Of a stretch of 64,000 nucleotides of DNA, positions 1 through 64,000 are shown piece after piece. The position numbers and the translations under genes are program-made. This stretch comes from an uncultured Ilumatobacter sp. Lineage in GTDB: Bacteria; Actinomycetota; Acidimicrobiia; Acidimicrobiales; Ilumatobacteraceae. The stretch spans positions 124,001 to 188,000 of the forward strand of contig CAJQPY010000004.1 in assembly GCA_905480335.1 (NCBI GenBank), written 5' to 3'. The notes below the pieces were generated by a model, which saw only the letters and a program-made list of their open reading frames with translations, had not been told where the DNA came from and searched no databases. Within the stretch, counting starts at the first letter, position 1; each line of letters starts with the position of its first letter.

Positions 1-505
1 ACCTGAGGTCGAGCTGCATCAGCACCATCGTGCGCCAGGTGTCGAATGTGAACCCGATGTCGGGCATGCGCCCCACTTCGATGAAGCCACGCCGTGCGTG
101 AAACGCCACCGACCGCCCATTGGACGCGTCAATCGTGGCGATCATTTGGCGGAGTCCGTTTTCTCGGGCGATCGACTCGAGTTCGTCCATCAACGCGTCC
201 GCGGCGCCGATGCCGCGTGCCGTGTTGTCGACATACACTGAGTGCTCGCAGACGAAGCGGAATCCCTCGCGCACCCCGCTGTCGCGGAAGTCGCCGTAGC
301 TTGCGACGCCGACGACGTGCCCATTGTGTTCGGCGACGAGGACGGGGCGATCTGCTGCGGTGCGGTCATGCAACCAGGCGAGACGATCAGCGTGGGTGTG
401 CAAACGCTCGGTCCACTCTGCATCGCCGACTGGGATCGACTGATTGAAGATGTCGGTGATCTGGCTTACATCGCCTTCGGTGGCGGGTCGGATCTGCACT
501 GCCAT
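1..505 (-). CDS. GNAT family N-acetyltransferase (phosphinothricin acetyltransferase-like), C-terminus cut by window edge
   Basis: Reverse strand reads MAVQIRPATEGDVSQITDIFNQSIPVGDAEWTERL...VYVDNTARGIGAADALMDELESIARENG...FHARRGFIEVGRMPDIGFTFDTW; typical PAT/GNAT layout. Absent from ORF track because it runs off the edge. Confidence 0.85.
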   Translation of the reverse strand, partial: MAVQIRPATEGDVSQITDIFNQSIPVGDAEWTERLHTHADRLAWLHDRTAADRPVLVAEHNGHVVGVASYGDFRDSGVREGFRFVCEHSVYVDNTARGIGAADALMDELESIARENGLRQMIATIDASNGRSVAFHARRGFIEVGRMPDIGFTFDTWRTMVLMQLDLR

Positions 506-542
506 GAAGTAATCAGTGTGCCACCTGCGCGAGGATCCTGGC

Positions 543-1802
543 ATGGCCGATCAGCCTGCACTCGACGACCCGATGCCACTCGAAGAGGTGAACTTTTTTG
601 ATCCAGCGATCAACGACTGCCCGTACCACGCATATCGCGCGCTACGCGACGAGGCACCGGTGTGGTTCGACGAGCGGCTCAAAGCGTTCGTGGTCACGCG
701 TCACGAAGATGTTCTGGCGGTTCTGCGCGACACGGAGCGGTTCAACAACGCGCAGCGGAGGGGATCACGCCCGCAGGTGCAGGCCCTGTACGAGGAGAAG
801 GGCTGGGTTCCCGGAAGGACCCTGGCCGGGCGTGATGATCCGAATCACCGTGAGATGCGACGACTCTTCGACCACGCGTTCCGACCGAAGAAACTGCGCG
901 GGCTCGAGCCGCAGATCGAGGGTCTTGCGCACAAGTTGATAGATGATTTCATCGATGCTGGCGAGTGCGACTGGGTGCAGCAGTTTGCGGTGCCGCTTCC
1001 GCTCGTGGTGATCGGGATGCAGATGGGCGCAGACCCGAACGACATCTGGCGGATCAAAGCATGGACCGACGCATGGGTTCAACGCCTTGGATTGATGCAG
1101 ACACCTGACGAGGTGATCTGGTCGACCGAGATGGAGATCGAGGCCCAGCACTATTTCCAGCCGATCTTCGAGCGGCTGCGGGTAACCCCGGACAACACAC
1201 TGCTCTCTGACCTTGTCAACACTGCGATTCCGGAATGGGGTCGGTGCCTCACTGACGAGGAATTACATGCCGAGATGATGGCCGACACGTTCGTGGGTGG
1301 CTCGGAGACGACAACGAACGCACTGTCGGGTGGGGTCCGTCTGCTGATCGAACACCCGGACCAGTGGGATCGACTGAAGAGTGACACTGAGCGCTACCTC
1401 CCGGTTCTCGTGGAAGAGGTGCTGCGGCTGGAAGCGCCGGTGCAGCGGCTGATGCGTTCCGCTGCGGTTGATGTCGAGCTCCATGGGGTGACGATTCCCG
1501 CAGGGTCAATGGTGCTCGTCGGCTACTCCGCTGCAAACCGCGATGAACGGGTGATCGATGCCCCGGCTCGGTTTGACCTCAATCGAGATGATGCGAAGAA
1601 GCATCTCTCGTTCGGATTCGGCACTCACTTTTGCCTTGGGGCGCCGCTTGCACGGCGCGAATTGCTGCTCGGTTTCACTGCACTCGTCGATCGGATCGAG
1701 GAGATGTGGTTCCTCGACGACACCGATCTCACTATCGCACCGAACTACTTCCTTCGGGCGTTGCAGGAGTTGCGGATCGGGTTCCGACCGAGCGCTGGCT
1801 GA
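543..1802 (+). CDS. Cytochrome P450
   Basis: I-helix GGSETTTN, ExxR (EEVLR), heme-binding FGFGTHFCLGAPLARRE. Start at MADQPALDD preferred over the upstream ORF start. Confidence 0.95.
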   Translation: MADQPALDDPMPLEEVNFFDPAINDCPYHAYRALRDEAPVWFDERLKAFVVTRHEDVLAVLRDTERFNNAQRRGSRPQVQALYEEKGWVPGRTLAGRDDPNHREMRRLFDHAFRPKKLRGLEPQIEGLAHKLIDDFIDAGECDWVQQFAVPLPLVVIGMQMGADPNDIWRIKAWTDAWVQRLGLMQTPDEVIWSTEMEIEAQHYFQPIFERLRVTPDNTLLSDLVNTAIPEWGRCLTDEELHAEMMADTFVGGSETTTNALSGGVRLLIEHPDQWDRLKSDTERYLPVLVEEVLRLEAPVQRLMRSAAVDVELHGVTIPAGSMVLVGYSAANRDERVIDAPARFDLNRDDAKKHLSFGFGTHFCLGAPLARRELLLGFTALVDRIEEMWFLDDTDLTIAPNYFLRALQELRIGFRPSAG

Positions 1803-2661
1803 CCAAGGTGAAGGCGGTGACGCCGGCGATCACCAGGACCATTCCGACGACCTGGAGTCCCCGCACCTCCTCACCGAGGATCAGGAATGCAAAGAACACC
1901 GCAAGCGCTGGCTGCGAAGTCTGCATCACCGTGATCGTGGCGATCGGCAGGTGTTGTTGCGCAAACGCGATGCAGCCGTGGGCAATCATCCCGGTGAGAA
2001 TGGCGAGGGCGGCGGCGACGAGCCAGCCGCGTCGGGTCATGGACAAGATCTCCTCGCCAGCCAACACGATTGCCATCGGTATGGTCGTGATGAGGCCGAG
2101 CGGCATCATGCACGCCATAAACGTCACGGTGTCGACGCCATGCGCTCGGGCCCGCTTCGTAAAGAGGAGGTATCCGGTCCACGAGCACAAAACCAGCAGC
2201 ATGATCAGGTCGCCACCGACCGTTGCCGTGCCAGTCGATGGTCCAAAAAACAACACCATCGTCACCCCGATGATCGAAATCACGCCGAAGCGGAGCGCCG
2301 ACCAGTCAGGCCGCTCATTGAAGAAGTACGCGCCCGCAGGAACAACCAAGAGCGGGGTCATCGTGGCAATGAACTCCACATGGGCGATGCTGGTTTTTGT
2401 GACGGCGGTGAACAGCAGCGAGATGTTCACACCGAAGAACAGGCCGGCAGGCGCAACGAGTACCCATGTGTGGCGGTCGGGAAACGGTCGGCGCTGACCC
2501 GTCAGCACGATCCACCATGTCGCGACCGACAGCCACATTCGCCAAAACGCAAGCACGACTCCGGTGGCCCCGGACCATTTCACGATAGGTGTCGACAGCG
2601 AGAAGGCGACGACCGCTGCGGCCATTGCAATCAGCCCTGCGCTTGGGCGCCTACCGCTCAC
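1732..2661 (-). CDS. EamA/DMT-superfamily transporter
   Basis: About 10 hydrophobic segments with paired EamA-like halves (NEFIATMTPLLVVPAGAYFF..., LQVVGMVLVIAGV). Confidence 0.85.
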   Translation of the reverse strand: MSGRRPSAGLIAMAAAVVAFSLSTPIVKWSGATGVVLAFWRMWLSVATWWIVLTGQRRPFPDRHTWVLVAPAGLFFGVNISLLFTAVTKTSIAHVEFIATMTPLLVVPAGAYFFNERPDWSALRFGVISIIGVTMVLFFGPSTGTATVGGDLIMLLVLCSWTGYLLFTKRARAHGVDTVTFMACMMPLGLITTIPMAIVLAGEEILSMTRRGWLVAAALAILTGMIAHGCIAFAQQHLPIATITVMQTSQPALAVFFAFLILGEEVRGLQVVGMVLVIAGVTAFTLVSQRSVGTRSATPATPEGSSSVR

Positions 2662-2664
2662 GAC

Positions 2665-3417
2665 TCAGAATCCCGGCAGGTGGAGCCATGCGTCGCACGC
2701 GGCAGTGTCTCCGACCACGTTGATCGACCCTCGGTCGGAGCGACCCATTAATACCAACAGCAAGTCTGCAGCGAAGCCACGCAGCGCAGCGTCGCCGTTG
2801 CGGTGTTCGGTGGCCATCCGGTACTCGCCGCCCTCGTTCCAGACGATCCACTCGCCGGCACCATCCGGAAGGCCGTCGTCGGTGCACTGCACGTGGAGGC
2901 TCGGAGACGGTACGACCGATGCTTCGCGAGCGAAGATACGAGGGAGGGCGAGGTCGAAGAACTCGCCGATGCCCTCGGCGGCATTCGCGGATTCGAGTGA
3001 CGAGGTGCCTGATGCCGTCATTTCGGCGTCCCAGCGGTGAATCATCGTCTCTTGGGACTGCCGTCGAGCCCATACCCACGCCTTCTGTTCGGGTTCGAAC
3101 GGGTGCCAGGTCGGATCCTCTGGGTGTTTGGTCCCCAGTGTGGTGATCAATGTCTCGGCTCCGTCGAGCAGCCACGCGCTTAGCTCATCGCCGGAGGCAT
3201 TGGGTGCCGGTGATGAGTACTCCACCGTGGTCGGAGCTACGCCACTGTCGATCGCCTTGGTTGCCCAGCGCTGCACCGTGCCGGTGTGGGACACCAACTT
3301 GCGGAGGTCCCAGCCCGGACACGATTCGACGGGGGCCGACAGATCTCCGTTGGCCGCTGTTCTCGCCATCTTTTTCGAGTCCGAGCGAATTGCCAGCAGG
3401 TACGGATCGAGGTTCAC
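2665..3417 (-). CDS. Maleylpyruvate isomerase / mycothiol-dependent (MDMPI/DinB-like) family protein
   Basis: CPGWDLRKLVSHTGTVQRW and ETMIHRWDAEMTASG motifs; start placed at GTG (VNLDPYLL) behind a TACCGT box. Confidence 0.8.
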   Translation of the reverse strand: MNLDPYLLAIRSDSKKMARTAANGDLSAPVESCPGWDLRKLVSHTGTVQRWATKAIDSGVAPTTVEYSSPAPNASGDELSAWLLDGAETLITTLGTKHPEDPTWHPFEPEQKAWVWARRQSQETMIHRWDAEMTASGTSSLESANAAEGIGEFFDLALPRIFAREASVVPSPSLHVQCTDDGLPDGAGEWIVWNEGGEYRMATEHRNGDAALRGFAADLLLVLMGRSDRGSINVVGDTAACDAWLHLPGF

Positions 3418-3442
3418 AATCACCGACGGTAGCCTTCCGCCT

Positions 3443-4087
3443 ATGAGTCCCCTCGAAGCACTCGGCGGCGAGCCCGACAGCGCACCCGACAGCGAGCCGA
3501 TCATCACGATCACACCGGAGGCAATCGAGAACTTGCGTGAAATGCGCGACGATGAGCCAGAGGGTAATCAGCTCGGTCTGCGTTTGGCCATCGCTTCTGA
3601 CGCCGGCGAGGACTTTCGCTACGACCTTTCGTTCGAGGAGTTCCTGAAGGCGGCGTTCACCGACGAGGTACGAACGCACGACGATATGAAAGTCATCATT
3701 CCAGGTGACGACGTTGCGATGCTCACCGGTGCCACGCTCGACTACACGTCAACGCAAGGTCTCGTGATCCGCAATCCGAACAAGCCTGAAGTGCCTAACG
3801 TCGAGGGGCTGATTAACGATGACGTTCTGTCAGCGGAGGTCGAGGCGCTCGTGGCCGCCGAGGTCAACCCGGCACTAGCTGCGCACGGCGGCTTCGTCAC
3901 GTATGTCGGCCATGACGGCGAGGGCACGGCATACATGACCATGGGTGGCGGTTGCCACGGGTGTTCGATGAGCAAGATGACGATGCTCGACGGTGTCCAG
4001 ACAATGTTGTCCGAGGCAATCGAGGGTATCGATCAGGTAAGGGACCTCACTGATCACACCACCGGTGCCAACCCGTTCTACTCCTGA
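3443..4087 (+). CDS. nfuA: NfuA-like Fe-S scaffold (degenerate HesB-like domain plus NifU C-terminal domain)
   Basis: C-terminal AHGGFVTYVG...GGGCHGCSMSKMTM with CxxC; N-terminal IscA/HesB-like fold segment lacking cysteines. Confidence 0.85.
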   Translation: MSPLEALGGEPDSAPDSEPIITITPEAIENLREMRDDEPEGNQLGLRLAIASDAGEDFRYDLSFEEFLKAAFTDEVRTHDDMKVIIPGDDVAMLTGATLDYTSTQGLVIRNPNKPEVPNVEGLINDDVLSAEVEALVAAEVNPALAAHGGFVTYVGHDGEGTAYMTMGGGCHGCSMSKMTMLDGVQTMLSEAIEGIDQVRDLTDHTTGANPFYS

Positions 4088-4276
4088 ACCCGGAGCGCGC
4101 AATCCTGCAGTTTTTAGGATGGTGCAAAGGACCGGCATGCTTGACCGCACTCTTGGTGGCGGCCGAGCTTTTCTGACCACCCGTGACCTCATGTACGTAT
4201 AAACGTGTGCTGGTTTCGATCTCCTCGACGGTTGCCTCAAGCTTCAGCCCGTGCAGGGTGTTCATATCGCTACGTA

Positions 4277-4567
4277 TTAGTGCGCCACCAGATCGTGTGT
4301 GTCGGGTCGTTCCCTGAGGTACTCGGCGGCGTAGGAGCAGGTCGGACGAATGGTGTGGCCGTTGTTGCGGAGGGACTCGATCACACCGTTCATGAGCACG
4401 GCAGCAAAGCCCCGACCGCGGTACGGCTGAAGGGTTTCGACGTGGGGAATGGTCACTACGCCATCGTCGAGGGAGTAGTCCGCATGGCCGACAATCTCTC
4501 CATTCAGACGGAGTGTAAAACGGAGCGACTCCGCGTCATCGGTAACGGTCAGGTCGGATGCGGACAT
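4277..4567 (-). CDS. Small GNAT-like (YjdJ/GtlB-type) N-acetyltransferase
   Basis: LNGEIVGHADYSLDDGVVTIPHVETLQPYRGRGFAAVLMNGVIESLRNNGHTIRPTCSYAAEYL. Confidence 0.85.
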   Translation of the reverse strand: MSASDLTVTDDAESLRFTLRLNGEIVGHADYSLDDGVVTIPHVETLQPYRGRGFAAVLMNGVIESLRNNGHTIRPTCSYAAEYLRERPDTHDLVAH

Positions 4568-4724
4568 TCGGACAGAGCGTAGGGGGTGTCCGCCGTCGCC
4601 CTGCGGTCGAATGTGTTACTGGGTCGACCCGCTACGGCGGTTCCTCCCGACCGGTTGCCTGCAGATCTGTTGATGGCAGATTTCGCTGCGCTGTTCGCCC
4701 AGAGCCCCCGGTACCGTCGACGCA

Positions 4725-6182
4725 GTGAGCGCCCCGATCGGCTTTACCTTCGATAATTCGTTCGTGCGCGACCTTGACGGTCTCTACGAGGCTTGGACCG
4801 CCACGACTGCTTCGGCTCCGGAGCTGGTGGTGTTGAACGATGAACTTGCCTGCGAACTGGGGGCCGACCCCGGTGCGCTTCGTTCGCCAGCCGGCGTCGA
4901 CGTCCTCGTTGGAAATGCAGTTCCCGAAGGCGCCGAACCGGTTGCGCAGGCATATGCGGGTCATCAGTTCGGGGGGTACTCGCCACGGCTTGGAGACGGG
5001 CGAGCCCTGCTTCTAGGCGAAGTTGTGGATGTCGACGGGGCTCGTCGCGACCTTCACCTCAAGGGATCCGGGCGTACCCCGTTTGCACGCTCTGGCGACG
5101 GCCTCGCCGTGCTAGGTCCGATGTTGCGCGAGTTCCTCATGTGTGAGGCCATGCACGCGCTCCGGATTCCGACGACCCGCGGTCTTGCTGTCCTCGCCAC
5201 TGGCGACACGGTGCTCCGCGAAACGCTCCAACCGGGTGCCGTCTTCGTGCGAGTCGCCTCAAGTCACCTCCGTGTAGGGACTTTCCAATACGCCTCGTCG
5301 CTGGACGATCCGTCGGTGCTGGCCAGATTGCTCGACTACACCATTGCGCGACATGCACCGGCAGTTGCACGTTCAGAAGCTCCGGCACTGGCATTCCTAG
5401 AGCAGGTCGTCGACGCCCAAGCGTCGCTGGTGGCGAAGTGGATGCTTGTCGGCTTCATCCACGGTGTGATGAACACCGACAACGTGACGATTTCTGGCGA
5501 GACGATTGACTACGGGCCGTGCGCGTTCATGGATACCTACGACCCTGCCACAGTATTCAGTTCGATCGACCACGGCGGCCGGTATGCATTCGGCAGCCAA
5601 CCTAAGATCACCGTGTGGAATCTGGCTCGCCTCGCCGAGCCGTTGCTTCCGTTTATCGACCCCGACCGGGACCGCGCCATCGAACGGGCAACAACCGTGT
5701 TGGAAGCCTTTCCTGGCCGTTTCCTTGCCCGCTGGACCGAGGGGGCGGCGGCCAAACTTGGGCTGTCGGCCATCCCCGTTGACGACGTGAACCTTGCTGA
5801 GGATTTCTTGGGGCTCCTCCAACAGGCAGGAGCTGACTTCACCCTGTCGTTCCGGTCGTTGGCCAGTGCCCTGCGTGGCGATGAGGCGCAACTACGGGCG
5901 CTGCTCGACAGTGCTGCGGGGTTCGACGCCTGGGTCCGGCGGTGGCGTTCGGCGGGGCCATCGGATGCCGATGCCATGGACTCCGTCAATCCGCTGTACA
6001 TACCGCGGAATCATCTGGTCGACGAGGCCCTGCGTGCGGCAACCGAGGGTGATCTCGAACCGTTTTCCACGCTTTTTAATGTGTTGCAGTCGCCGTTTGT
6101 TGAGCGTTCCAGTTGTGATCGGTTCGCGCTCCCTGCGCCCGATGAATTTGCTTGCGGCTTCCGAACCTATTGCGGTACCTGA
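4725..6182 (+). CDS. selO: Protein adenylyltransferase SelO (YdiU/UPF0061 family)
   Basis: [64 protein letters not shown]-terminal FRTYCGT. Confidence 0.97.
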
Positions 6183-6186
6183 TCGG

Positions 6187-6981
6187 TTAGCACAGCAGGT
6201 TGACGACCTCGGCATGGAGCAGGCCGTTGCTGCTGATTGCTGTGTCGTGCTCATGAGTTGCCTCGCCGAGGCGATCCGTGAAGCGACCCCCAGCCGCCTC
6301 GACGATCGGCTTGACGGCCGCAAGGTCGTATGGGGCGACCCCGACTGCGTCGATGGCAACGTCGATCGCTCCCTCAGCGACGAGCATGTGTTGCCAGAAG
6401 TCGCCCAGACTGCGAGTTCTCAAAGCCTGGTGCTGCAAAGTCATCAGCTGGGGGGTTCGGCCGAGGCGGTCCCAGCCGGAGTTGTGCGTCACGCTCACCT
6501 GAGCATCAGCAAGAGAGCCGACGAGCGAAACCTTCAGGTCCCGTTCGGTACCGTGCGCAGCCATGCGCGCGCCAAGGTGGAGGCCGCCCCACCACCGAAA
6601 GCCGAGGGCAGGCGCAGAGACCACACCGAGGACCGGTCCGCGTTCGGCGTGAACCAGCGCGATCAACGACGCCCAGATTGGAACGCCGCGAACATATCCC
6701 GAAGTGCCGTCGATCGGATCGATCACCCAACGCCACTCCGAATCGGCGGCGCCGGCGAGTCCGTGTTCCTCGCCGAATACGCCGTGGTGTGGGCGGGAGC
6801 GGATCAATCGCTCGACGATCAACGATTCGGCATGCCGGTCGATCTCGGTCACTTCGGTCTGGTTGTGCTTCCAGTCGACGGTGAAGTCGCGGTCGACGAA
6901 ATGGGGGAGTGTGAACAGGTCGACTGCGTCTGCGAGGCTCAGGGCCAGTTCGAGTTCGTCGTGCAGGTCAACGGGTGTCAT
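6187..6981 (-). CDS. hisN: Inositol monophosphatase-family phosphatase, histidinol-phosphatase-like
   Basis: GEEHG, WVIDPIDGTSGYVRGVPIWASLIAL and PYDLAAVKPIVEAAGGRFTD motifs. Confidence 0.88.
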   Translation of the reverse strand: MTPVDLHDELELALSLADAVDLFTLPHFVDRDFTVDWKHNQTEVTEIDRHAESLIVERLIRSRPHHGVFGEEHGLAGAADSEWRWVIDPIDGTSGYVRGVPIWASLIALVHAERGPVLGVVSAPALGFRWWGGLHLGARMAAHGTERDLKVSLVGSLADAQVSVTHNSGWDRLGRTPQLMTLQHQALRTRSLGDFWQHMLVAEGAIDVAIDAVGVAPYDLAAVKPIVEAAGGRFTDRLGEATHEHDTAISSNGLLHAEVVNLLC

Positions 6982-7829
6982 GTGGTCCCTTTGAAGTCGG
7001 GTGAGCGTTTTTCCTGGAGGGCAGCGAGCCCCTCGGCGGCGTCGGGGCCGAGGAAGTTGAGCATCTCGTAGGCCAACGACGCCTCGAAGTTTGGCAGCGC
7101 CTGGCGAAGCCAATGATTGAGTGCGCGCTTTGTCATCTGCGTTGCATCGACGGGTCCGGCCGCCAGCTTGCGGGCGATGCCGAGTGCCGTTGGCATCACC
7201 TCGGAGGTCGCGACGGCCTTGGAGACCAGGCCGATCCGTTCGGCTTCCCGGCCGTCGAGGAAGTCGGCGGTCAACAAGTAGTACTTAGCTTTTGCCATGC
7301 CGCAGAGCAGGGGCCAGATCGCGACGGCATGGTCACCCCCGGCGACTCCTATGCGGATGTGGCCATCGGTGAGTTTGGCTGCCTCGTCGATCACGCTTAC
7401 ATCGGCCATGAGTGCAACGGCCAAGCCAGCGCCGACGGCGACTCCGTTGATTGCCGACACGATTGGGGTGTCGCAGTCGATCATAGTGCGGACGATGTCG
7501 CCCGCTTCCTTCATTACCTGCATCGTTTGGGCGTAGTCACCCACCTGCTCGGCGATCCACTCGAGATCCCCGCCAGCGGAGAAGGCGCGCCCGGCTCCGG
7601 TGACGACCACCGCCCGCACGTCGCCGTCGTCGTTTATTTCGCGGAAGACGCGGGACAACTGCAGGTGCATGGCAGCATCGGTTGCGTTCATCGTGTCTGG
7701 GTCATCCAGGGTGATCTGTAGGACTCCGCCGGAGTGGTTGTCGGGCCAGTCAAAACGAAGTCGGTCGTACGGGGCGTAGCGGTCGGAGGTCACGCCACGA
7801 GACACTACGCGTCCTACCCATGTCATCAC
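6978..7829 (-). CDS. Enoyl-CoA hydratase/isomerase family protein
   Basis: AFSAGGDLEWI, INGVAVGAGLAVALMADVSVIDEAAKLTDGHIRIG; overlaps the hisN start by 4 nt (ATGA). Confidence 0.92.
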   Translation of the reverse strand: MMTWVGRVVSRGVTSDRYAPYDRLRFDWPDNHSGGVLQITLDDPDTMNATDAAMHLQLSRVFREINDDGDVRAVVVTGAGRAFSAGGDLEWIAEQVGDYAQTMQVMKEAGDIVRTMIDCDTPIVSAINGVAVGAGLAVALMADVSVIDEAAKLTDGHIRIGVAGGDHAVAIWPLLCGMAKAKYYLLTADFLDGREAERIGLVSKAVATSEVMPTALGIARKLAAGPVDATQMTKRALNHWLRQALPNFEASLAYEMLNFLGPDAAEGLAALQEKRSPDFKGTT

Positions 7830-8309
7830 TCGGACGGGTTGTCCACATCGTTGTCGTGTCGGACATGATGTGGCTATGCGAATTTGAGTTGAGGCTTCTG
7901 GTGCGCGGGAGGTCCGCTTGGTTGTCCCTGGCTAAACGAGTCGGTTTCTTGCGCCCAGTGGGTCGCAGAGTTGGTGGACAGGAGCTACTGCGGCCTGCTG
8001 GTTGACGACAGGGGTTGCGGGCCTGTCGATCTATCCATCGCATGCTGTTTCAACTCGGCTGGCGGGTGGACGATTTCGAGTAGTTTGGCGCCGCTGGCGG
8101 GCCCGACATGGCCGGACACTCGCTTCTAGTCGCGTGGCGCCTTTTTGGTTGTACGTCTCGGCCAACGTGTAGTGGGCGCCGCTTCCGTTCGCAGAGCAAG
8201 TTGCCGGTGGACGCAGGGGAACCATCGATCCAGCAGTCGGAGCGCCGATTTAGGGGCGCCACCATCCGGCTTGGGGTCCGGCGGTACGGAGCATCCTCGG
8301 ACTTCTGAC

Positions 8310-8408
8310 ATGACACCGCCGGCGGCAACGACCGTCGGGATGTCGATTGCGCTGGCGGCGCTGCTCTTCGATGCCGGCCTGGTACTTGTCAGCGCGACCA
8401 CTGATTAG
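8310..8408 (+). CDS. Possible 32-aa hydrophobic small protein in an orphan segment
   Basis: ATG-initiated MTPPAATTVGMSIALAALLFDAGLVLVSATTD followed 28 nt later by a terminator-like hairpin; no clear Shine-Dalgarno. Confidence 0.2.
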   Translation: MTPPAATTVGMSIALAALLFDAGLVLVSATTD

Positions 8409-8435
8409 TGCGAGGCGCAGCGTCCTGGGGGCTCT

Positions 8436-8473
8436 CTCGTCTTGATGTGCTTGTCAAGATGAGCTCGTTTTTC
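8436..8473 (+). terminator. Putative intrinsic terminator in the orphan segment
   Basis: CTCGTCTTGA-tgtgcttg-TCAAGATGAG (10-bp stem with one G.U) followed by CTCGTTTTTCG. Confidence 0.55.
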
Positions 8474-8616
8474 GCTGGAATCTTCATGCCCTGACCATGG
8501 TTTGGCTTGGGTTTCCGAGAATCTGCTGCAGGGAAGTGAGCGTGGGTTCGTTGATTGTCCTGAAGTGGCATCGGGATCGGTCACTCTTGAGCCTCGACCG
8601 ATTGTGGCGCTTACAG

Positions 8617-8635
8617 CGTTACTCACGACGTAACG
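8617..8635. promoter_or_regulatory. Operator-like palindrome over the SDR promoter
   Basis: CGTTAC-TCACGAC-GTAACG; the right arm overlaps a TAACGT -10-like box 6 nt before ATG 8643. Confidence 0.5.
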
Positions 8636-8642
8636 TCGGCAT

Positions 8643-9374
8643 ATGGACCTCGGGATCGAACGACGACGTGCGGCCGTGGCCGCAGGATCATCAGGGCTCG
8701 GCCTCGGGGCCGCCAAGGCGCTTGCGGCAGAAGGCACACGCGTCGTGGTCTGCGGCCGCGATCGTGACCGTCTCGATCGCGCGGTCGCAGAAGTCGGACA
8801 CGACGCCGTCGGTGTCGTCTGCGACGTCGGCTCGGCCGACGGAGGGGCAGAATTTGTTGGGGCTGCAGTTGAGGTGCTTGGCGGGCCGCTCGACATCCTC
8901 GTTCCGAACGCTGGCGGGCCACCACCCGGCACGTTCGCGTCAACCCCGGTCAATTCATACCCTGATGCTCTCGACTTGAACCTCATGTCGATTGTCGGCA
9001 TGTGCAAGGCCGCCGTGCCGGGAATGCAGGAGCGCGGCTGGGGTCGCGTGGTTGCGATCACATCGGTCTCGGTGCGTCAGCCGATCCCCGAAATCATTTT
9101 GTCGAATACGACTCGCGCGGGCGCAACGGCTTTCCTCAAGACGCTTGCTCTCGAAGTTGCTAACGACGGCGTCACGGTCAACACGGTGCAACCGGGTATG
9201 CACGACACCCCGCGACTGGGCGCGCTGTACTCCGACGAGCAGAAAGCGCAGATTCGGATGGGCGACGCCGATGACTTCGGAGCGATTGTCACATTTCTGT
9301 GCAGTGAGCAGGCGAAGTACGTGACGGGGCTGCAACTGCACGTCGACGGCGGCACATTCACCGGGCTGCAGTAG
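8643..9374 (+). CDS. SDR-superfamily oxidoreductase with non-canonical catalytic tetrad
   Basis: GSSGLGLGAAKALAAEG, LVPNAGG, VTVNTVQPG, LHVDGG; YxxxK replaced by SNTTRAG. Confidence 0.88.
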   Translation: MDLGIERRRAAVAAGSSGLGLGAAKALAAEGTRVVVCGRDRDRLDRAVAEVGHDAVGVVCDVGSADGGAEFVGAAVEVLGGPLDILVPNAGGPPPGTFASTPVNSYPDALDLNLMSIVGMCKAAVPGMQERGWGRVVAITSVSVRQPIPEIILSNTTRAGATAFLKTLALEVANDGVTVNTVQPGMHDTPRLGALYSDEQKAQIRMGDADDFGAIVTFLCSEQAKYVTGLQLHVDGGTFTGLQ

Positions 9375-9379
9375 CGGGT

Positions 9380-9600
9380 TTAGCCCATCCCAAGCGCAAC
9401 CGTGCCCAGTCGGCTGCGGTGCTCGGAGATCGGAGCGGCGAGTTCGAGCGTGTTGTTGTAAGTGTCGAAAAACTCGAAGCGCGCGATCCCGAATACCTGA
9501 GCCGACGAGATAGCCCCAGCCCTGCTCAAACAGCAATTTTGAGCGGCGATTGATACCGATCGGGTGCCCGGATTCAAAGCCGAACTCATCCGTCACGTCG
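9380..9600 (-). pseudogene. Possible frameshifted C-terminal gene remnant (perhaps VOC-like)
   Basis: Minus-strand VTDEFGFESGHPIGINRRSKLLFEQGWGYLVGSG continues plausibly only after a frame change into ARFEFFDTYNNTLELAAPISEHRSRLGTVALGMG*. Confidence 0.25.
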
Positions 9601-9617
9601 AGGGCGACGCGCCGGGC

Positions 9618-10736
9618 TCAGTTGCCGGCGGTTGCTGACGTGAAGGAGGGTTCGCGGTCGTCGATGCTGTCGCCAGTCGCAGGCTCGGAGCGGATATCCG
9701 TCTCGTCGTCAGAGACCTGACCTTGGTCGAGTTTCCGCTCAATTCGGTTCCAGATGAGGAAACTGAGACCGACGATCACCCACCCGCCGAGCGCATCGGC
9801 GAGGTAGTGCTCACCGAAGTACATCAAGGCAACGGCCATCGTGATGGGGTAGGAGAGCAACGCCCATCGCACCCAGATCGGTGTGATTAGCGGCCAGAAA
9901 AACACGACGACGAACAGCGCATAGGCAGAATGCAGCGACGGCATCGCAGCAACTTCGTTCGCCCAGTCGCGGCCGGTGTCCCACGCTTCGACGAAACCGT
10001 CGAGGCCTATGTGCCGCCAGCCGTTTCCCGTCGGCCGGCGTATCGGCGGGAGTGCGTCGAACTCGTACCCGGAGCGGTTCTTGCCGCCGGCCGCCATCCA
10101 CGGCGGTGCGGTCGGGAGCAGGATGAACATCGTGCATCCCAACAAAATGACGGTGGCGAAGCGGCGCATGTAGCGGACCCACTGACCCCGGTTGCTAAAC
10201 CAAAGGATCGCCATCACGAGGGGCGGCAGAATGAAGTGTGAGTAGTACACGAACGATGCGATCACGTCGTACCAGCGCACCGTGCCAGCTGGTGCGAGGA
10301 ATCGCCGCTGGAGTTCGACGACTCCGTCTGTCCCGAACAGAAGGAACCGATCAATGTCTCGAACCGACTCGACCTGGACGGGCATGCCGAGCCCGTCCGC
10401 AAGCCCGCGGCTCTCGTCGTAGGCGATCCACATCGCAACGAAGAAGCCGAGGTCTCGTCCGGTCCGGAGCCATTCGCGCGCAGGTCGGCCGACGCTTGCG
10501 ACACACAAGAAGATGGCAAACGACCACAGCACCGAGATGCGGTCGATGATGATGCCGTTGGCAAAAAACCACCAGACGTAGACCGCTCCGTAAACGCCGA
10601 TCAGCGCGTAGCGGATCCTTTCCCAGCTGACCCCGAGCGCACGAAGCGCAGCGCAGACGCCGCTGACGATCAGCGCAAGAGCGAGGGAGTACCACAGCAC
10701 ACGCCACAGGCCTCCCGTCGCCAATCCGAACAACAT
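9618..10736 (-). CDS. PAP2-superfamily integral membrane protein (phosphatase / inositol-phosphotransferase-like)
   Basis: AAMPSLHSAYALFVVVFF and FGEHYLADALGGW PAP2 motifs, multiple TM segments. Confidence 0.85.
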   Translation of the reverse strand: MLFGLATGGLWRVLWYSLALALIVSGVCAALRALGVSWERIRYALIGVYGAVYVWWFFANGIIIDRISVLWSFAIFLCVASVGRPAREWLRTGRDLGFFVAMWIAYDESRGLADGLGMPVQVESVRDIDRFLLFGTDGVVELQRRFLAPAGTVRWYDVIASFVYYSHFILPPLVMAILWFSNRGQWVRYMRRFATVILLGCTMFILLPTAPPWMAAGGKNRSGYEFDALPPIRRPTGNGWRHIGLDGFVEAWDTGRDWANEVAAMPSLHSAYALFVVVFFWPLITPIWVRWALLSYPITMAVALMYFGEHYLADALGGWVIVGLSFLIWNRIERKLDQGQVSDDETDIRSEPATGDSIDDREPSFTSATAGN

Positions 10737-10822
10737 CGGCCTGACGCTACTGGCCCGTCACGGGGGGTTCACTGCAGTAGTTGTGCGTCGGGCCCAGTCA
10801 CGGCGCCGATGCAGGAAATCGC

Positions 10823-11650
10823 TCAACCAGCGCTTGCCTCTTCGAGGGCACGTCGAGTAAGAACGCGGGCGAGGTGCTCGCGGTACTCGACGCTGGCGTT
10901 CAAGTCAGACGTTGGATCGCACCCTTCGGCAGCTTGCGCTGCGGCATCCTCAATTGACGCACCACTGGACAGCGCTGACGATACCCCGCTCGCAAGGATC
11001 GGGACCGAGCCCATGTTGACAAGCCCAACGCCAGAGTCGCCATTGCGACGCCACGCGGCCACACCGACGATGGCCCAGTCCTGAGCCCGACGATTGAACT
11101 TCTGAAAGCTCCATCCGGCGCCGTCCATCTTCGGGACGCGAATCTCCGTGAGCAACTCGTCGGGAGCGAGGACCGTCGTCAAGAAGCCTTGGTAAAAGTC
11201 TCCCGCGGCGATCTCACGCGTGCCGTTAGGCCCCTGCGCAACGTAGGTCGCACCGAGCGCGAGTGTCGTAGCGGGCAGGTCGGATGCCGAGTCGCTGTGA
11301 CAGATCGAACCACCGATTGTGCCGCGATGGCGAACCTGCGGGTCGCCAACGTGTGAGGCGGCGTGGGCCAGTAGTGGAGCGTGTTGCCTGAGGACGTCGG
11401 AGTTCTCGACGTCCATGTGCCGTGTCATCGCCCCGATTGCGATCATGTCACCGTCATCTCGGATGTATGACAGATCGGTCAGCCGACCGATATCGATCAA
11501 TACGGTCGGCTGCGCAAGCCGTAGCTTCATGAGCGGAACCAGGCTGTGCCCGCCCGCGAGGAACTTGGACTCGTCGCCGTGCTGCCCGATGAGGCTGATG
11601 GCCTCTTCGGCGGACTCGGCGCGGACGTAGTCGAATGCTGCGGGAATCAC
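10823..11650 (-). CDS. CO dehydrogenase/xanthine dehydrogenase-family FAD-binding subunit (CoxM-like)
   Basis: FDYVRAESAEEAISLI, KFLAGGHSLVPLMKLRLAQP, GTIGGSICHSDSASDLPA. Confidence 0.93.
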   Translation of the reverse strand: MIPAAFDYVRAESAEEAISLIGQHGDESKFLAGGHSLVPLMKLRLAQPTVLIDIGRLTDLSYIRDDGDMIAIGAMTRHMDVENSDVLRQHAPLLAHAASHVGDPQVRHRGTIGGSICHSDSASDLPATTLALGATYVAQGPNGTREIAAGDFYQGFLTTVLAPDELLTEIRVPKMDGAGWSFQKFNRRAQDWAIVGVAAWRRNGDSGVGLVNMGSVPILASGVSSALSSGASIEDAAAQAAEGCDPTSDLNASVEYREHLARVLTRRALEEASAG

Positions 11651-14076
11651 TGCTGGTTCTCCTGGGTGTTGTTTCGGGCTTCTTGAATGGCATTCCAGAC
11701 CCTGACTGGGCTGGCGGGCATTTGGATGTCGCGCACGCCGAGCCCTGAGAGGGCATCGACGACGGCGTTCATCACGCATGGGGCGGCACCGATGGTTCCG
11801 GCCTCGCCAACGCCTTTGACGCCAAGCGGATTGGTCGGCGACGGCGTGATCGATTCACCGAGGGTGATCGAGGGGACATCGCTGGCGGCAGGAACGAGGT
11901 ACTCGGCAAGGCTCGACGACTGAAGGTTGCCGTCACTGTCGTAGGCAGCCTCTTCATATAGTGCCTGAGCGAGGCCTTGAATCACACCACCGTGAACCTG
12001 CCCGTCGACGATCAGCGGGTTTACCTTGTTACCGCAATCGTCGACGGCGACGTACTGCAGGACCTCGGTCTCGCCGGTCTCGGTGTCGATCTCGACAACA
12101 CACATGTGGGTGCCGAACGGCCACGAGAAATTGGGAGGGTCATAGGTGACCTGCATTTCCAGGTTTGGCTCGAGACCGTCGGGGAGGTCGTGGGCGGTGA
12201 ATGCCTCGAACGCGACTGCGGCGAGCGGCATTTCCTTGTCCGGAGATCCCGTCACAGTGAACACCCCGCCAGCGAACTCGAGATCGTCCTCGTTCGCCTC
12301 CATTTGGTGTGCTGCGATCTTGCGAGCCTTGTCGATGACTTGGTCGCAGGCCATGCTGATCGCCACCCCGCCGACCGGAAGTGAACGAGAGCCGTAGGTG
12401 TCCATTCCGAGCGGGGCGATAGCCGTGTCAGAGTGCAGTACATCTACGTCTGCCGGGTCGACGCCGAACTTGTCGGCGGCGATCATCGACCACGCTGTCT
12501 CGTGGCCTTGCCCGTGTGGGGCGGTACCGGTGACGACTTGGATCTTCGAGGTGGGCAGTACCCGTACGGTCGCAGATTCCCAGCCGCCTGCTGCGTAATT
12601 CAGTGAGGCGAGCACGCGTGATGGCGCAAGCCCGCACATCTCGAAGTAGGTCGAGATGCCGATTCCTAGCCGTTTCGTTGCGTCAGGCGTGTTCTGTGTC
12701 GCCTGGCGGGCGCGGACGCCTGCGTAGTCCACGAGGTCCTCTGCGACTTTAGCGGCCTTGTCGTGATCACCGGAGTCGTACACGAGTCCGGTGTAGGCCT
12801 CGTACGGGAACGCGTCCCTCGGGATGAAGTTGCGGCGACGTAGTTCGAGCGGATCGATGTCCATCTCGCGGGCGAGAGCGTCCATTGCGTGCTCAATCGC
12901 GTAGGTGGCCTCGGGCCGGCCAGCGCCGCGGTAAGCATCAGTCGGTGTCATTGTCGTGAAGACGCCTGTGCACGAGAAGTCGAACGCCTTTGGGATCTCG
13001 TAGACGCCGCCGTACAGAAATGCTCCGAGGAGGGGGATGCCCGGCGTGATGAGCTGCAGGTACGCGCCCATGTCGGCGAGGAGGCGCACGCGGAGCCCGG
13101 TGATCTTGCCGTTTTCGTCGGCGGCGAGTTCGATGTCCTGGATCTGAGCGCGTCCGTGGATCGTGGCCTGGGCGTTCTCGCCGCGCTCTTCGTTCCACCG
13201 GATGGGCTTACCCAGAGAGCGCGCTAAGTGCAGGCAGAGCAGTTCCTCGGCATAGACGTCGAGCTTCGATCCGAATCCGCCACCCACGGCCGGACAGACC
13301 ACGCGTAACTGCTGTTCGGGGATCCCGAGCGTGAGCGCAGACATGACCTTCAACACGTGGGGAACCTGAGTCGCCGTGAACAAGGTGATGTCGCCACCGA
13401 ACGGTTGCGGCATCGCCACGACGGCGCGGGGTTCCATTGCCATCGGGATCAGCCGCTGCTGGACGTATCGCTCCTTCACGACGTAGGCCGAGTTGTCTAT
13501 CGCTGATTGGCAGTCGCCTTCGTTTTCCTCAATCACAAGCGGCCATGTGTAGGAGGAGTTGGTGCCAAGTTCGTTGTGGATGACGACGGCGTCGGCGAGC
13601 GAATCCTCCAGGTCAATCACGGCGGGGAGTGGTTCGTATTCGACGTCAATTGCTTCGAGAGCATCGCGTGCAACGGCCTCGGACGTTGCGAGGACGCAGG
13701 CCACGCCGTCGCCGACATAGGCCGCCTTGTCCACGGCAAGCGGGTAGTGCGGTGGGTTCTTCATGTCCTCGGTGACCGGCCAGGCACACGGCATCGGTGC
13801 CGCCCACTGGTCGGCGAGGTCAGCGCCGCTGAAAGCGTGCATCACGCCTTCCATTTCAAGTGCGCCCGACACGTTGACCGAGGAAATTTTCGCGTGGGCG
13901 TACGGGCTGCGAAGCACAGCGAGGTGCAGCGCGCCAGGCACTTTCATATCGTTGGTGAATACAGCCTCGCCGGTCAACAGCGCCGGGTCTTCCTTGCGGA
14001 GCATCCGTTGACCGAGTAGGCCGTTTCCAGCGGCGATCGACTCGTCGCTCGTTTCCATGTTGTCGATGACTGTCAT
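11647..14076 (-). CDS. Molybdopterin-binding large subunit, form-II CoxL / xanthine dehydrogenase family
   Basis: LGQRMLRKEDPALLTGEAVFTNDM, VGGGFGSK, AYRGAGRPEATYAIEHAMD (form II signature, not AYxCSFR). Confidence 0.93.
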   Translation of the reverse strand: MTVIDNMETSDESIAAGNGLLGQRMLRKEDPALLTGEAVFTNDMKVPGALHLAVLRSPYAHAKISSVNVSGALEMEGVMHAFSGADLADQWAAPMPCAWPVTEDMKNPPHYPLAVDKAAYVGDGVACVLATSEAVARDALEAIDVEYEPLPAVIDLEDSLADAVVIHNELGTNSSYTWPLVIEENEGDCQSAIDNSAYVVKERYVQQRLIPMAMEPRAVVAMPQPFGGDITLFTATQVPHVLKVMSALTLGIPEQQLRVVCPAVGGGFGSKLDVYAEELLCLHLARSLGKPIRWNEERGENAQATIHGRAQIQDIELAADENGKITGLRVRLLADMGAYLQLITPGIPLLGAFLYGGVYEIPKAFDFSCTGVFTTMTPTDAYRGAGRPEATYAIEHAMDALAREMDIDPLELRRRNFIPRDAFPYEAYTGLVYDSGDHDKAAKVAEDLVDYAGVRARQATQNTPDATKRLGIGISTYFEMCGLAPSRVLASLNYAAGGWESATVRVLPTSKIQVVTGTAPHGQGHETAWSMIAADKFGVDPADVDVLHSDTAIAPLGMDTYGSRSLPVGGVAISMACDQVIDKARKIAAHQMEANEDDLEFAGGVFTVTGSPDKEMPLAAVAFEAFTAHDLPDGLEPNLEMQVTYDPPNFSWPFGTHMCVVEIDTETGETEVLQYVAVDDCGNKVNPLIVDGQVHGGVIQGLAQALYEEAAYDSDGNLQSSSLAEYLVPAASDVPSITLGESITPSPTNPLGVKGVGEAGTIGAAPCVMNAVVDALSGLGVRDIQMPASPVRVWNAIQEARNNTQENQQ

Positions 14077-14120
14077 TGCTGGACCCCCATCCAGTGCTGT
14101 TCGTGGCCTGTGCGTGCGGA

Positions 14121-14579
14121 TCAGGCGTCGGCTGCGGCCAACACCGACTTGACGATGTTGTGGTAGCCGGTGCACCGGCAGAGGTTGCCCTCGAGACCGA
14201 TTCGGACTTCGTCCTCGGTCGGGCTCGGGTTTTCGTCGAGCAAGCTTGTCGCCGCCATCACCATGCCGGGGGTGCAGTAGCCGCATTGCAGGCCGTGGTT
14301 CTCCATGAACGCCTGCTGCATTGGATGCAGGGTGCCGTCGGTAGCGGCCATGCCCTCAATCGTCGTGATCTCCATACCGTCCGCTTGGGCGGCCAGGACG
14401 GTACAACTCTTCGCCGCCTCGCCGTTCAGGTGGATCGAGCAGGCGCCGCACGATGAGGTATCGCAGCCGATGTTGGTACCGGTGAGCCCGGCGTGCTCAC
14501 GAATGTAGTGGACGAGAAGCGTGCGCGGCTCGACGTCGTGTGTGTGCTGTTGGCCGTTGACAGTGATGGTGACGTCCAC
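14121..14579 (-). CDS. [2Fe-2S] small subunit (CoxS-like)
   Basis: [16 protein letters not shown] ... [10 protein letters not shown] ... [12 protein letters not shown] cysteine motifs; GTG start. Confidence 0.95.
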
Positions 14580-14806
14580 GGAGACCCCCGATGGTGTGGT
14601 GAATGGTGTGGAGAACTGTGATGAATCGCACGCCCTGTGACGCGCGTCTCCATCATGCCTCATTCGCGAGCCCAAGACGAACGGGAGACGATCGATTGGT
14701 CCAAAGTCTCCTCGGGAAGCGGGTCGATGTGCCAACCGCCGCCCTCGCAGCAGCGATGAGTTCAAGGCTTTGAGGCGCGCCGGTACAGCTTGCCGTTACC
14801 GGTCGA

Positions 14807-15688
14807 TCAGCGGATCTGACGCGTCGCCGGATGCACTGCGACGCCGTCGGGATGGAAGATCAACGAAAACGCTTCGACTCCGTCGACGACGCGAGGACCC
14901 GGACGCACAACGAGGCCGTCGGCGTCAATTGCCCAAACTTCTGCCCGATCGGGCAGCTTGCCGAGAACGGTGTCTGCCTGAGCTATGGCCCCGTCGAGTC
15001 CGAAGCCGCAGGGCGCAACGACGACGATGTCGGGGTCGTGTTGTGCGATGGTCGTCCAGTCGGTCGGTACGGATCTGCTGCCTCGCTCGGACAAAATGGG
15101 GTTACCGCCGGCTGCCGTCACGAGGTCGGGCACCCAGTGGCCCGAGAGGAACGGGGGATCTGACCACTCGAGTACGAAGACGTTTGGGCGGTCACGACTG
15201 CTGACGCGCGCAGTCACGACCGCGATGCGCTCGCGCAACTGTTCGACGACCGTCGCGGCTCGATCAGGTACGCCGAGCGAGCTGCCGGCGTCGATGATCG
15301 TGGCGAGCACCTCGTCGAGGGTGTGAGGATCAAGGGTCACCACGTCGGCGTCACATCCGAGTCGTGCCAGGGCAGAATCGGCCTCGTCGGCCGGGAGGGC
15401 ACACACGCGGCACAGGTCTTGGGTTAGCACGTGCGTAGGGTCGCTGGTCCGGAACCGCTCCTCATCGAGACGATAGAGATCGTGCCCAGCTGCGATCTTC
15501 TCCCTAACGAGCGCATCGATCGCCCCTGGAGAGAGGCCGTGCGTGTCCAGCCCGCCGACCACGACCTGGCGTCCGGGACGGGGGTCGGGCGGGAAGTCAC
15601 ATTCGAAGGTGACGCCGACGAGTTCTTCGGCAAGTCCCAGTGCAAAGACGATCTCGGTAGCTGACGGGAGGAGTGAGACGATCCGCAT
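14807..15688 (-). CDS. BtuF-like periplasmic-binding-fold protein without obvious signal peptide
   Basis: MRIVSLLPSATEIVFALGLAEELVGVTFECDFP...TQDLCRVCALP...DPDIVVVAPCGFGLD. Confidence 0.85.
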   Translation of the reverse strand: MRIVSLLPSATEIVFALGLAEELVGVTFECDFPPDPRPGRQVVVGGLDTHGLSPGAIDALVREKIAAGHDLYRLDEERFRTSDPTHVLTQDLCRVCALPADEADSALARLGCDADVVTLDPHTLDEVLATIIDAGSSLGVPDRAATVVEQLRERIAVVTARVSSRDRPNVFVLEWSDPPFLSGHWVPDLVTAAGGNPILSERGSRSVPTDWTTIAQHDPDIVVVAPCGFGLDGAIAQADTVLGKLPDRAEVWAIDADGLVVRPGPRVVDGVEAFSLIFHPDGVAVHPATRQIR

Positions 15689-15756
15689 GTCAGTGGACAG
15701 GTTCGATCAGGGCCTGATGTGGAGTGGAAGTCACGACGTTGGGTCGAGTCGGAAGG

Positions 15757-16173
15757 TCACTCGAACAGACGAATCGTGTCCGCGATCGTGGCCCAGACGA
15801 GGAACGCAATGATCGCAGTGCCGAAGATCGTGTAGTGCCAGCGCTTTGAATGATCGGCACGCCAAAACCGTCGGATCGAATAAATGATCGAGACAACCGC
15901 GAGCAGACCGATCGCAATGCCAACGACGGGGCCTACGCCGCGGGCGATCCCCACGGCCGGGAGAACGAACGGCAGCACGATGTACATCAGGAGGCATCGG
16001 CAGGTGGTGAATACCAATGATTTCTGGAATGCCGAGCGGGCCTCGGCTGCAGTTGAGGTCGTTCCTACGGGAAGCCGCAACATCCGTCGCATGAACCGGT
16101 CGGCGTCGGAGCGCGCAGGCCCTGGTGCAACAACAGACTGGTCGGACGTGGTGTGATCAGCCGTGGTGCTCAT
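15757..16173 (-). CDS. Conserved-looking small integral membrane protein
   Basis: 138 aa with about 3 hydrophobic spans; translationally coupled (ATGA) to the upstream HAD gene. Confidence 0.65.
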   Translation of the reverse strand: MSTTADHTTSDQSVVAPGPARSDADRFMRRMLRLPVGTTSTAAEARSAFQKSLVFTTCRCLLMYIVLPFVLPAVGIARGVGPVVGIAIGLLAVVSIIYSIRRFWRADHSKRWHYTIFGTAIIAFLVWATIADTIRLFE

Positions 16174-16865
16174 GACTCGTGTGCACGGTAGGCGGCTGCG
16201 ACCGCAGCGGCAACGTCACAAGGGTGTTCGACAATCGTGAGTGCGCCGGCTTCGGCCAACTCCTCGTGGGATCCGAACCCCCAAGCCACACCAATGCAGT
16301 CGACTGCGTTGAGGTGGGCGCCCTCGACATCGTGCTCGCGGTCCCCGATCATGATGACGTGGTCGAGTGCGATTCGGTCGTGGGGGCCAACACCAAGAAG
16401 GCTGAGGGCATGGGTGATGACTTCGCCCTTCGTTCGTCGGCCGACGCCGATTCCGTGCGTTGCTCCCACCTGACGAGCGAAGTAGTCCGTAAGACCGAAG
16501 TGATCGATAATTCTCACGGCGGTGTCCTGCGGCTTCGCAGTGGCCAGTGAGATCGTGTGCCCGGCGCTCCTGAGCGCGTCGAGCATCTCATGGACGCCGT
16601 CGTACAGTTCGTTCTCGAACAGTCCGACGTCCTCGTACCGGTCTCGGTAGACACTGATCACCTGCTCAATGTCGTCGACGTGGATGCCGTGTTTGGGAAA
16701 GCTGAGTTCGAACGGCGGGCCGATCATGTCGCGGATGGTGGTTTCGTCGGGAGCGAGATAGCCGCACTCAGTGAACGCGTGGGTGAGTGATCGGCCGATC
16801 CCTGGCGATGAGTTTGAGATCGTCCCGTCGAGGTCGAGCAGAACGTGGGTGGTGGGAGCGAACAT
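16170..16865 (-). CDS. HAD-family hydrolase (phosphoglycolate phosphatase-like)
   Basis: HVLLDLDGTISNSSPGI, MIGDREHDVEGAHLNAVDCIGVAWGFGS. Confidence 0.9.
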   Translation of the reverse strand: MFAPTTHVLLDLDGTISNSSPGIGRSLTHAFTECGYLAPDETTIRDMIGPPFELSFPKHGIHVDDIEQVISVYRDRYEDVGLFENELYDGVHEMLDALRSAGHTISLATAKPQDTAVRIIDHFGLTDYFARQVGATHGIGVGRRTKGEVITHALSLLGVGPHDRIALDHVIMIGDREHDVEGAHLNAVDCIGVAWGFGSHEELAEAGALTIVEHPCDVAAAVAAAYRAHES

Positions 16866-16868
16866 GGT

Positions 16869-17864
16869 TCAGGCAATCGGCCGGATCGCCTGGGCTAACC
16901 GTGCGAAGTCTTCGATGGTTCCGATCGCGATGATCACGTCGCGCGGTCGGAGCATGGTGTCGTCGGTTGGGTTGGTGGTGAATACTCCATCAGAAGACCG
17001 CAAGGCCAGCACCAGAGCACCGCTGGCCTCGCGTACTTTGGCATCGTGCAGTGTCCGGCCGGCGATCGGCGAGTCAGAAGGAATATCGAATTCGCGCATT
17101 CGGAACTCGATCGAGCGCTCGTGCATCACGACATCGAGGAACTCTGCGACGTGTGGGCTGGAGACGAACGACGCCATGCGTCCGGCGCCGAGCTCCTGCG
17201 GGTTGACGACGCGATTGGCTCCGGCGTGCTTGAGCTTGCTGACACTCTCGTCGGCGCGCGCCCGTGCCACGATGAACAGATCAGGTCGCAGATCGCGTCC
17301 CGAGAGGGTCACAAAGAGGTTGGCGGCGTCGCCTTCGAGCGCAGCGATCAGGGCGCGGGCGTGTTCGATCCCGGCGGCGCGCAGCGTCTCGTCCCGCGTG
17401 GCATCACCGACAACAGTCGGGAAGGGCAGATCACGCACCCGTTCTGCATTTTCGTCGACGACCACTACATCGTGGCCTTCGATGTGCAGATCGTGCGCGA
17501 CGGCGGCTCCGACGCGCCCCCATCCACAGACGATCGTGTGATTTCGCAACTGGTTGATCTGTCGGTCCATACGTCGCCTCCCGACGAACTCACTGAGTTG
17601 CCCCTCGACCACCAACTGGACGACGAGGGTGAATGTGTACAGCACCGTCGACACGCCGATGACTATGAGGATGATGGTGAAGATCTTCTCGCCGGTGCCG
17701 AACTCGGTCAGCTCGCGAAAGCCCACTGTCGTGATGGTCGTAATGGTCTGGTAGAGCGCATCGAGGGGTGTGAAACCGAACCCCACGTATCCGGCGGTGC
17801 CGAATACTGTCACGACGGCGACCATCCCGAGCGCAACTCGGAGGCGGTGCGCGGTAGATCTCAT
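16869..17864 (-). CDS. Two-TM potassium channel with TrkA-N/TrkA-C (RCK) domains
   Basis: LYQTITTITTVGFRELTEFG pore, IVCGWGRVGAAVAHDL Rossmann motif, TrkA-C tail. Confidence 0.9.
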   Translation of the reverse strand: MRSTAHRLRVALGMVAVVTVFGTAGYVGFGFTPLDALYQTITTITTVGFRELTEFGTGEKIFTIILIVIGVSTVLYTFTLVVQLVVEGQLSEFVGRRRMDRQINQLRNHTIVCGWGRVGAAVAHDLHIEGHDVVVVDENAERVRDLPFPTVVGDATRDETLRAAGIEHARALIAALEGDAANLFVTLSGRDLRPDLFIVARARADESVSKLKHAGANRVVNPQELGAGRMASFVSSPHVAEFLDVVMHERSIEFRMREFDIPSDSPIAGRTLHDAKVREASGALVLALRSSDGVFTTNPTDDTMLRPRDVIIAIGTIEDFARLAQAIRPIA

Positions 17865-17914
17865 CGGCTTGGCACGCTAGTGCGAACCCACGGATCCCGT
17901 GAGACAGTGTGGGA

Positions 17915-18385
17915 ATGGCGAAAATCCACTTTGACGTTCGGCATCACTTCGACCAACCGACGAAGGTCGTTTGGGACGAACTCGTCGACTGGGAGCGTCA
18001 TGCCGACTGGATCCCCGCTACAAAGATGGAGGTCAAGCCGGGAGACCCGACCGAAGCCGGATATGAGTTCACTGCTCGCAGCGGGTTCGGGCCGCTGGCG
18101 CTTGTCGACACGATGCGGGTGCTCTCCTGCACGTGGAACGATGCGGGCGAATCGGGTGACTGTCAAGTCGAGAAGATCGGCCCCATCCTTTATGGGCAGG
18201 CTGGGTTCACGGTCAAACCCGACGGTTCGGGTTGTGTCGTCGACTGGATCGAGGAGATTGAGGTTCGCCGTGTTCCCCAGTTCCTCGCACCGATTGCTGC
18301 TTGGCTCGGAGCGACGGGCTTCAAGCAGGGAATGAAAAGCCTGGCAAAGTTGCTGGCGAAGCGGTCGTCACAGTCGGAGCGGTAA
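17915..18385 (+). CDS. SRPBCC-family protein
   Basis: HHFDQPTKVVWDELVDWERHADWIPATKMEVKPGD...VDWIEEIEVR; polyketide-cyclase/START-like pattern. Confidence 0.8.
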   Translation: MAKIHFDVRHHFDQPTKVVWDELVDWERHADWIPATKMEVKPGDPTEAGYEFTARSGFGPLALVDTMRVLSCTWNDAGESGDCQVEKIGPILYGQAGFTVKPDGSGCVVDWIEEIEVRRVPQFLAPIAAWLGATGFKQGMKSLAKLLAKRSSQSER

Positions 18386-19207
18386 TCACACGTCGCTGAG
18401 TCGGGTGAGACCACGACGGGCGAAGAGCAGCATCAGCAAAGTGAACACAGCGATTGTCAGCAGACCGCTCCATGTGTTGTCCCACGAAATCGGTGGATCA
18501 ACGTATCCGAGGCGGGACAGCCGGATCACGCTATTGAAGGGGTTGAATCGAGCGACGTTCTCGAGCCATCCCTGCATGATGAACAGAGGCGTTTGCGCTT
18601 CAGTTAAGAAGATCACGAGAAAGAACGTGAGTTGCATGATCGCCGCAGCGCGCATGTCGCGAAAGATGAACGCGAGTCCGAGACCCCAGCCGGTTCCAAT
18701 GGCAGCGATTCCGAGCGCCGCTGCGTAAAGCGGGATTAGCCCAAGTGGGCCGTGTGTGAGGCGCGCGCCGAACAGCGTTCCAACGATGAACACAATCGTG
18801 GTCACCAAGGCTGCCCGTGCGAGTGCGGCGAGAAGCGGGCCGGTGACGAGCGACATTCGCGGCGTCGGCGTGAGCCGAAGACGGTCGTAGAAACCGCCCT
18901 CCAGATCGCGGATCGTGCTGAACCCGATCCCGATTCCCGCAAATCCGGCTCCCATCACCACGCCGAGCGGTAGGAACCAGTTGATTGATCGGTCCGTGGG
19001 GAATCCAGGGATCTGAGTGATCGCGAAAAAGGTGCCGGAGAATGCGATCGCTTGGAAGATCGGCATCAGCACCGACGGTAGGAAGGCCGAGGGCAGACGG
19101 GTGATGTTGACGAGGCTGCGCCTCATTAGACCTACGGATGCAGGAAAGGTGCGGGTGGAGGCCACCGAACGAGCGGTGCTGGTCGTGGTGTCGTTGAGTG
19201 CTGTCAT
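18386..19207 (-). CDS. ABC-2 type transporter permease
   Basis: Six hydrophobic spans; DrrB-like pattern; 4-nt overlap with the preceding permease. Confidence 0.85.
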   Translation of the reverse strand: MTALNDTTTSTARSVASTRTFPASVGLMRRSLVNITRLPSAFLPSVLMPIFQAIAFSGTFFAITQIPGFPTDRSINWFLPLGVVMGAGFAGIGIGFSTIRDLEGGFYDRLRLTPTPRMSLVTGPLLAALARAALVTTIVFIVGTLFGARLTHGPLGLIPLYAAALGIAAIGTGWGLGLAFIFRDMRAAAIMQLTFFLVIFLTEAQTPLFIMQGWLENVARFNPFNSVIRLSRLGYVDPPISWDNTWSGLLTIAVFTLLMLLFARRGLTRLSDV

Positions 19208-20031
19208 CGTGCCCCTAGTCGGCTCGTGAGTGCCCATAACGCCAGCACGACGGCGACCATCGCAAGAATCGCCGGAATGACAACGGCGCGGACAACGGCG
19301 GACGCCGAGAAACCGTCGATCGTGAGGTCGCGGAATCCTTCGACGAGGTAGGAGATCGGGTTGATGTAGGCGAGGGTTTTGTATAGGCCGCTCATCGTCT
19401 CCTTCGGAAAGAACGCCGAGGAGAAGAACATCGCAATGAACAGCAGCGGGAAAGCTCCCTGGACCGCCTCGGACGAGCCGGTCTTGATTGCCATTGCCGA
19501 CATAAGGGCGCCGACCGCAAGGGCGAGGATCGTGCCGCCGGCTGCCATGGTGAGCACCCCGGCAACGCCGCCCTTGATCGAGAGTCCGAACGGCAGTAGC
19601 ACGACGATGAAGAACACGGTCTGGAAGCAGCCATAGACCATGCCGCCGGCCATTCGCCCGACGATTATGCCCGATCGTGTCGATGGAGAACTGAGCAGCC
19701 GATCGAAAAAGCCATTCTCGATGTCGACGGCAAGTGCTGTTGCGCCGACGGTAGAGCCGAAGAGGATTCCCTGAACGACCGAGCCGGCAAGTGCGAAATC
19801 AAGGTACGAGTCGACCGCTGGAAACCCGGGGACTGCGGTGGTTGCTCGCGAGAACGAGGAGGTGCCGAGTGCAGCGAAGAACAGCGGGAAGATTAGCGAC
19901 GGGACCACGAGAGACGGTTGACGCCAGAGTGAGAGGATTGATCGTTTTGACAAAGCGACCGTTTGCGCAACCGTCGACTGACGGAGCTCGGGTCGCGTGC
20001 GGGGCGTCATCGTGGTGGCGGTGACTGTCAT
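19204..20031 (-). CDS. ABC-2 type transporter permease
   Basis: GIIVGRMAGGMVYGCFQTVFFIVVLLPFG, INPISYLVEGFRDL. Confidence 0.88.
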   Translation of the reverse strand: MTVTATTMTPRTRPELRQSTVAQTVALSKRSILSLWRQPSLVVPSLIFPLFFAALGTSSFSRATTAVPGFPAVDSYLDFALAGSVVQGILFGSTVGATALAVDIENGFFDRLLSSPSTRSGIIVGRMAGGMVYGCFQTVFFIVVLLPFGLSIKGGVAGVLTMAAGGTILALAVGALMSAMAIKTGSSEAVQGAFPLLFIAMFFSSAFFPKETMSGLYKTLAYINPISYLVEGFRDLTIDGFSASAVVRAVVIPAILAMVAVVLALWALTSRLGAR

Positions 20032-20990
20032 GTATCGGCGCCTTCGAGTCGGTAACCGGTGGCCTCGGCAAAGACGTCGTCGAGGCTTGGCTCATGTAGC
20101 TCAAGGTCACGAACGGTGACGCCGGACTCATCCAGTGCACGGACAACGCTTGACACGGCACTTGGCCCCTCGGTCAGGCCGACCCCAAGTGTCCCCTCAG
20201 GACTGGGTCGCAGGTCGCCGAACGCGGCCATCACCCGGGCGGCATGCTCGGTTGCAGATCCATCGATACTTACGAACAATGTCGGGCTCCCGACCTCAGC
20301 TTTGAGTTCGGTTGGCTGTCCTTTACGGACGATTACACCATTGTCGATGATCGCAATTCGCTCGGCGAGTTGATCGGCTTCCTCGAGGTACTGCGTCGTC
20401 AGCATCACCGTCGTTCCGTCGTTGTTGAGTCGCCGAATCTCCTCCCAAAGCGAGATTCGGCTCATCGGATCAAGCCCGGTGGTTGGTTCGTCAAGAAACA
20501 GAACGGTCGGCTCGTGAATCAAGGAGAGCGCAAGGTCGAGCCGCCGGCGCATGCCGCCTGAGTAGGTGCCGACCCGCCGGTCGCCGGCGGCGGTGAGACC
20601 CACCCGTTCGAGCAGTTCGCCTGCCTTGGTGTGATGCTGCGACTTTGGCAGCCCGTAGAGCACCGCCTGGAGATGGAGGAGTTCGCTCCCGGTCATCAAC
20701 GGATCTATAGCGGCGTCCTGTAAGGCAACGCCGATGTTGCGGCGTACGTCGTTTGCCTGCTCGACAACATCGAACCCGGCAACTCGCCCGGTGCCGCCGG
20801 TTGGGCGGAGCAAGGTGGTGAGCATGCGCACCGTTGTCGACTTGCCGGCTCCGTTGGGTCCGAGGAACCCGAAGATTTCGCCCGGCTGGATCTGGAGGTC
20901 AACCCCGTCGACCGCCTTAATCACGTCGTCGCCCGACCCGAAGTGACGCTGAAGGCCGATGGCTTCGATCGGCAAGGTAGTGGCAGGCAT
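20028..20990 (-). CDS. ABC transporter ATP-binding protein (DrrA/daunorubicin type)
   Basis: GPNGAGKST, TYSGGMRRRLDLALSL, LFLDEPTTGLDP, C-terminal DrrA-like domain. Confidence 0.95.
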   Translation of the reverse strand: MPATTLPIEAIGLQRHFGSGDDVIKAVDGVDLQIQPGEIFGFLGPNGAGKSTTVRMLTTLLRPTGGTGRVAGFDVVEQANDVRRNIGVALQDAAIDPLMTGSELLHLQAVLYGLPKSQHHTKAGELLERVGLTAAGDRRVGTYSGGMRRRLDLALSLIHEPTVLFLDEPTTGLDPMSRISLWEEIRRLNNDGTTVMLTTQYLEEADQLAERIAIIDNGVIVRKGQPTELKAEVGSPTLFVSIDGSATEHAARVMAAFGDLRPSPEGTLGVGLTEGPSAVSSVVRALDESGVTVRDLELHEPSLDDVFAEATGYRLEGADT

Positions 20991-21070
20991 CAGCACAGCG
21001 TGCCAAATACGTGGCCTGTTGTGGCGTTCCGAAGCTCCGACGCGCGTCACATGCGTGGGAGGGTGGTCAT

Positions 21071-21739
21071 ATGAGCGAGTTTTACGGGCCGGCCCAGCGT
21101 GCGTTGCAGGACGAGTTTGACACTCGGCGACTGGCCGACGCGCACCTGACGACGACCATTGCAGATGGAATCGACGACGACCGCACCGCATTCATCGAGT
21201 CGCGCAACTTCTTCTTTCTCTCAACGATCGGCGCCGACGGCTGGCCGACGGTGTCGTATAAGGGCGGGCCGGCTGGAGTCGTGCAAGTCGAGGACGAGAA
21301 CACGATCGTGTTCCCGAGCTACGACGGCAACGGGATGTTTCTGTCTATGGGCAACATCGATTCGGGTGGCGATTCAGGCGCAAAGATCGGATTGCTATTC
21401 ATCGACTTCGAGACGCCGAACCGGCTGAGACTCCACGTGACGGCCACTGTCCATCGTGACGATCCGGCGATGGAACGTTTCCCTGGTGCGGAGTTGATCG
21501 TGCGGGGCCGGGTCAACAGTACGTTTGCCAACTGTGCCCGCTACATACATCCACACCAGCGGTTGCGGTCGTCCGACTACGTACCCGATGGGCAGGGTGC
21601 CCAGCCGTATCCGGCGTGGAAGCGGATTGATCTCATCCAACCGTTCCTGCCGGAAAAGGATCAGGGTCTCGCGGCCGAGGCCGGTGGAGAGATCGGCGTT
21701 GACGAGTACGCCCGTCGCCTCGCCGGCGGCACTAGCTAA
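21071..21739 (+). CDS. Pyridoxamine 5'-phosphate oxidase-family (FMN-binding split-barrel) protein
   Basis: ESRNFFFLSTIGADGWPTVSYKGGPAGVV...FPSYDGNGMFLSMGNI...GLLFIDFE. Confidence 0.85.
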   Translation: MSEFYGPAQRALQDEFDTRRLADAHLTTTIADGIDDDRTAFIESRNFFFLSTIGADGWPTVSYKGGPAGVVQVEDENTIVFPSYDGNGMFLSMGNIDSGGDSGAKIGLLFIDFETPNRLRLHVTATVHRDDPAMERFPGAELIVRGRVNSTFANCARYIHPHQRLRSSDYVPDGQGAQPYPAWKRIDLIQPFLPEKDQGLAAEAGGEIGVDEYARRLAGGTS

Positions 21740-21748
21740 GGCGTGCCG

Positions 21749-22318
21749 TCAGGTACCGCAGAGCATCTGGCGGATCAGCGGCTCATAGTGCTCAAGCGGG
21801 TTGCTGACGTAGCTCGCGTTGAAGGCGGTTTGGTCGTACTCGCCACAGAATTCGACCGTGCGTTCGAAGTGCGGGCTGTTGCGGTACTTGTCGCGAGCGT
21901 TGGCGTCGAGACCAATGTAGTCCCAGAAATAGTATCCCTGGAACTCGCCGTGGTGTTTGACCATGAAGTAGTTCGCCTCGGAGACGAACGGTTTCACAAT
22001 CGCCGCTGCGATGTCGGGGTGGTTGTACGGGCTCAACGTGTCGCCGATGTCGTGGACGAGCGCGCAGAACACGTACTCGTCATCTTTGCCCGCTCTCTCG
22101 GCACGCGTTGCTGTTTGTAGGCTGTGCTCGAGACGGTTGACTGGAAAGCCGCCATGGTCTGACTCGAGGTCCCGAAGGAGTCCGATCACGCGGTCGGCGA
22201 CGCGGGACTGGGTGAGCTTTAACTGGGGGAGGATCATCGCCCAGTCCTCGGCGGTTGACTCCTCGAAGTTTGTGAAGCTGGCCCGCTTGGTCTGTGGCCC
22301 GGATGCCGTGTCGGTCAC
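21749..22318 (-). CDS. HD-domain protein resembling PhnZ/MIOX-type HD oxygenases
   Basis: NRLEHSLQTATRAERAG...ALVHDIGDTLSPYNHPD...MVKHHGEFQGYYF...FCGEYDQTAFNASY. Confidence 0.8.
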   Translation of the reverse strand: MTDTASGPQTKRASFTNFEESTAEDWAMILPQLKLTQSRVADRVIGLLRDLESDHGGFPVNRLEHSLQTATRAERAGKDDEYVFCALVHDIGDTLSPYNHPDIAAAIVKPFVSEANYFMVKHHGEFQGYYFWDYIGLDANARDKYRNSPHFERTVEFCGEYDQTAFNASYVSNPLEHYEPLIRQMLCGT

Positions 22319-22328
22319 TGTGAGGTCC

Positions 22329-24623
22329 TCACGGCTTGGCGGCTTGGATGGCCTGCCAGACACGTTCGCTGGTCGCTGGCATGTCGATATGGGTCACGCC
22401 GACATGGCTCAGCGCATCACACACTGCCGACTGAACCGCCGGAGTCGAGCCGATGGTGCCTGATTCGCCGATGCCCTTTGCGCCGAGCGGATTGACAAAG
22501 GTGGGGGTTTCCATGTGCACCACCTCAAAGCTGGGGAGTTCGGTCGCGGAGATCATGCCGTAGTCAGCGAGATTCGACGTGACCGGGTTGCCGTCTTCGT
22601 CGTAGCGGACCTCTTCAAGTAGTGCCTGCGCCGTCCCCTGAGCGATACCGCCGTGGATCTGGCCGTCGAGCAGGAGAGGGTTGAGGACGCGTCCGGCGTC
22701 GTCGACTGCGACTTGGCGGAGATGTTTGACCTGACCGGTGCCGGTATCGACCTCGACCACGGCGATGTGGGCGCCGAAGGGGAACGTTGCCATGTCAGCG
22801 ACGAACAACGTGTCGATGGTCAAATCGTCGCCCTGTTGCCTCGACGCGACGGCCAGTTCGGCCCAGCTTTTTGACACCGCAGGGGTGCCAGCAACATGGA
22901 ATGCGGCACTGTCCTTGTCCAGCACGATGTCGGCTTCGTCGGCCTCGAACATCTGGGCGGCGAGCTGCTTGGCTTTCTCTACCAGTTCGATAGCACCTTG
23001 GTGAACTGCGGCTCCACCTTGCTGGAGCGAACGTGAACCCATCGTGCCGCCTCCGGTGGGCACGAGATCGGTGTCACCCCAGATGAGGGTGATTTTGTCC
23101 ATTGGAATTCCGGTTTCGTCGTGGGCGAGCATCGCCCACGCGGTCTCGTGACCCTGGCCGTGCGGCGAGGTCCCGGTGTACACGGTGGCGGTGCCGTCGT
23201 CGTTGACCTCGAGTTTGGCTGCCTCCTGTTTCGGGTCGACGCCGCCTGTGATCTCGACGTAGACGCTCACGCCGATTCCGAGTTGCTTGTCTGCACCCGA
23301 CTCGCGGCGAGCCTGCTGCTCGGCTCGCAGCTCGGTGTAGCCCGCCGTATCGAGGGCCTTGTCGAGCGCGACTTCGAAGTCGCCGACGTCGTAGGCCTGG
23401 CCGATAGCTGTTGTGTGTGGTTCGAGGAACTTGGCGATCAGGTTCTGGCGGCGAACGTCTGCCGGATCCTTGCCGATCTCAAGCGCGAACAGGTCCATTG
23501 CCCGCTCAATTGCCGCCGTTGCTTCGGGACGGCCAGCGCCGCGGTACGCCGTGGTGGGCGTGGTGTTGGTGACCACTGAGGTTGTGCGGACTTCCATGTT
23601 CGCAATGTCGTAAACACCTGATGCCATCGGCCTAGTCATGAACGGGGCGAGGATTGAGCCCATGCCGACGAATGAGCCGGCGTCCTGGATCGCGTGCAAC
23701 TGGTAGTGGGTGACCTTGCCGTCACGCGTGCCGCCCATCGTGACGTATTGCAGCTGGGCGCGTCCGTGGCCGAGACTCATCATCGACTCGCTGCGCGTCT
23801 CGCGCCACCGCACCGGCCGACCGAGCTCCTTGGCTAGCGGTCCGAGGAGCAGTTCCTCGGCGTAGGTATCGATCTTTGCGCCGAAGCCACCACCGACGTC
23901 GGGGGTGATCAGGTGGATTGCGTCAGCGTCACCGCCATTGGCAGCGGTGAAGGCATCCTTTGCGCCCTGGGCCCCTTGGCTGGAGATCCATTGGACGAGG
24001 CGGCCACCGTCCCAGGAAGCGGCCGAGGCGCGCACTTCGAGGGGGCACGGGGCGACGCGCTGGTTCAGGAAACGGCCCGTGATCGTGACCTCGCAATCGG
24101 CGAAGAACTCATCGGCCGGGCTGTTCTCGGGGAGGCCGAGCGCTGTCGTATCGAATACGGCGTTGCTACCTGCTGCCTCGTAGATCAGCGTCTCTGACGC
24201 AAGTGATTCTTCGAGATCGATGAGCGCGGGAAGGAACTCGTAATCGATGAAAATCATTTCGGCTGCGTCGGTTGCCTGTTGTTGCGTCTCAGCGACAACG
24301 ACGGCGACCGGCTCACCCACGTGGCGAACCTTGTCGCTGGCGAGAAGCGTGCGCGCCGAGCCGGGGTTGAACGGCGAGGCGACTGGTTCGAGGCCGAGCG
24401 ATTCGGCGGTGTGAACTGCTAAAACGCCGGGCATTGCGAGCGCCGCCTCAACGTCGATCGACTCGATTGTGCCGTGAGCAACGGCCGATCGTACGTACAC
24501 CGCTTGAGCAGCGTGAGCGAGGCGTGGGTCGTCGACATCGTCGGCGTAGACCCCGCCCGACGTCAAGAACTTTGGATCTTCCTTACGCTGGACCCGAGTG
24601 CCCAGAATGCTGCCACCAGCCAC
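22329..24623 (-). CDS. Second form-II CoxL / xanthine dehydrogenase-family large subunit
   Basis: LGTRVQRKEDPKFLTSGGVYADDV, VGGGFGAKIDTYAEELL, AYRGAGRPEATAAIERAMD. Confidence 0.92.
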   Translation of the reverse strand: MAGGSILGTRVQRKEDPKFLTSGGVYADDVDDPRLAHAAQAVYVRSAVAHGTIESIDVEAALAMPGVLAVHTAESLGLEPVASPFNPGSARTLLASDKVRHVGEPVAVVVAETQQQATDAAEMIFIDYEFLPALIDLEESLASETLIYEAAGSNAVFDTTALGLPENSPADEFFADCEVTITGRFLNQRVAPCPLEVRASAASWDGGRLVQWISSQGAQGAKDAFTAANGGDADAIHLITPDVGGGFGAKIDTYAEELLLGPLAKELGRPVRWRETRSESMMSLGHGRAQLQYVTMGGTRDGKVTHYQLHAIQDAGSFVGMGSILAPFMTRPMASGVYDIANMEVRTTSVVTNTTPTTAYRGAGRPEATAAIERAMDLFALEIGKDPADVRRQNLIAKFLEPHTTAIGQAYDVGDFEVALDKALDTAGYTELRAEQQARRESGADKQLGIGVSVYVEITGGVDPKQEAAKLEVNDDGTATVYTGTSPHGQGHETAWAMLAHDETGIPMDKITLIWGDTDLVPTGGGTMGSRSLQQGGAAVHQGAIELVEKAKQLAAQMFEADEADIVLDKDSAAFHVAGTPAVSKSWAELAVASRQQGDDLTIDTLFVADMATFPFGAHIAVVEVDTGTGQVKHLRQVAVDDAGRVLNPLLLDGQIHGGIAQGTAQALLEEVRYDEDGNPVTSNLADYGMISATELPSFEVVHMETPTFVNPLGAKGIGESGTIGSTPAVQSAVCDALSHVGVTHIDMPATSERVWQAIQAAKP

Positions 24624-25441
24624 GTGTACCCCTTGTATGCGTCTCGAAGCGAACCCGGTCTGGCTCGCCACCACACAAGGTAGCCGCAGCGGCGATGGCG
24701 TGCCGTAGCCAGGCAGGTGATCGTCTGGTACCCGGCGGCCAGGCGCTTGCTGAGCGGGTTGGGGAGTGACCGGGAATACGGTGATCCACCGAGGGGGAGC
24801 GCGCTGAAACGACGGGTGCTGGACTTGAGTTATGGACGCCACCACTCGTCGGGCCCAGACAGTTGTGGAGGCTGGGCTCGGGATGCGCTCGCCAAGATGA
24901 TGGGCTTGTCATGCTGGTTCCATCCGAGCAGGTGGTAAGCCCCGCACTAGACAGTTGCCATGCGGCTCCGTTCGACGGCGTAGGTGCAGTACAACGACCG
25001 CGAAGCAAGCCGTTGAGCAGGAGGGGGCAGCGAGCGTCGCGCAGTGGACCACGGACGGGTCTCCTGACTCTTCTCTTCGCCAACAATGACGTCAACGAGC
25101 TGCGCGCGAAAACGACGGCCTTTACGAAACGCGCGCCAGCCGAGTCACTGGCTTCGACGGGCCGCAGTCGGACACGTTCCGAGGTCATTTCGAGACGCCG
25201 AGCATGCCGCTCCGCTCCCGAAGCTTGCGCGCAGAGGTCGCAGTGAACGCTTGAGCGTTGGCCCCGCTCGTGCTGAGCCCGCCCAGGTCGTTGTGTCCGT
25301 CCGGCGCGCAACTCTCGCACCAGGTGGGTGATCGCGTCCCTTGCCTTGCCGTCGCCTCGGCGTCAATGAAACCAATCGTGCGCCGAGTCACCCCACCGAA
25401 GCCGAAAGATCGCCAGGCAATTGACTGATCGGTTGCTGCGA

Positions 25442-27004
25442 CTAATGGTTGCTGACCTCGCCGGAGGTGCGGCCGTGAAGATCAGCGGCGAAGCGGTTGA
25501 GTCCAACGATTTCAGCGTCGATGCCGCGTTCGGCGAACTTCGCGACGACTGCGTCGAGAGCGACGACTGCACTCGTGTCCCAGACGTGGGCGTCGGTCAG
25601 GTCAATCTCAACGTTCTTGACCCTCACGGCGTCGTAGTCAAAGGAATGGACAAGATCGTTCGTCGAGGCGAAGAACAGCTGCCCAGTAACGGCATAGATC
25701 CGTTCATGGTTGTCGGGGTCGACGACGCTGGTGACGTTGACGAGGTGCGACACGTGGCGGACAAAGAAGATCGCCGACAGCAGTACCCCGGCGGCGACGC
25801 CGTACGCAAGGTTGTGCGTGAGCACAACGATCGCAACAGTCGCGACCATCACCGCTGTTTCGGTCTTCGGCATCCGCTTCAGAGTGCCGGGGGCGACGCT
25901 CTTCCAGTTAAAGGTGCCGATCGCAACCATGATCATCACGGCGACGAGTGCAGCCATCGGGATCTGAGCGACGATGCCGCCGAGCACGAGAATTAGAATT
26001 AGCAGAAAGACGCCAGAGACCAGCGTCGAAAGTCGGGTCCTGCCGCCGGACCGGTGGTTGATCATCGACTGGCCGATCATTGCGCAGCCGGCCATACCGC
26101 CGAGGAAGCCGGTGGCGATGTTGGCGATGCCCTGACCGCGCGACTCCAGATTCTTGTCGGAGTCGGAGTCGGTCATGTCGTCGAGCAGTTGCGCGGTGAG
26201 TAGCGACTCGAGCAGGCCGACGAACGCAAGCGTGAGCGAGAACGGGAGGATGATCCTGAGTGTCTCGAACGTAAACGGCACATCAGGCAGCGCGAAGAAT
26301 GGCAGCGTGTCGGGCAGTTCGCCCATGTCACCGACAGTCGGCAGTTCCCACCCCATCGTGATCGCTGCAGTGGCCAACAGAACGATCGCCACTAGCGGTG
26401 ACGGGATGGCGTTTGCGAGCGTGCCAGGAACGCGAGGCAGCCCGTAGATGATCAGGAGGCCGACGGCAATGAAAGCGAGGTTCAGCACCAACTCGTTGTT
26501 GCGCACCGCGGCCGGCGCGTCGGACAACAAGATGAGTGGCACCTGGGCAAGGAAAATCAGGATTGCCAGGGCGTTGACGAAACCAAGCATCACGGTGCGA
26601 GGGACAAAGCGCATCAGTGCACCCACACCGAGCGCGCCGAATGCCATCTGAAGTACGCCAGCCAGGATCGTGGCGGCGAAGAGATAGCCGATGCCGTAGT
26701 CCCTCACGAGGGGCACGACGACGAGCGCCATCGCGCCGGTGGCTGCTGAGATCATTCCCATCCGGCCGCCGGTCATCGAGATAATGATCGCGATCGAGAA
26801 CGAGGCGTACAGGCCCACCTTGGGATCGACGCCCGCAATGATTGAAAACGAGATCGCCTCAGGGATCAGCGCGAGAGCAACGACGAGTCCCGACATGACG
26901 TCGGCCCTCGGGTTCGAGAACCACGCCGTCTTAAGGTTGCGGACGTTCGCAGCGCTTAGCCCGTTGTCGGCGCGCTCGGGCAGGACGGTCTCGGTTGCTG
27001 ACAT
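25442..27004 (-). CDS. SulP-family anion/sulfate permease with C-terminal STAS domain
   Basis: [50 protein letters not shown] domain [20 protein letters not shown]. Confidence 0.95.
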
Positions 27005-27103
27005 GGGACTCCACCAGTCTTAGGTCTCGGACGTTCCGGACCCTGTTGGGCCACGCACCGCAGCGCCGAAAGAAGGGGCGCCTCTGCCACCAGTCTTGGC
27101 AGC
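27005..27103 (-). promoter_or_regulatory. Candidate structured 5' leader of sulP
   Basis: TACCGT -10-like box (27115-27110, minus) precedes CTGCCA..TGGCAG, GGCGCC..GGCGCT and GGTCCGGA-ACG-TCCGaGACC hairpins and two copies of AAGACTGGTGG. Confidence 0.45.
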
Positions 27104-27187
27104 GAGATTACGGTACGTGAATCGGCCGCCCGTTGCGCGTCATGTCGCACACGTCACGTCCGGGCTCCGATGGGCGCGCAGTGGGCG

Positions 27188-29131
27188 TCAGGCGTCGTAG
27201 ATGGAGGCGACGAGGCCGTCGACGTCGAGTCCGTAGCGGGCGTGGATGTTGTTCGACTCAGGATCATGCGGCAGGAACTTCGTGGGGAGACCCAGCGGGC
27301 TGACCGGAACCGACCCGTCGATCTCGCAAACTTCAGTTGCTACGGCCATTCCGATTCCGCCATCACGAATGCCGTCCTCGATTGTGATCACGTGCCGGTG
27401 GGCGGCAGCGTCGGCGATCATCTTTGGGTCGAGCGGAGCGCAGCATCGAGCGTCCCAGACTGTGACCTCGACTCCGGCGTCGGCGAGTTGGGCTGCGGCT
27501 TTTTCGGCTGTCTCGAGCATCCTGCCGATTGCAATCACGCACACGGCTGAATTGCGATCAGATGCGGCAACAACTTTGCGACCCTGCAGGCCAGTGCCGA
27601 CCTCGTGCTCTGACACCTGCCGGGCCGCCCCCCGCGGGTAACGAATCGCTACGGGACCGTCGTCGCAGAGAGATGTAGCGTCGTGTAGCATTTGCGCCAG
27701 TTCTTGAGCGCTCGATGGTGCGAGCAGCCGCATTCCCGGTACTTTCGAGAGTAAGGCCATGTCGTAAACGCCGTGATGGCTGGCACCATCGGGACCGGTC
27801 ACTCCGGCCCGGTCGAGGCAGAAGATCACGGGCAGGCGATGCATCGCCACGTCATAGACGACTTGGTCCCAGGCGCGATTGAGGAACGTGGAGTAGATAG
27901 CGACTACGGGACGGAGACCGCCCATTGCCATGCCGGCTGCGCTGGTGACGGCATGCTGCTCGGCGATGCCGACGTCGAAGAAGCGATCGGGAAAGCGCGC
28001 TTCGAAGGGAAGGAGTCCAGTCGGTCCTGGCATTGCCGCCGTAATCGCCACCAGTCGTGAGTCATTCTCGGCTTCCTTAACGATCGACTCGGAGAACGCC
28101 TGGGTGTAGCCCGTTGACACTGCTTTCGGCGGGCCGACCAATGGGTCGAACGTCGGTGCATCGTGCAGGTTTTTCTCGTCGTCGTCCTCGGCAGGGGAGT
28201 AGCCACGCCCCTTCTGGGTGAGAACGTGAACGACGATGGCTCCCTCGGTCGACAGCTCAATCGCGTTTTGGAAGGCATGCTCCATCTGCTCGACGTCATG
28301 GCCGTCGAACGGACCGATGTAACGAGTGCCGAGCGCCTCGAAGAACGACGGAGGTTGCAGGAATTCACGGACGCCGGCCTTGAACGCATCCATCGCCGAG
28401 CCCGCTTGGTTGCCGACGAGGGGCAGTCCGTGCAGGAATTCCTCGAGTCGACGCTGACGGCGGACGTACACAGGATTCTGGCGGATGTCAGTGAGCGCGT
28501 GCGATAGGCGCCCAGTCACGCGGTCGGGGATCGACGGATGGTTGGCCTGCTCGTCGAAGCCCTGCGAGTTCGCCGACAGATTCGAGATTGTCGGCGCGTA
28601 TGACCGACCGTTGTCGTTGAGAACAACGATCACGCCGCGTTGGTGGTGGCCCATGTTGTTCAGGGCCTCGTATGACATCCCGCCTGTCATAGCCCCGTCA
28701 CCGACGACGGCGACGATGTGCCGCTGATTGTTCGTGCCGAGGTCCCGAGCCGAGGCTAAACCGTCGGCGTACGCCAACACAGTCGATGCGTGGCTGTTTT
28801 CGATCAGATCGTGGGGCGATTCTTCACGGCTCGGGTAGCCCGACATGCCACCGGCCTGGCGGAGTGTTTCGAAGCCGGCCTGGCGTCCGGTAACGACTTT
28901 ATGGACGTACGCCTGATGACCCGTGTCCCATAAAATGGCGTCATTCGGCGACTCGAAGACACGATGCAAGGCGAGTGTCAGTTCGACGGCGCCGAGGTTC
29001 GAGCCGAGGTGGCCGCCGACTTCGGATACCGCAGAGACGATGAAGTCCCGGATCTCGTCGGCCAGATCACGAAGCTGGTCGTAGTCGAGCCCTCTAAGGT
29101 CACCCGGCTCTCGGATCCGCTCGAGGTACAT
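27188..29131 (-). CDS. dxs: 1-deoxy-D-xylulose-5-phosphate synthase
   Basis: GDGAMTGGMSYEALNNMGH, TPIDxx-like TKL motifs, HGVYDMALLSKVPGM, AIRYPRG. Confidence 0.97.
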   Translation of the reverse strand: MYLERIREPGDLRGLDYDQLRDLADEIRDFIVSAVSEVGGHLGSNLGAVELTLALHRVFESPNDAILWDTGHQAYVHKVVTGRQAGFETLRQAGGMSGYPSREESPHDLIENSHASTVLAYADGLASARDLGTNNQRHIVAVVGDGAMTGGMSYEALNNMGHHQRGVIVVLNDNGRSYAPTISNLSANSQGFDEQANHPSIPDRVTGRLSHALTDIRQNPVYVRRQRRLEEFLHGLPLVGNQAGSAMDAFKAGVREFLQPPSFFEALGTRYIGPFDGHDVEQMEHAFQNAIELSTEGAIVVHVLTQKGRGYSPAEDDDEKNLHDAPTFDPLVGPPKAVSTGYTQAFSESIVKEAENDSRLVAITAAMPGPTGLLPFEARFPDRFFDVGIAEQHAVTSAAGMAMGGLRPVVAIYSTFLNRAWDQVVYDVAMHRLPVIFCLDRAGVTGPDGASHHGVYDMALLSKVPGMRLLAPSSAQELAQMLHDATSLCDDGPVAIRYPRGAARQVSEHEVGTGLQGRKVVAASDRNSAVCVIAIGRMLETAEKAAAQLADAGVEVTVWDARCCAPLDPKMIADAAAHRHVITIEDGIRDGGIGMAVATEVCEIDGSVPVSPLGLPTKFLPHDPESNNIHARYGLDVDGLVASIYDA

Positions 29132-29157
29132 GCGGCTTCTACGCTATCCCGAACCGA

Positions 29158-29892
29158 TCAGCGTCGGTAGATAGAAACATGGTGATCGGCATCTTCAGTG
29201 AACGGCGCGCCAGCCATGTCGGCAAAGCGCTCCGCAAGTTCGAATCCGGCGGTGTCGGCCATCGCATCGAGTTCGGCCGGCGGCGCCCATCTGATCGACC
29301 ACGGCCGCAGACGAATGCCCCCTGCCTCGGTCAATTCCACGAATTGGCCCGATGTGCGCTGCTCTGTTGGTCGATGATCCGAAACCGACAAGACCACGCG
29401 ATCCGCAGTCATCGATCGAATGCTCACATCGCCACCAGCAGGTGCGCCCGGGTCCGGAACGATGGCTTCGACCACGAATGTGCCGCCTGGGCGAAGTCGC
29501 TCGGCCACTGACCTGAAGCATTGTTGCTGGTCGACCGCATCTAGGAGGTTGAAGAGCGTGTTGTATGCAATGAGGCAGGCGTCGAACGGGCCGTCAGGCA
29601 GATCGTGAACCATGTCCCCGCAAAGGATAGTGACGTGCTCGCCCCCGGACTGACTGGCGATCCGGGCAAGCATTGCGGCGCTCGAATCGATGCCTACAAC
29701 GTCCAGCCCGGCGGCTGCCATCGGGACAGCCAGTCGCCCAGTGCCAGCACCTAGTTCGAGCACCCGTCCGCCCGGGCCGGCAAGTGCGACCATGCGCACC
29801 ACCGTCGCTGTCACGTCTGTTACATCGGCGTACCACTCGTCGTAGACGTCGGCGAAGCCGTCGCCGTAGCTCGTGGATTCGTAGCCGCGCAC
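29158..29892 (-). CDS. SAM-dependent class I methyltransferase
   Basis: VLELGAGTGRLAVPMAAAGLDVVGIDSSAAML; GTG start behind a TAGCCT box. Confidence 0.92.
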   Translation of the reverse strand: MRGYESTSYGDGFADVYDEWYADVTDVTATVVRMVALAGPGGRVLELGAGTGRLAVPMAAAGLDVVGIDSSAAMLARIASQSGGEHVTILCGDMVHDLPDGPFDACLIAYNTLFNLLDAVDQQQCFRSVAERLRPGGTFVVEAIVPDPGAPAGGDVSIRSMTADRVVLSVSDHRPTEQRTSGQFVELTEAGGIRLRPWSIRWAPPAELDAMADTAGFELAERFADMAGAPFTEDADHHVSIYRR

Positions 29893-30086
29893 GACCGTCA
29901 GGCTACCTATGCACAGGAGCTAGGTGCTTACGGCGTACGAGGGCGGCCGGGGGCCTCGCAGGCCTCCTTGAAGAGTGCTCCAGTAAGCGGCCCGCGGATC
30001 GTGGCAGTCACTGATTGCGGACCGCGTGCATCTGACGGGATGATCGTCAGTCGCCGGTGGGCGCAACATCGACTGAAAACGGCAAA

Positions 30087-30113
30087 CGCCGCCGACCGGA
30101 TTGGTCGGCGGCG
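30087..30113 (-). terminator. Intrinsic terminator of csp
   Basis: Perfect 11-bp stem CGCCGCCGACC-ggatt-GGTCGGCGGCG, then TTTGCCGTTTTC on the minus strand, 19 nt past the csp stop. Confidence 0.85.
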
Positions 30114-30131
30114 CTCAACGGATCTCTAGAA

Positions 30132-30329
30132 TCAGAGTGCTCGGACGTTCTGGGCTTCGTCGCCCTTGCGGCCCTGGCCGATGTCGAATTCGACACTCTG
30201 ACCCTCGTCGAGTGACTTGTAGCCATCTCCAGCGATGTTGGAGTGATGGACGAAAACGTCATCTCCACCCTCGCGTGAGATAAAGCCGAAGCCTTTTTCG
30301 TTGTTGAAGAACTTGACTGTGCCTTGCAT
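30132..30329 (-). CDS. Cold-shock domain protein
   Basis: [35 protein letters not shown]1/RNP2 motifs. Confidence 0.97.
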
Positions 30330-30527
30330 GGATTCTCTTTCGCTTCAGCCACACCGTTGTGGGGCAGCCATTGCCCATACTAGGTTCCCTTCGGCTGTGA
30401 TCCTCTGCCCTGGTCCGGTTCGACACGAACTGCGGGATCTGAGCATCGGCCGGGGACGAGTGTCCGTGCCGTCGAGACCCATTACCGATGGGCCCTCCGA
30501 AAGGTGGTCTGTGCGTAGCCTGAGCCG

Positions 30528-31715
30528 ATGAGCGACTCGACCGTCTACCTCGATCACGCGGCCTCGACGCCGATGCTCCCCGGCGCCATCGAGGCGATGA
30601 CGCCCTATTTTTCCGAGGTTTACGCCAATCCTTCGGGCTCGCATCGATTTGCCCGTCAGGCGCGCCGCGCGATCGACGAAGCCCGCGACGATGTCGCCGA
30701 GGTACTCGGGGTCCGACCGAACGAAGTGGTGTTCACCAGTTGCGGAACCGAAAGCGACAACACAGCGATCCTCGGAGCGGTCAGCCGCATCGGTGGAGTG
30801 GCGGTGTGTGCGGCCGCCGAACACCACGCCGTGCTGCATGTCGTCGAGGCGGTAGGCGGCGACATCGTTCCGGTCGACGGTTTCGCAAGGATTGATGTGG
30901 ACGCGCTCGCTGATCTTCTCGACGAGCACAGCGCCGCAGGGCGCAATGTCGCAGTCGTGAGTGTAATGGCCGTGAACAACGAGGTCGGCACGGTCAATGA
31001 CGTTGCCGCTGTCGCCGCCGTTGTGCGTCGGCATGCGCCGGGGGCATTGGTCCACACCGATGCCGTGCAGGCCCCGAGTTGGCTCGACCTGCGAGCCCTC
31101 ACCCCGCACGTCGATCTACTTGCACTCAGCGCACACAAGTTCGGTGGACCCAAAGGTGTCGGGATCCTGGTCGAACGTGGCGGCCCACGCATCGACCCCC
31201 TGATTATCGGAGGCGGTCAAGAGCGTGAGCGGCGCAGTGGAACGCACAACGTCGCCGGGATCGTGGCCGCGGCGACGGCTCTGCGGTCCACTGACAGTGA
31301 GCGGGCGACTGAGATTCCACGGCTCATCCAACTGCGAGATCGACTCGTCGGCGAATTGGTCGAGCAACTTGACGACGTAACGGAGACGATCCCACGTGCC
31401 GGCGGAGAGTTCGGAGTCGAAAAGGTGGCCGGATCAGCGCACGTTTGTATTGGCGGCATTGAGTCGGAGGCATTGTTGTTCTTGCTCGATGAAGCTGACG
31501 TGTGTGCATCGGCGGCCTCGGCGTGCGCGAGCGGTGCGATGGAGCCGTCTCACGTGCTCGCAGCGATGGGCGTAGACCGCGAGGTCGCCCTCGGCGCGCT
31601 CCGGCTCAGCCTCGGGCACGCATCAACCGAGGCCGACGTCGACCGCGGGATCGAGGCGATCACGTCCGCAGTGACGAGACTGCGCTCCCATCGCCCGACT
31701 CGCACGACGTCGTAG
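30528..31715 (+). CDS. iscS: Cysteine desulfurase
   Basis: VYLDHAASTPM, HTDAVQAPSWLDL, LALSAHKFGGPKGVGILV, CASAASACASG loop. Confidence 0.95.
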   Translation: MSDSTVYLDHAASTPMLPGAIEAMTPYFSEVYANPSGSHRFARQARRAIDEARDDVAEVLGVRPNEVVFTSCGTESDNTAILGAVSRIGGVAVCAAAEHHAVLHVVEAVGGDIVPVDGFARIDVDALADLLDEHSAAGRNVAVVSVMAVNNEVGTVNDVAAVAAVVRRHAPGALVHTDAVQAPSWLDLRALTPHVDLLALSAHKFGGPKGVGILVERGGPRIDPLIIGGGQERERRSGTHNVAGIVAAATALRSTDSERATEIPRLIQLRDRLVGELVEQLDDVTETIPRAGGEFGVEKVAGSAHVCIGGIESEALLFLLDEADVCASAASACASGAMEPSHVLAAMGVDREVALGALRLSLGHASTEADVDRGIEAITSAVTRLRSHRPTRTTS

Positions 31716-31754
31716 ACCTGCTCGGGAGCGCTAGCTGCCCCTAGCCTGTTTTGC

Positions 31755-32798
31755 GTGAAGGTGATGTGTGCAATGAGCGGTGGGGTCGACTCCTCCGTCG
31801 CAGCGCTGCTGCTGAAGGAGCAGGGTCACGAGGTCGTCGGCGTCACGATGAAACTGTGGGGCGGAGACTCCGACACTGGCTGCTGCTCGGTCTCCGATGT
31901 CGACGACGCTCGCCGTGTCGCTCAACAACTTGACATCGACCATCTCGTCTTCAACTTCGGAGATGACTTCGACGCCCACGTCGTCGACCCGTATGTGCAG
32001 GCGCATGCCGCAGGCGTGACCCCGAACCCCTGTATCGAATGCAATCGCTCGGTGAAGTTCGCCCGGCTCGCCGAGCGTGCCGAGCTACTCGGCTTCGACG
32101 CAGTGGCGACGGGGCACCATGCGGCGATCGGCCGTCTCGACGACGGGTCACTTACGCTCGAGCGCGGCCACGACGAGAAAAAGGATCAGAGCTACGTCGT
32201 CCACATGCTTGACCAGGCGCAACTTGCCCGCACCATGTTTCCCGTCGGCGGCATGGACAAAGTCGACGTACGCGCCCGCGCCGCCGATATCGACCTGCGG
32301 ACGGCCGACAAGCCCGACAGCCAAGACGTGTGTTTCATCACGTCGACCGGCGGGCGCACAGCATTCCTCGGTGATCGCATTCCATTTCGACGCGGGTCGG
32401 TGGTCGACATGAGCGGTGCCACGCTCGGCGAGGTCGAGGCGGTCGAGATGGTCACCGTCGGACAGCGCAAGGGCCTCGGCTTGCCGGGGGGCGGTCCGAA
32501 GCGCTACGTGGTCGATGTCGACGTGACGAACCAGGTAGTGACGGTCGGCGATGACGCCGATCTGATCTGCGAGACCCTCGACGTAGTTGCGCCGACCTGG
32601 GTCGCCGAGCGGGTCTCGGGTCAGGTGCGAGTGCAGTGCAGCGCTCACGGAGCAACGCGGCTAGCCCACATCTCGATCGACGGAGAACAGATCCGGGTGG
32701 CATGGCATGAGCCCCAACGACGAATCGCTCCAGGCCAGAGCGTCGTGTTCTACGACGAAGCAGATCGTCGCGTTCTTGGCGGCGGCATCTGCGTCTGA
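31755..32798 (+). CDS. mnmA: tRNA-specific 2-thiouridylase
   Basis: MSGGVDSSVAALLL, TPNPCIECNRSVKF, ATGHHA, SQDVCFI. Confidence 0.97.
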   Translation: MKVMCAMSGGVDSSVAALLLKEQGHEVVGVTMKLWGGDSDTGCCSVSDVDDARRVAQQLDIDHLVFNFGDDFDAHVVDPYVQAHAAGVTPNPCIECNRSVKFARLAERAELLGFDAVATGHHAAIGRLDDGSLTLERGHDEKKDQSYVVHMLDQAQLARTMFPVGGMDKVDVRARAADIDLRTADKPDSQDVCFITSTGGRTAFLGDRIPFRRGSVVDMSGATLGEVEAVEMVTVGQRKGLGLPGGGPKRYVVDVDVTNQVVTVGDDADLICETLDVVAPTWVAERVSGQVRVQCSAHGATRLAHISIDGEQIRVAWHEPQRRIAPGQSVVFYDEADRRVLGGGICV

Positions 32799-32805
32799 TG
32801 CACGT

Positions 32806-33741
32806 TCAGCGAATCGGAAGACCGCGAACGGCAGCGCAGCGCAGCGCTTCGCCAGGGCGGCTTGGAGCGATCAGGAACCCAGTCATGTGGATAGCACGTC
32901 CGTTCGGCTCTTGCGGCGTGAACGCGAAGACCGTCGACACGGTTTGCGACGTGTCGACCTGGACGGCGTAGCCGCTTGCCGGGCCGGTCAGATCGGCGGC
33001 TTCCGTCTCGGAGCGGGCTAGTCCGAGACTGAGAATTTGATCGGTCTTGACCATCAGCGTGTCGGCGAGCACGACGGGATCGTGGACGACCAGACCAGCA
33101 GGAACCAGCACGAGCCAACGCCGAGACATTGTGTGCCAGCGCGGGCCGATGAATGCCGTAGCGGCCACGGCGAGGAAGGTCAGTGGAATCCCGGCGATCC
33201 AGTTGGCCGTGCCGAGCGCAAGCGGGCCTCCGAGCAAAGCCGGCGCCCACAAGATCCACGACACCACCGCTGCGGCGCCAGCGGGAACAGGGCTCCGTAG
33301 CGGGAGACGGTCTTCGTCGCCGTACGCCGAGGCCTGCACCATCCAGCGACCAAACTCTGCCGTGAAGATTGAGGTGACTGCAACAATGGCGGGGGCCACC
33401 AGCAGTGCGACGTCGATACTGGGACTACCGCCGACCGCTGCTGCAGCTGCGGCAATCAGCGAGAGGGGCGCGCCGACGCGCGTGATAGTCAAGGAGATGA
33501 CGGCGGGAATCAGGAGCCCGATAGCAACGAGTGCGAACACTGTCCAAGAACCGAGGGCAATCACCCACTGCACAGCATTGCTGCGGCCTGACGCAGCGGA
33601 TTCCAATGCGCCGCCTCCGACGATCGCCACGAGTACCCAAGCGAAACGAGCCACCCACGGAATCGCGCGGGCCGAAAGAGGTCGGGCCGGCGACGTTGGA
33701 GGCGCAGAATCGGTGGCGGTCATCGGAACAGATTTGTCCAT
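32806..33741 (-). CDS. Hypothetical multi-TM protein
   Basis: Long ORF with about 6 hydrophobic spans; tail with beta-rich PH-like segment. Confidence 0.6.
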   Translation of the reverse strand: MDKSVPMTATDSAPPTSPARPLSARAIPWVARFAWVLVAIVGGGALESAASGRSNAVQWVIALGSWTVFALVAIGLLIPAVISLTITRVGAPLSLIAAAAAAVGGSPSIDVALLVAPAIVAVTSIFTAEFGRWMVQASAYGDEDRLPLRSPVPAGAAAVVSWILWAPALLGGPLALGTANWIAGIPLTFLAVAATAFIGPRWHTMSRRWLVLVPAGLVVHDPVVLADTLMVKTDQILSLGLARSETEAADLTGPASGYAVQVDTSQTVSTVFAFTPQEPNGRAIHMTGFLIAPSRPGEALRCAAVRGLPIR

Positions 33742-33864
33742 TGGGCATCTGTGCGGCCAACGTAAGTAGATGGCGTCCTTTGAGCCACTCGAGAATCCGG
33801 GAGCGATTCGACGCTATGCAACGTGGCCGAGCGCGAAATCGGAGATGGACTCCGGAGCGATTCG

Positions 33865-37001
<3,137 letters not shown>

Positions 37002-37010
37002 ATGGGGCGG

Positions 37011-37580
37011 TTAGACGACTTCGAATGCCCACCGGTAGCTGCGGGCCGAGTCGCGGCCTTCTTCGGCCTTCCAGAAAATGACCTGCGCCTGATGGCGCCC
37101 TTCGTCGAAACTCTCGATCAACGCGCCGTCGGTGGGCCGGAACGTGATCACTGAGTTACCCGGGTCAAATACTGCGGTCGGCGGCGTTGAGATCTGCTGG
37201 CCGGCGGTCTCGGGAGTGAGGTCACCGCTGAATTCGCCGATTCGCTCCGTCGGAAGTTCGATCCCGTCGATCACCAGTACAGCCTCGTAGCCGAATTGGA
37301 GATCGACAACGATCTGCTCCTGTTGGAACACCTGTTGTGCGTTCTCGACCGGTGAGAGCTCCTCAATCGCATCAGGTCGGTTGACACCGTCGGTCCCGGT
37401 GATAGCGGAAGTCATCCCCCAGGCGATGAGTGCTACTCCGCAGGCGATGACAAAACAGGCCACGAGTACCCCGGTATCAGGCCGTCGCCGTGTTGAGGGC
37501 GTGGGCTTCTCGCTGGCGTCGTTGAGGGAGTTGCCGTCAGCTTCGACGGCTGGCTCGAGATCGCGCTCGGTGTCGCTCAC
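37011..37580 (-). CDS. Single-TM protein with CopC-like extracellular domain
   Basis: TM VLVACFVIACGVALIAWGM; VITFRPTDGALIESFDEGRHQAQVIFW. Confidence 0.6.
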   Translation of the reverse strand: MSDTERDLEPAVEADGNSLNDASEKPTPSTRRRPDTGVLVACFVIACGVALIAWGMTSAITGTDGVNRPDAIEELSPVENAQQVFQQEQIVVDLQFGYEAVLVIDGIELPTERIGEFSGDLTPETAGQQISTPPTAVFDPGNSVITFRPTDGALIESFDEGRHQAQVIFWKAEEGRDSARSYRWAFEVV

Positions 37581-37635
37581 TAGATAAGTGTGCCTGGCGG
37601 TTCCCGAGAACGCGCAGGCGGTAGCGTTTCGGGCG

Positions 37636-40155
37636 GTGGAAAATGTCGACGAACAACGCGGTGGATCGGGCGGGGAATCGCTCGAAGGAACCGTTCTAGC
37701 GGGTCGCTATCGCGTCGCGAGAGTCGTTTCGACGGGCGCGAACACGGTCATCATGGATGGCATCGATCAGCGAAACGACAACGAGGTCACGCTCAAGATC
37801 GTTCGACCCGAACATGCCCAGGATCCTGAGTTCCGACGCAAGTTCACGCGTCTTGCCGAAATATCCAACGCGTTGTCTCACCCGAATATCGCGTCGGTGA
37901 GCGATTGGGGAGAGACCGAATTGCGGGGCGAGTCCACAGTTTTCTGGGTTGTCGATGCGCTAGGCGGTGGAAGTCTGCGTGACCTGCTCGACCGGGGTCG
38001 GCTGCTTCAGCCGGGACAGGCGCTTGTCATCGGGCTCGAAACCTGTCGGGCACTTGATGCGGCGCATCAGAAGGGTCTGTTTCACACCGAGCTGACGCCG
38101 TCGAAGATGGTCTTTGGCGCAGATCGGCGGCTACGCGTGATCGACTTCGGAATGGCTCGCTTGCTTGCCGAGCCGGCCTGGGCCGATGCATCGGCACTTC
38201 CGACGCATGTGGCGCGCTACGCGTCGCCAGAGCAAGCGCTCGGATCGCCGACCGATTCCAAAACTGACGTGTATGCGCTCGCCCTCGTCATGATCGAGGC
38301 CGTCACCGGTGCAGTTCCGTTCGCGGCCGACTCCACCGTCGCGACGTTGTCCGGCCGTGTCGACAAGCTGCTCCCCGTCTCGGCCGACCTGGGGTCCCTC
38401 GCCTCGGTGCTCGAGCGTGCTGGTCGTCCCGAGTCGCCTGATCGATTCACGGCTGCCGAGTTCGGCCGAGCGCTCGTTCAGGCAGCACCTGGCCTGCCCA
38501 AGCCCGAGCCGATTCCGATTCTCTTCACCGGGACCTTCGATACGACAGCAATGCGTCGTCCGACCGACCCCACTGGTGGGGTCGAACGTCCGGCACCGGT
38601 CGCCGGTCTGGCCGGAGTCGACGAGACCGGAACATCTGCTGTCACAGGTGCCGCCGTGGTTGCTGGCGCCGCAGCGGGGGCGGTAGAAGCCGGTGCAGCG
38701 GCGCAGACTTTCGCAGCGGTGGTACCTGGCGCAGATGTTGGCGCGGCACGGTCTGAGCGTGAACTGGATGAGATCCCGCCTGTCGAGGTCGACGCGGATG
38801 ACGTCGCTGCCGAGGATTGTGCCGAACCCGACAACGAGTCAGACGGTATCGGAATAGTCGTGACAGGGCAGGAAGCCGCCGGACCGGAGAGTGTCGGACC
38901 CGAGAAAGCCAAGCTGGAGATTGCCGAGGAAGTTGAACCGACGATCGCCGAGGATCTGGACGCTGCAGACGGCGAGGTGGCTGCTGTGGTCGTCGGTGAA
39001 GTTGCAACAAGCGATGAACTGCCGATCGCGGATGAGCTGGCGGCCGGCGATGAGCCGCTTTCAGAACCGAAGCCGGAGATCTCGGAGGTTGCCGAAGTGG
39101 CAACTCACGCCGTTCCCTCTGCGGGACCTGACACGGACGCTCTGGCTGCGACAACCGCTCTCCCTGCTGTGCACGCCGATGCCGAGGGCGTGGCGAGCGG
39201 GGAGATCTACGATGAAGAGGCGGGCCGGCGGCGGCGAGGCCCCGTGATCCTGTTGATCATGCTGCTACTCGCCGGGCTGGCGGCACTCGGGTACGCGGGT
39301 TCACTGCTGTTGCAGACCAAGTCGTTTGAGGTGCCCGTGCTGGCCGGGGTCCCCGAAGACGAAGCCCTCAATCAGATCGCTGGCAACGGTTGGGAGATCG
39401 ACACGCTCCGGGAGCGCAGCGACACGTTCCCCGAGTTCGACACTGTCATCCGCACCAGGCCCGGGCCGGGTATCGAACTTGATGAGGGCGAACCGTTCAC
39501 TCTCGTGCTCAGTAACGGCCCAGAGTTCCGTACGTTGCCCGAGCTCGAGGCGCTGCCGTTTGATGCGGCGATTGCGGAGTTGGCCGGACTCGGCCTCAGT
39601 GGTGTCGAAGCACCCGAGCGCTTGTTCTCCGAGACCGTGGCACCGGAGTCCGTGATCGCATGGCAAGTCCAGGGCGATGCCGACGGCACCATGCAGGCTG
39701 GCGCCCAAATTCTGCCTGGCGAAACCATTGTCATGACATTATCGATGGGACCCGAACCACGGATTGTTCCGGATTTGACCGGCCAAACCGTTCAGCTCGC
39801 GACTGCGACGCTCGCCGATCTCCAACTCGAGCTCGCACGAGATGACGACCTGTTCAGCGACACCGTGCCAATCGGTCAGACCGTATCGCAGAACCCGGCG
39901 GTGGGTGCATCCCTCGAACGTAACGGCACGGTCACGATTCAGGTATCCAAGGGACCCGACGTCGTGCCGTTCCCCGATCTGACCGGACAGACGTTCACCG
40001 ATGCTCAAACACTGCTGACCAATACCGGCTACGTCATCGGCAGTCTCCTCGGCACGACCGAGGGCAGGTTTGTCGAGGCGACGATTGATGATGCCGACGT
40101 TCTCCCCGGCGACCTGCACCGACGCGGGACCCCAGTCGACCTGATCTTCCTGTAA
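37636..40155 (+). CDS. Ser/Thr kinase-like receptor with one TM and four PASTA domains; probable pseudokinase
   Basis: Kinase fold (VTLKIV, VIDFGMARLL, YASPEQALG, DVYALALVMIE) but HTELTPSK in place of HRDxKxxN and no GxGxxG; TM VILLIMLLLAGLAALGY; four PASTA repeats ending SNGPEF/SMGPEP/SKGPDV/LIFL. Confidence 0.9.
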   Translation: MENVDEQRGGSGGESLEGTVLAGRYRVARVVSTGANTVIMDGIDQRNDNEVTLKIVRPEHAQDPEFRRKFTRLAEISNALSHPNIASVSDWGETELRGESTVFWVVDALGGGSLRDLLDRGRLLQPGQALVIGLETCRALDAAHQKGLFHTELTPSKMVFGADRRLRVIDFGMARLLAEPAWADASALPTHVARYASPEQALGSPTDSKTDVYALALVMIEAVTGAVPFAADSTVATLSGRVDKLLPVSADLGSLASVLERAGRPESPDRFTAAEFGRALVQAAPGLPKPEPIPILFTGTFDTTAMRRPTDPTGGVERPAPVAGLAGVDETGTSAVTGAAVVAGAAAGAVEAGAAAQTFAAVVPGADVGAARSERELDEIPPVEVDADDVAAEDCAEPDNESDGIGIVVTGQEAAGPESVGPEKAKLEIAEEVEPTIAEDLDAADGEVAAVVVGEVATSDELPIADELAAGDEPLSEPKPEISEVAEVATHAVPSAGPDTDALAATTALPAVHADAEGVASGEIYDEEAGRRRRGPVILLIMLLLAGLAALGYAGSLLLQTKSFEVPVLAGVPEDEALNQIAGNGWEIDTLRERSDTFPEFDTVIRTRPGPGIELDEGEPFTLVLSNGPEFRTLPELEALPFDAAIAELAGLGLSGVEAPERLFSETVAPESVIAWQVQGDADGTMQAGAQILPGETIVMTLSMGPEPRIVPDLTGQTVQLATATLADLQLELARDDDLFSDTVPIGQTVSQNPAVGASLERNGTVTIQVSKGPDVVPFPDLTGQTFTDAQTLLTNTGYVIGSLLGTTEGRFVEATIDDADVLPGDLHRRGTPVDLIFL

Positions 40156-40207
40156 CGGCTCCAGACGAGATTGCGGGCCCCCGATGCAGCCTGGCTACGG
40201 TGCAGCC

Positions 40208-41077
40208 ATGACCTCGTTGGACGGCCGCGTCGCCATCATCACAGGCGCAGGCCGGGGAATCGGGCGTGAGCACGCACTGTTTTTTGCTGCAGAAGGTGCG
40301 CGTGTCGTGGTGAACGATCACGGCAGCTCGAACGATGGCTCTGCATCAGGAGAATCACCTTCCGACGACGTTGTCAGTGAGATTCGCGACGCAGGCGGCG
40401 AAGCGGTCTCGAACACCGACGATGTCGCGGACTGGGCTGGTGCGGAGCGGCTCATCCAGACGGCGATCGACGCCTTCGGCGACCTCGACGTCGTGGTGAA
40501 CAACGCAGGGATTCTGCGCGACCGGACCATCGTGAACATGACCGAGGCGGAGTGGGACGACGTGGTCGGGGTTCACCTTAAGGGCCATTTCGCGCCGACT
40601 CGTCATGCGGCTGTGTACTGGCGAACCGAGCACAAAGCGGGCCGCAGAAAGCGTCGCAATCTCGTGCACACGTCGAGCACTTCGGGGCTGTACGCAAACC
40701 CCGGTCAGGCGAACTATGGCGCCGCCAAGTCGGCGATCGCGACGTTCAGTCAGATTGCCGCGAAGGAATTGTCTCGCTACGACGTGGTGAGTAACTGCAT
40801 TGCTCCGGGAGCTCGCACGCGGCTTACGCTTGCAAGTCCGGGCCTTGAGGACATCATGGCGCCGGCAGCATCCGGGTTCGACGAGTGGAGTCCTGCCAAC
40901 ATTTCACCGCTTGCCGCTTTCTTGAGCACAGCCGATTGCTCGCTGACCGGCGAGACGTTCCTCGCCCAGGGCGGGGTCGTCAAGCGACTCGACGGGTGGT
41001 CGACTCGTGAGACGCTTGAGCAGAGCGGCAAGTGGACGGTCGACGGGCTCACGAGAGCTTTCGCCGCTACTCGGTGA
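40208..41077 (+). CDS. SDR-family dehydrogenase (3-hydroxyacyl-CoA dehydrogenase / HSD17B4-like)
   Basis: GAGRGIGREHALFFAAEGARVVVND, NNAGILRD, SSTSGLYANPGQANYGAAKSA. Confidence 0.92.
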   Translation: MTSLDGRVAIITGAGRGIGREHALFFAAEGARVVVNDHGSSNDGSASGESPSDDVVSEIRDAGGEAVSNTDDVADWAGAERLIQTAIDAFGDLDVVVNNAGILRDRTIVNMTEAEWDDVVGVHLKGHFAPTRHAAVYWRTEHKAGRRKRRNLVHTSSTSGLYANPGQANYGAAKSAIATFSQIAAKELSRYDVVSNCIAPGARTRLTLASPGLEDIMAPAASGFDEWSPANISPLAAFLSTADCSLTGETFLAQGGVVKRLDGWSTRETLEQSGKWTVDGLTRAFAATR

Positions 41078-41474
41078 TCTCCTTGATCTCCTGAGCGATC
41101 TTTTCGGTGAAGTCGTTTGTCGGCAGTGACGTCTGCATGGCCATCAACTTCATCATGTCGCCCTGGACCTTGATCTTGCCGTTCATGAACGACTGCATCG
41201 CCACGGCGGGGTCCTGATCGACGAACAGTGCCTTGGCCGTCTCGTAGTCGGTCGTCACGGTGACGTCGGCGTCATCGAGCAGCCCAAGTTCCATAGCGAC
41301 CCGACCGGTTGTCGTGTCGAGGTGGCTGTTTACCTCGCTGTCACGAAAGGGAACGTCAGTGACCACCTGGTTTATTCGCAGGTCGGCTTCAACCTCGGGG
41401 ACCTCGTCGGCGTACTTCGCGCGGATGGCGCGGGCGGCGTCCATCCATTCTTCTGACAAAAAGGGGTGAGCCAT
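41067..41474 (-). CDS. SCP2 sterol-binding domain protein
   Basis: VTVTTDYETAKALFVDQDPAVAMQSFMNGKIKVQGDMMKLMAMQ. Confidence 0.88.
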   Translation of the reverse strand: MAHPFLSEEWMDAARAIRAKYADEVPEVEADLRINQVVTDVPFRDSEVNSHLDTTTGRVAMELGLLDDADVTVTTDYETAKALFVDQDPAVAMQSFMNGKIKVQGDMMKLMAMQTSLPTNDFTEKIAQEIKEITE

Positions 41475-41576
41475 AGTGACCGACTGTAGTTGTCGCGCCC
41501 AGGGTCGGCACGGCCGCAGTGTGATGGAACGCGCCGAGGCTGAGAAAAGGCCCGACAGCTTCGGCGACCGGAACGC

Positions 41577-42758
41577 TCAGCGGTCGAGTTCAACGACGAG
41601 TGTCGACGTTGTGACCGACTCAAGGACGTCACTATCGATGTCGAATCCCATGCCGGGCGCGGTCGGCACGGTGACGTGGCCGTCGACGATGGTAATCGGG
41701 TCCGTCACGATGTCCTGGGCGTAGAACCGAGCTGATGCGCTGATGTCACCGGGCAGCGTGAACCCTGGCAGCGCGCCGAGTGCCGCATTGGCCGCCCGGC
41801 CGATTCCGGTCTCGACCATGCCGCCACACCACACGGGCACGTCCAAAGTGAGACACAGGTCGTGGATTCGGATGGCCTCGAGGTAGCCCCCCACTCGACC
41901 TGGCTTGATGTTTGCGATCTCGCAGGCGCCGAGTTCGATTGCGTCGGCGGTTCCCGCAGCCGACACCAGCGACTCGTCGAGACAAATAGGCGTGTCTACT
42001 TCGTCGGCGAGCCGGGCGTGCCCGATGATGTCTTCCTCGGGGAGGGGCTGTTCGATCAGTAGCAGGTCGTAGTCGTCCAGGCGCGCCAGGTGTCGGCCGT
42101 CGGTTCGTCGGTACGCGGTGTTCGCGTCGACTTGCAGCGGGACGTCAGGTCCGATGAGGTCACGGACTGCTGCCACGTGCTCGATATCGGAATCCGGTTC
42201 GATCTTAAGCTTGATTCGGACGTAGCCGTCGTCAACGTAGCCCTGCACCGTTTTAAGTAAGTCCTCAACCGAGTCGTGGATTCCGACGCTCACACCGCTC
42301 GGGATGCGACGGGGCCGCCCGTCGGAGTCGGTGGCAGTGCCGAGCAGGTCGGCGAAGGACATCCCGGCGGCACGAAGCTGAGCATCGAGAACCGCCGCTT
42401 CGATGGCGCCCTTCGCCATAGGGTGGCCGTGGACCGGTGCAAGCACGTCGCTGACATCAGCCGCATCGATCCCGGCGAGCGCGCGTGCCGCCAGACGCGG
42501 AAGAAGATGCTGCACCATTACGTGCTGTGACCCGTCGACGTACTCGGCGGAGTACGTCGGCTCACCGAGCGCAACGCACTCGCCCCATCCGTGAACAACC
42601 TCGCCGTCGAGTTCGGCTTCTATATGCACGATGAGGATATCTCGGTCGGCTTCGACGCCGAAGCTTGTGCGGAACGGTGTGACCAGCGGCATCGCGATCC
42701 GTCGCAGCTCGACACGTGACACGCGTACTGGTGGTAGCGATGTGGTCGAGTTATTCAT
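41577..42758 (-). CDS. menC: Enolase-superfamily o-succinylbenzoate synthase / N-succinylamino acid racemase
   Basis: TPFRTSFG, RIKLKIEP, LQVDANTAY, LIEQPL, DESL, NIKPGRVGG, GGMVETGIGRAAN. Confidence 0.92.
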   Translation of the reverse strand: MNNSTTSLPPVRVSRVELRRIAMPLVTPFRTSFGVEADRDILIVHIEAELDGEVVHGWGECVALGEPTYSAEYVDGSQHVMVQHLLPRLAARALAGIDAADVSDVLAPVHGHPMAKGAIEAAVLDAQLRAAGMSFADLLGTATDSDGRPRRIPSGVSVGIHDSVEDLLKTVQGYVDDGYVRIKLKIEPDSDIEHVAAVRDLIGPDVPLQVDANTAYRRTDGRHLARLDDYDLLLIEQPLPEEDIIGHARLADEVDTPICLDESLVSAAGTADAIELGACEIANIKPGRVGGYLEAIRIHDLCLTLDVPVWCGGMVETGIGRAANAALGALPGFTLPGDISASARFYAQDIVTDPITIVDGHVTVPTAPGMGFDIDSDVLESVTTSTLVVELDR

Positions 42759-43537
42759 TGCGCCGCCTCGACCACGTATTCACCCTGCTCGGTGAACCCG
42801 ACGATTCGGCCGCCAAGTTCGAGCGCTCCCTGGAGGGCGGAGCGAGTCGAGCGGCGCCATTCTCCGACTGCCGCCGAGTCGGTTCGGCGAAGCGTGACAA
42901 CGTCGTCGGGTGTCGGCACGAGCGTCCGTTCACCAACGCCGGGGCCGCTGTCGCTCTGCGCGCCCTCGCCGACGACGGGCCACGCCATCAGCAGGCGGTC
43001 GGATTCGTCGCCAGCATTGATCGCGTCTGTCATCGTTCCATAGAACGACGGCAAATACTCGTGCACCTCGGCACCGAGGATTTCGATGTTGAACCATGCG
43101 TTTCGGCGAACGAGCGGGTCGAAGGTCCATACGATCCACTCGATGTCGTGCTCCTCGGCCCAGCGGCGCTGGTGCATTTTCATCGCACGTCCGAGCCCCG
43201 AACGTCGGGCACCGGGGAGTAGGCCGGTGATGTGGCTGTGCAGCGCCGATCGGCCCTGGTGGCGAGCGAGGATGCCGACCGATGCACCCAGCATCCGTTC
43301 GTCGTCGCCACGTGTCTCGTATGCGGCGCTGACGTAGCCGCCCGAGTGGGAAACGGCCATCAAGATTTCAATCGACACGAGCTGGGCCACCGAACCCCAC
43401 ACCTGTTGAAAGACCTCTCCCAACTCGATCATCTCGTTAGCGGTGTGCAGCAGGCGGATCTCGATGTTGGCCAGCCCATGCGATGTCTTGGAGTCGGAGT
43501 GCTGCTCGTCACTGCCGTTGATGTCGATGGTGCTCAT
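42755..43537 (-). CDS. GNAT-family acyltransferase (COG3375-like)
   Basis: HSHITGLLPGARRSGLGRAMKMHQRRWAEEHDIEWIVWTFDPLVRRNAWFNIEILGAEVHEYLPSFYG; ATGA overlap with menC. Confidence 0.88.
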   Translation of the reverse strand: MSTIDINGSDEQHSDSKTSHGLANIEIRLLHTANEMIELGEVFQQVWGSVAQLVSIEILMAVSHSGGYVSAAYETRGDDERMLGASVGILARHQGRSALHSHITGLLPGARRSGLGRAMKMHQRRWAEEHDIEWIVWTFDPLVRRNAWFNIEILGAEVHEYLPSFYGTMTDAINAGDESDRLLMAWPVVGEGAQSDSGPGVGERTLVPTPDDVVTLRRTDSAAVGEWRRSTRSALQGALELGGRIVGFTEQGEYVVEAAQ

Positions 43538-43722
43538 GTCAACTCGCAATTCTCGTACCTGCCACGTGCCACGTGCGACACGGTAGGCGGTGCCAACCGC
43601 AAGCGCCTCACAAAATCCCGGGGCTCACGTCGTCCGCAGCTGCGATGAATATCGTGTCGCGTGGCACTTGACGGATCGTTCAGGGAGGGGGAGCCAGCCC
43701 GCAGATCAGATAGGCAGTGCTC

Positions 43723-45285
43723 ATGGCACGAATTCTGGTCACCGAAGAGATCGCCGAACGTGGGCTCGATCGTCTGCGGGAGGCCGGGCACGAGGTCGAT
43801 GTCCGGCTCGGGCTTTCCTCCGAGAAACTTCTCGAGGTGGTGCCCGGTGCCGCTGCGCTGATCATCCGCTCCGCCACCCAGGTCACCTCAGAGGTGCTCG
43901 GAGCAGGCGCCGACCTGATGGCCGTCGGACGTGCCGGAATCGGACTCGACAATGTCGACGTCGCTGCAGCCACTGCCCAAGGGGTGATGGTTGTCAATGC
44001 ACCGCAGTCGAACATCGTTTCAGCCGCCGAGCACACGATGGCCTTGCTGCTCGCGTCGGCCCGCAACGTTCCGCAAGCCCACGCTGCCCTGGTCGACGGT
44101 CGTTGGGAACGCAGCAAGTGGGAGGGCGTCGAACTCGTCGACAAGACCCTCGGTGTCGTTGGTCTCGGCCGCATTGGCAAGCTGGTCGCCGACCGAGCCA
44201 AGGCCTTCGGCATGCGTCTGGTCGCGTATGACCCATTTGTTTCCGAGGACCGCTCTCGCCAAATGGGGGTTGAGTTGCTCGATCTCGATCAGGTGGTGGC
44301 CGAGTCCGACTTCCTCACCGTGCACCTTCCCAAGACCCCCGAGACGTTGGGGTTAGTTAATCGCGATTTGCTCGTGAAGGCGAAAGCATCCCTGCGAATT
44401 ATCAACGTGGCCCGTGGGGGCATCGTTCACGAGCAGGACCTGGCCGACTGCTTAAATGACGGCATCATCGCCGGAGCGGCGCTCGACGTGTTCTCGGCCG
44501 AGCCGATGACCGAGTCGCCGCTTTTCGCGATCCCGTCGGTGGTCGTCACGCCTCACCTGGGCGCAAGCACGCGTGAGGCGCAGGACAAGGCCGGCGACAC
44601 CATCGCATCGATGATCGAGCTGGCATTGGCTGGCGACTTTGTCCCGTTCGCTGTCAACGTAAATGCGGCCGAGGCGAACGAGACGATCCGTCCGTTCCTG
44701 CCGTTGGCCGAGCGACTAGGGAGCCTCTTCGAATCCCTCGCCGGCGGCACTCCCGATGTTTTGGAAGTGTGTGTCGAGGGTGAGATCGCCGGGTACGACA
44801 CGCGTATCCTCGAACTTGCAGTTCTCAAGGGATTCTTCGGGTCGATCACCGAAGATCCGGTCACCTACGTCAATGCGCCACAGCTCGCGAAGGATCACGG
44901 GCTCGAAGTCCGTGAGGTCACCTGCGCCACATCGGCCGACTACGTCAACTTGCTCACCGTCAGCGGTGGCGCTCACAAGATCAGCGGGACGCTCTCGGGC
45001 CCCAAGGCCGATCAGCGGGTGACGAATATCGATGGCGTTCCCTTCGACGTGCCGCCCGCTGACAACATGGTGGTGATCACCAACGACGACCGTCCGGGGG
45101 TGATCGGCACCGTCGGCACGTTGCTGGGCCACGCAGAGGTGAACATTGCAGACATGGATGTAAGTCGGACCGACGATGACAAGGCTGTGATGCTGATCGC
45201 TCCGACCAAGCCGGTCCCAGCCCCGGTTCTAGACGACCTCCGCGCTGCGCCGGGGATCGTCAATGTCAAAACCCTTTCCACTTGA
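43723..45285 (+). CDS. serA: D-3-phosphoglycerate dehydrogenase (long form with ASB and ACT domains)
   Basis: GRAGIGLDNVDVAAATAQGVMVVNAP, GVVGLGRIGKLVADRAKAFGM, NVARGGIVHE, C-terminal ACT. Confidence 0.96.
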   Translation: MARILVTEEIAERGLDRLREAGHEVDVRLGLSSEKLLEVVPGAAALIIRSATQVTSEVLGAGADLMAVGRAGIGLDNVDVAAATAQGVMVVNAPQSNIVSAAEHTMALLLASARNVPQAHAALVDGRWERSKWEGVELVDKTLGVVGLGRIGKLVADRAKAFGMRLVAYDPFVSEDRSRQMGVELLDLDQVVAESDFLTVHLPKTPETLGLVNRDLLVKAKASLRIINVARGGIVHEQDLADCLNDGIIAGAALDVFSAEPMTESPLFAIPSVVVTPHLGASTREAQDKAGDTIASMIELALAGDFVPFAVNVNAAEANETIRPFLPLAERLGSLFESLAGGTPDVLEVCVEGEIAGYDTRILELAVLKGFFGSITEDPVTYVNAPQLAKDHGLEVREVTCATSADYVNLLTVSGGAHKISGTLSGPKADQRVTNIDGVPFDVPPADNMVVITNDDRPGVIGTVGTLLGHAEVNIADMDVSRTDDDKAVMLIAPTKPVPAPVLDDLRAAPGIVNVKTLST

Positions 45286-45315
45286 ATCGCTCCGCCGCCC
45301 GGTGACAGGACGGCG

Positions 45316-46125
45316 TCAGCAGGGGAGGGATTGAGCGGTGCGGATCGCCTCGGCTCGAGCTGCTTTGGCGAAGTCGTCGCCGTTGCCCGCATACAAGATG
45401 GCGCGTGATGAGTTGACAATCAGCTCGCGTCCGTTTGACCCGGCGCCGTGTTCCAGCACCGTGGCAGCATCGCCGCCCTGCGCGCCGACGCCGGGAACGA
45501 GCAGCGGGAGATCGCCGACGATTGAGCGGACCTCGGCCAACTCGTCCGGATAGGTGGCGCCGACGACGAGCCCACACTCGCCGAGGGCGGACCACTCGTT
45601 GGCTACTCGTTCGGCGACGTGCACATACAGCGGCCGGCTGTCGCTGACCAGCGATTGGAAGTCATCCCCACCTGGGTTACTCGTGCGGCACAGCAAGATG
45701 ACACCACTGTCTCCGGGGTGATCGAAGAACGGCTCGATCGAATCGGTCCCCATGTAGGGATTGATGGTGACCGCATGTGCCATGTAGCGGTCGAAGGCCT
45801 CGTGGGCGTATTGCGTTGCGGTCGATCCGATGTCGCCGCGCTTCGCATCAAGAATCAGCGTCGTATCGGGGTACTCGGTGCGGATATAGCTGCAAATGTT
45901 CTCCAGCGCGTCCTCGTCTCCCTGACTCGCAAAGTATGCAATCTGCGGCTTGAACGCGCACGCGAGATCGGCGGTGGCATCGATGATCTCCCGACAGAAC
46001 CGTTCTGTTGCATCGGGGGCACGGGCGACCGATGCCGGGTATCGCGCAGGATCTGGGTCGAGTCCGATGCAGAGCATCGAGCCTGCTGCCGACCACGAAC
46101 GTTCGAGCTGCGCATGGAATCCCAC
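45316..46125 (-). CDS. pyrF: Orotidine 5'-phosphate decarboxylase (type 2)
   Basis: LCIGLDPDPARYP, LILDAKRGDIGSTATQYA, VPGVGAQGGDA. Confidence 0.95.
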   Translation of the reverse strand: MGFHAQLERSWSAAGSMLCIGLDPDPARYPASVARAPDATERFCREIIDATADLACAFKPQIAYFASQGDEDALENICSYIRTEYPDTTLILDAKRGDIGSTATQYAHEAFDRYMAHAVTINPYMGTDSIEPFFDHPGDSGVILLCRTSNPGGDDFQSLVSDSRPLYVHVAERVANEWSALGECGLVVGATYPDELAEVRSIVGDLPLLVPGVGAQGGDAATVLEHGAGSNGRELIVNSSRAILYAGNGDDFAKAARAEAIRTAQSLPC

Positions 46126-46192
46126 GGCGCAGCAACCTATCCGAACCGGGGAGCTCGACAGTCCGGCTCAACAGCGTGGCGAGATTGGCAGA

Positions 46193-46381
46193 TCACTCGA
46201 CGCTGATTGCGGCGGTGGGACACATGTCGGCCGCCTCACGGACTTTCTCGTGCAGTTCCTCGCCCGGCTCCTCCTGCAGGATGTAAAGGTAGCCGTCGCT
46301 GCGCACCTCGAAGACCTCTGGGCAGACCTGCATGCACGCGCCCGTGGATGCGCAAACGTCGAAATCGACCGTGACCTTCAT
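46193..46381 (-). CDS. Small ferredoxin, probable [3Fe-4S] or Thr-variant cluster
   Basis: MKVTVDFDVCASTGACMQVCPEVFEV...CPTAAISVE; C-x5-C-x3-CP with Thr where the second Cys of a 4Fe cluster sits. Confidence 0.92.
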   Translation of the reverse strand: MKVTVDFDVCASTGACMQVCPEVFEVRSDGYLYILQEEPGEELHEKVREAADMCPTAAISVE

Positions 46382-46414
46382 GGTGAAACCCCCATCTCGC
46401 TGCTGAACTGCCGA

Positions 46415-46909
46415 TCAGTTCTTCGCCTGACGGTAGCCGTCGGCACGCGCTGCGCTAGCACTCTGGTAGCAGCGCTCAGCCTTCGTGCGGTCGTAGAAGC
46501 GGCCGCCGGGGATGTGGAAGATCCCCGAGTTGTCGTTCGCCTTGATCGGATGGGAGATCGGGCATGTTCCGTCGTCGTCAGGCCCGATCCAGCCGCCGAT
46601 GTCTCCGTCGCTGGATCGCGCCTCGGGAGCGTCGACGAGTGCGTTGACGAACGAGGCAGCAGCATTCGGTGTGGCGTCGGCTCTGCGGTCCCCAGCCGTA
46701 CCTGTTGAGTCGGTCGTTGGGGGCCTGCTCTTGCCGGAATCGGCTGCCGGGGGCACGGGAACTGGTAACGGCGGCCATTCCGGCGGCCCAGCAGGTTCAG
46801 CGAGGTTACGGTCACGCCACGAGGAGTACACGACGCCACCGACTGCTCCGATCAGGAGCAACCAGAGTGATCGTCGGACCATCACTACGATTAATGCCAT
46901 CTCGACCAC
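46415..46909 (-). CDS. Single-TM protein with C-terminal sunset-like domain
   Basis: TCPISHPIKANDNSGIFHIPGGRFYDRTKAERCYQSASAARADGYRQAK. Confidence 0.75.
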   Translation of the reverse strand: MVEMALIVVMVRRSLWLLLIGAVGGVVYSSWRDRNLAEPAGPPEWPPLPVPVPPAADSGKSRPPTTDSTGTAGDRRADATPNAAASFVNALVDAPEARSSDGDIGGWIGPDDDGTCPISHPIKANDNSGIFHIPGGRFYDRTKAERCYQSASAARADGYRQAKN

Positions 46910-46929
46910 CGTAGTCGGGCCAGGACGAC

Positions 46930-50238
<3,309 letters not shown>

Positions 50239-50390
50239 GTGGTTGCTGGGGCTGGGCCGGAGAAGACGAGGCCGGCAGTTCGACGATGGGTGTGATCGGG
50301 CGGCGAATCCTCAATTCGCTGGTGCCACCCTCCGCCGCGTAAGCCGAAACGCAGTTCGCCGTCCGGCGGCGCATGTGTGACACTGCGGGC

Positions 50391-51320
50391 ATGACGTCCC
50401 GGCCGGTGGTCTCCGCGCGTGCACTCGTCAAGCGCTTCGGTGGTTTCACCGCGGTCGACGGCATCGACGTCCAGATCGCTCCCGGTGAGGCGTTCGGGTT
50501 CCTCGGCCCCAACGGTGCCGGCAAGACGTCGACGATGCGGATGATCGGCTGCGTGTCGCCCGTGACCGACGGAGAGTTGCGGATCTTCGGGCTGGATGCG
50601 GCGACGAACGGACGCACGATCCGAGGTCGCATAGGCGTGGTCCCGCAGCTCGACCAGTTGGACAGCGAACTGACCGTCGTCGAGAACCTCTTGATCTACG
50701 GGAGGTACTTCGATCTCAGCCGGGCGCAGTGCCGGGCGAAGGCCGACGAGTTGATCGACTTCGTCCAGCTCGACGAGAAACGCATGAGTAAAGTCGACTC
50801 CCTGTCCGGCGGTCAGAAGCGCCGGGTGAGCATCGCCCGGTCGCTGGTCAACGACCCCGAGCTCCTATTGCTCGACGAGCCGACGACCGGCCTCGACCCG
50901 CAGGCACGTCACGTTCTGTGGGATCGGTTGTACCAGTTGAAGGAACGTGGGGCCACACAGGTGATCACCACGCACTTCATGGATGAAGCGGAGCAGCTTT
51001 GCGATCGGTTGGTCGTGATGGACGGTGGCCTGATCGTCGCCGAGGGATCGCCGCAGAGTCTGATCCGCGAACACGTTCGACGTGAGGTCCTCGAGGTCCG
51101 CTTCGGCTACGGACGCAATCAGGAGCAACTGCCGGCACTCGACGGCGTCGGGAGCCGGATCGAGGTGCTTCCGGATCGGTTGCTGATCTACGACGACGAC
51201 GGCGAGGCGGCACTGTCCGAACTGCACCGGCGTGAGATCGTGCCGGACAGTGCGCTCGTGCGGCGCAGCAGTCTCGAGGACGTGTTCCTCAAGCTGACCG
51301 GCCGGACGTTGGTCGAGTGA
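50391..51320 (+). CDS. ABC transporter ATP-binding protein (NodI/DrrA-like)
   Basis: GPNGAGKTST, SLSGGQKRRVSIARSL, LLLDEPTTGLDPQARH. Confidence 0.94.
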   Translation: MTSRPVVSARALVKRFGGFTAVDGIDVQIAPGEAFGFLGPNGAGKTSTMRMIGCVSPVTDGELRIFGLDAATNGRTIRGRIGVVPQLDQLDSELTVVENLLIYGRYFDLSRAQCRAKADELIDFVQLDEKRMSKVDSLSGGQKRRVSIARSLVNDPELLLLDEPTTGLDPQARHVLWDRLYQLKERGATQVITTHFMDEAEQLCDRLVVMDGGLIVAEGSPQSLIREHVRREVLEVRFGYGRNQEQLPALDGVGSRIEVLPDRLLIYDDDGEAALSELHRREIVPDSALVRRSSLEDVFLKLTGRTLVE

Positions 51321-52111
51321 GCCACGCGATCTCCTCGTGGGGTCCGGTACGGGTGTACTTCCGGGACTGGACGTACTTTCGGTTGGTTTGGCGGACGGCA
51401 CTGTTCGGCTCGGTTGCGCAGCCACTCATGTATCTGTTGGGGGTTGGGCTCGGGATCGGTGAACTCGTCGACAGCGGCCCGGGCGGTACCGACGCCCTCG
51501 GTGGGGTCTCGTACTTCGCGTTCTATGCGACGGCGTTGCTCGCCACGACTCCAATGTTCGTCCTCGGTCAGGAGGCGCTGTGGCCGACGATGGACGGTTT
51601 CACCTGGTCGCAGGCACACCAGGCGATGATCGCCACGTCGCTGACCTCGCGTGACGTCGCACTCGGCAAGGGTCTGTATTACTCGCTTCGCGGGATATTC
51701 ACGTGCACCGGGGTTGCGCTCGTGCTCGCGTGCTTTGACGACACGCGATCGTGGGGCCTCGTCGCAGCCGTTCCGGTCGGCGTGCTGACCGGGCTCGCGT
51801 TCGCCATGCCGATCGCCGCGTGGATCGCCACCCGTCAGACCGACAACTCGTTCTCGGCAGTCCTGCGTTTCGGCATCATCCCCATGTTCCTCTTCGGTGG
51901 CGCCTTCTATCCGGTCGACCAGTTGCCGTCCGCGCTCGCCGTCATGGCGCGGATGACGCCGATCTGGCACGGGATCGCGTTGTGTCGGGGCCTCGTTCTC
52001 GGAGGGCTTGACGCCGCCACCGGAATCGTCCACCTCCTCGTGCTGCTTGGTTTCGTCGTCGCCGGGAGCGTGGCGGCGGCGATCAGCTTCGATCGGCGGC
52101 TCCGCCCGTGA
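51317..52111 (+). CDS. ABC-2 type permease (NodJ-like)
   Basis: Hydrophobic; ATPASE-permease 4-nt overlap; FLFGGAFYPVDQLP. Confidence 0.88.
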   Translation: MSHAISSWGPVRVYFRDWTYFRLVWRTALFGSVAQPLMYLLGVGLGIGELVDSGPGGTDALGGVSYFAFYATALLATTPMFVLGQEALWPTMDGFTWSQAHQAMIATSLTSRDVALGKGLYYSLRGIFTCTGVALVLACFDDTRSWGLVAAVPVGVLTGLAFAMPIAAWIATRQTDNSFSAVLRFGIIPMFLFGGAFYPVDQLPSALAVMARMTPIWHGIALCRGLVLGGLDAATGIVHLLVLLGFVVAGSVAAAISFDRRLRP

Positions 52112-52914
52112 GCGCAGCGTCGCTGCCGCTGCGCATCGTCCCGTCGGTGTTGTTCGACATTCGTCGTCCGCAGCGAATGATGGAACGCAGCCTGTACGTG
52201 TACAAACGCGGCTGGATGGTGCTCCTGAGCGGGTTTGTCGAGCCGCTCTTCTACCTGCTGTCGATCCGCGTCGGGCTCGCAGCGCTCGTCGGCGACGTCG
52301 AAACCGGGGGCGTGCTGGTTCCCTACGACCAATTCGTGGCACCGGGCCTGATGGCGGCGGCCGCGATGAACGGGGCGATCTTCGAGTGCACGGCGAACGT
52401 TTTCTACAAGATCAAGCACTCGAAGCTCTATGACGCGGTCCTCGCAACGCCGATGTCAGCTGGCGACGTCGCGTTCGGCGAGATCAGCGGTGCCGTCGTG
52501 CGGAGCGCGATCTACTCGGTGGCATTCGCACTCACGATGTGGGTGCTCGGGATGGTCGAGTCGCCGTGGTTCGTATTGGCGATCCCGGCGGCGACCTTGA
52601 TCGGCCTTGCGTTCGCGTCGCTCGGAATGGCGCTCACCACATTCATGCGGTCGTGGGAGGACTTCGAATACGTGCCGGCGATCACCCTCCCGCTGTTCTT
52701 GTTCTCGACGACGTTCTACCCGATCTCCCAGTACGGGCAGTGGAGCTGGGTCGTCGGGTTCAGTCCGCTGTATCACGGTGTCGAACTCGTGCGGGCGGCG
52801 AACCTCGGGCAGTGGGACGCCTCAATCGTCGGGCACGTTGCCGTGCTGGTCGCGCTCTCGTTCGTGGGCGTGACGGTTGCCTCACGACGCATCGCGCGGC
52901 TCCTGCTGACCTGA
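52108..52914 (+). CDS. ABC-2 type permease (NodJ-like)
   Basis: LFLFSTTFYPISQYGQW, GFVEPLFYLLSIRVGL; 4-nt overlap with preceding permease. Confidence 0.88.
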   Translation: MSAASLPLRIVPSVLFDIRRPQRMMERSLYVYKRGWMVLLSGFVEPLFYLLSIRVGLAALVGDVETGGVLVPYDQFVAPGLMAAAAMNGAIFECTANVFYKIKHSKLYDAVLATPMSAGDVAFGEISGAVVRSAIYSVAFALTMWVLGMVESPWFVLAIPAATLIGLAFASLGMALTTFMRSWEDFEYVPAITLPLFLFSTTFYPISQYGQWSWVVGFSPLYHGVELVRAANLGQWDASIVGHVAVLVALSFVGVTVASRRIARLLLT

Positions 52915-52938
52915 TTTCTCGCCGGTACGGTGAGTGCG

Positions 52939-52989
52939 GTGACTATCGACGACCTCGCAACACTCGACGCCTCCGCTCGGCAGATCTGA
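52939..52989 (+). CDS. Possible leaderless upstream ORF (16 aa) or vestigial amidase 5' end
   Basis: TACGGT box + 7 nt + GTG ACT ATC GAC GAC CTC GCA ACA CTC GAC GCC TCC GCT CGG CAG ATC TGA, 7 nt before the next ATG. Confidence 0.35.
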   Translation: MTIDDLATLDASARQI

Positions 52990-52996
52990 GGCAGAC

Positions 52997-54853
52997 ATGG
53001 TCACCCGAGCCGGCTTCCGTGAACGCGTCGCGTCGCGTCCACTGCTCTTCGATGGCGCCACCGGCACCGTGCTGCAGAGTCGGCGGACCGGGCCGGGTCA
53101 CGGCTTCGACGGGTTGAACCTGACCGCGCCTAACGTCGTGGCCGGTGCGCACCGGGCGTACGTTGCCGCGGGGGTCGACGTGGTCGAGACAAACACGTTC
53201 GGAGCGAACCGGTTTCGCCTCGATGAGCACGGGCTCGGCGATCGTGTTGCCGAGGTCAACTCGGCAGCGGTGGTCATCGCCCGCGATGTCGTGGCGGGAA
53301 CCGACGTCTGGGTTGCCGGGTCGGTGGGCCCGCTCGGAGTTGTGCTCGCGCCGATCGGGCGCGTGATCGAGGCCGATGCCCGAGCGGCGTTTGTCGAGCA
53401 GATTGGTGCGCTCGTCGCAGCCGGGGTGGACCTCGTCGTGATCGAGACGATGCCGTCGATCCGCGAGGTGGAAATCGCTGCGCGTGTTGCTCGTGAAGTC
53501 GCACACGACGTCCCGATTATCACGATGATGACCTTCGTGGACGACGACCGGACCATCCTCGGTGCGGGCGCTGCGGAAGTTGCGCGGCAACTTGCCGACC
53601 TCGACGTCGATGCCGTCGGCGTGAACTGCAGCAGCGGTCCGAACCAAGTGCTCCGGCTCACCAGTGCAATGCGTCACGTTGCTCCGGATGTCGCGATTGC
53701 CGCGATGCCGAATGCTGGATTCCCCGAACGAAATTCGTCGGGACGCGTTGCGTACCCGGCGACCCCCGAGTATTTCGCCGACTATGCCAGCGCCTTCGTC
53801 GACGCAGGGGTCTCCATCGTCGGCGGCTGCTGCGGCACCTCGGACGAACACGTCGCCGCGATGCGTCGAGCCATCGACCAGGGGCTCCCGTCGACGATTG
53901 TCCAATCGCGAGCACCGATCGTGTCGAGCGAGGAGGTCGAGTCGGTCTCGGCCGATCCGCCGACGGAACTTAAGCAGGCGCTGCAAACCGGACGGTTCGT
54001 CACGACGGTCGAGATGCGGCCGCCGAAAGGCATCGCGACACAGAAGATGGTCGCGAGCGCTGCGATGCTCGGCGAGGCCGGTGCCGACTTCCTCGACATC
54101 GCTGACATCCCATTGGCGCGGATGCGGATGAGCGCGTGGGCTGCGGCCCACCTCGTTCAGACGCACGCGGACATCGAGACCATTCTCCATTTCCCAACGC
54201 GTGGGCGGAACCTGTTGCGCATCCAGGCCGACCTGCTCGCGGCTCACGCACTCGGGGTGCGGAACCTGTTCGTGACGATGGGCGACCCGGCACGGATCGG
54301 GGACTACCCGGACGCCTCCGACGACTACGACCTGGCGTCGACCGGGCTGATCAAACTGCTCAAGGAACGGATGAATGTCGGGCTCGACCAGGCGGGAGCG
54401 CTGCTCGATCAGCCGACGCACTTCACCATCGGCTGTGCGACGTCGTTGACACCGTCGGACCCGGGGCGGGAGGCGGCGCTGCTCGCCAAGAAGATCCGTA
54501 CGGGTGCCGACTTCGCGCTGACCCAACCGTGTTTCGACGCCGACAGCGCCCATTCGTTCATCGAACGACACCGCACGGTTAGTGACGGTGCCACGATCCC
54601 GCTGCTGCTTGGCATCCAGCCGCTGTTCAACGCGCGCAATGCTGAATTCCTGCACAACGAGGTTCCTGGCATCCGGATCCCGCAGCGCTACCGCGACCGG
54701 ATGCGCTCCGCCGACGATCCGACGACCGAGGGCGTTGCGATCGCGCTGGAGATCGTCGAGGAGCTGCGCGCCGACGTCCAGGGCGTGTACATCATCCCGG
54801 CGTTCGGGCGCTATGACCTCGCCGCCGACCTCCTCGACGCCGTCGTCAGCTGA
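52997..54853 (+). CDS. Bifunctional homocysteine S-methyltransferase / methylenetetrahydrofolate reductase
   Basis: LLFDGATGTVLQ, GGCCGTSDEH (Zn-binding), then MTHFR-like VEMRPPKGI...LFVTMGDPARIGDYPD...LTQPCFD. Confidence 0.94.
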   Translation: MVTRAGFRERVASRPLLFDGATGTVLQSRRTGPGHGFDGLNLTAPNVVAGAHRAYVAAGVDVVETNTFGANRFRLDEHGLGDRVAEVNSAAVVIARDVVAGTDVWVAGSVGPLGVVLAPIGRVIEADARAAFVEQIGALVAAGVDLVVIETMPSIREVEIAARVAREVAHDVPIITMMTFVDDDRTILGAGAAEVARQLADLDVDAVGVNCSSGPNQVLRLTSAMRHVAPDVAIAAMPNAGFPERNSSGRVAYPATPEYFADYASAFVDAGVSIVGGCCGTSDEHVAAMRRAIDQGLPSTIVQSRAPIVSSEEVESVSADPPTELKQALQTGRFVTTVEMRPPKGIATQKMVASAAMLGEAGADFLDIADIPLARMRMSAWAAAHLVQTHADIETILHFPTRGRNLLRIQADLLAAHALGVRNLFVTMGDPARIGDYPDASDDYDLASTGLIKLLKERMNVGLDQAGALLDQPTHFTIGCATSLTPSDPGREAALLAKKIRTGADFALTQPCFDADSAHSFIERHRTVSDGATIPLLLGIQPLFNARNAEFLHNEVPGIRIPQRYRDRMRSADDPTTEGVAIALEIVEELRADVQGVYIIPAFGRYDLAADLLDAVVS

Positions 54854-54865
54854 GCCGGCAAAGCC

Positions 54866-55306
54866 TCAACCGAGGGCGAAAGGGTCACCCAGTCGGACCG
54901 TGCCGCCGGAGGTGACCGTTGCGGAGATGCCGCACCGTTCGCGCAGTGCTTCCTTCGCGCCCGGACCGAAGAATTCGTCCATCAGTTCGCATGGCGCGCA
55001 ATCCCGCCAGACCGCGAACTCGACAGCGCCGATTCGGAAGACCGCGCCGTGCGTTCGGGGGAGCGCCGGCGTGTCGACGACGATGTTTCGCCGAGTTCGA
55101 GCGCCGTCGATGTGGTCGACGCCGTGCAGTGCAGCAGCCTCGGCGAGCTCGCCGGTGCAGACAACCGTGACCTGCCGGCGCTTGCCGGCGTGGCGATCTC
55201 CAATGATGCCGACGTCCGTGACCAGGTCGATCTCGGCACGCTCGTCGAGTTCGGCTCCGTGGGCGCTGGCCGTCGTCAGCGCCCGGACCGCTCCCGTCCG
55301 GGGCAT
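54866..55306 (-). CDS. MOSC-domain protein
   Basis: GIIGDRHAGKRRQVTVVC...GARTRRNIVV...CAPCELMDEFFGPG...GISATVTSGGTVRLGD. Confidence 0.85.
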   Translation of the reverse strand: MPRTGAVRALTTASAHGAELDERAEIDLVTDVGIIGDRHAGKRRQVTVVCTGELAEAAALHGVDHIDGARTRRNIVVDTPALPRTHGAVFRIGAVEFAVWRDCAPCELMDEFFGPGAKEALRERCGISATVTSGGTVRLGDPFALG

Positions 55307-55749
55307 CAGTCGGTACGTCTGGCCACGAAGACGGGGATCTCGCGGTCCGTCTTGTCTTGATACTCGGCGTAGGGCGGGTAGATCTCAACCCCGCGGCCCC
55401 ACCACGCTTGCCGCTCGTCGCCAGTGACGATTTCGGTCCGGTAGTCGTGCGGCTCGGCGCCGTCCTGGATCTCGACGAGCGGCTCGGCGACGAGGTTGTG
55501 GTACCAGCCCGGATGCGCGGGGTCGCCGCCCTTCGATGCGATCAGCGCGTATTCACCGTCGTGCTCGACGCGCATCAACGCGAATTTGCGCAGCTTGCCG
55601 GAGCTGGCGCCCAGGCTCGTGATGATCACGATCGGGATGCCGGTGTCCATGAGGGTGTTCGCCTCCTGACCTCCGGTGCGTTCGTATGTCGTGACCTGTT
55701 TGGCGACCCAGTCCCAGGTGCTCGGTACGTACTCTCCACTGTGGGGCAT
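55306..55749 (-). CDS. Deazaflavin (F420)-dependent nitroreductase-family protein (Ddn-like)
   Basis: IVIITSLGASSGKLRKFALMRVEHDGEYALIASKGGDPAHPGWYHNLVAEPLVEIQDG. Confidence 0.93.
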   Translation of the reverse strand: MPHSGEYVPSTWDWVAKQVTTYERTGGQEANTLMDTGIPIVIITSLGASSGKLRKFALMRVEHDGEYALIASKGGDPAHPGWYHNLVAEPLVEIQDGAEPHDYRTEIVTGDERQAWWGRGVEIYPPYAEYQDKTDREIPVFVARRTD

Positions 55750-55790
55750 GAGATCAGGGTAGGTCAGTCGGGGCGGTCATTTGGGGGCGG

Positions 55791-56717
55791 TCATTGAGTG
55801 GTCACGGTGGCGAGCGCCATCACCATCGCCAGCACGATGAGACCGGCCGCGAAGAGCCGCATGACCGGTCGTCGAGGTGTTGCCGCCTCGTACGCAGTCT
55901 GGGTGACTGCGGCGTGGTCGGTCGCTGCGTCGCTCACGGCTTCGATCCACTCGGAGATGCTCGCATGGCGTTCGGCCGGATTGGCCGACAGCCCGCGGCG
56001 GAGCTCGAAGGCGAGCGGCTCGGTACCGGAAGGCTCGGGTGCGGTCGCCTGATGCGGACCGTTCGGAACCAGGATTCGGTGCCACTCGCTGCCGAACGCT
56101 GCGCGCCCGATGACCCCTGATGCTGAGTACACGTCGGTGCGACCATCGATTGCAGCTCCGGGAATTCGCTGTTCGGGCGCTGTGTAGGCGTCTGCTTCAG
56201 CAGCGGCGGCGAGGTGGCGCTGCTCGGTCTCGAGTGCGAGCCCGAGGTCGGTGAGTAACACCTGCTCACCGGGCGCCACGTTCCGGATCAACACATTGCC
56301 GGGTCTGATGTCACGGTGGACGAGACCAGCGGAGTGCACGACCACGATTGCCGCGCCCAATTCAGTCACGAGCCATTCGATCTCGGCCGGACCGAACGTC
56401 TGTTCATCTTCCAGACGGTCCTCCAGGGCTCCGCCATCGATGAGTTCCATCACTAAGTAGGGGCGTCGCTCAAACTCGCCGGTGTCGTACACAGTAACGA
56501 TACGGTCGCCCGAGAAACCACGAAAGGTTTGCACTGCCGCGACGAAATCAGCTCGCAGCTTGGGGTCCTGAGCGTGCGGCTCGGCGAGCACCTTGACAGC
56601 AACGTCGACGCCGAGCGCCGGGTCGTGAGCGCGGTAGACAACGGCACGCATACCGGATCCGAGCACCCCCAGGACCCTGCGGGATCCGATGCGATCGGGT
56701 AGGACCGGTTTGCTCAT
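55791..56717 (-). CDS. Ser/Thr protein kinase-like protein with a single C-terminal TM and no extracellular domain
   Basis: VAVKVL, HRDIRPGNVLI, LLTDLGLAL (DLG), YTAPEQRIPG, DVYS; TM VMRLFAAGLIVLAMVMALATV at the end. Confidence 0.9.
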   Translation of the reverse strand: MSKPVLPDRIGSRRVLGVLGSGMRAVVYRAHDPALGVDVAVKVLAEPHAQDPKLRADFVAAVQTFRGFSGDRIVTVYDTGEFERRPYLVMELIDGGALEDRLEDEQTFGPAEIEWLVTELGAAIVVVHSAGLVHRDIRPGNVLIRNVAPGEQVLLTDLGLALETEQRHLAAAAEADAYTAPEQRIPGAAIDGRTDVYSASGVIGRAAFGSEWHRILVPNGPHQATAPEPSGTEPLAFELRRGLSANPAERHASISEWIEAVSDAATDHAAVTQTAYEAATPRRPVMRLFAAGLIVLAMVMALATVTTQ

Positions 56718-56815
56718 TTCGTCGGTCGTCTCGATGCTTCGAAGCTATCTGTGCGACGTCATTCGAGAATCTAATTCTCCGTCAGCATTCTCTCACCAGG
56801 GTGTGATCTACCGAT

Positions 56816-58045
56816 TCACGCCAGACGGCGGAGTTCGGCGTTGCGCACGTATGTCGTGATGACTATTCCCAGGCTGGACGTGGCGGCCAGGCTGATCGCT
56901 GTGCCAGTTCCGATGGCCGTCGCCAGCAACCCGAGGATGAGCGCGCCGATGGGGAACAGCCCCTGCGCGACCAACGTGTACACGGCCATCACCCGACCCA
57001 TTAGTGGTTGCGGCGTCCTCGCCTGGATCAAGCCCTGGTTCATGTTGATGAAAAAGCCACCGGCAAGTCCCATCACGAGCGAGAGTCCAACGACGACGGC
57101 GAAGCTGTTGGCGAATCCGATCAGCAGGGTCATCGTGCCGCCGACCATCATTGCCCGCTGGAACACGGCGCCCTTGTTGGCCATGTCGCCTTTGCGCATC
57201 AAAAACAGTGATGAGATCGCGATGCCGATGCCCATAACGGCGAACGGGACCGCTGCGTCACCGGCGTCACGACCCAGTTCGGACTTCACGTGCGCCTGCA
57301 ACGTGACCATCACGGCCGGGTTCACCGTGAGGCTGCTGGTCAGCAGGAGACCGAAAAGTGTCTTCAGCTGCGAGTCGTCGAGGATGTGGTGTACCGCGTC
57401 GCGTACCTCAGCCACGACCGACCGTCGATCGCGTTCCTCCTCATGGGTCGGGACCTCGAGCAGCAGAAGGAACACCGTGCCGAAAACCAGCAAGCCAGCT
57501 TGGAACCAGAATGCCCCTTCGAAACCAAACCGGTCGCCCACAACCTTGACGAGCACTGGCCCGAGGATTAGCGACAGAGTCATAGCGATTGCGTTGAGCG
57601 CAATCGCACCGAACAGTTGATCTCGGCCAACGAGCGCAGGAACCAGCGCCGAACGCACAGGCTGGCCGACTGCTGAGGCGGTGCCGGCAAGCAGGGTCGC
57701 GATGATCACCCAGCCCATTTCGATGTGATCAGATCGGATCAGCAGCGCAGTTCCTGCCATTACGGCGGCGGACGCAAGCTGCGTGCCGATGAGCAACCGA
57801 CGGCGGTCGTGTCGGTCGGCCCACACGCCGGCCTGAAGCACGACCAGTGCAGTGGGGATACCGAGCGTGAATGCGACGAGCCCTTGTGCGCCCTCGTCGC
57901 GGAGCAAGAGATCAAGAACGATCCACCCGAAGGCGAATCGCTGGGCGTTGACAACGAGGAAGAATGGAATGTTGTTCAGCCACAGCAGCCGGAAGGGCCT
58001 AACGGTGAGCGCATTTGCCGTGTGCTCGTTTTCTGTCCCCGTCAT
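56816..58045 (-). CDS. MFS transporter
   Basis: Twelve-span hydrophobic ORF, GVWADRHDRRRLLIGTQ motif A. Confidence 0.92.
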   Translation of the reverse strand: MTGTENEHTANALTVRPFRLLWLNNIPFFLVVNAQRFAFGWIVLDLLLRDEGAQGLVAFTLGIPTALVVLQAGVWADRHDRRRLLIGTQLASAAVMAGTALLIRSDHIEMGWVIIATLLAGTASAVGQPVRSALVPALVGRDQLFGAIALNAIAMTLSLILGPVLVKVVGDRFGFEGAFWFQAGLLVFGTVFLLLLEVPTHEEERDRRSVVAEVRDAVHHILDDSQLKTLFGLLLTSSLTVNPAVMVTLQAHVKSELGRDAGDAAVPFAVMGIGIAISSLFLMRKGDMANKGAVFQRAMMVGGTMTLLIGFANSFAVVVGLSLVMGLAGGFFINMNQGLIQARTPQPLMGRVMAVYTLVAQGLFPIGALILGLLATAIGTGTAISLAATSSLGIVITTYVRNAELRRLA

Positions 58046-58118
58046 CGCCACGCGCCGACTTTGGCAGACCGGTGGTGGGCTCTGCGATGCGGACCGCAGT
58101 GTGGCAGTCTCGCGTTTT

Positions 58119-59132
58119 GTGAGCACATTCAAGGCCCTTGTCCTTCGCGAATCCGAGAAGGGAAACCCGAAGTCTGCTGCTGCGTCGATTGAGGATCTGA
58201 CCGACGACGATTTGCCGACGTACGGTGGTTCGGAGATGGTGACTGTCGATATCGACTGCTCGTCGCTCAACTACAAGGACGGTATGGCGCTGACCGGCAA
58301 GGGTCGGATCATCCGGTCCTTTCCGATGGTTCCCGGTATCGATTTCTCAGGGACCGTGGTGTCGTCGGAATCTGCCCGCTTCGCACCGGGTGATGGCGTA
58401 GTGCTGACCGGTTGGGCTGTGGGGGAGCGATACTGGGGAGGCTACTCGCAGCGTCAGCGGGTGAAGGCCGACTGGCTTGTTGCCCGCCCGGCGTCGATGA
58501 CCAGTGTGCAGGCAATGGGCATCGGGACTGCGGGGCTCACCTCGATGTTGTGTGTTCTTGGCCTGGAAGGCGGAGCTGTTGCACCCACCGACGGGCCGGT
58601 CGTCGTGACCGGAGCGGCTGGCGGTGTCGGCAGCGTGGCAATCGCGTTGCTAAGCAATCTCGGGTACGACGTGACCGCGGTGACCGGTCGACCCGAGGAA
58701 CACGATTATCTCCGGTCGCTCGGTGCGGCGGCGTTCCTGACCCGCCAGGAGATGTCGGAAGCCCCGAAGCCGCTCGAAACCGAGACATGGGCGGGAGCGG
58801 TGGATGCGGTCGGCTCGACAATGCTCGCCAAGATCATCGCCCAGACCAAGTATCAGGGTGTCGTCACCGCCTGCGGGTTGGCCGGAGGCGTCGACCTGCC
58901 GAGCACGGTGATGCCATTCATCCTGCGCGGTGTGCGGCTCCAGGGAATCGACTCGGTGAGTGCGCCGCTCGCCGACCGTGAGGCGGCCTGGGCCCGACTC
59001 GCCACCGACCTCCCGGCTGATCTGCTCGACGCGATGACCGACGTCGTGCCGATGAGCAGGTTGCCCGAGCAGGGTGCTGCGATCATGGCCGGACAGACGC
59101 GCGGCCGCCTCGTCGTCGACCCCGCCACCTGA
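58119..59132 (+). CDS. Zinc-type alcohol dehydrogenase/quinone reductase family, AcuI/YhdH-like (acrylyl-CoA reductase)
   Basis: SSLNYKDGMALTGKGRIIRSFPMVPGIDFSGTV, VVTGAAGGVGSVAI; GTG start. Confidence 0.88.
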   Translation: MSTFKALVLRESEKGNPKSAAASIEDLTDDDLPTYGGSEMVTVDIDCSSLNYKDGMALTGKGRIIRSFPMVPGIDFSGTVVSSESARFAPGDGVVLTGWAVGERYWGGYSQRQRVKADWLVARPASMTSVQAMGIGTAGLTSMLCVLGLEGGAVAPTDGPVVVTGAAGGVGSVAIALLSNLGYDVTAVTGRPEEHDYLRSLGAAAFLTRQEMSEAPKPLETETWAGAVDAVGSTMLAKIIAQTKYQGVVTACGLAGGVDLPSTVMPFILRGVRLQGIDSVSAPLADREAAWARLATDLPADLLDAMTDVVPMSRLPEQGAAIMAGQTRGRLVVDPAT

Positions 59133-59170
59133 ACGCTATATCCGGTGTCAGGCACCGGATAAAGCGTTCA
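59130..59170. terminator. Bidirectional terminator-like palindrome
   Basis: TGAACGCTATATCCGGTG-tcagg-CACCGGATAAAGCGTTCA: 17/18 arms match; both convergent stop codons form its ends. Confidence 0.75.
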
Positions 59171-59755
59171 GCGGGGGAGGTAGGAGGGTCGCTGGTCCTC
59201 GTAGGCGTCGATGGCGCCGGCCTTGCCCATGGTGATGCCGATGTCGTCGAGTCCGTTGAGGAAGCGATGCTGCACATCGGACGGCATCGGGAAGGCTTCG
59301 TCGATCCCGGCAGCAGGCACTTCGACCTTGAGTTGCTCGACATCGACCAGGATGGAGGTCTGCGGGTCGGCCTCGATTGCGGCCCAGATCGCTTCGGCCG
59401 TGGCCTCGGGCACCACGACCGGCACAAGGCCGTTCTTGGTGCAGTTGTTCTTGAAGATGTCGGAGAAGCTCGGCGCGATGACGGCATCAAACCCGTACTG
59501 CTGGATCGCCCAGACGGCGTGCTCACGTGACGAGCCGACACCGAACGCCGGCCCTGCAACGAGGATGTTTGCGCCGCTGTAGCGCTCGTCGTTGAGGACA
59601 AAGTCCTGTTCGTCACGCCAGGCCGAGAATAGGCCCTTCTCGAAGCCGGTTCGCTCGACCTGTTTCAACCAGACCGCGGGGATGATTTGGTCGGTGTCGA
59701 CGTCGCTGCGCTTCAGGGGGACACCGGTTCCGGTGATGATCTGCACAGCTTTCAT
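59168..59755 (-). CDS. leuD: 3-isopropylmalate dehydratase small subunit
   Basis: [58 protein letters not shown]. Confidence 0.96.
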
Positions 59756-61161
59756 GACTGGCTCCCCTCCAGGTCGGCGGGCGTACAGAACGTCCCTTTC
59801 ACAGCGGTGGCCGCGGCGACGGCGGGGGAGACGAGGTGGGTCCGTCCGCCCGGTCCCTGACGGCCCTCGAAGTTGCGGTTTGAGGTCGAGGCTGCCCGCT
59901 CGCGGGGAGCCAACTTGTCGGGGTTCATCGCGAGGCACATCGAGCAGCCGGGCTCGCGCCAATCAGCTCCGGCAGCGATGAAGATCTCGTCGAGTCCTTC
60001 CTTGAGCGCCTGGTTCCTGACCCGGTGGCTGCCGGGCACGATCATCACGCGCGGCACGGTGACCGTGCGGCCCTGCATCACGGCGGCCGCGGCTCGGAGG
60101 TCCTCGATTCGGCTGTTCGTGCACGAGCCGATGAACACCGTGTCGACGCTCACGTCGCGCATCGACGTCCCGGCTTCAAGGCCCATGTAGTCGAGTGCGC
60201 GCTGCACGGTTTCCTGTGTTGTTGGGTTGTCGAAACTCATGGGGTCTGGGATCGGTGAGTCGATCGACGCAACTTGTCCGGGGTTTGTGCCCCAGGTGAC
60301 GTGTGGTTCGATCCGGGTGGCATCGAGGACGACTTTGGAGTCCCAGACAGCGTCGTCGTCGGAGAAGAGTTGATTCCAGTCGGCTACAGCGGCGTCCCAG
60401 TCGGCACCGGTGGGCGCCTGGTCGCGTCCCTTGAGGTAGTCGAAAGTGGTCTGATCTGGTGCTATCAGTCCCGCCTTGGCACCGGCTTCGATCGACATGT
60501 TGCAGACGGTCATCCGGCCCTCCATCGACAGGGCGCGAATCGCGGAGCCGCGATACTCGATGACGTGACCGAGTCCGCCGCCTGTGCCGATCTCGCCGAG
60601 GATCGCAAGGATGACGTCCTTGGCCGTGACACCGGGTTGGAGGTCGCCGTCGACAGTCACCGACATCCACTTCGGCCGCTCCTGCGGGAGTGTCTGGGTC
60701 GCGAGGACGTGCTCGACCTCACTCGTGCCAATGCCGAACGCGAGCGCACCGAACGCACCGTGTGTCGCCGTGTGTGAGTCACCGCACACGATCGTCATGC
60801 CGGGCATCGTGCGCCCCTGCTCGGGGCCGATCACGTGGACGATGCCCTGGTCGGGGTCGCCCATCGGGAAGTTGGTGATACCGAACTCGGCGGTGTTCAC
60901 CCGGAGCGTGTCGACCTGCTTGGCCGAGATCGGATCAGCGATCGGCTGATCGATGTGCTCGGTCGGGACGTTGTGGTCCTCGGTCGCAATGGTGAGCTCG
61001 GGGCGGCGCACCGAGCGTCCGGTGAGTCGCAGGCCGTCGAAGGCCTGCGGGCTCGTGACTTCGTGGACGAGGTGGAGGTCGATGTAGATGAGGTCGGGTT
61101 CGCCGTCACCCGACTGGACGAGGTGGCGCTCCCACACTTTTTCCGGCAGTGTTTGTCCCAC
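59752..61161 (-). CDS. leuC: 3-isopropylmalate dehydratase large subunit
   Basis: [64 protein letters not shown] start with AGGAG. Confidence 0.97.
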
Positions 61162-61188
61162 GGGTTCTCTCCTCGGTCAATCTTGCGC

Positions 61189-61207
61189 TATCCCATCATA
61201 TGGGATA
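61189..61207. promoter_or_regulatory. Operator palindrome of the leuCD/iclR divergent region
   Basis: TATCCCAT-CAT-ATGGGATA, overlapping minus -10 TATGAT (61200-61195) and plus -10 TACATT (61206-61211). Confidence 0.8.
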
Positions 61208-61220
61208 CATTTCTCCGGAT

Positions 61221-61865
61221 ATGAACATCGTAACCGGTGTGGGCGTGCTTGACAAAGCGATGACCATTGTGCATTCGATTGCCGAACGCCCCCAAGCACT
61301 GACGCAGCTGCAGGAGTCGACTGGCTTCCCGCGGGCGACGGTTCACCGTCTGGCCACGGCGTTGGAGTCGCACGGCCTGCTGCGCCGAGATGCCGAAGGT
61401 CGCTTCGAACTCGGTCACGGGCTGGTGGCACTCGGCCACGCCGCGCAGACGCGGTTTCCACTTGTCGAGCTTGCCCGGCCGATCCTGTCCCAGTTGCGGG
61501 ACCGCACCGGCGAGAGCGTGCAGTTTTTCGTCCAGGAGGGCACCCAGCGGCGATGCGTCCTGTCGCTCGAAACCCCACATGGGTTGCGTTGGATCGTGCC
61601 CGAAGGTTCGGTGTTTCCGCTCGATGCCGGCTCGGCGGGGCGGGTGCTCTCCGGAGACGCCATCGATGGCTGGGTCGAAAGCATCGGCGAGCGTGAGCCC
61701 GGTGTCGCCTCGGTCAGCGCCCCGGTCGCAGGTTCGGGCGAGACCATCATCGCTGCCGTCTCGGTGAGCGGCCCGATCGAGCGGCTCAGTCAGCAGCCCG
61801 GCGAGCGCTTCGGTGACGCGGTGATCGCAGCAGCCGCCGAGCTGTCACGTGCGCTCGTCACCTGA
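61221..61865 (+). CDS. IclR-family regulator, likely NdgR/LtbR-type leucine regulator
   Basis: VLDKAMTIVHSIAERPQALTQLQESTGFPRATVHRLATALESHGLL; divergent from leuCD. Confidence 0.9.
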   Translation: MNIVTGVGVLDKAMTIVHSIAERPQALTQLQESTGFPRATVHRLATALESHGLLRRDAEGRFELGHGLVALGHAAQTRFPLVELARPILSQLRDRTGESVQFFVQEGTQRRCVLSLETPHGLRWIVPEGSVFPLDAGSAGRVLSGDAIDGWVESIGEREPGVASVSAPVAGSGETIIAAVSVSGPIERLSQQPGERFGDAVIAAAAELSRALVT

Positions 61866-61877
61866 GGCGAACCTCAG
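61862..61877. terminator. Short GC hairpin between convergent genes
   Basis: CTGAGG-CGAA-CCTCAG spanning the iclR stop codon. Confidence 0.4.
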
Positions 61878-61878
61878 C

Positions 61879-62523
61879 TTAGGTCGATTCGCCGCCCGGC
61901 TTCCAGAGCGTCGCAACGAGGTCGCGCTCCAGCGCCTTCTCGACGACCTCGGCGGGCACGTCGATCGCGGCGTGATCTTTGATCATGGCAGCGGCGTTGG
62001 GTCGATCTACGGCATCGATCCATGACTCGGCCTCCCACAGCGCCCCGCGGCGCAGCGCCTTTGCGCAATGCACATAGGCCTCCTCCACGGCGACCACGAC
62101 GACGACCTTGGCCGGGCGGCCTCCGACGGCGAATCGCTCGCCGAGGTCCGGATCTGTCGACAGCTGCGCCACGCCGTTGATGCGGAGCGTCTCGTTCAGC
62201 CCGGGGATCAGGAATAGCAGTGCGACGCGAGCGTTGTCGACGACGTTCTCGAACGAATCGAGTCGGTTGTTGCCCGAGTAGTCGGCCCACCCGACGTGGT
62301 GTTCATCGAGCATCTCGACGAACCCGGGGGCGCCGCCCTTCGGCGAGCCATCGCAGCGGCCGTCGCGGTCGGCGGTGGAGAGCACGAAGAACGGCGACTT
62401 CGCAAGGAAGTCGCGGCAGTGCTCGTCGAGTGCCCCGATCACCTTGGTGACTGCACCCCCCGCCGCTGGTCGATAGAACTGGCGGAGGTCACCGACGGAC
62501 TCGATCGTCATGCGGGTCATCAT
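61879..62523 (-). CDS. PPOX-class FMN-binding flavoprotein (pyridoxamine 5'-phosphate oxidase-like)
   Basis: FLAKSPFFVLSTADRDGRCDGSPKGGAPGFVEMLDEHHVGWADYSGNNRLDSFENV. Confidence 0.9.
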   Translation of the reverse strand: MMTRMTIESVGDLRQFYRPAAGGAVTKVIGALDEHCRDFLAKSPFFVLSTADRDGRCDGSPKGGAPGFVEMLDEHHVGWADYSGNNRLDSFENVVDNARVALLFLIPGLNETLRINGVAQLSTDPDLGERFAVGGRPAKVVVVVAVEEAYVHCAKALRRGALWEAESWIDAVDRPNAAAMIKDHAAIDVPAEVVEKALERDLVATLWKPGGEST

Positions 62524-62608
62524 CGCGCGGTTGGGTTGTGAACGCGCTCGCTTGAGTCGTTGAATGCCGGATGGCCTGACGATCCGAACAGCCCGACGGC
62601 TGTTCGGA

Positions 62609-63070
62609 CTACGCAGCGTTGACCGTAGTGGTGTTCAGGGTGGGTGCCGCCTGGCGAGCGATCCGCCACAGCGCGACGGCGATGGGGATCTGCAGTGGGA
62701 GCCGAACCCAGTTGACGACGCGGCCGGCTCCAACAGCGGTTCCGACCGACCGCGACATCTTGCCGTCGACCGGTTTGACCTCGACGTTGTTGATCGCCAT
62801 GTCGATGTTGGCCGGGAAGACAGCAACGACGAGGGCAATCAGGCTCAGCGCCGACGCTCGACGGGTGCGTGCCGGCAGCAGCCCGAGCCCGAGCGCGATC
62901 TCGGCCGCCCCGCTGACAGAGTTGGCGAGGCGCTTGTCGCGGAACCACTCGGGCACGATCGACTCGAAGAAGTCGGGTCGGGCGAAGTGCATCACCCCGG
63001 CTCCCGTGAAGAATGCTGCGGCAAGGCTGGTCGATGGTCGTGGCACCGTCCCATTCAACTCGACGCGCAT
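62609..63070 (-). CDS. DoxX-family membrane protein
   Basis: FFTGAGVMHFARPDFFESIVPEWF...SGAAEIALGLGLLPARTRR. Confidence 0.85.
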   Translation of the reverse strand: MRVELNGTVPRPSTSLAAAFFTGAGVMHFARPDFFESIVPEWFRDKRLANSVSGAAEIALGLGLLPARTRRASALSLIALVVAVFPANIDMAINNVEVKPVDGKMSRSVGTAVGAGRVVNWVRLPLQIPIAVALWRIARQAAPTLNTTTVNAA

Positions 63071-63115
63071 CTCGCCTGACTGCTCAGGCTGCCACGCGTG
63101 CCGAAATGTTGCGGT

Positions 63116-64000
63116 TCAGTATGTTGCGACCAGTTCGATCACGAAGATCATGTCGGTGTCGGCAGGTAGCCCGCCCTGAGGGTTGCCGTCGGGCCCGAAC
63201 CCGTCTTCGGGCGGGATGATGATCGCTCGTCGGCCGCCGACCTTCATTCCGTCCATCCCTTCGAGTAGACCGGGCAACAAGCCCTCCTCGAACGGGATCT
63301 GGACTGGGTCGCTCCAGTTGCTCTCGATCGCAACGCCGTTGTCGCCTCGAAAGTTTACGTAGAGGATCAACGCTGTGTCGCCCTGTTTGAGCTCGGGTCC
63401 GTCTCCCACTACGAGGTCCACGTATTCAGTGGCTGAGACACCCTCGGCTGTCGACAACGGCACGCCTGGCTCGGTCGGGGCGTCCTCGGGGTCGACGCTG
63501 GCGACCACGGCGCGGACGTCGATGACAAACGTGAGCGATTCGTTCTCCCCGATGACTTCTCCGCGAGGGGCCTCGCCGTACGCCAGGTCGGACGGAATAT
63601 CGAGTTGCACCTGTTCGCCGGTTTGGGCACCGACCAGACCCTCCTCCCAACCTTGGATTACGCTTCCGCTTCCGAGGACCACTGGGAACGGCTCGCCGCG
63701 GTCGTAGCTGTTGTCGAATTCCACGCCATCGGAGGAACGGACACCTACATAGTCGACGATCACGGTGTCGCCGTCCGCAGCGGCGTTGCCGGTGCCTGCG
63801 ACGATCACGGTGCGGTCGAGTTCGGTCGGAAGCTCCTCAGGTAATTCGACCTCTGGCTTGTCCGGATTCTCTGCAGGGACCGGTGTTGCAGCGGTCGACG
63901 GGATCTCCGCATCGCCCTCGGCGTCTGCCTCGGTGGTATCCGGCTCACCGTCGGACTTGGAGTCCGAGCCACCGCATGCAGCGAGTGAGAGGGCGGCAAT
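63116..64000 (-). CDS. Lipoprotein with tandem FKBP-type peptidyl-prolyl isomerase domains, N-terminus cut by window edge
   Basis: Reading through the edge gives LSLAACGGSDSKSDG lipobox; two domains VIVDYVGVRSSDGVEFDNSYDRGEPFPVVLGSGSVIQGWEEGL and ALILYVNFRGDNGVAIESNWSDP...GMKVGGRRAIIIPPEDGFG. Confidence 0.9.
   Translation of the reverse strand: MAALSLAACGGSDSKSDGEPDTTEADAEGDAEIPSTAATPVPAENPDKPEVELPEELPTELDRTVIVAGTGNAAADGDTVIVDYVGVRSSDGVEFDNSYDRGEPFPVVLGSGSVIQGWEEGLVGAQTGEQVQLDIPSDLAYGEAPRGEVIGENESLTFVIDVRAVVASVDPEDAPTEPGVPLSTAEGVSATEYVDLVVGDGPELKQGDTALILYVNFRGDNGVAIESNWSDPVQIPFEEGLLPGLLEGMDGMKVGGRRAIIIPPEDGFGPDGNPQGGLPADTDMIFVIELVATY

Follow-up and report, generated by a model that had tools for sequence, protein, structure and literature searches.

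A PASTA-domain receptor of Ilumatobacter with a probable pseudokinase domain, descended from a ligA-linked PASTA kinase

The status of peptidoglycan is known to be linked to Ser/Thr phosphorylation chiefly through PASTA kinases, whose output is assumed to be kinase activity. Canonical PASTA kinases (PknB of Mycobacterium tuberculosis, Stk1/PknB of Staphylococcus aureus, and also StkP) share a layout of kinase fold, linker, single transmembrane helix and PASTA repeats. In PknB, muropeptides or lipid II are bound by the PASTA domains (PMC6428115, PMC3601408). A second system connected to the cell wall is the pseudokinase domain (ActPs3) of mycobacterial MviN (MurJ), a scaffold that recruits FhaA after PknB has phosphorylated its tail (PMC12599244). 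A 2025 review of bacterial pseudokinases describes the families ActPs1-3, GLW, CP1, DYD and DLHK; PASTA occurs in its text only within the title of a reference (PMC12599244). Here, we focus on a gene in a stretch of 64,000 nucleotides from an uncultured marine Ilumatobacter sp. (the window), whose product has the kinase fold, transmembrane helix and PASTA repeats of PASTA Ser/Thr kinases and, unlike the canonical enzymes, lacks the helix-C Glu and the P+1 Thr as well as the catalytic Asp, Lys and Asn. A preliminary description, made from the letters alone, had proposed a PASTA pseudokinase acting as a ligand-sensing scaffold or allosteric partner, a reading that the comparisons below support.

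The open frame (37588-40155, + strand) runs for 855 aa from a GTG, and the GTG at 37636 is the start that fits the conserved N-terminus of the orthologues, MENVDxQR. Pfam matches comprise a Pkinase domain at residues 26-244 (5.8e-24) and PASTA (6.1e-26, two significant stretches). The features of the gene are as follows.

37636..40155, + strand: gene of the putative PASTA pseudokinase receptor, 839 aa, GTG start
37705..37959, + strand: kinase N-lobe, residues 24-108 (P0001), eroded, with degraded glycine loop VVSTGANTV, beta3 Lys kept and helix-C Glu lost
37786-37797, + strand: beta3 VTLK, Lys kept
37960..38511, + strand: kinase C-lobe, residues 109-292; its catalytic loop is lost, yet it is the part of the protein under highest constraint (omega)
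37984..38007, + strand: LLDRGRLL, with Arg120 and Arg122 invariant in the family and variable in active orthologues
38083..38106, + strand: catalytic loop HTELTPSK, replacing HRDxKPxN (HRDVKPAN in PknB)
38137..38151, + strand: VIDFG, DFG kept
38218-38235, + strand: YASPEQ, in the activation segment HVARYASPEQ
38368..38430, + strand: family signature LLPVSADLG...VLERAGRP, after helix G through helix H (L245, P247, V248, A250, D251, A256, E260, R264)
38536..38580, + strand: short juxtamembrane motif FDTTAMRRPTDPTGG, which opens the acidic linker
38581..39240, + strand: acidic low-complexity linker rich in Ala, Glu and Asp
about 39244..39303, + strand: single transmembrane helix, approximately residues 537-556, from hydropathy only
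39325..40152, + strand: ectodomain with four PASTA-like repeats (segments of 66/77/68/65 aa)

The acidic linker and single predicted transmembrane helix had been recognized beforehand, together with four PASTA repeats. When the ectodomain (residue 564 to the end) is cut at SxGP joints, four segments do result, of which only two are significant in Pfam; the count of four holds for the layout. The NCBIfam model PknB_PASTA_kin (NF033483) scores 284.6 bits, below its curated cut-off of 450. An AlphaFold2 model of the kinase domain, of the kind that the preliminary description had proposed, reaches pLDDT 82 and pTM 0.82 from an 11-row alignment, and its best fold in the PDB is PknB 6i2p (Foldseek TM 0.84 by target length, about 30% identity); the kinase fold is therefore predicted to be intact.

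Numbered as in M. tuberculosis PknB, the catalytic loop carries the changes R137T, D138E, K140T and N143K, and only two of six key residues (K40, E59, D138, K140, N143 and D156) are kept, namely the beta3 Lys and the DFG Asp. The preserved VTLK, DFG and YASPEQ motifs, as well as the exact position of HTELTPSK with its replacement of Asp by Glu, Lys by Thr and Asn by Lys, had been read correctly from the sequence. The glycine loop is degraded as claimed, with Ser at the Gly18 equivalent and the Gly20 equivalent kept. Two further losses had been overlooked: Leu stands at helix-C Glu59 and Val at the P+1 Thr179 (GTAxY to HVARY). From the DFG Asp to the APE Glu there are 29 residues, one fewer than the 30 of PknB. 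By sequence, a pseudokinase is a protein-kinase fold that lacks at least one of the beta3 Lys, the HRD Asp and the DFG Asp, here the HRD Asp, which is Glu; the alignment with PknB firmly indicates a kinase fold that has lost the catalytic base, the loop Lys and Asn, the helix-C Glu and the P+1 Thr. Retention of the beta3 Lys and DFG counts against the pseudokinase reading, as does the fact that some kinases without canonical motifs, such as WNK, are active.

The loop variant is not peculiar to this genome. A search for it in orthologues, suggested earlier, finds HTE[LV][TN]PSK with the beta3 Lys and DFG in 10/10 genus orthologues compared; it is fixed in the genus, where orthologues with an intact HRDxKxxN would have pointed to a recent mutation or error. 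More widely, the window's subclade is defined by HxExxxxK in 35 genomes, in which E138 and K143 are invariant, Gly20 and the DFG Asp are kept, and the beta3 Lys is kept in 80%. The pocket of this subclade looks re-specified rather than blank and, with these residues held, may still bind a ligand; Mg-free binding of a nucleotide is a guess.

To place the loss of catalysis, orthologues were sampled in 121 genomes of the GTDB-type family f1, which holds Ilumatobacteraceae. Counted by E-value, about 112/121 have a close orthologue, and the remaining nine, mostly incomplete assemblies, give only paralogue-level scores. At least one of the six key residues is missing from 114/116 aligned family orthologues, and most keep one to three. 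Only G084 and G117, two members of genus g21, retain the full set of six; 'pseudokinase' is thus not proven for every member, and a loss of these residues throughout the family is ruled out. Their proteins (L130 and L131) have the loops HLDLKPAN and HRDLKPAN and retain both the beta3 Lys and the helix-C Glu; the P+1 Thr is already gone, and DVG is present. Other members of g21 are eroded to differing degrees; G084 and G117 are possible intermediates whose sister species are further eroded, and their six residues suggest a gradual loss inside Ilumatobacteraceae.

Outside the family, all six residues are kept in 22/24 orthologues, nearly all from different families of the order. Gene order shows them to be true positional orthologues: ligA lies upstream in nearly all, an SCP2-like gene or an SDR lies downstream in most, and between ligA and the kinase there is a small divergent membrane gene. 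The upstream genes in the window are as follows.

34776..37001, + strand: ligA, upstream syntenic marker, given as an open frame in which the gene start is not fixed
37011..37580, - strand: divergent 189-aa predicted single-TM protein between ligA and the kinase; candidate partner

In the tree, the Ilumatobacteraceae orthologues are nested within the intact ones as one clade (98/98); a separate clade (100/100) holds the canonical PknBs of the same order. This nesting indicates that the ancestor was an active second PASTA kinase that later lost catalysis, and the concentration of intact orthologues in other families indicates that the conversion is old. Judged by tree and gene order, it is well established that the gene descends, at its present locus, from an active PASTA kinase that was linked to ligA and was not the canonical PknB, and orthology to the latter is ruled out by the separate clade and the different locus. 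The canonical PASTA PknB, which the preliminary description had advised looking for, is present elsewhere in the genome (contig C1:6653, 763 aa, with HRDIKPANI, DFG and GTATY), and an intact one occurs in each family genome examined. The genome has four Pkinase loci: this one on C1, one on C22 (661 aa), one at window 55791-56717 (- strand) and the gene studied; among them, PASTA matches are confined to the C1 kinase and the gene studied. The protein at 55791-56717 is a divergent kinase-like protein of 308 aa with a C-terminal TM; it has HRDIRPGN (catalytic-loop Lys to Arg), DLG for DFG and a much shortened activation segment, and may itself be impaired.

Loss of catalytic residues can reflect either decay or a new constraint, and the two lobes of the kinase domain differ in this respect. 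With one sequence per genus, N-lobe identity between genera is 31% in the family versus 65% among intact orthologues, whereas C-lobe identity is 57% versus 61%. The canonical PknB of eleven genomes of the same family has the opposite balance (N-lobe 82%, C-lobe 72%). Omega (NG86), computed with the three closest orthologues, is 0.041-0.050 for the C-lobe and 0.10-0.14 for the N-lobe, compared with 0.17-0.22 for PASTA where measurable and 0.22-0.45 over part of the linker; all are approximate because dS exceeds 1 in every pair. These values make a strong case for purifying selection that is intense and concentrated in the kinase C-lobe. In addition, 11 C-lobe positions are newly near-invariant, that is, at least 95% one residue in the family and at most 50% the same residue in intact orthologues: R120, R122, L245, P247, V248, A250, D251, A256, E260, R264 and G277 (P0001 numbering). 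For some of them, invariance partly reflects shared ancestry, given sampling at family level; the catalytic positions of the same sequences vary freely. The pattern is not that of decay: the catalytic half appears to have been released, and the C-lobe held and re-specified.

The best explanation, which we consider quite probable, is a receptor pseudokinase whose PASTA domains are anchored to peptidoglycan or lipid II and whose C-lobe docks a cytoplasmic partner. By analogy with PASTA biology, the ectodomain would bind muropeptides or lipid II and place the receptor at the growing wall or septum. Strong selection on the C-lobe across the family suggests a protein-docking role; from conservation, the docking surface would comprise the RGR loop, the LPVSAD loop after helix G and the ExxxR of helix H, and with such a surface the receptor would serve as scaffold or allosteric partner rather than as enzyme. 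There are three candidate partners. Canonical PknB could be contacted via the N-lobe: in an otherwise eroded lobe, Arg10, which we take to be a residue of the PknB back-to-back dimer interface, is kept in 113/116 orthologues and Asp76 in 96/116. Leu33 of the same interface is lost in most family orthologues, which weakens the PknB-heterodimer version; the roles of Leu33 and Asp76 are taken from PknB mutant structures among the structural matches. The conserved divergent membrane protein next door (37011-37580) is another candidate. Its start lies about 55 bp from that of the putative pseudokinase, it has no match in Pfam or NCBIfam, and it is conserved at the same position in most of the order, at 25-31% in the families with an intact kinase and at 33-78% within Ilumatobacteraceae. 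The third is an FHA protein that would bind a phosphorylated juxtamembrane Thr, as FhaA does in the MviN-FhaA pair. The FDTTAMRRPTDPTGG motif also occurs in several related genera, while the rest of the acidic linker is unconserved; FDT..RRPTDPTGG is conserved in only part of the family, so the Thr motif is ruled out as a general mechanism.

These data bear unequally on the other explanations. That the variant arose by sequencing or assembly error, or by a recent inactivating mutation in one strain, has a negligible chance, since the isolate Ilumatobacter nonamiensis (L042) and independent MAGs share the loop; nothing was found in its favour, and the independent genomes refute it. A kinase domain free of constraint and decaying, with only the PASTA anchor mattering, would accord with the eroded N-lobe, the extremely varied catalytic-loop sequences and the repeated losses elsewhere in the order. 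Such decay is very improbable, however, when constraint on the protein peaks in the C-lobe, where omega is several-fold below that of PASTA and near-invariant residues have been gained, and when the gene is kept in nearly all of the family genomes, many of them of 1.4-2 Mb.

The protein might instead be a still-active atypical kinase or another transferase, with Glu152 as the base and Lys157 standing in for the metal-binding Asn. AMPylation and glutamylation are known for other kinase-fold pseudokinases, the window's subclade keeps the beta3 Lys, Gly20 and DFG Asp, and the invariance of E138 and K143 in its 35 genomes resembles selection in the pocket. Against this stand the replacement of catalytic Asp, Lys and Asn, helix-C Glu and P+1 Thr alike, and the behaviour of sister subclades, which lose the beta3 Lys (65/116) and the DFG Asp (46/116) and still keep the same C-lobe signature; the family-wide function thus does not appear to need the pocket, and we regard continued catalysis as unlikely. 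Less remote, if still doubtful, is a decoy or dominant-negative regulator that sets the PknB threshold by competing for muropeptides or by forming unproductive heterodimers. It is favoured by the identical PASTA architecture, by the canonical PknB in each family genome examined and by the retained R10 and D76; it is disfavoured by the loss in most orthologues of L33, mutants of which serve to break the PknB dimer, and by a selection signal that lies in the C-lobe and not on the N-lobe dimer face.

Losses are also seen outside Ilumatobacteraceae. In f22, the orthologues of G057, G161 and G170 form one group with broken catalytic loops. G157 of the same family (L229) has HSAITPTN with the glycine loop, beta3 Lys, helix-C Glu, DFG and GTARY intact; its loss of catalysis looks recent and separate. 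G046, the only sampled genome of f11, has a PASTA orthologue (L105/L233) with HRGITPGN, the same ligA synteny and a very long branch, and the f16 orthologue (G051), with the loop HGRLSPAH, likewise sits on a long branch. G046 also has a 439-aa frame (L235, G046:C1:1476790-1477806) that matches the PASTA half of its protein and is interrupted by a single TGA; it may be a third PASTA gene, now broken. A single clade for all broken-loop orthologues of the first tree is rejected (AU p = 0.0245), and one common origin for every pseudokinase orthologue of the order is accordingly disfavoured on this one set. In the second tree, parsimony gives 5 changes (bootstrap 3-5), of which well-supported branches alone force only 1. 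Recurrence of catalytic loss across the order is likely but not nailed down. A broader scenario, which we advance tentatively and hold to be slightly short of an even chance, is that a ligA-linked second PASTA kinase of Acidimicrobiales became a receptor pseudokinase several times independently (throughout Ilumatobacteraceae, in f11, in f16 and at least once, probably twice, in f22). Its essential job would be non-catalytic, and in the present lineage a newly evolved C-lobe docking surface would couple peptidoglycan sensing to signalling by binding and not by phosphorylation.

If the receptor pseudokinase reading is true, a class of receptors has kept a wall-binding half and a kinase C-lobe and has dropped catalysis, a natural experiment in which phosphorylation is uncoupled from sensing and scaffolding. 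Orthologues in the order form a graded series, from intact through near-intact (genus g21) and partly eroded to fully re-specified, and the non-catalytic share of the PASTA kinase role is therefore directly testable by orthologue swaps.

Among described pseudokinases, ActPs3 of MviN resembles the window protein in being actinobacterial, membrane-linked and connected to the cell wall. It differs in its fusion to the MurJ flippase, VALT at beta3, a deletion in the activation loop and the absence of PASTA, whereas the window protein has the beta3 Lys and DFG, a loop of near normal length and a PASTA anchor. A MviN-like Thr tail motif (FDTTAMRRPTDPTGG) and four FHA matches are present in the window's genome. 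Its MurJ, a frame of 491 aa, contains no kinase-like domain and has no room for one, which rules out an analogue of MviN by gene fusion. Among eukaryotes, the Tribbles pseudokinases carry Lys or Arg where the catalytic loop normally has its metal-binding Asn, and they function as scaffolds; the replacement and the proposed function are alike, while the lineage is unrelated and has no receptor architecture.

ActPs1, ActPs2, GLW, CP1, DYD and DLHK share with the window protein a degenerate Hanks-type domain, and several are actinobacterial and membrane-linked, but their defining motif changes are different. ActPs2 has a beta3 Arg, Asn for the HRD Asp, a DFG deletion and large insertions (PMC12599244), as against a beta3 Lys, Glu at HRD, an intact DFG and no such insertion here. 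In ActPs1 all three catalytic residues are substituted and many members have a PQQ domain (PMC12599244), whereas two of the three are kept in the window protein, which has no PQQ match. DYD is defined by beta3 Lys to Arg and a DYD motif (PMC12599244), in place of which the window protein has Lys and DFG. Membership in ActPs1, ActPs2, ActPs3 and DYD is thus ruled out. Full-text literature searches, largely without subscription papers, found no description of a PASTA pseudokinase receptor among the papers listed, and an earlier one may exist. The combination of PASTA and pseudokinase is apparently an undescribed architecture, which would define a class of pseudokinase receptors in bacteria that arose from PASTA receptor kinases, and would add to the small set of bacterial pseudokinase families.
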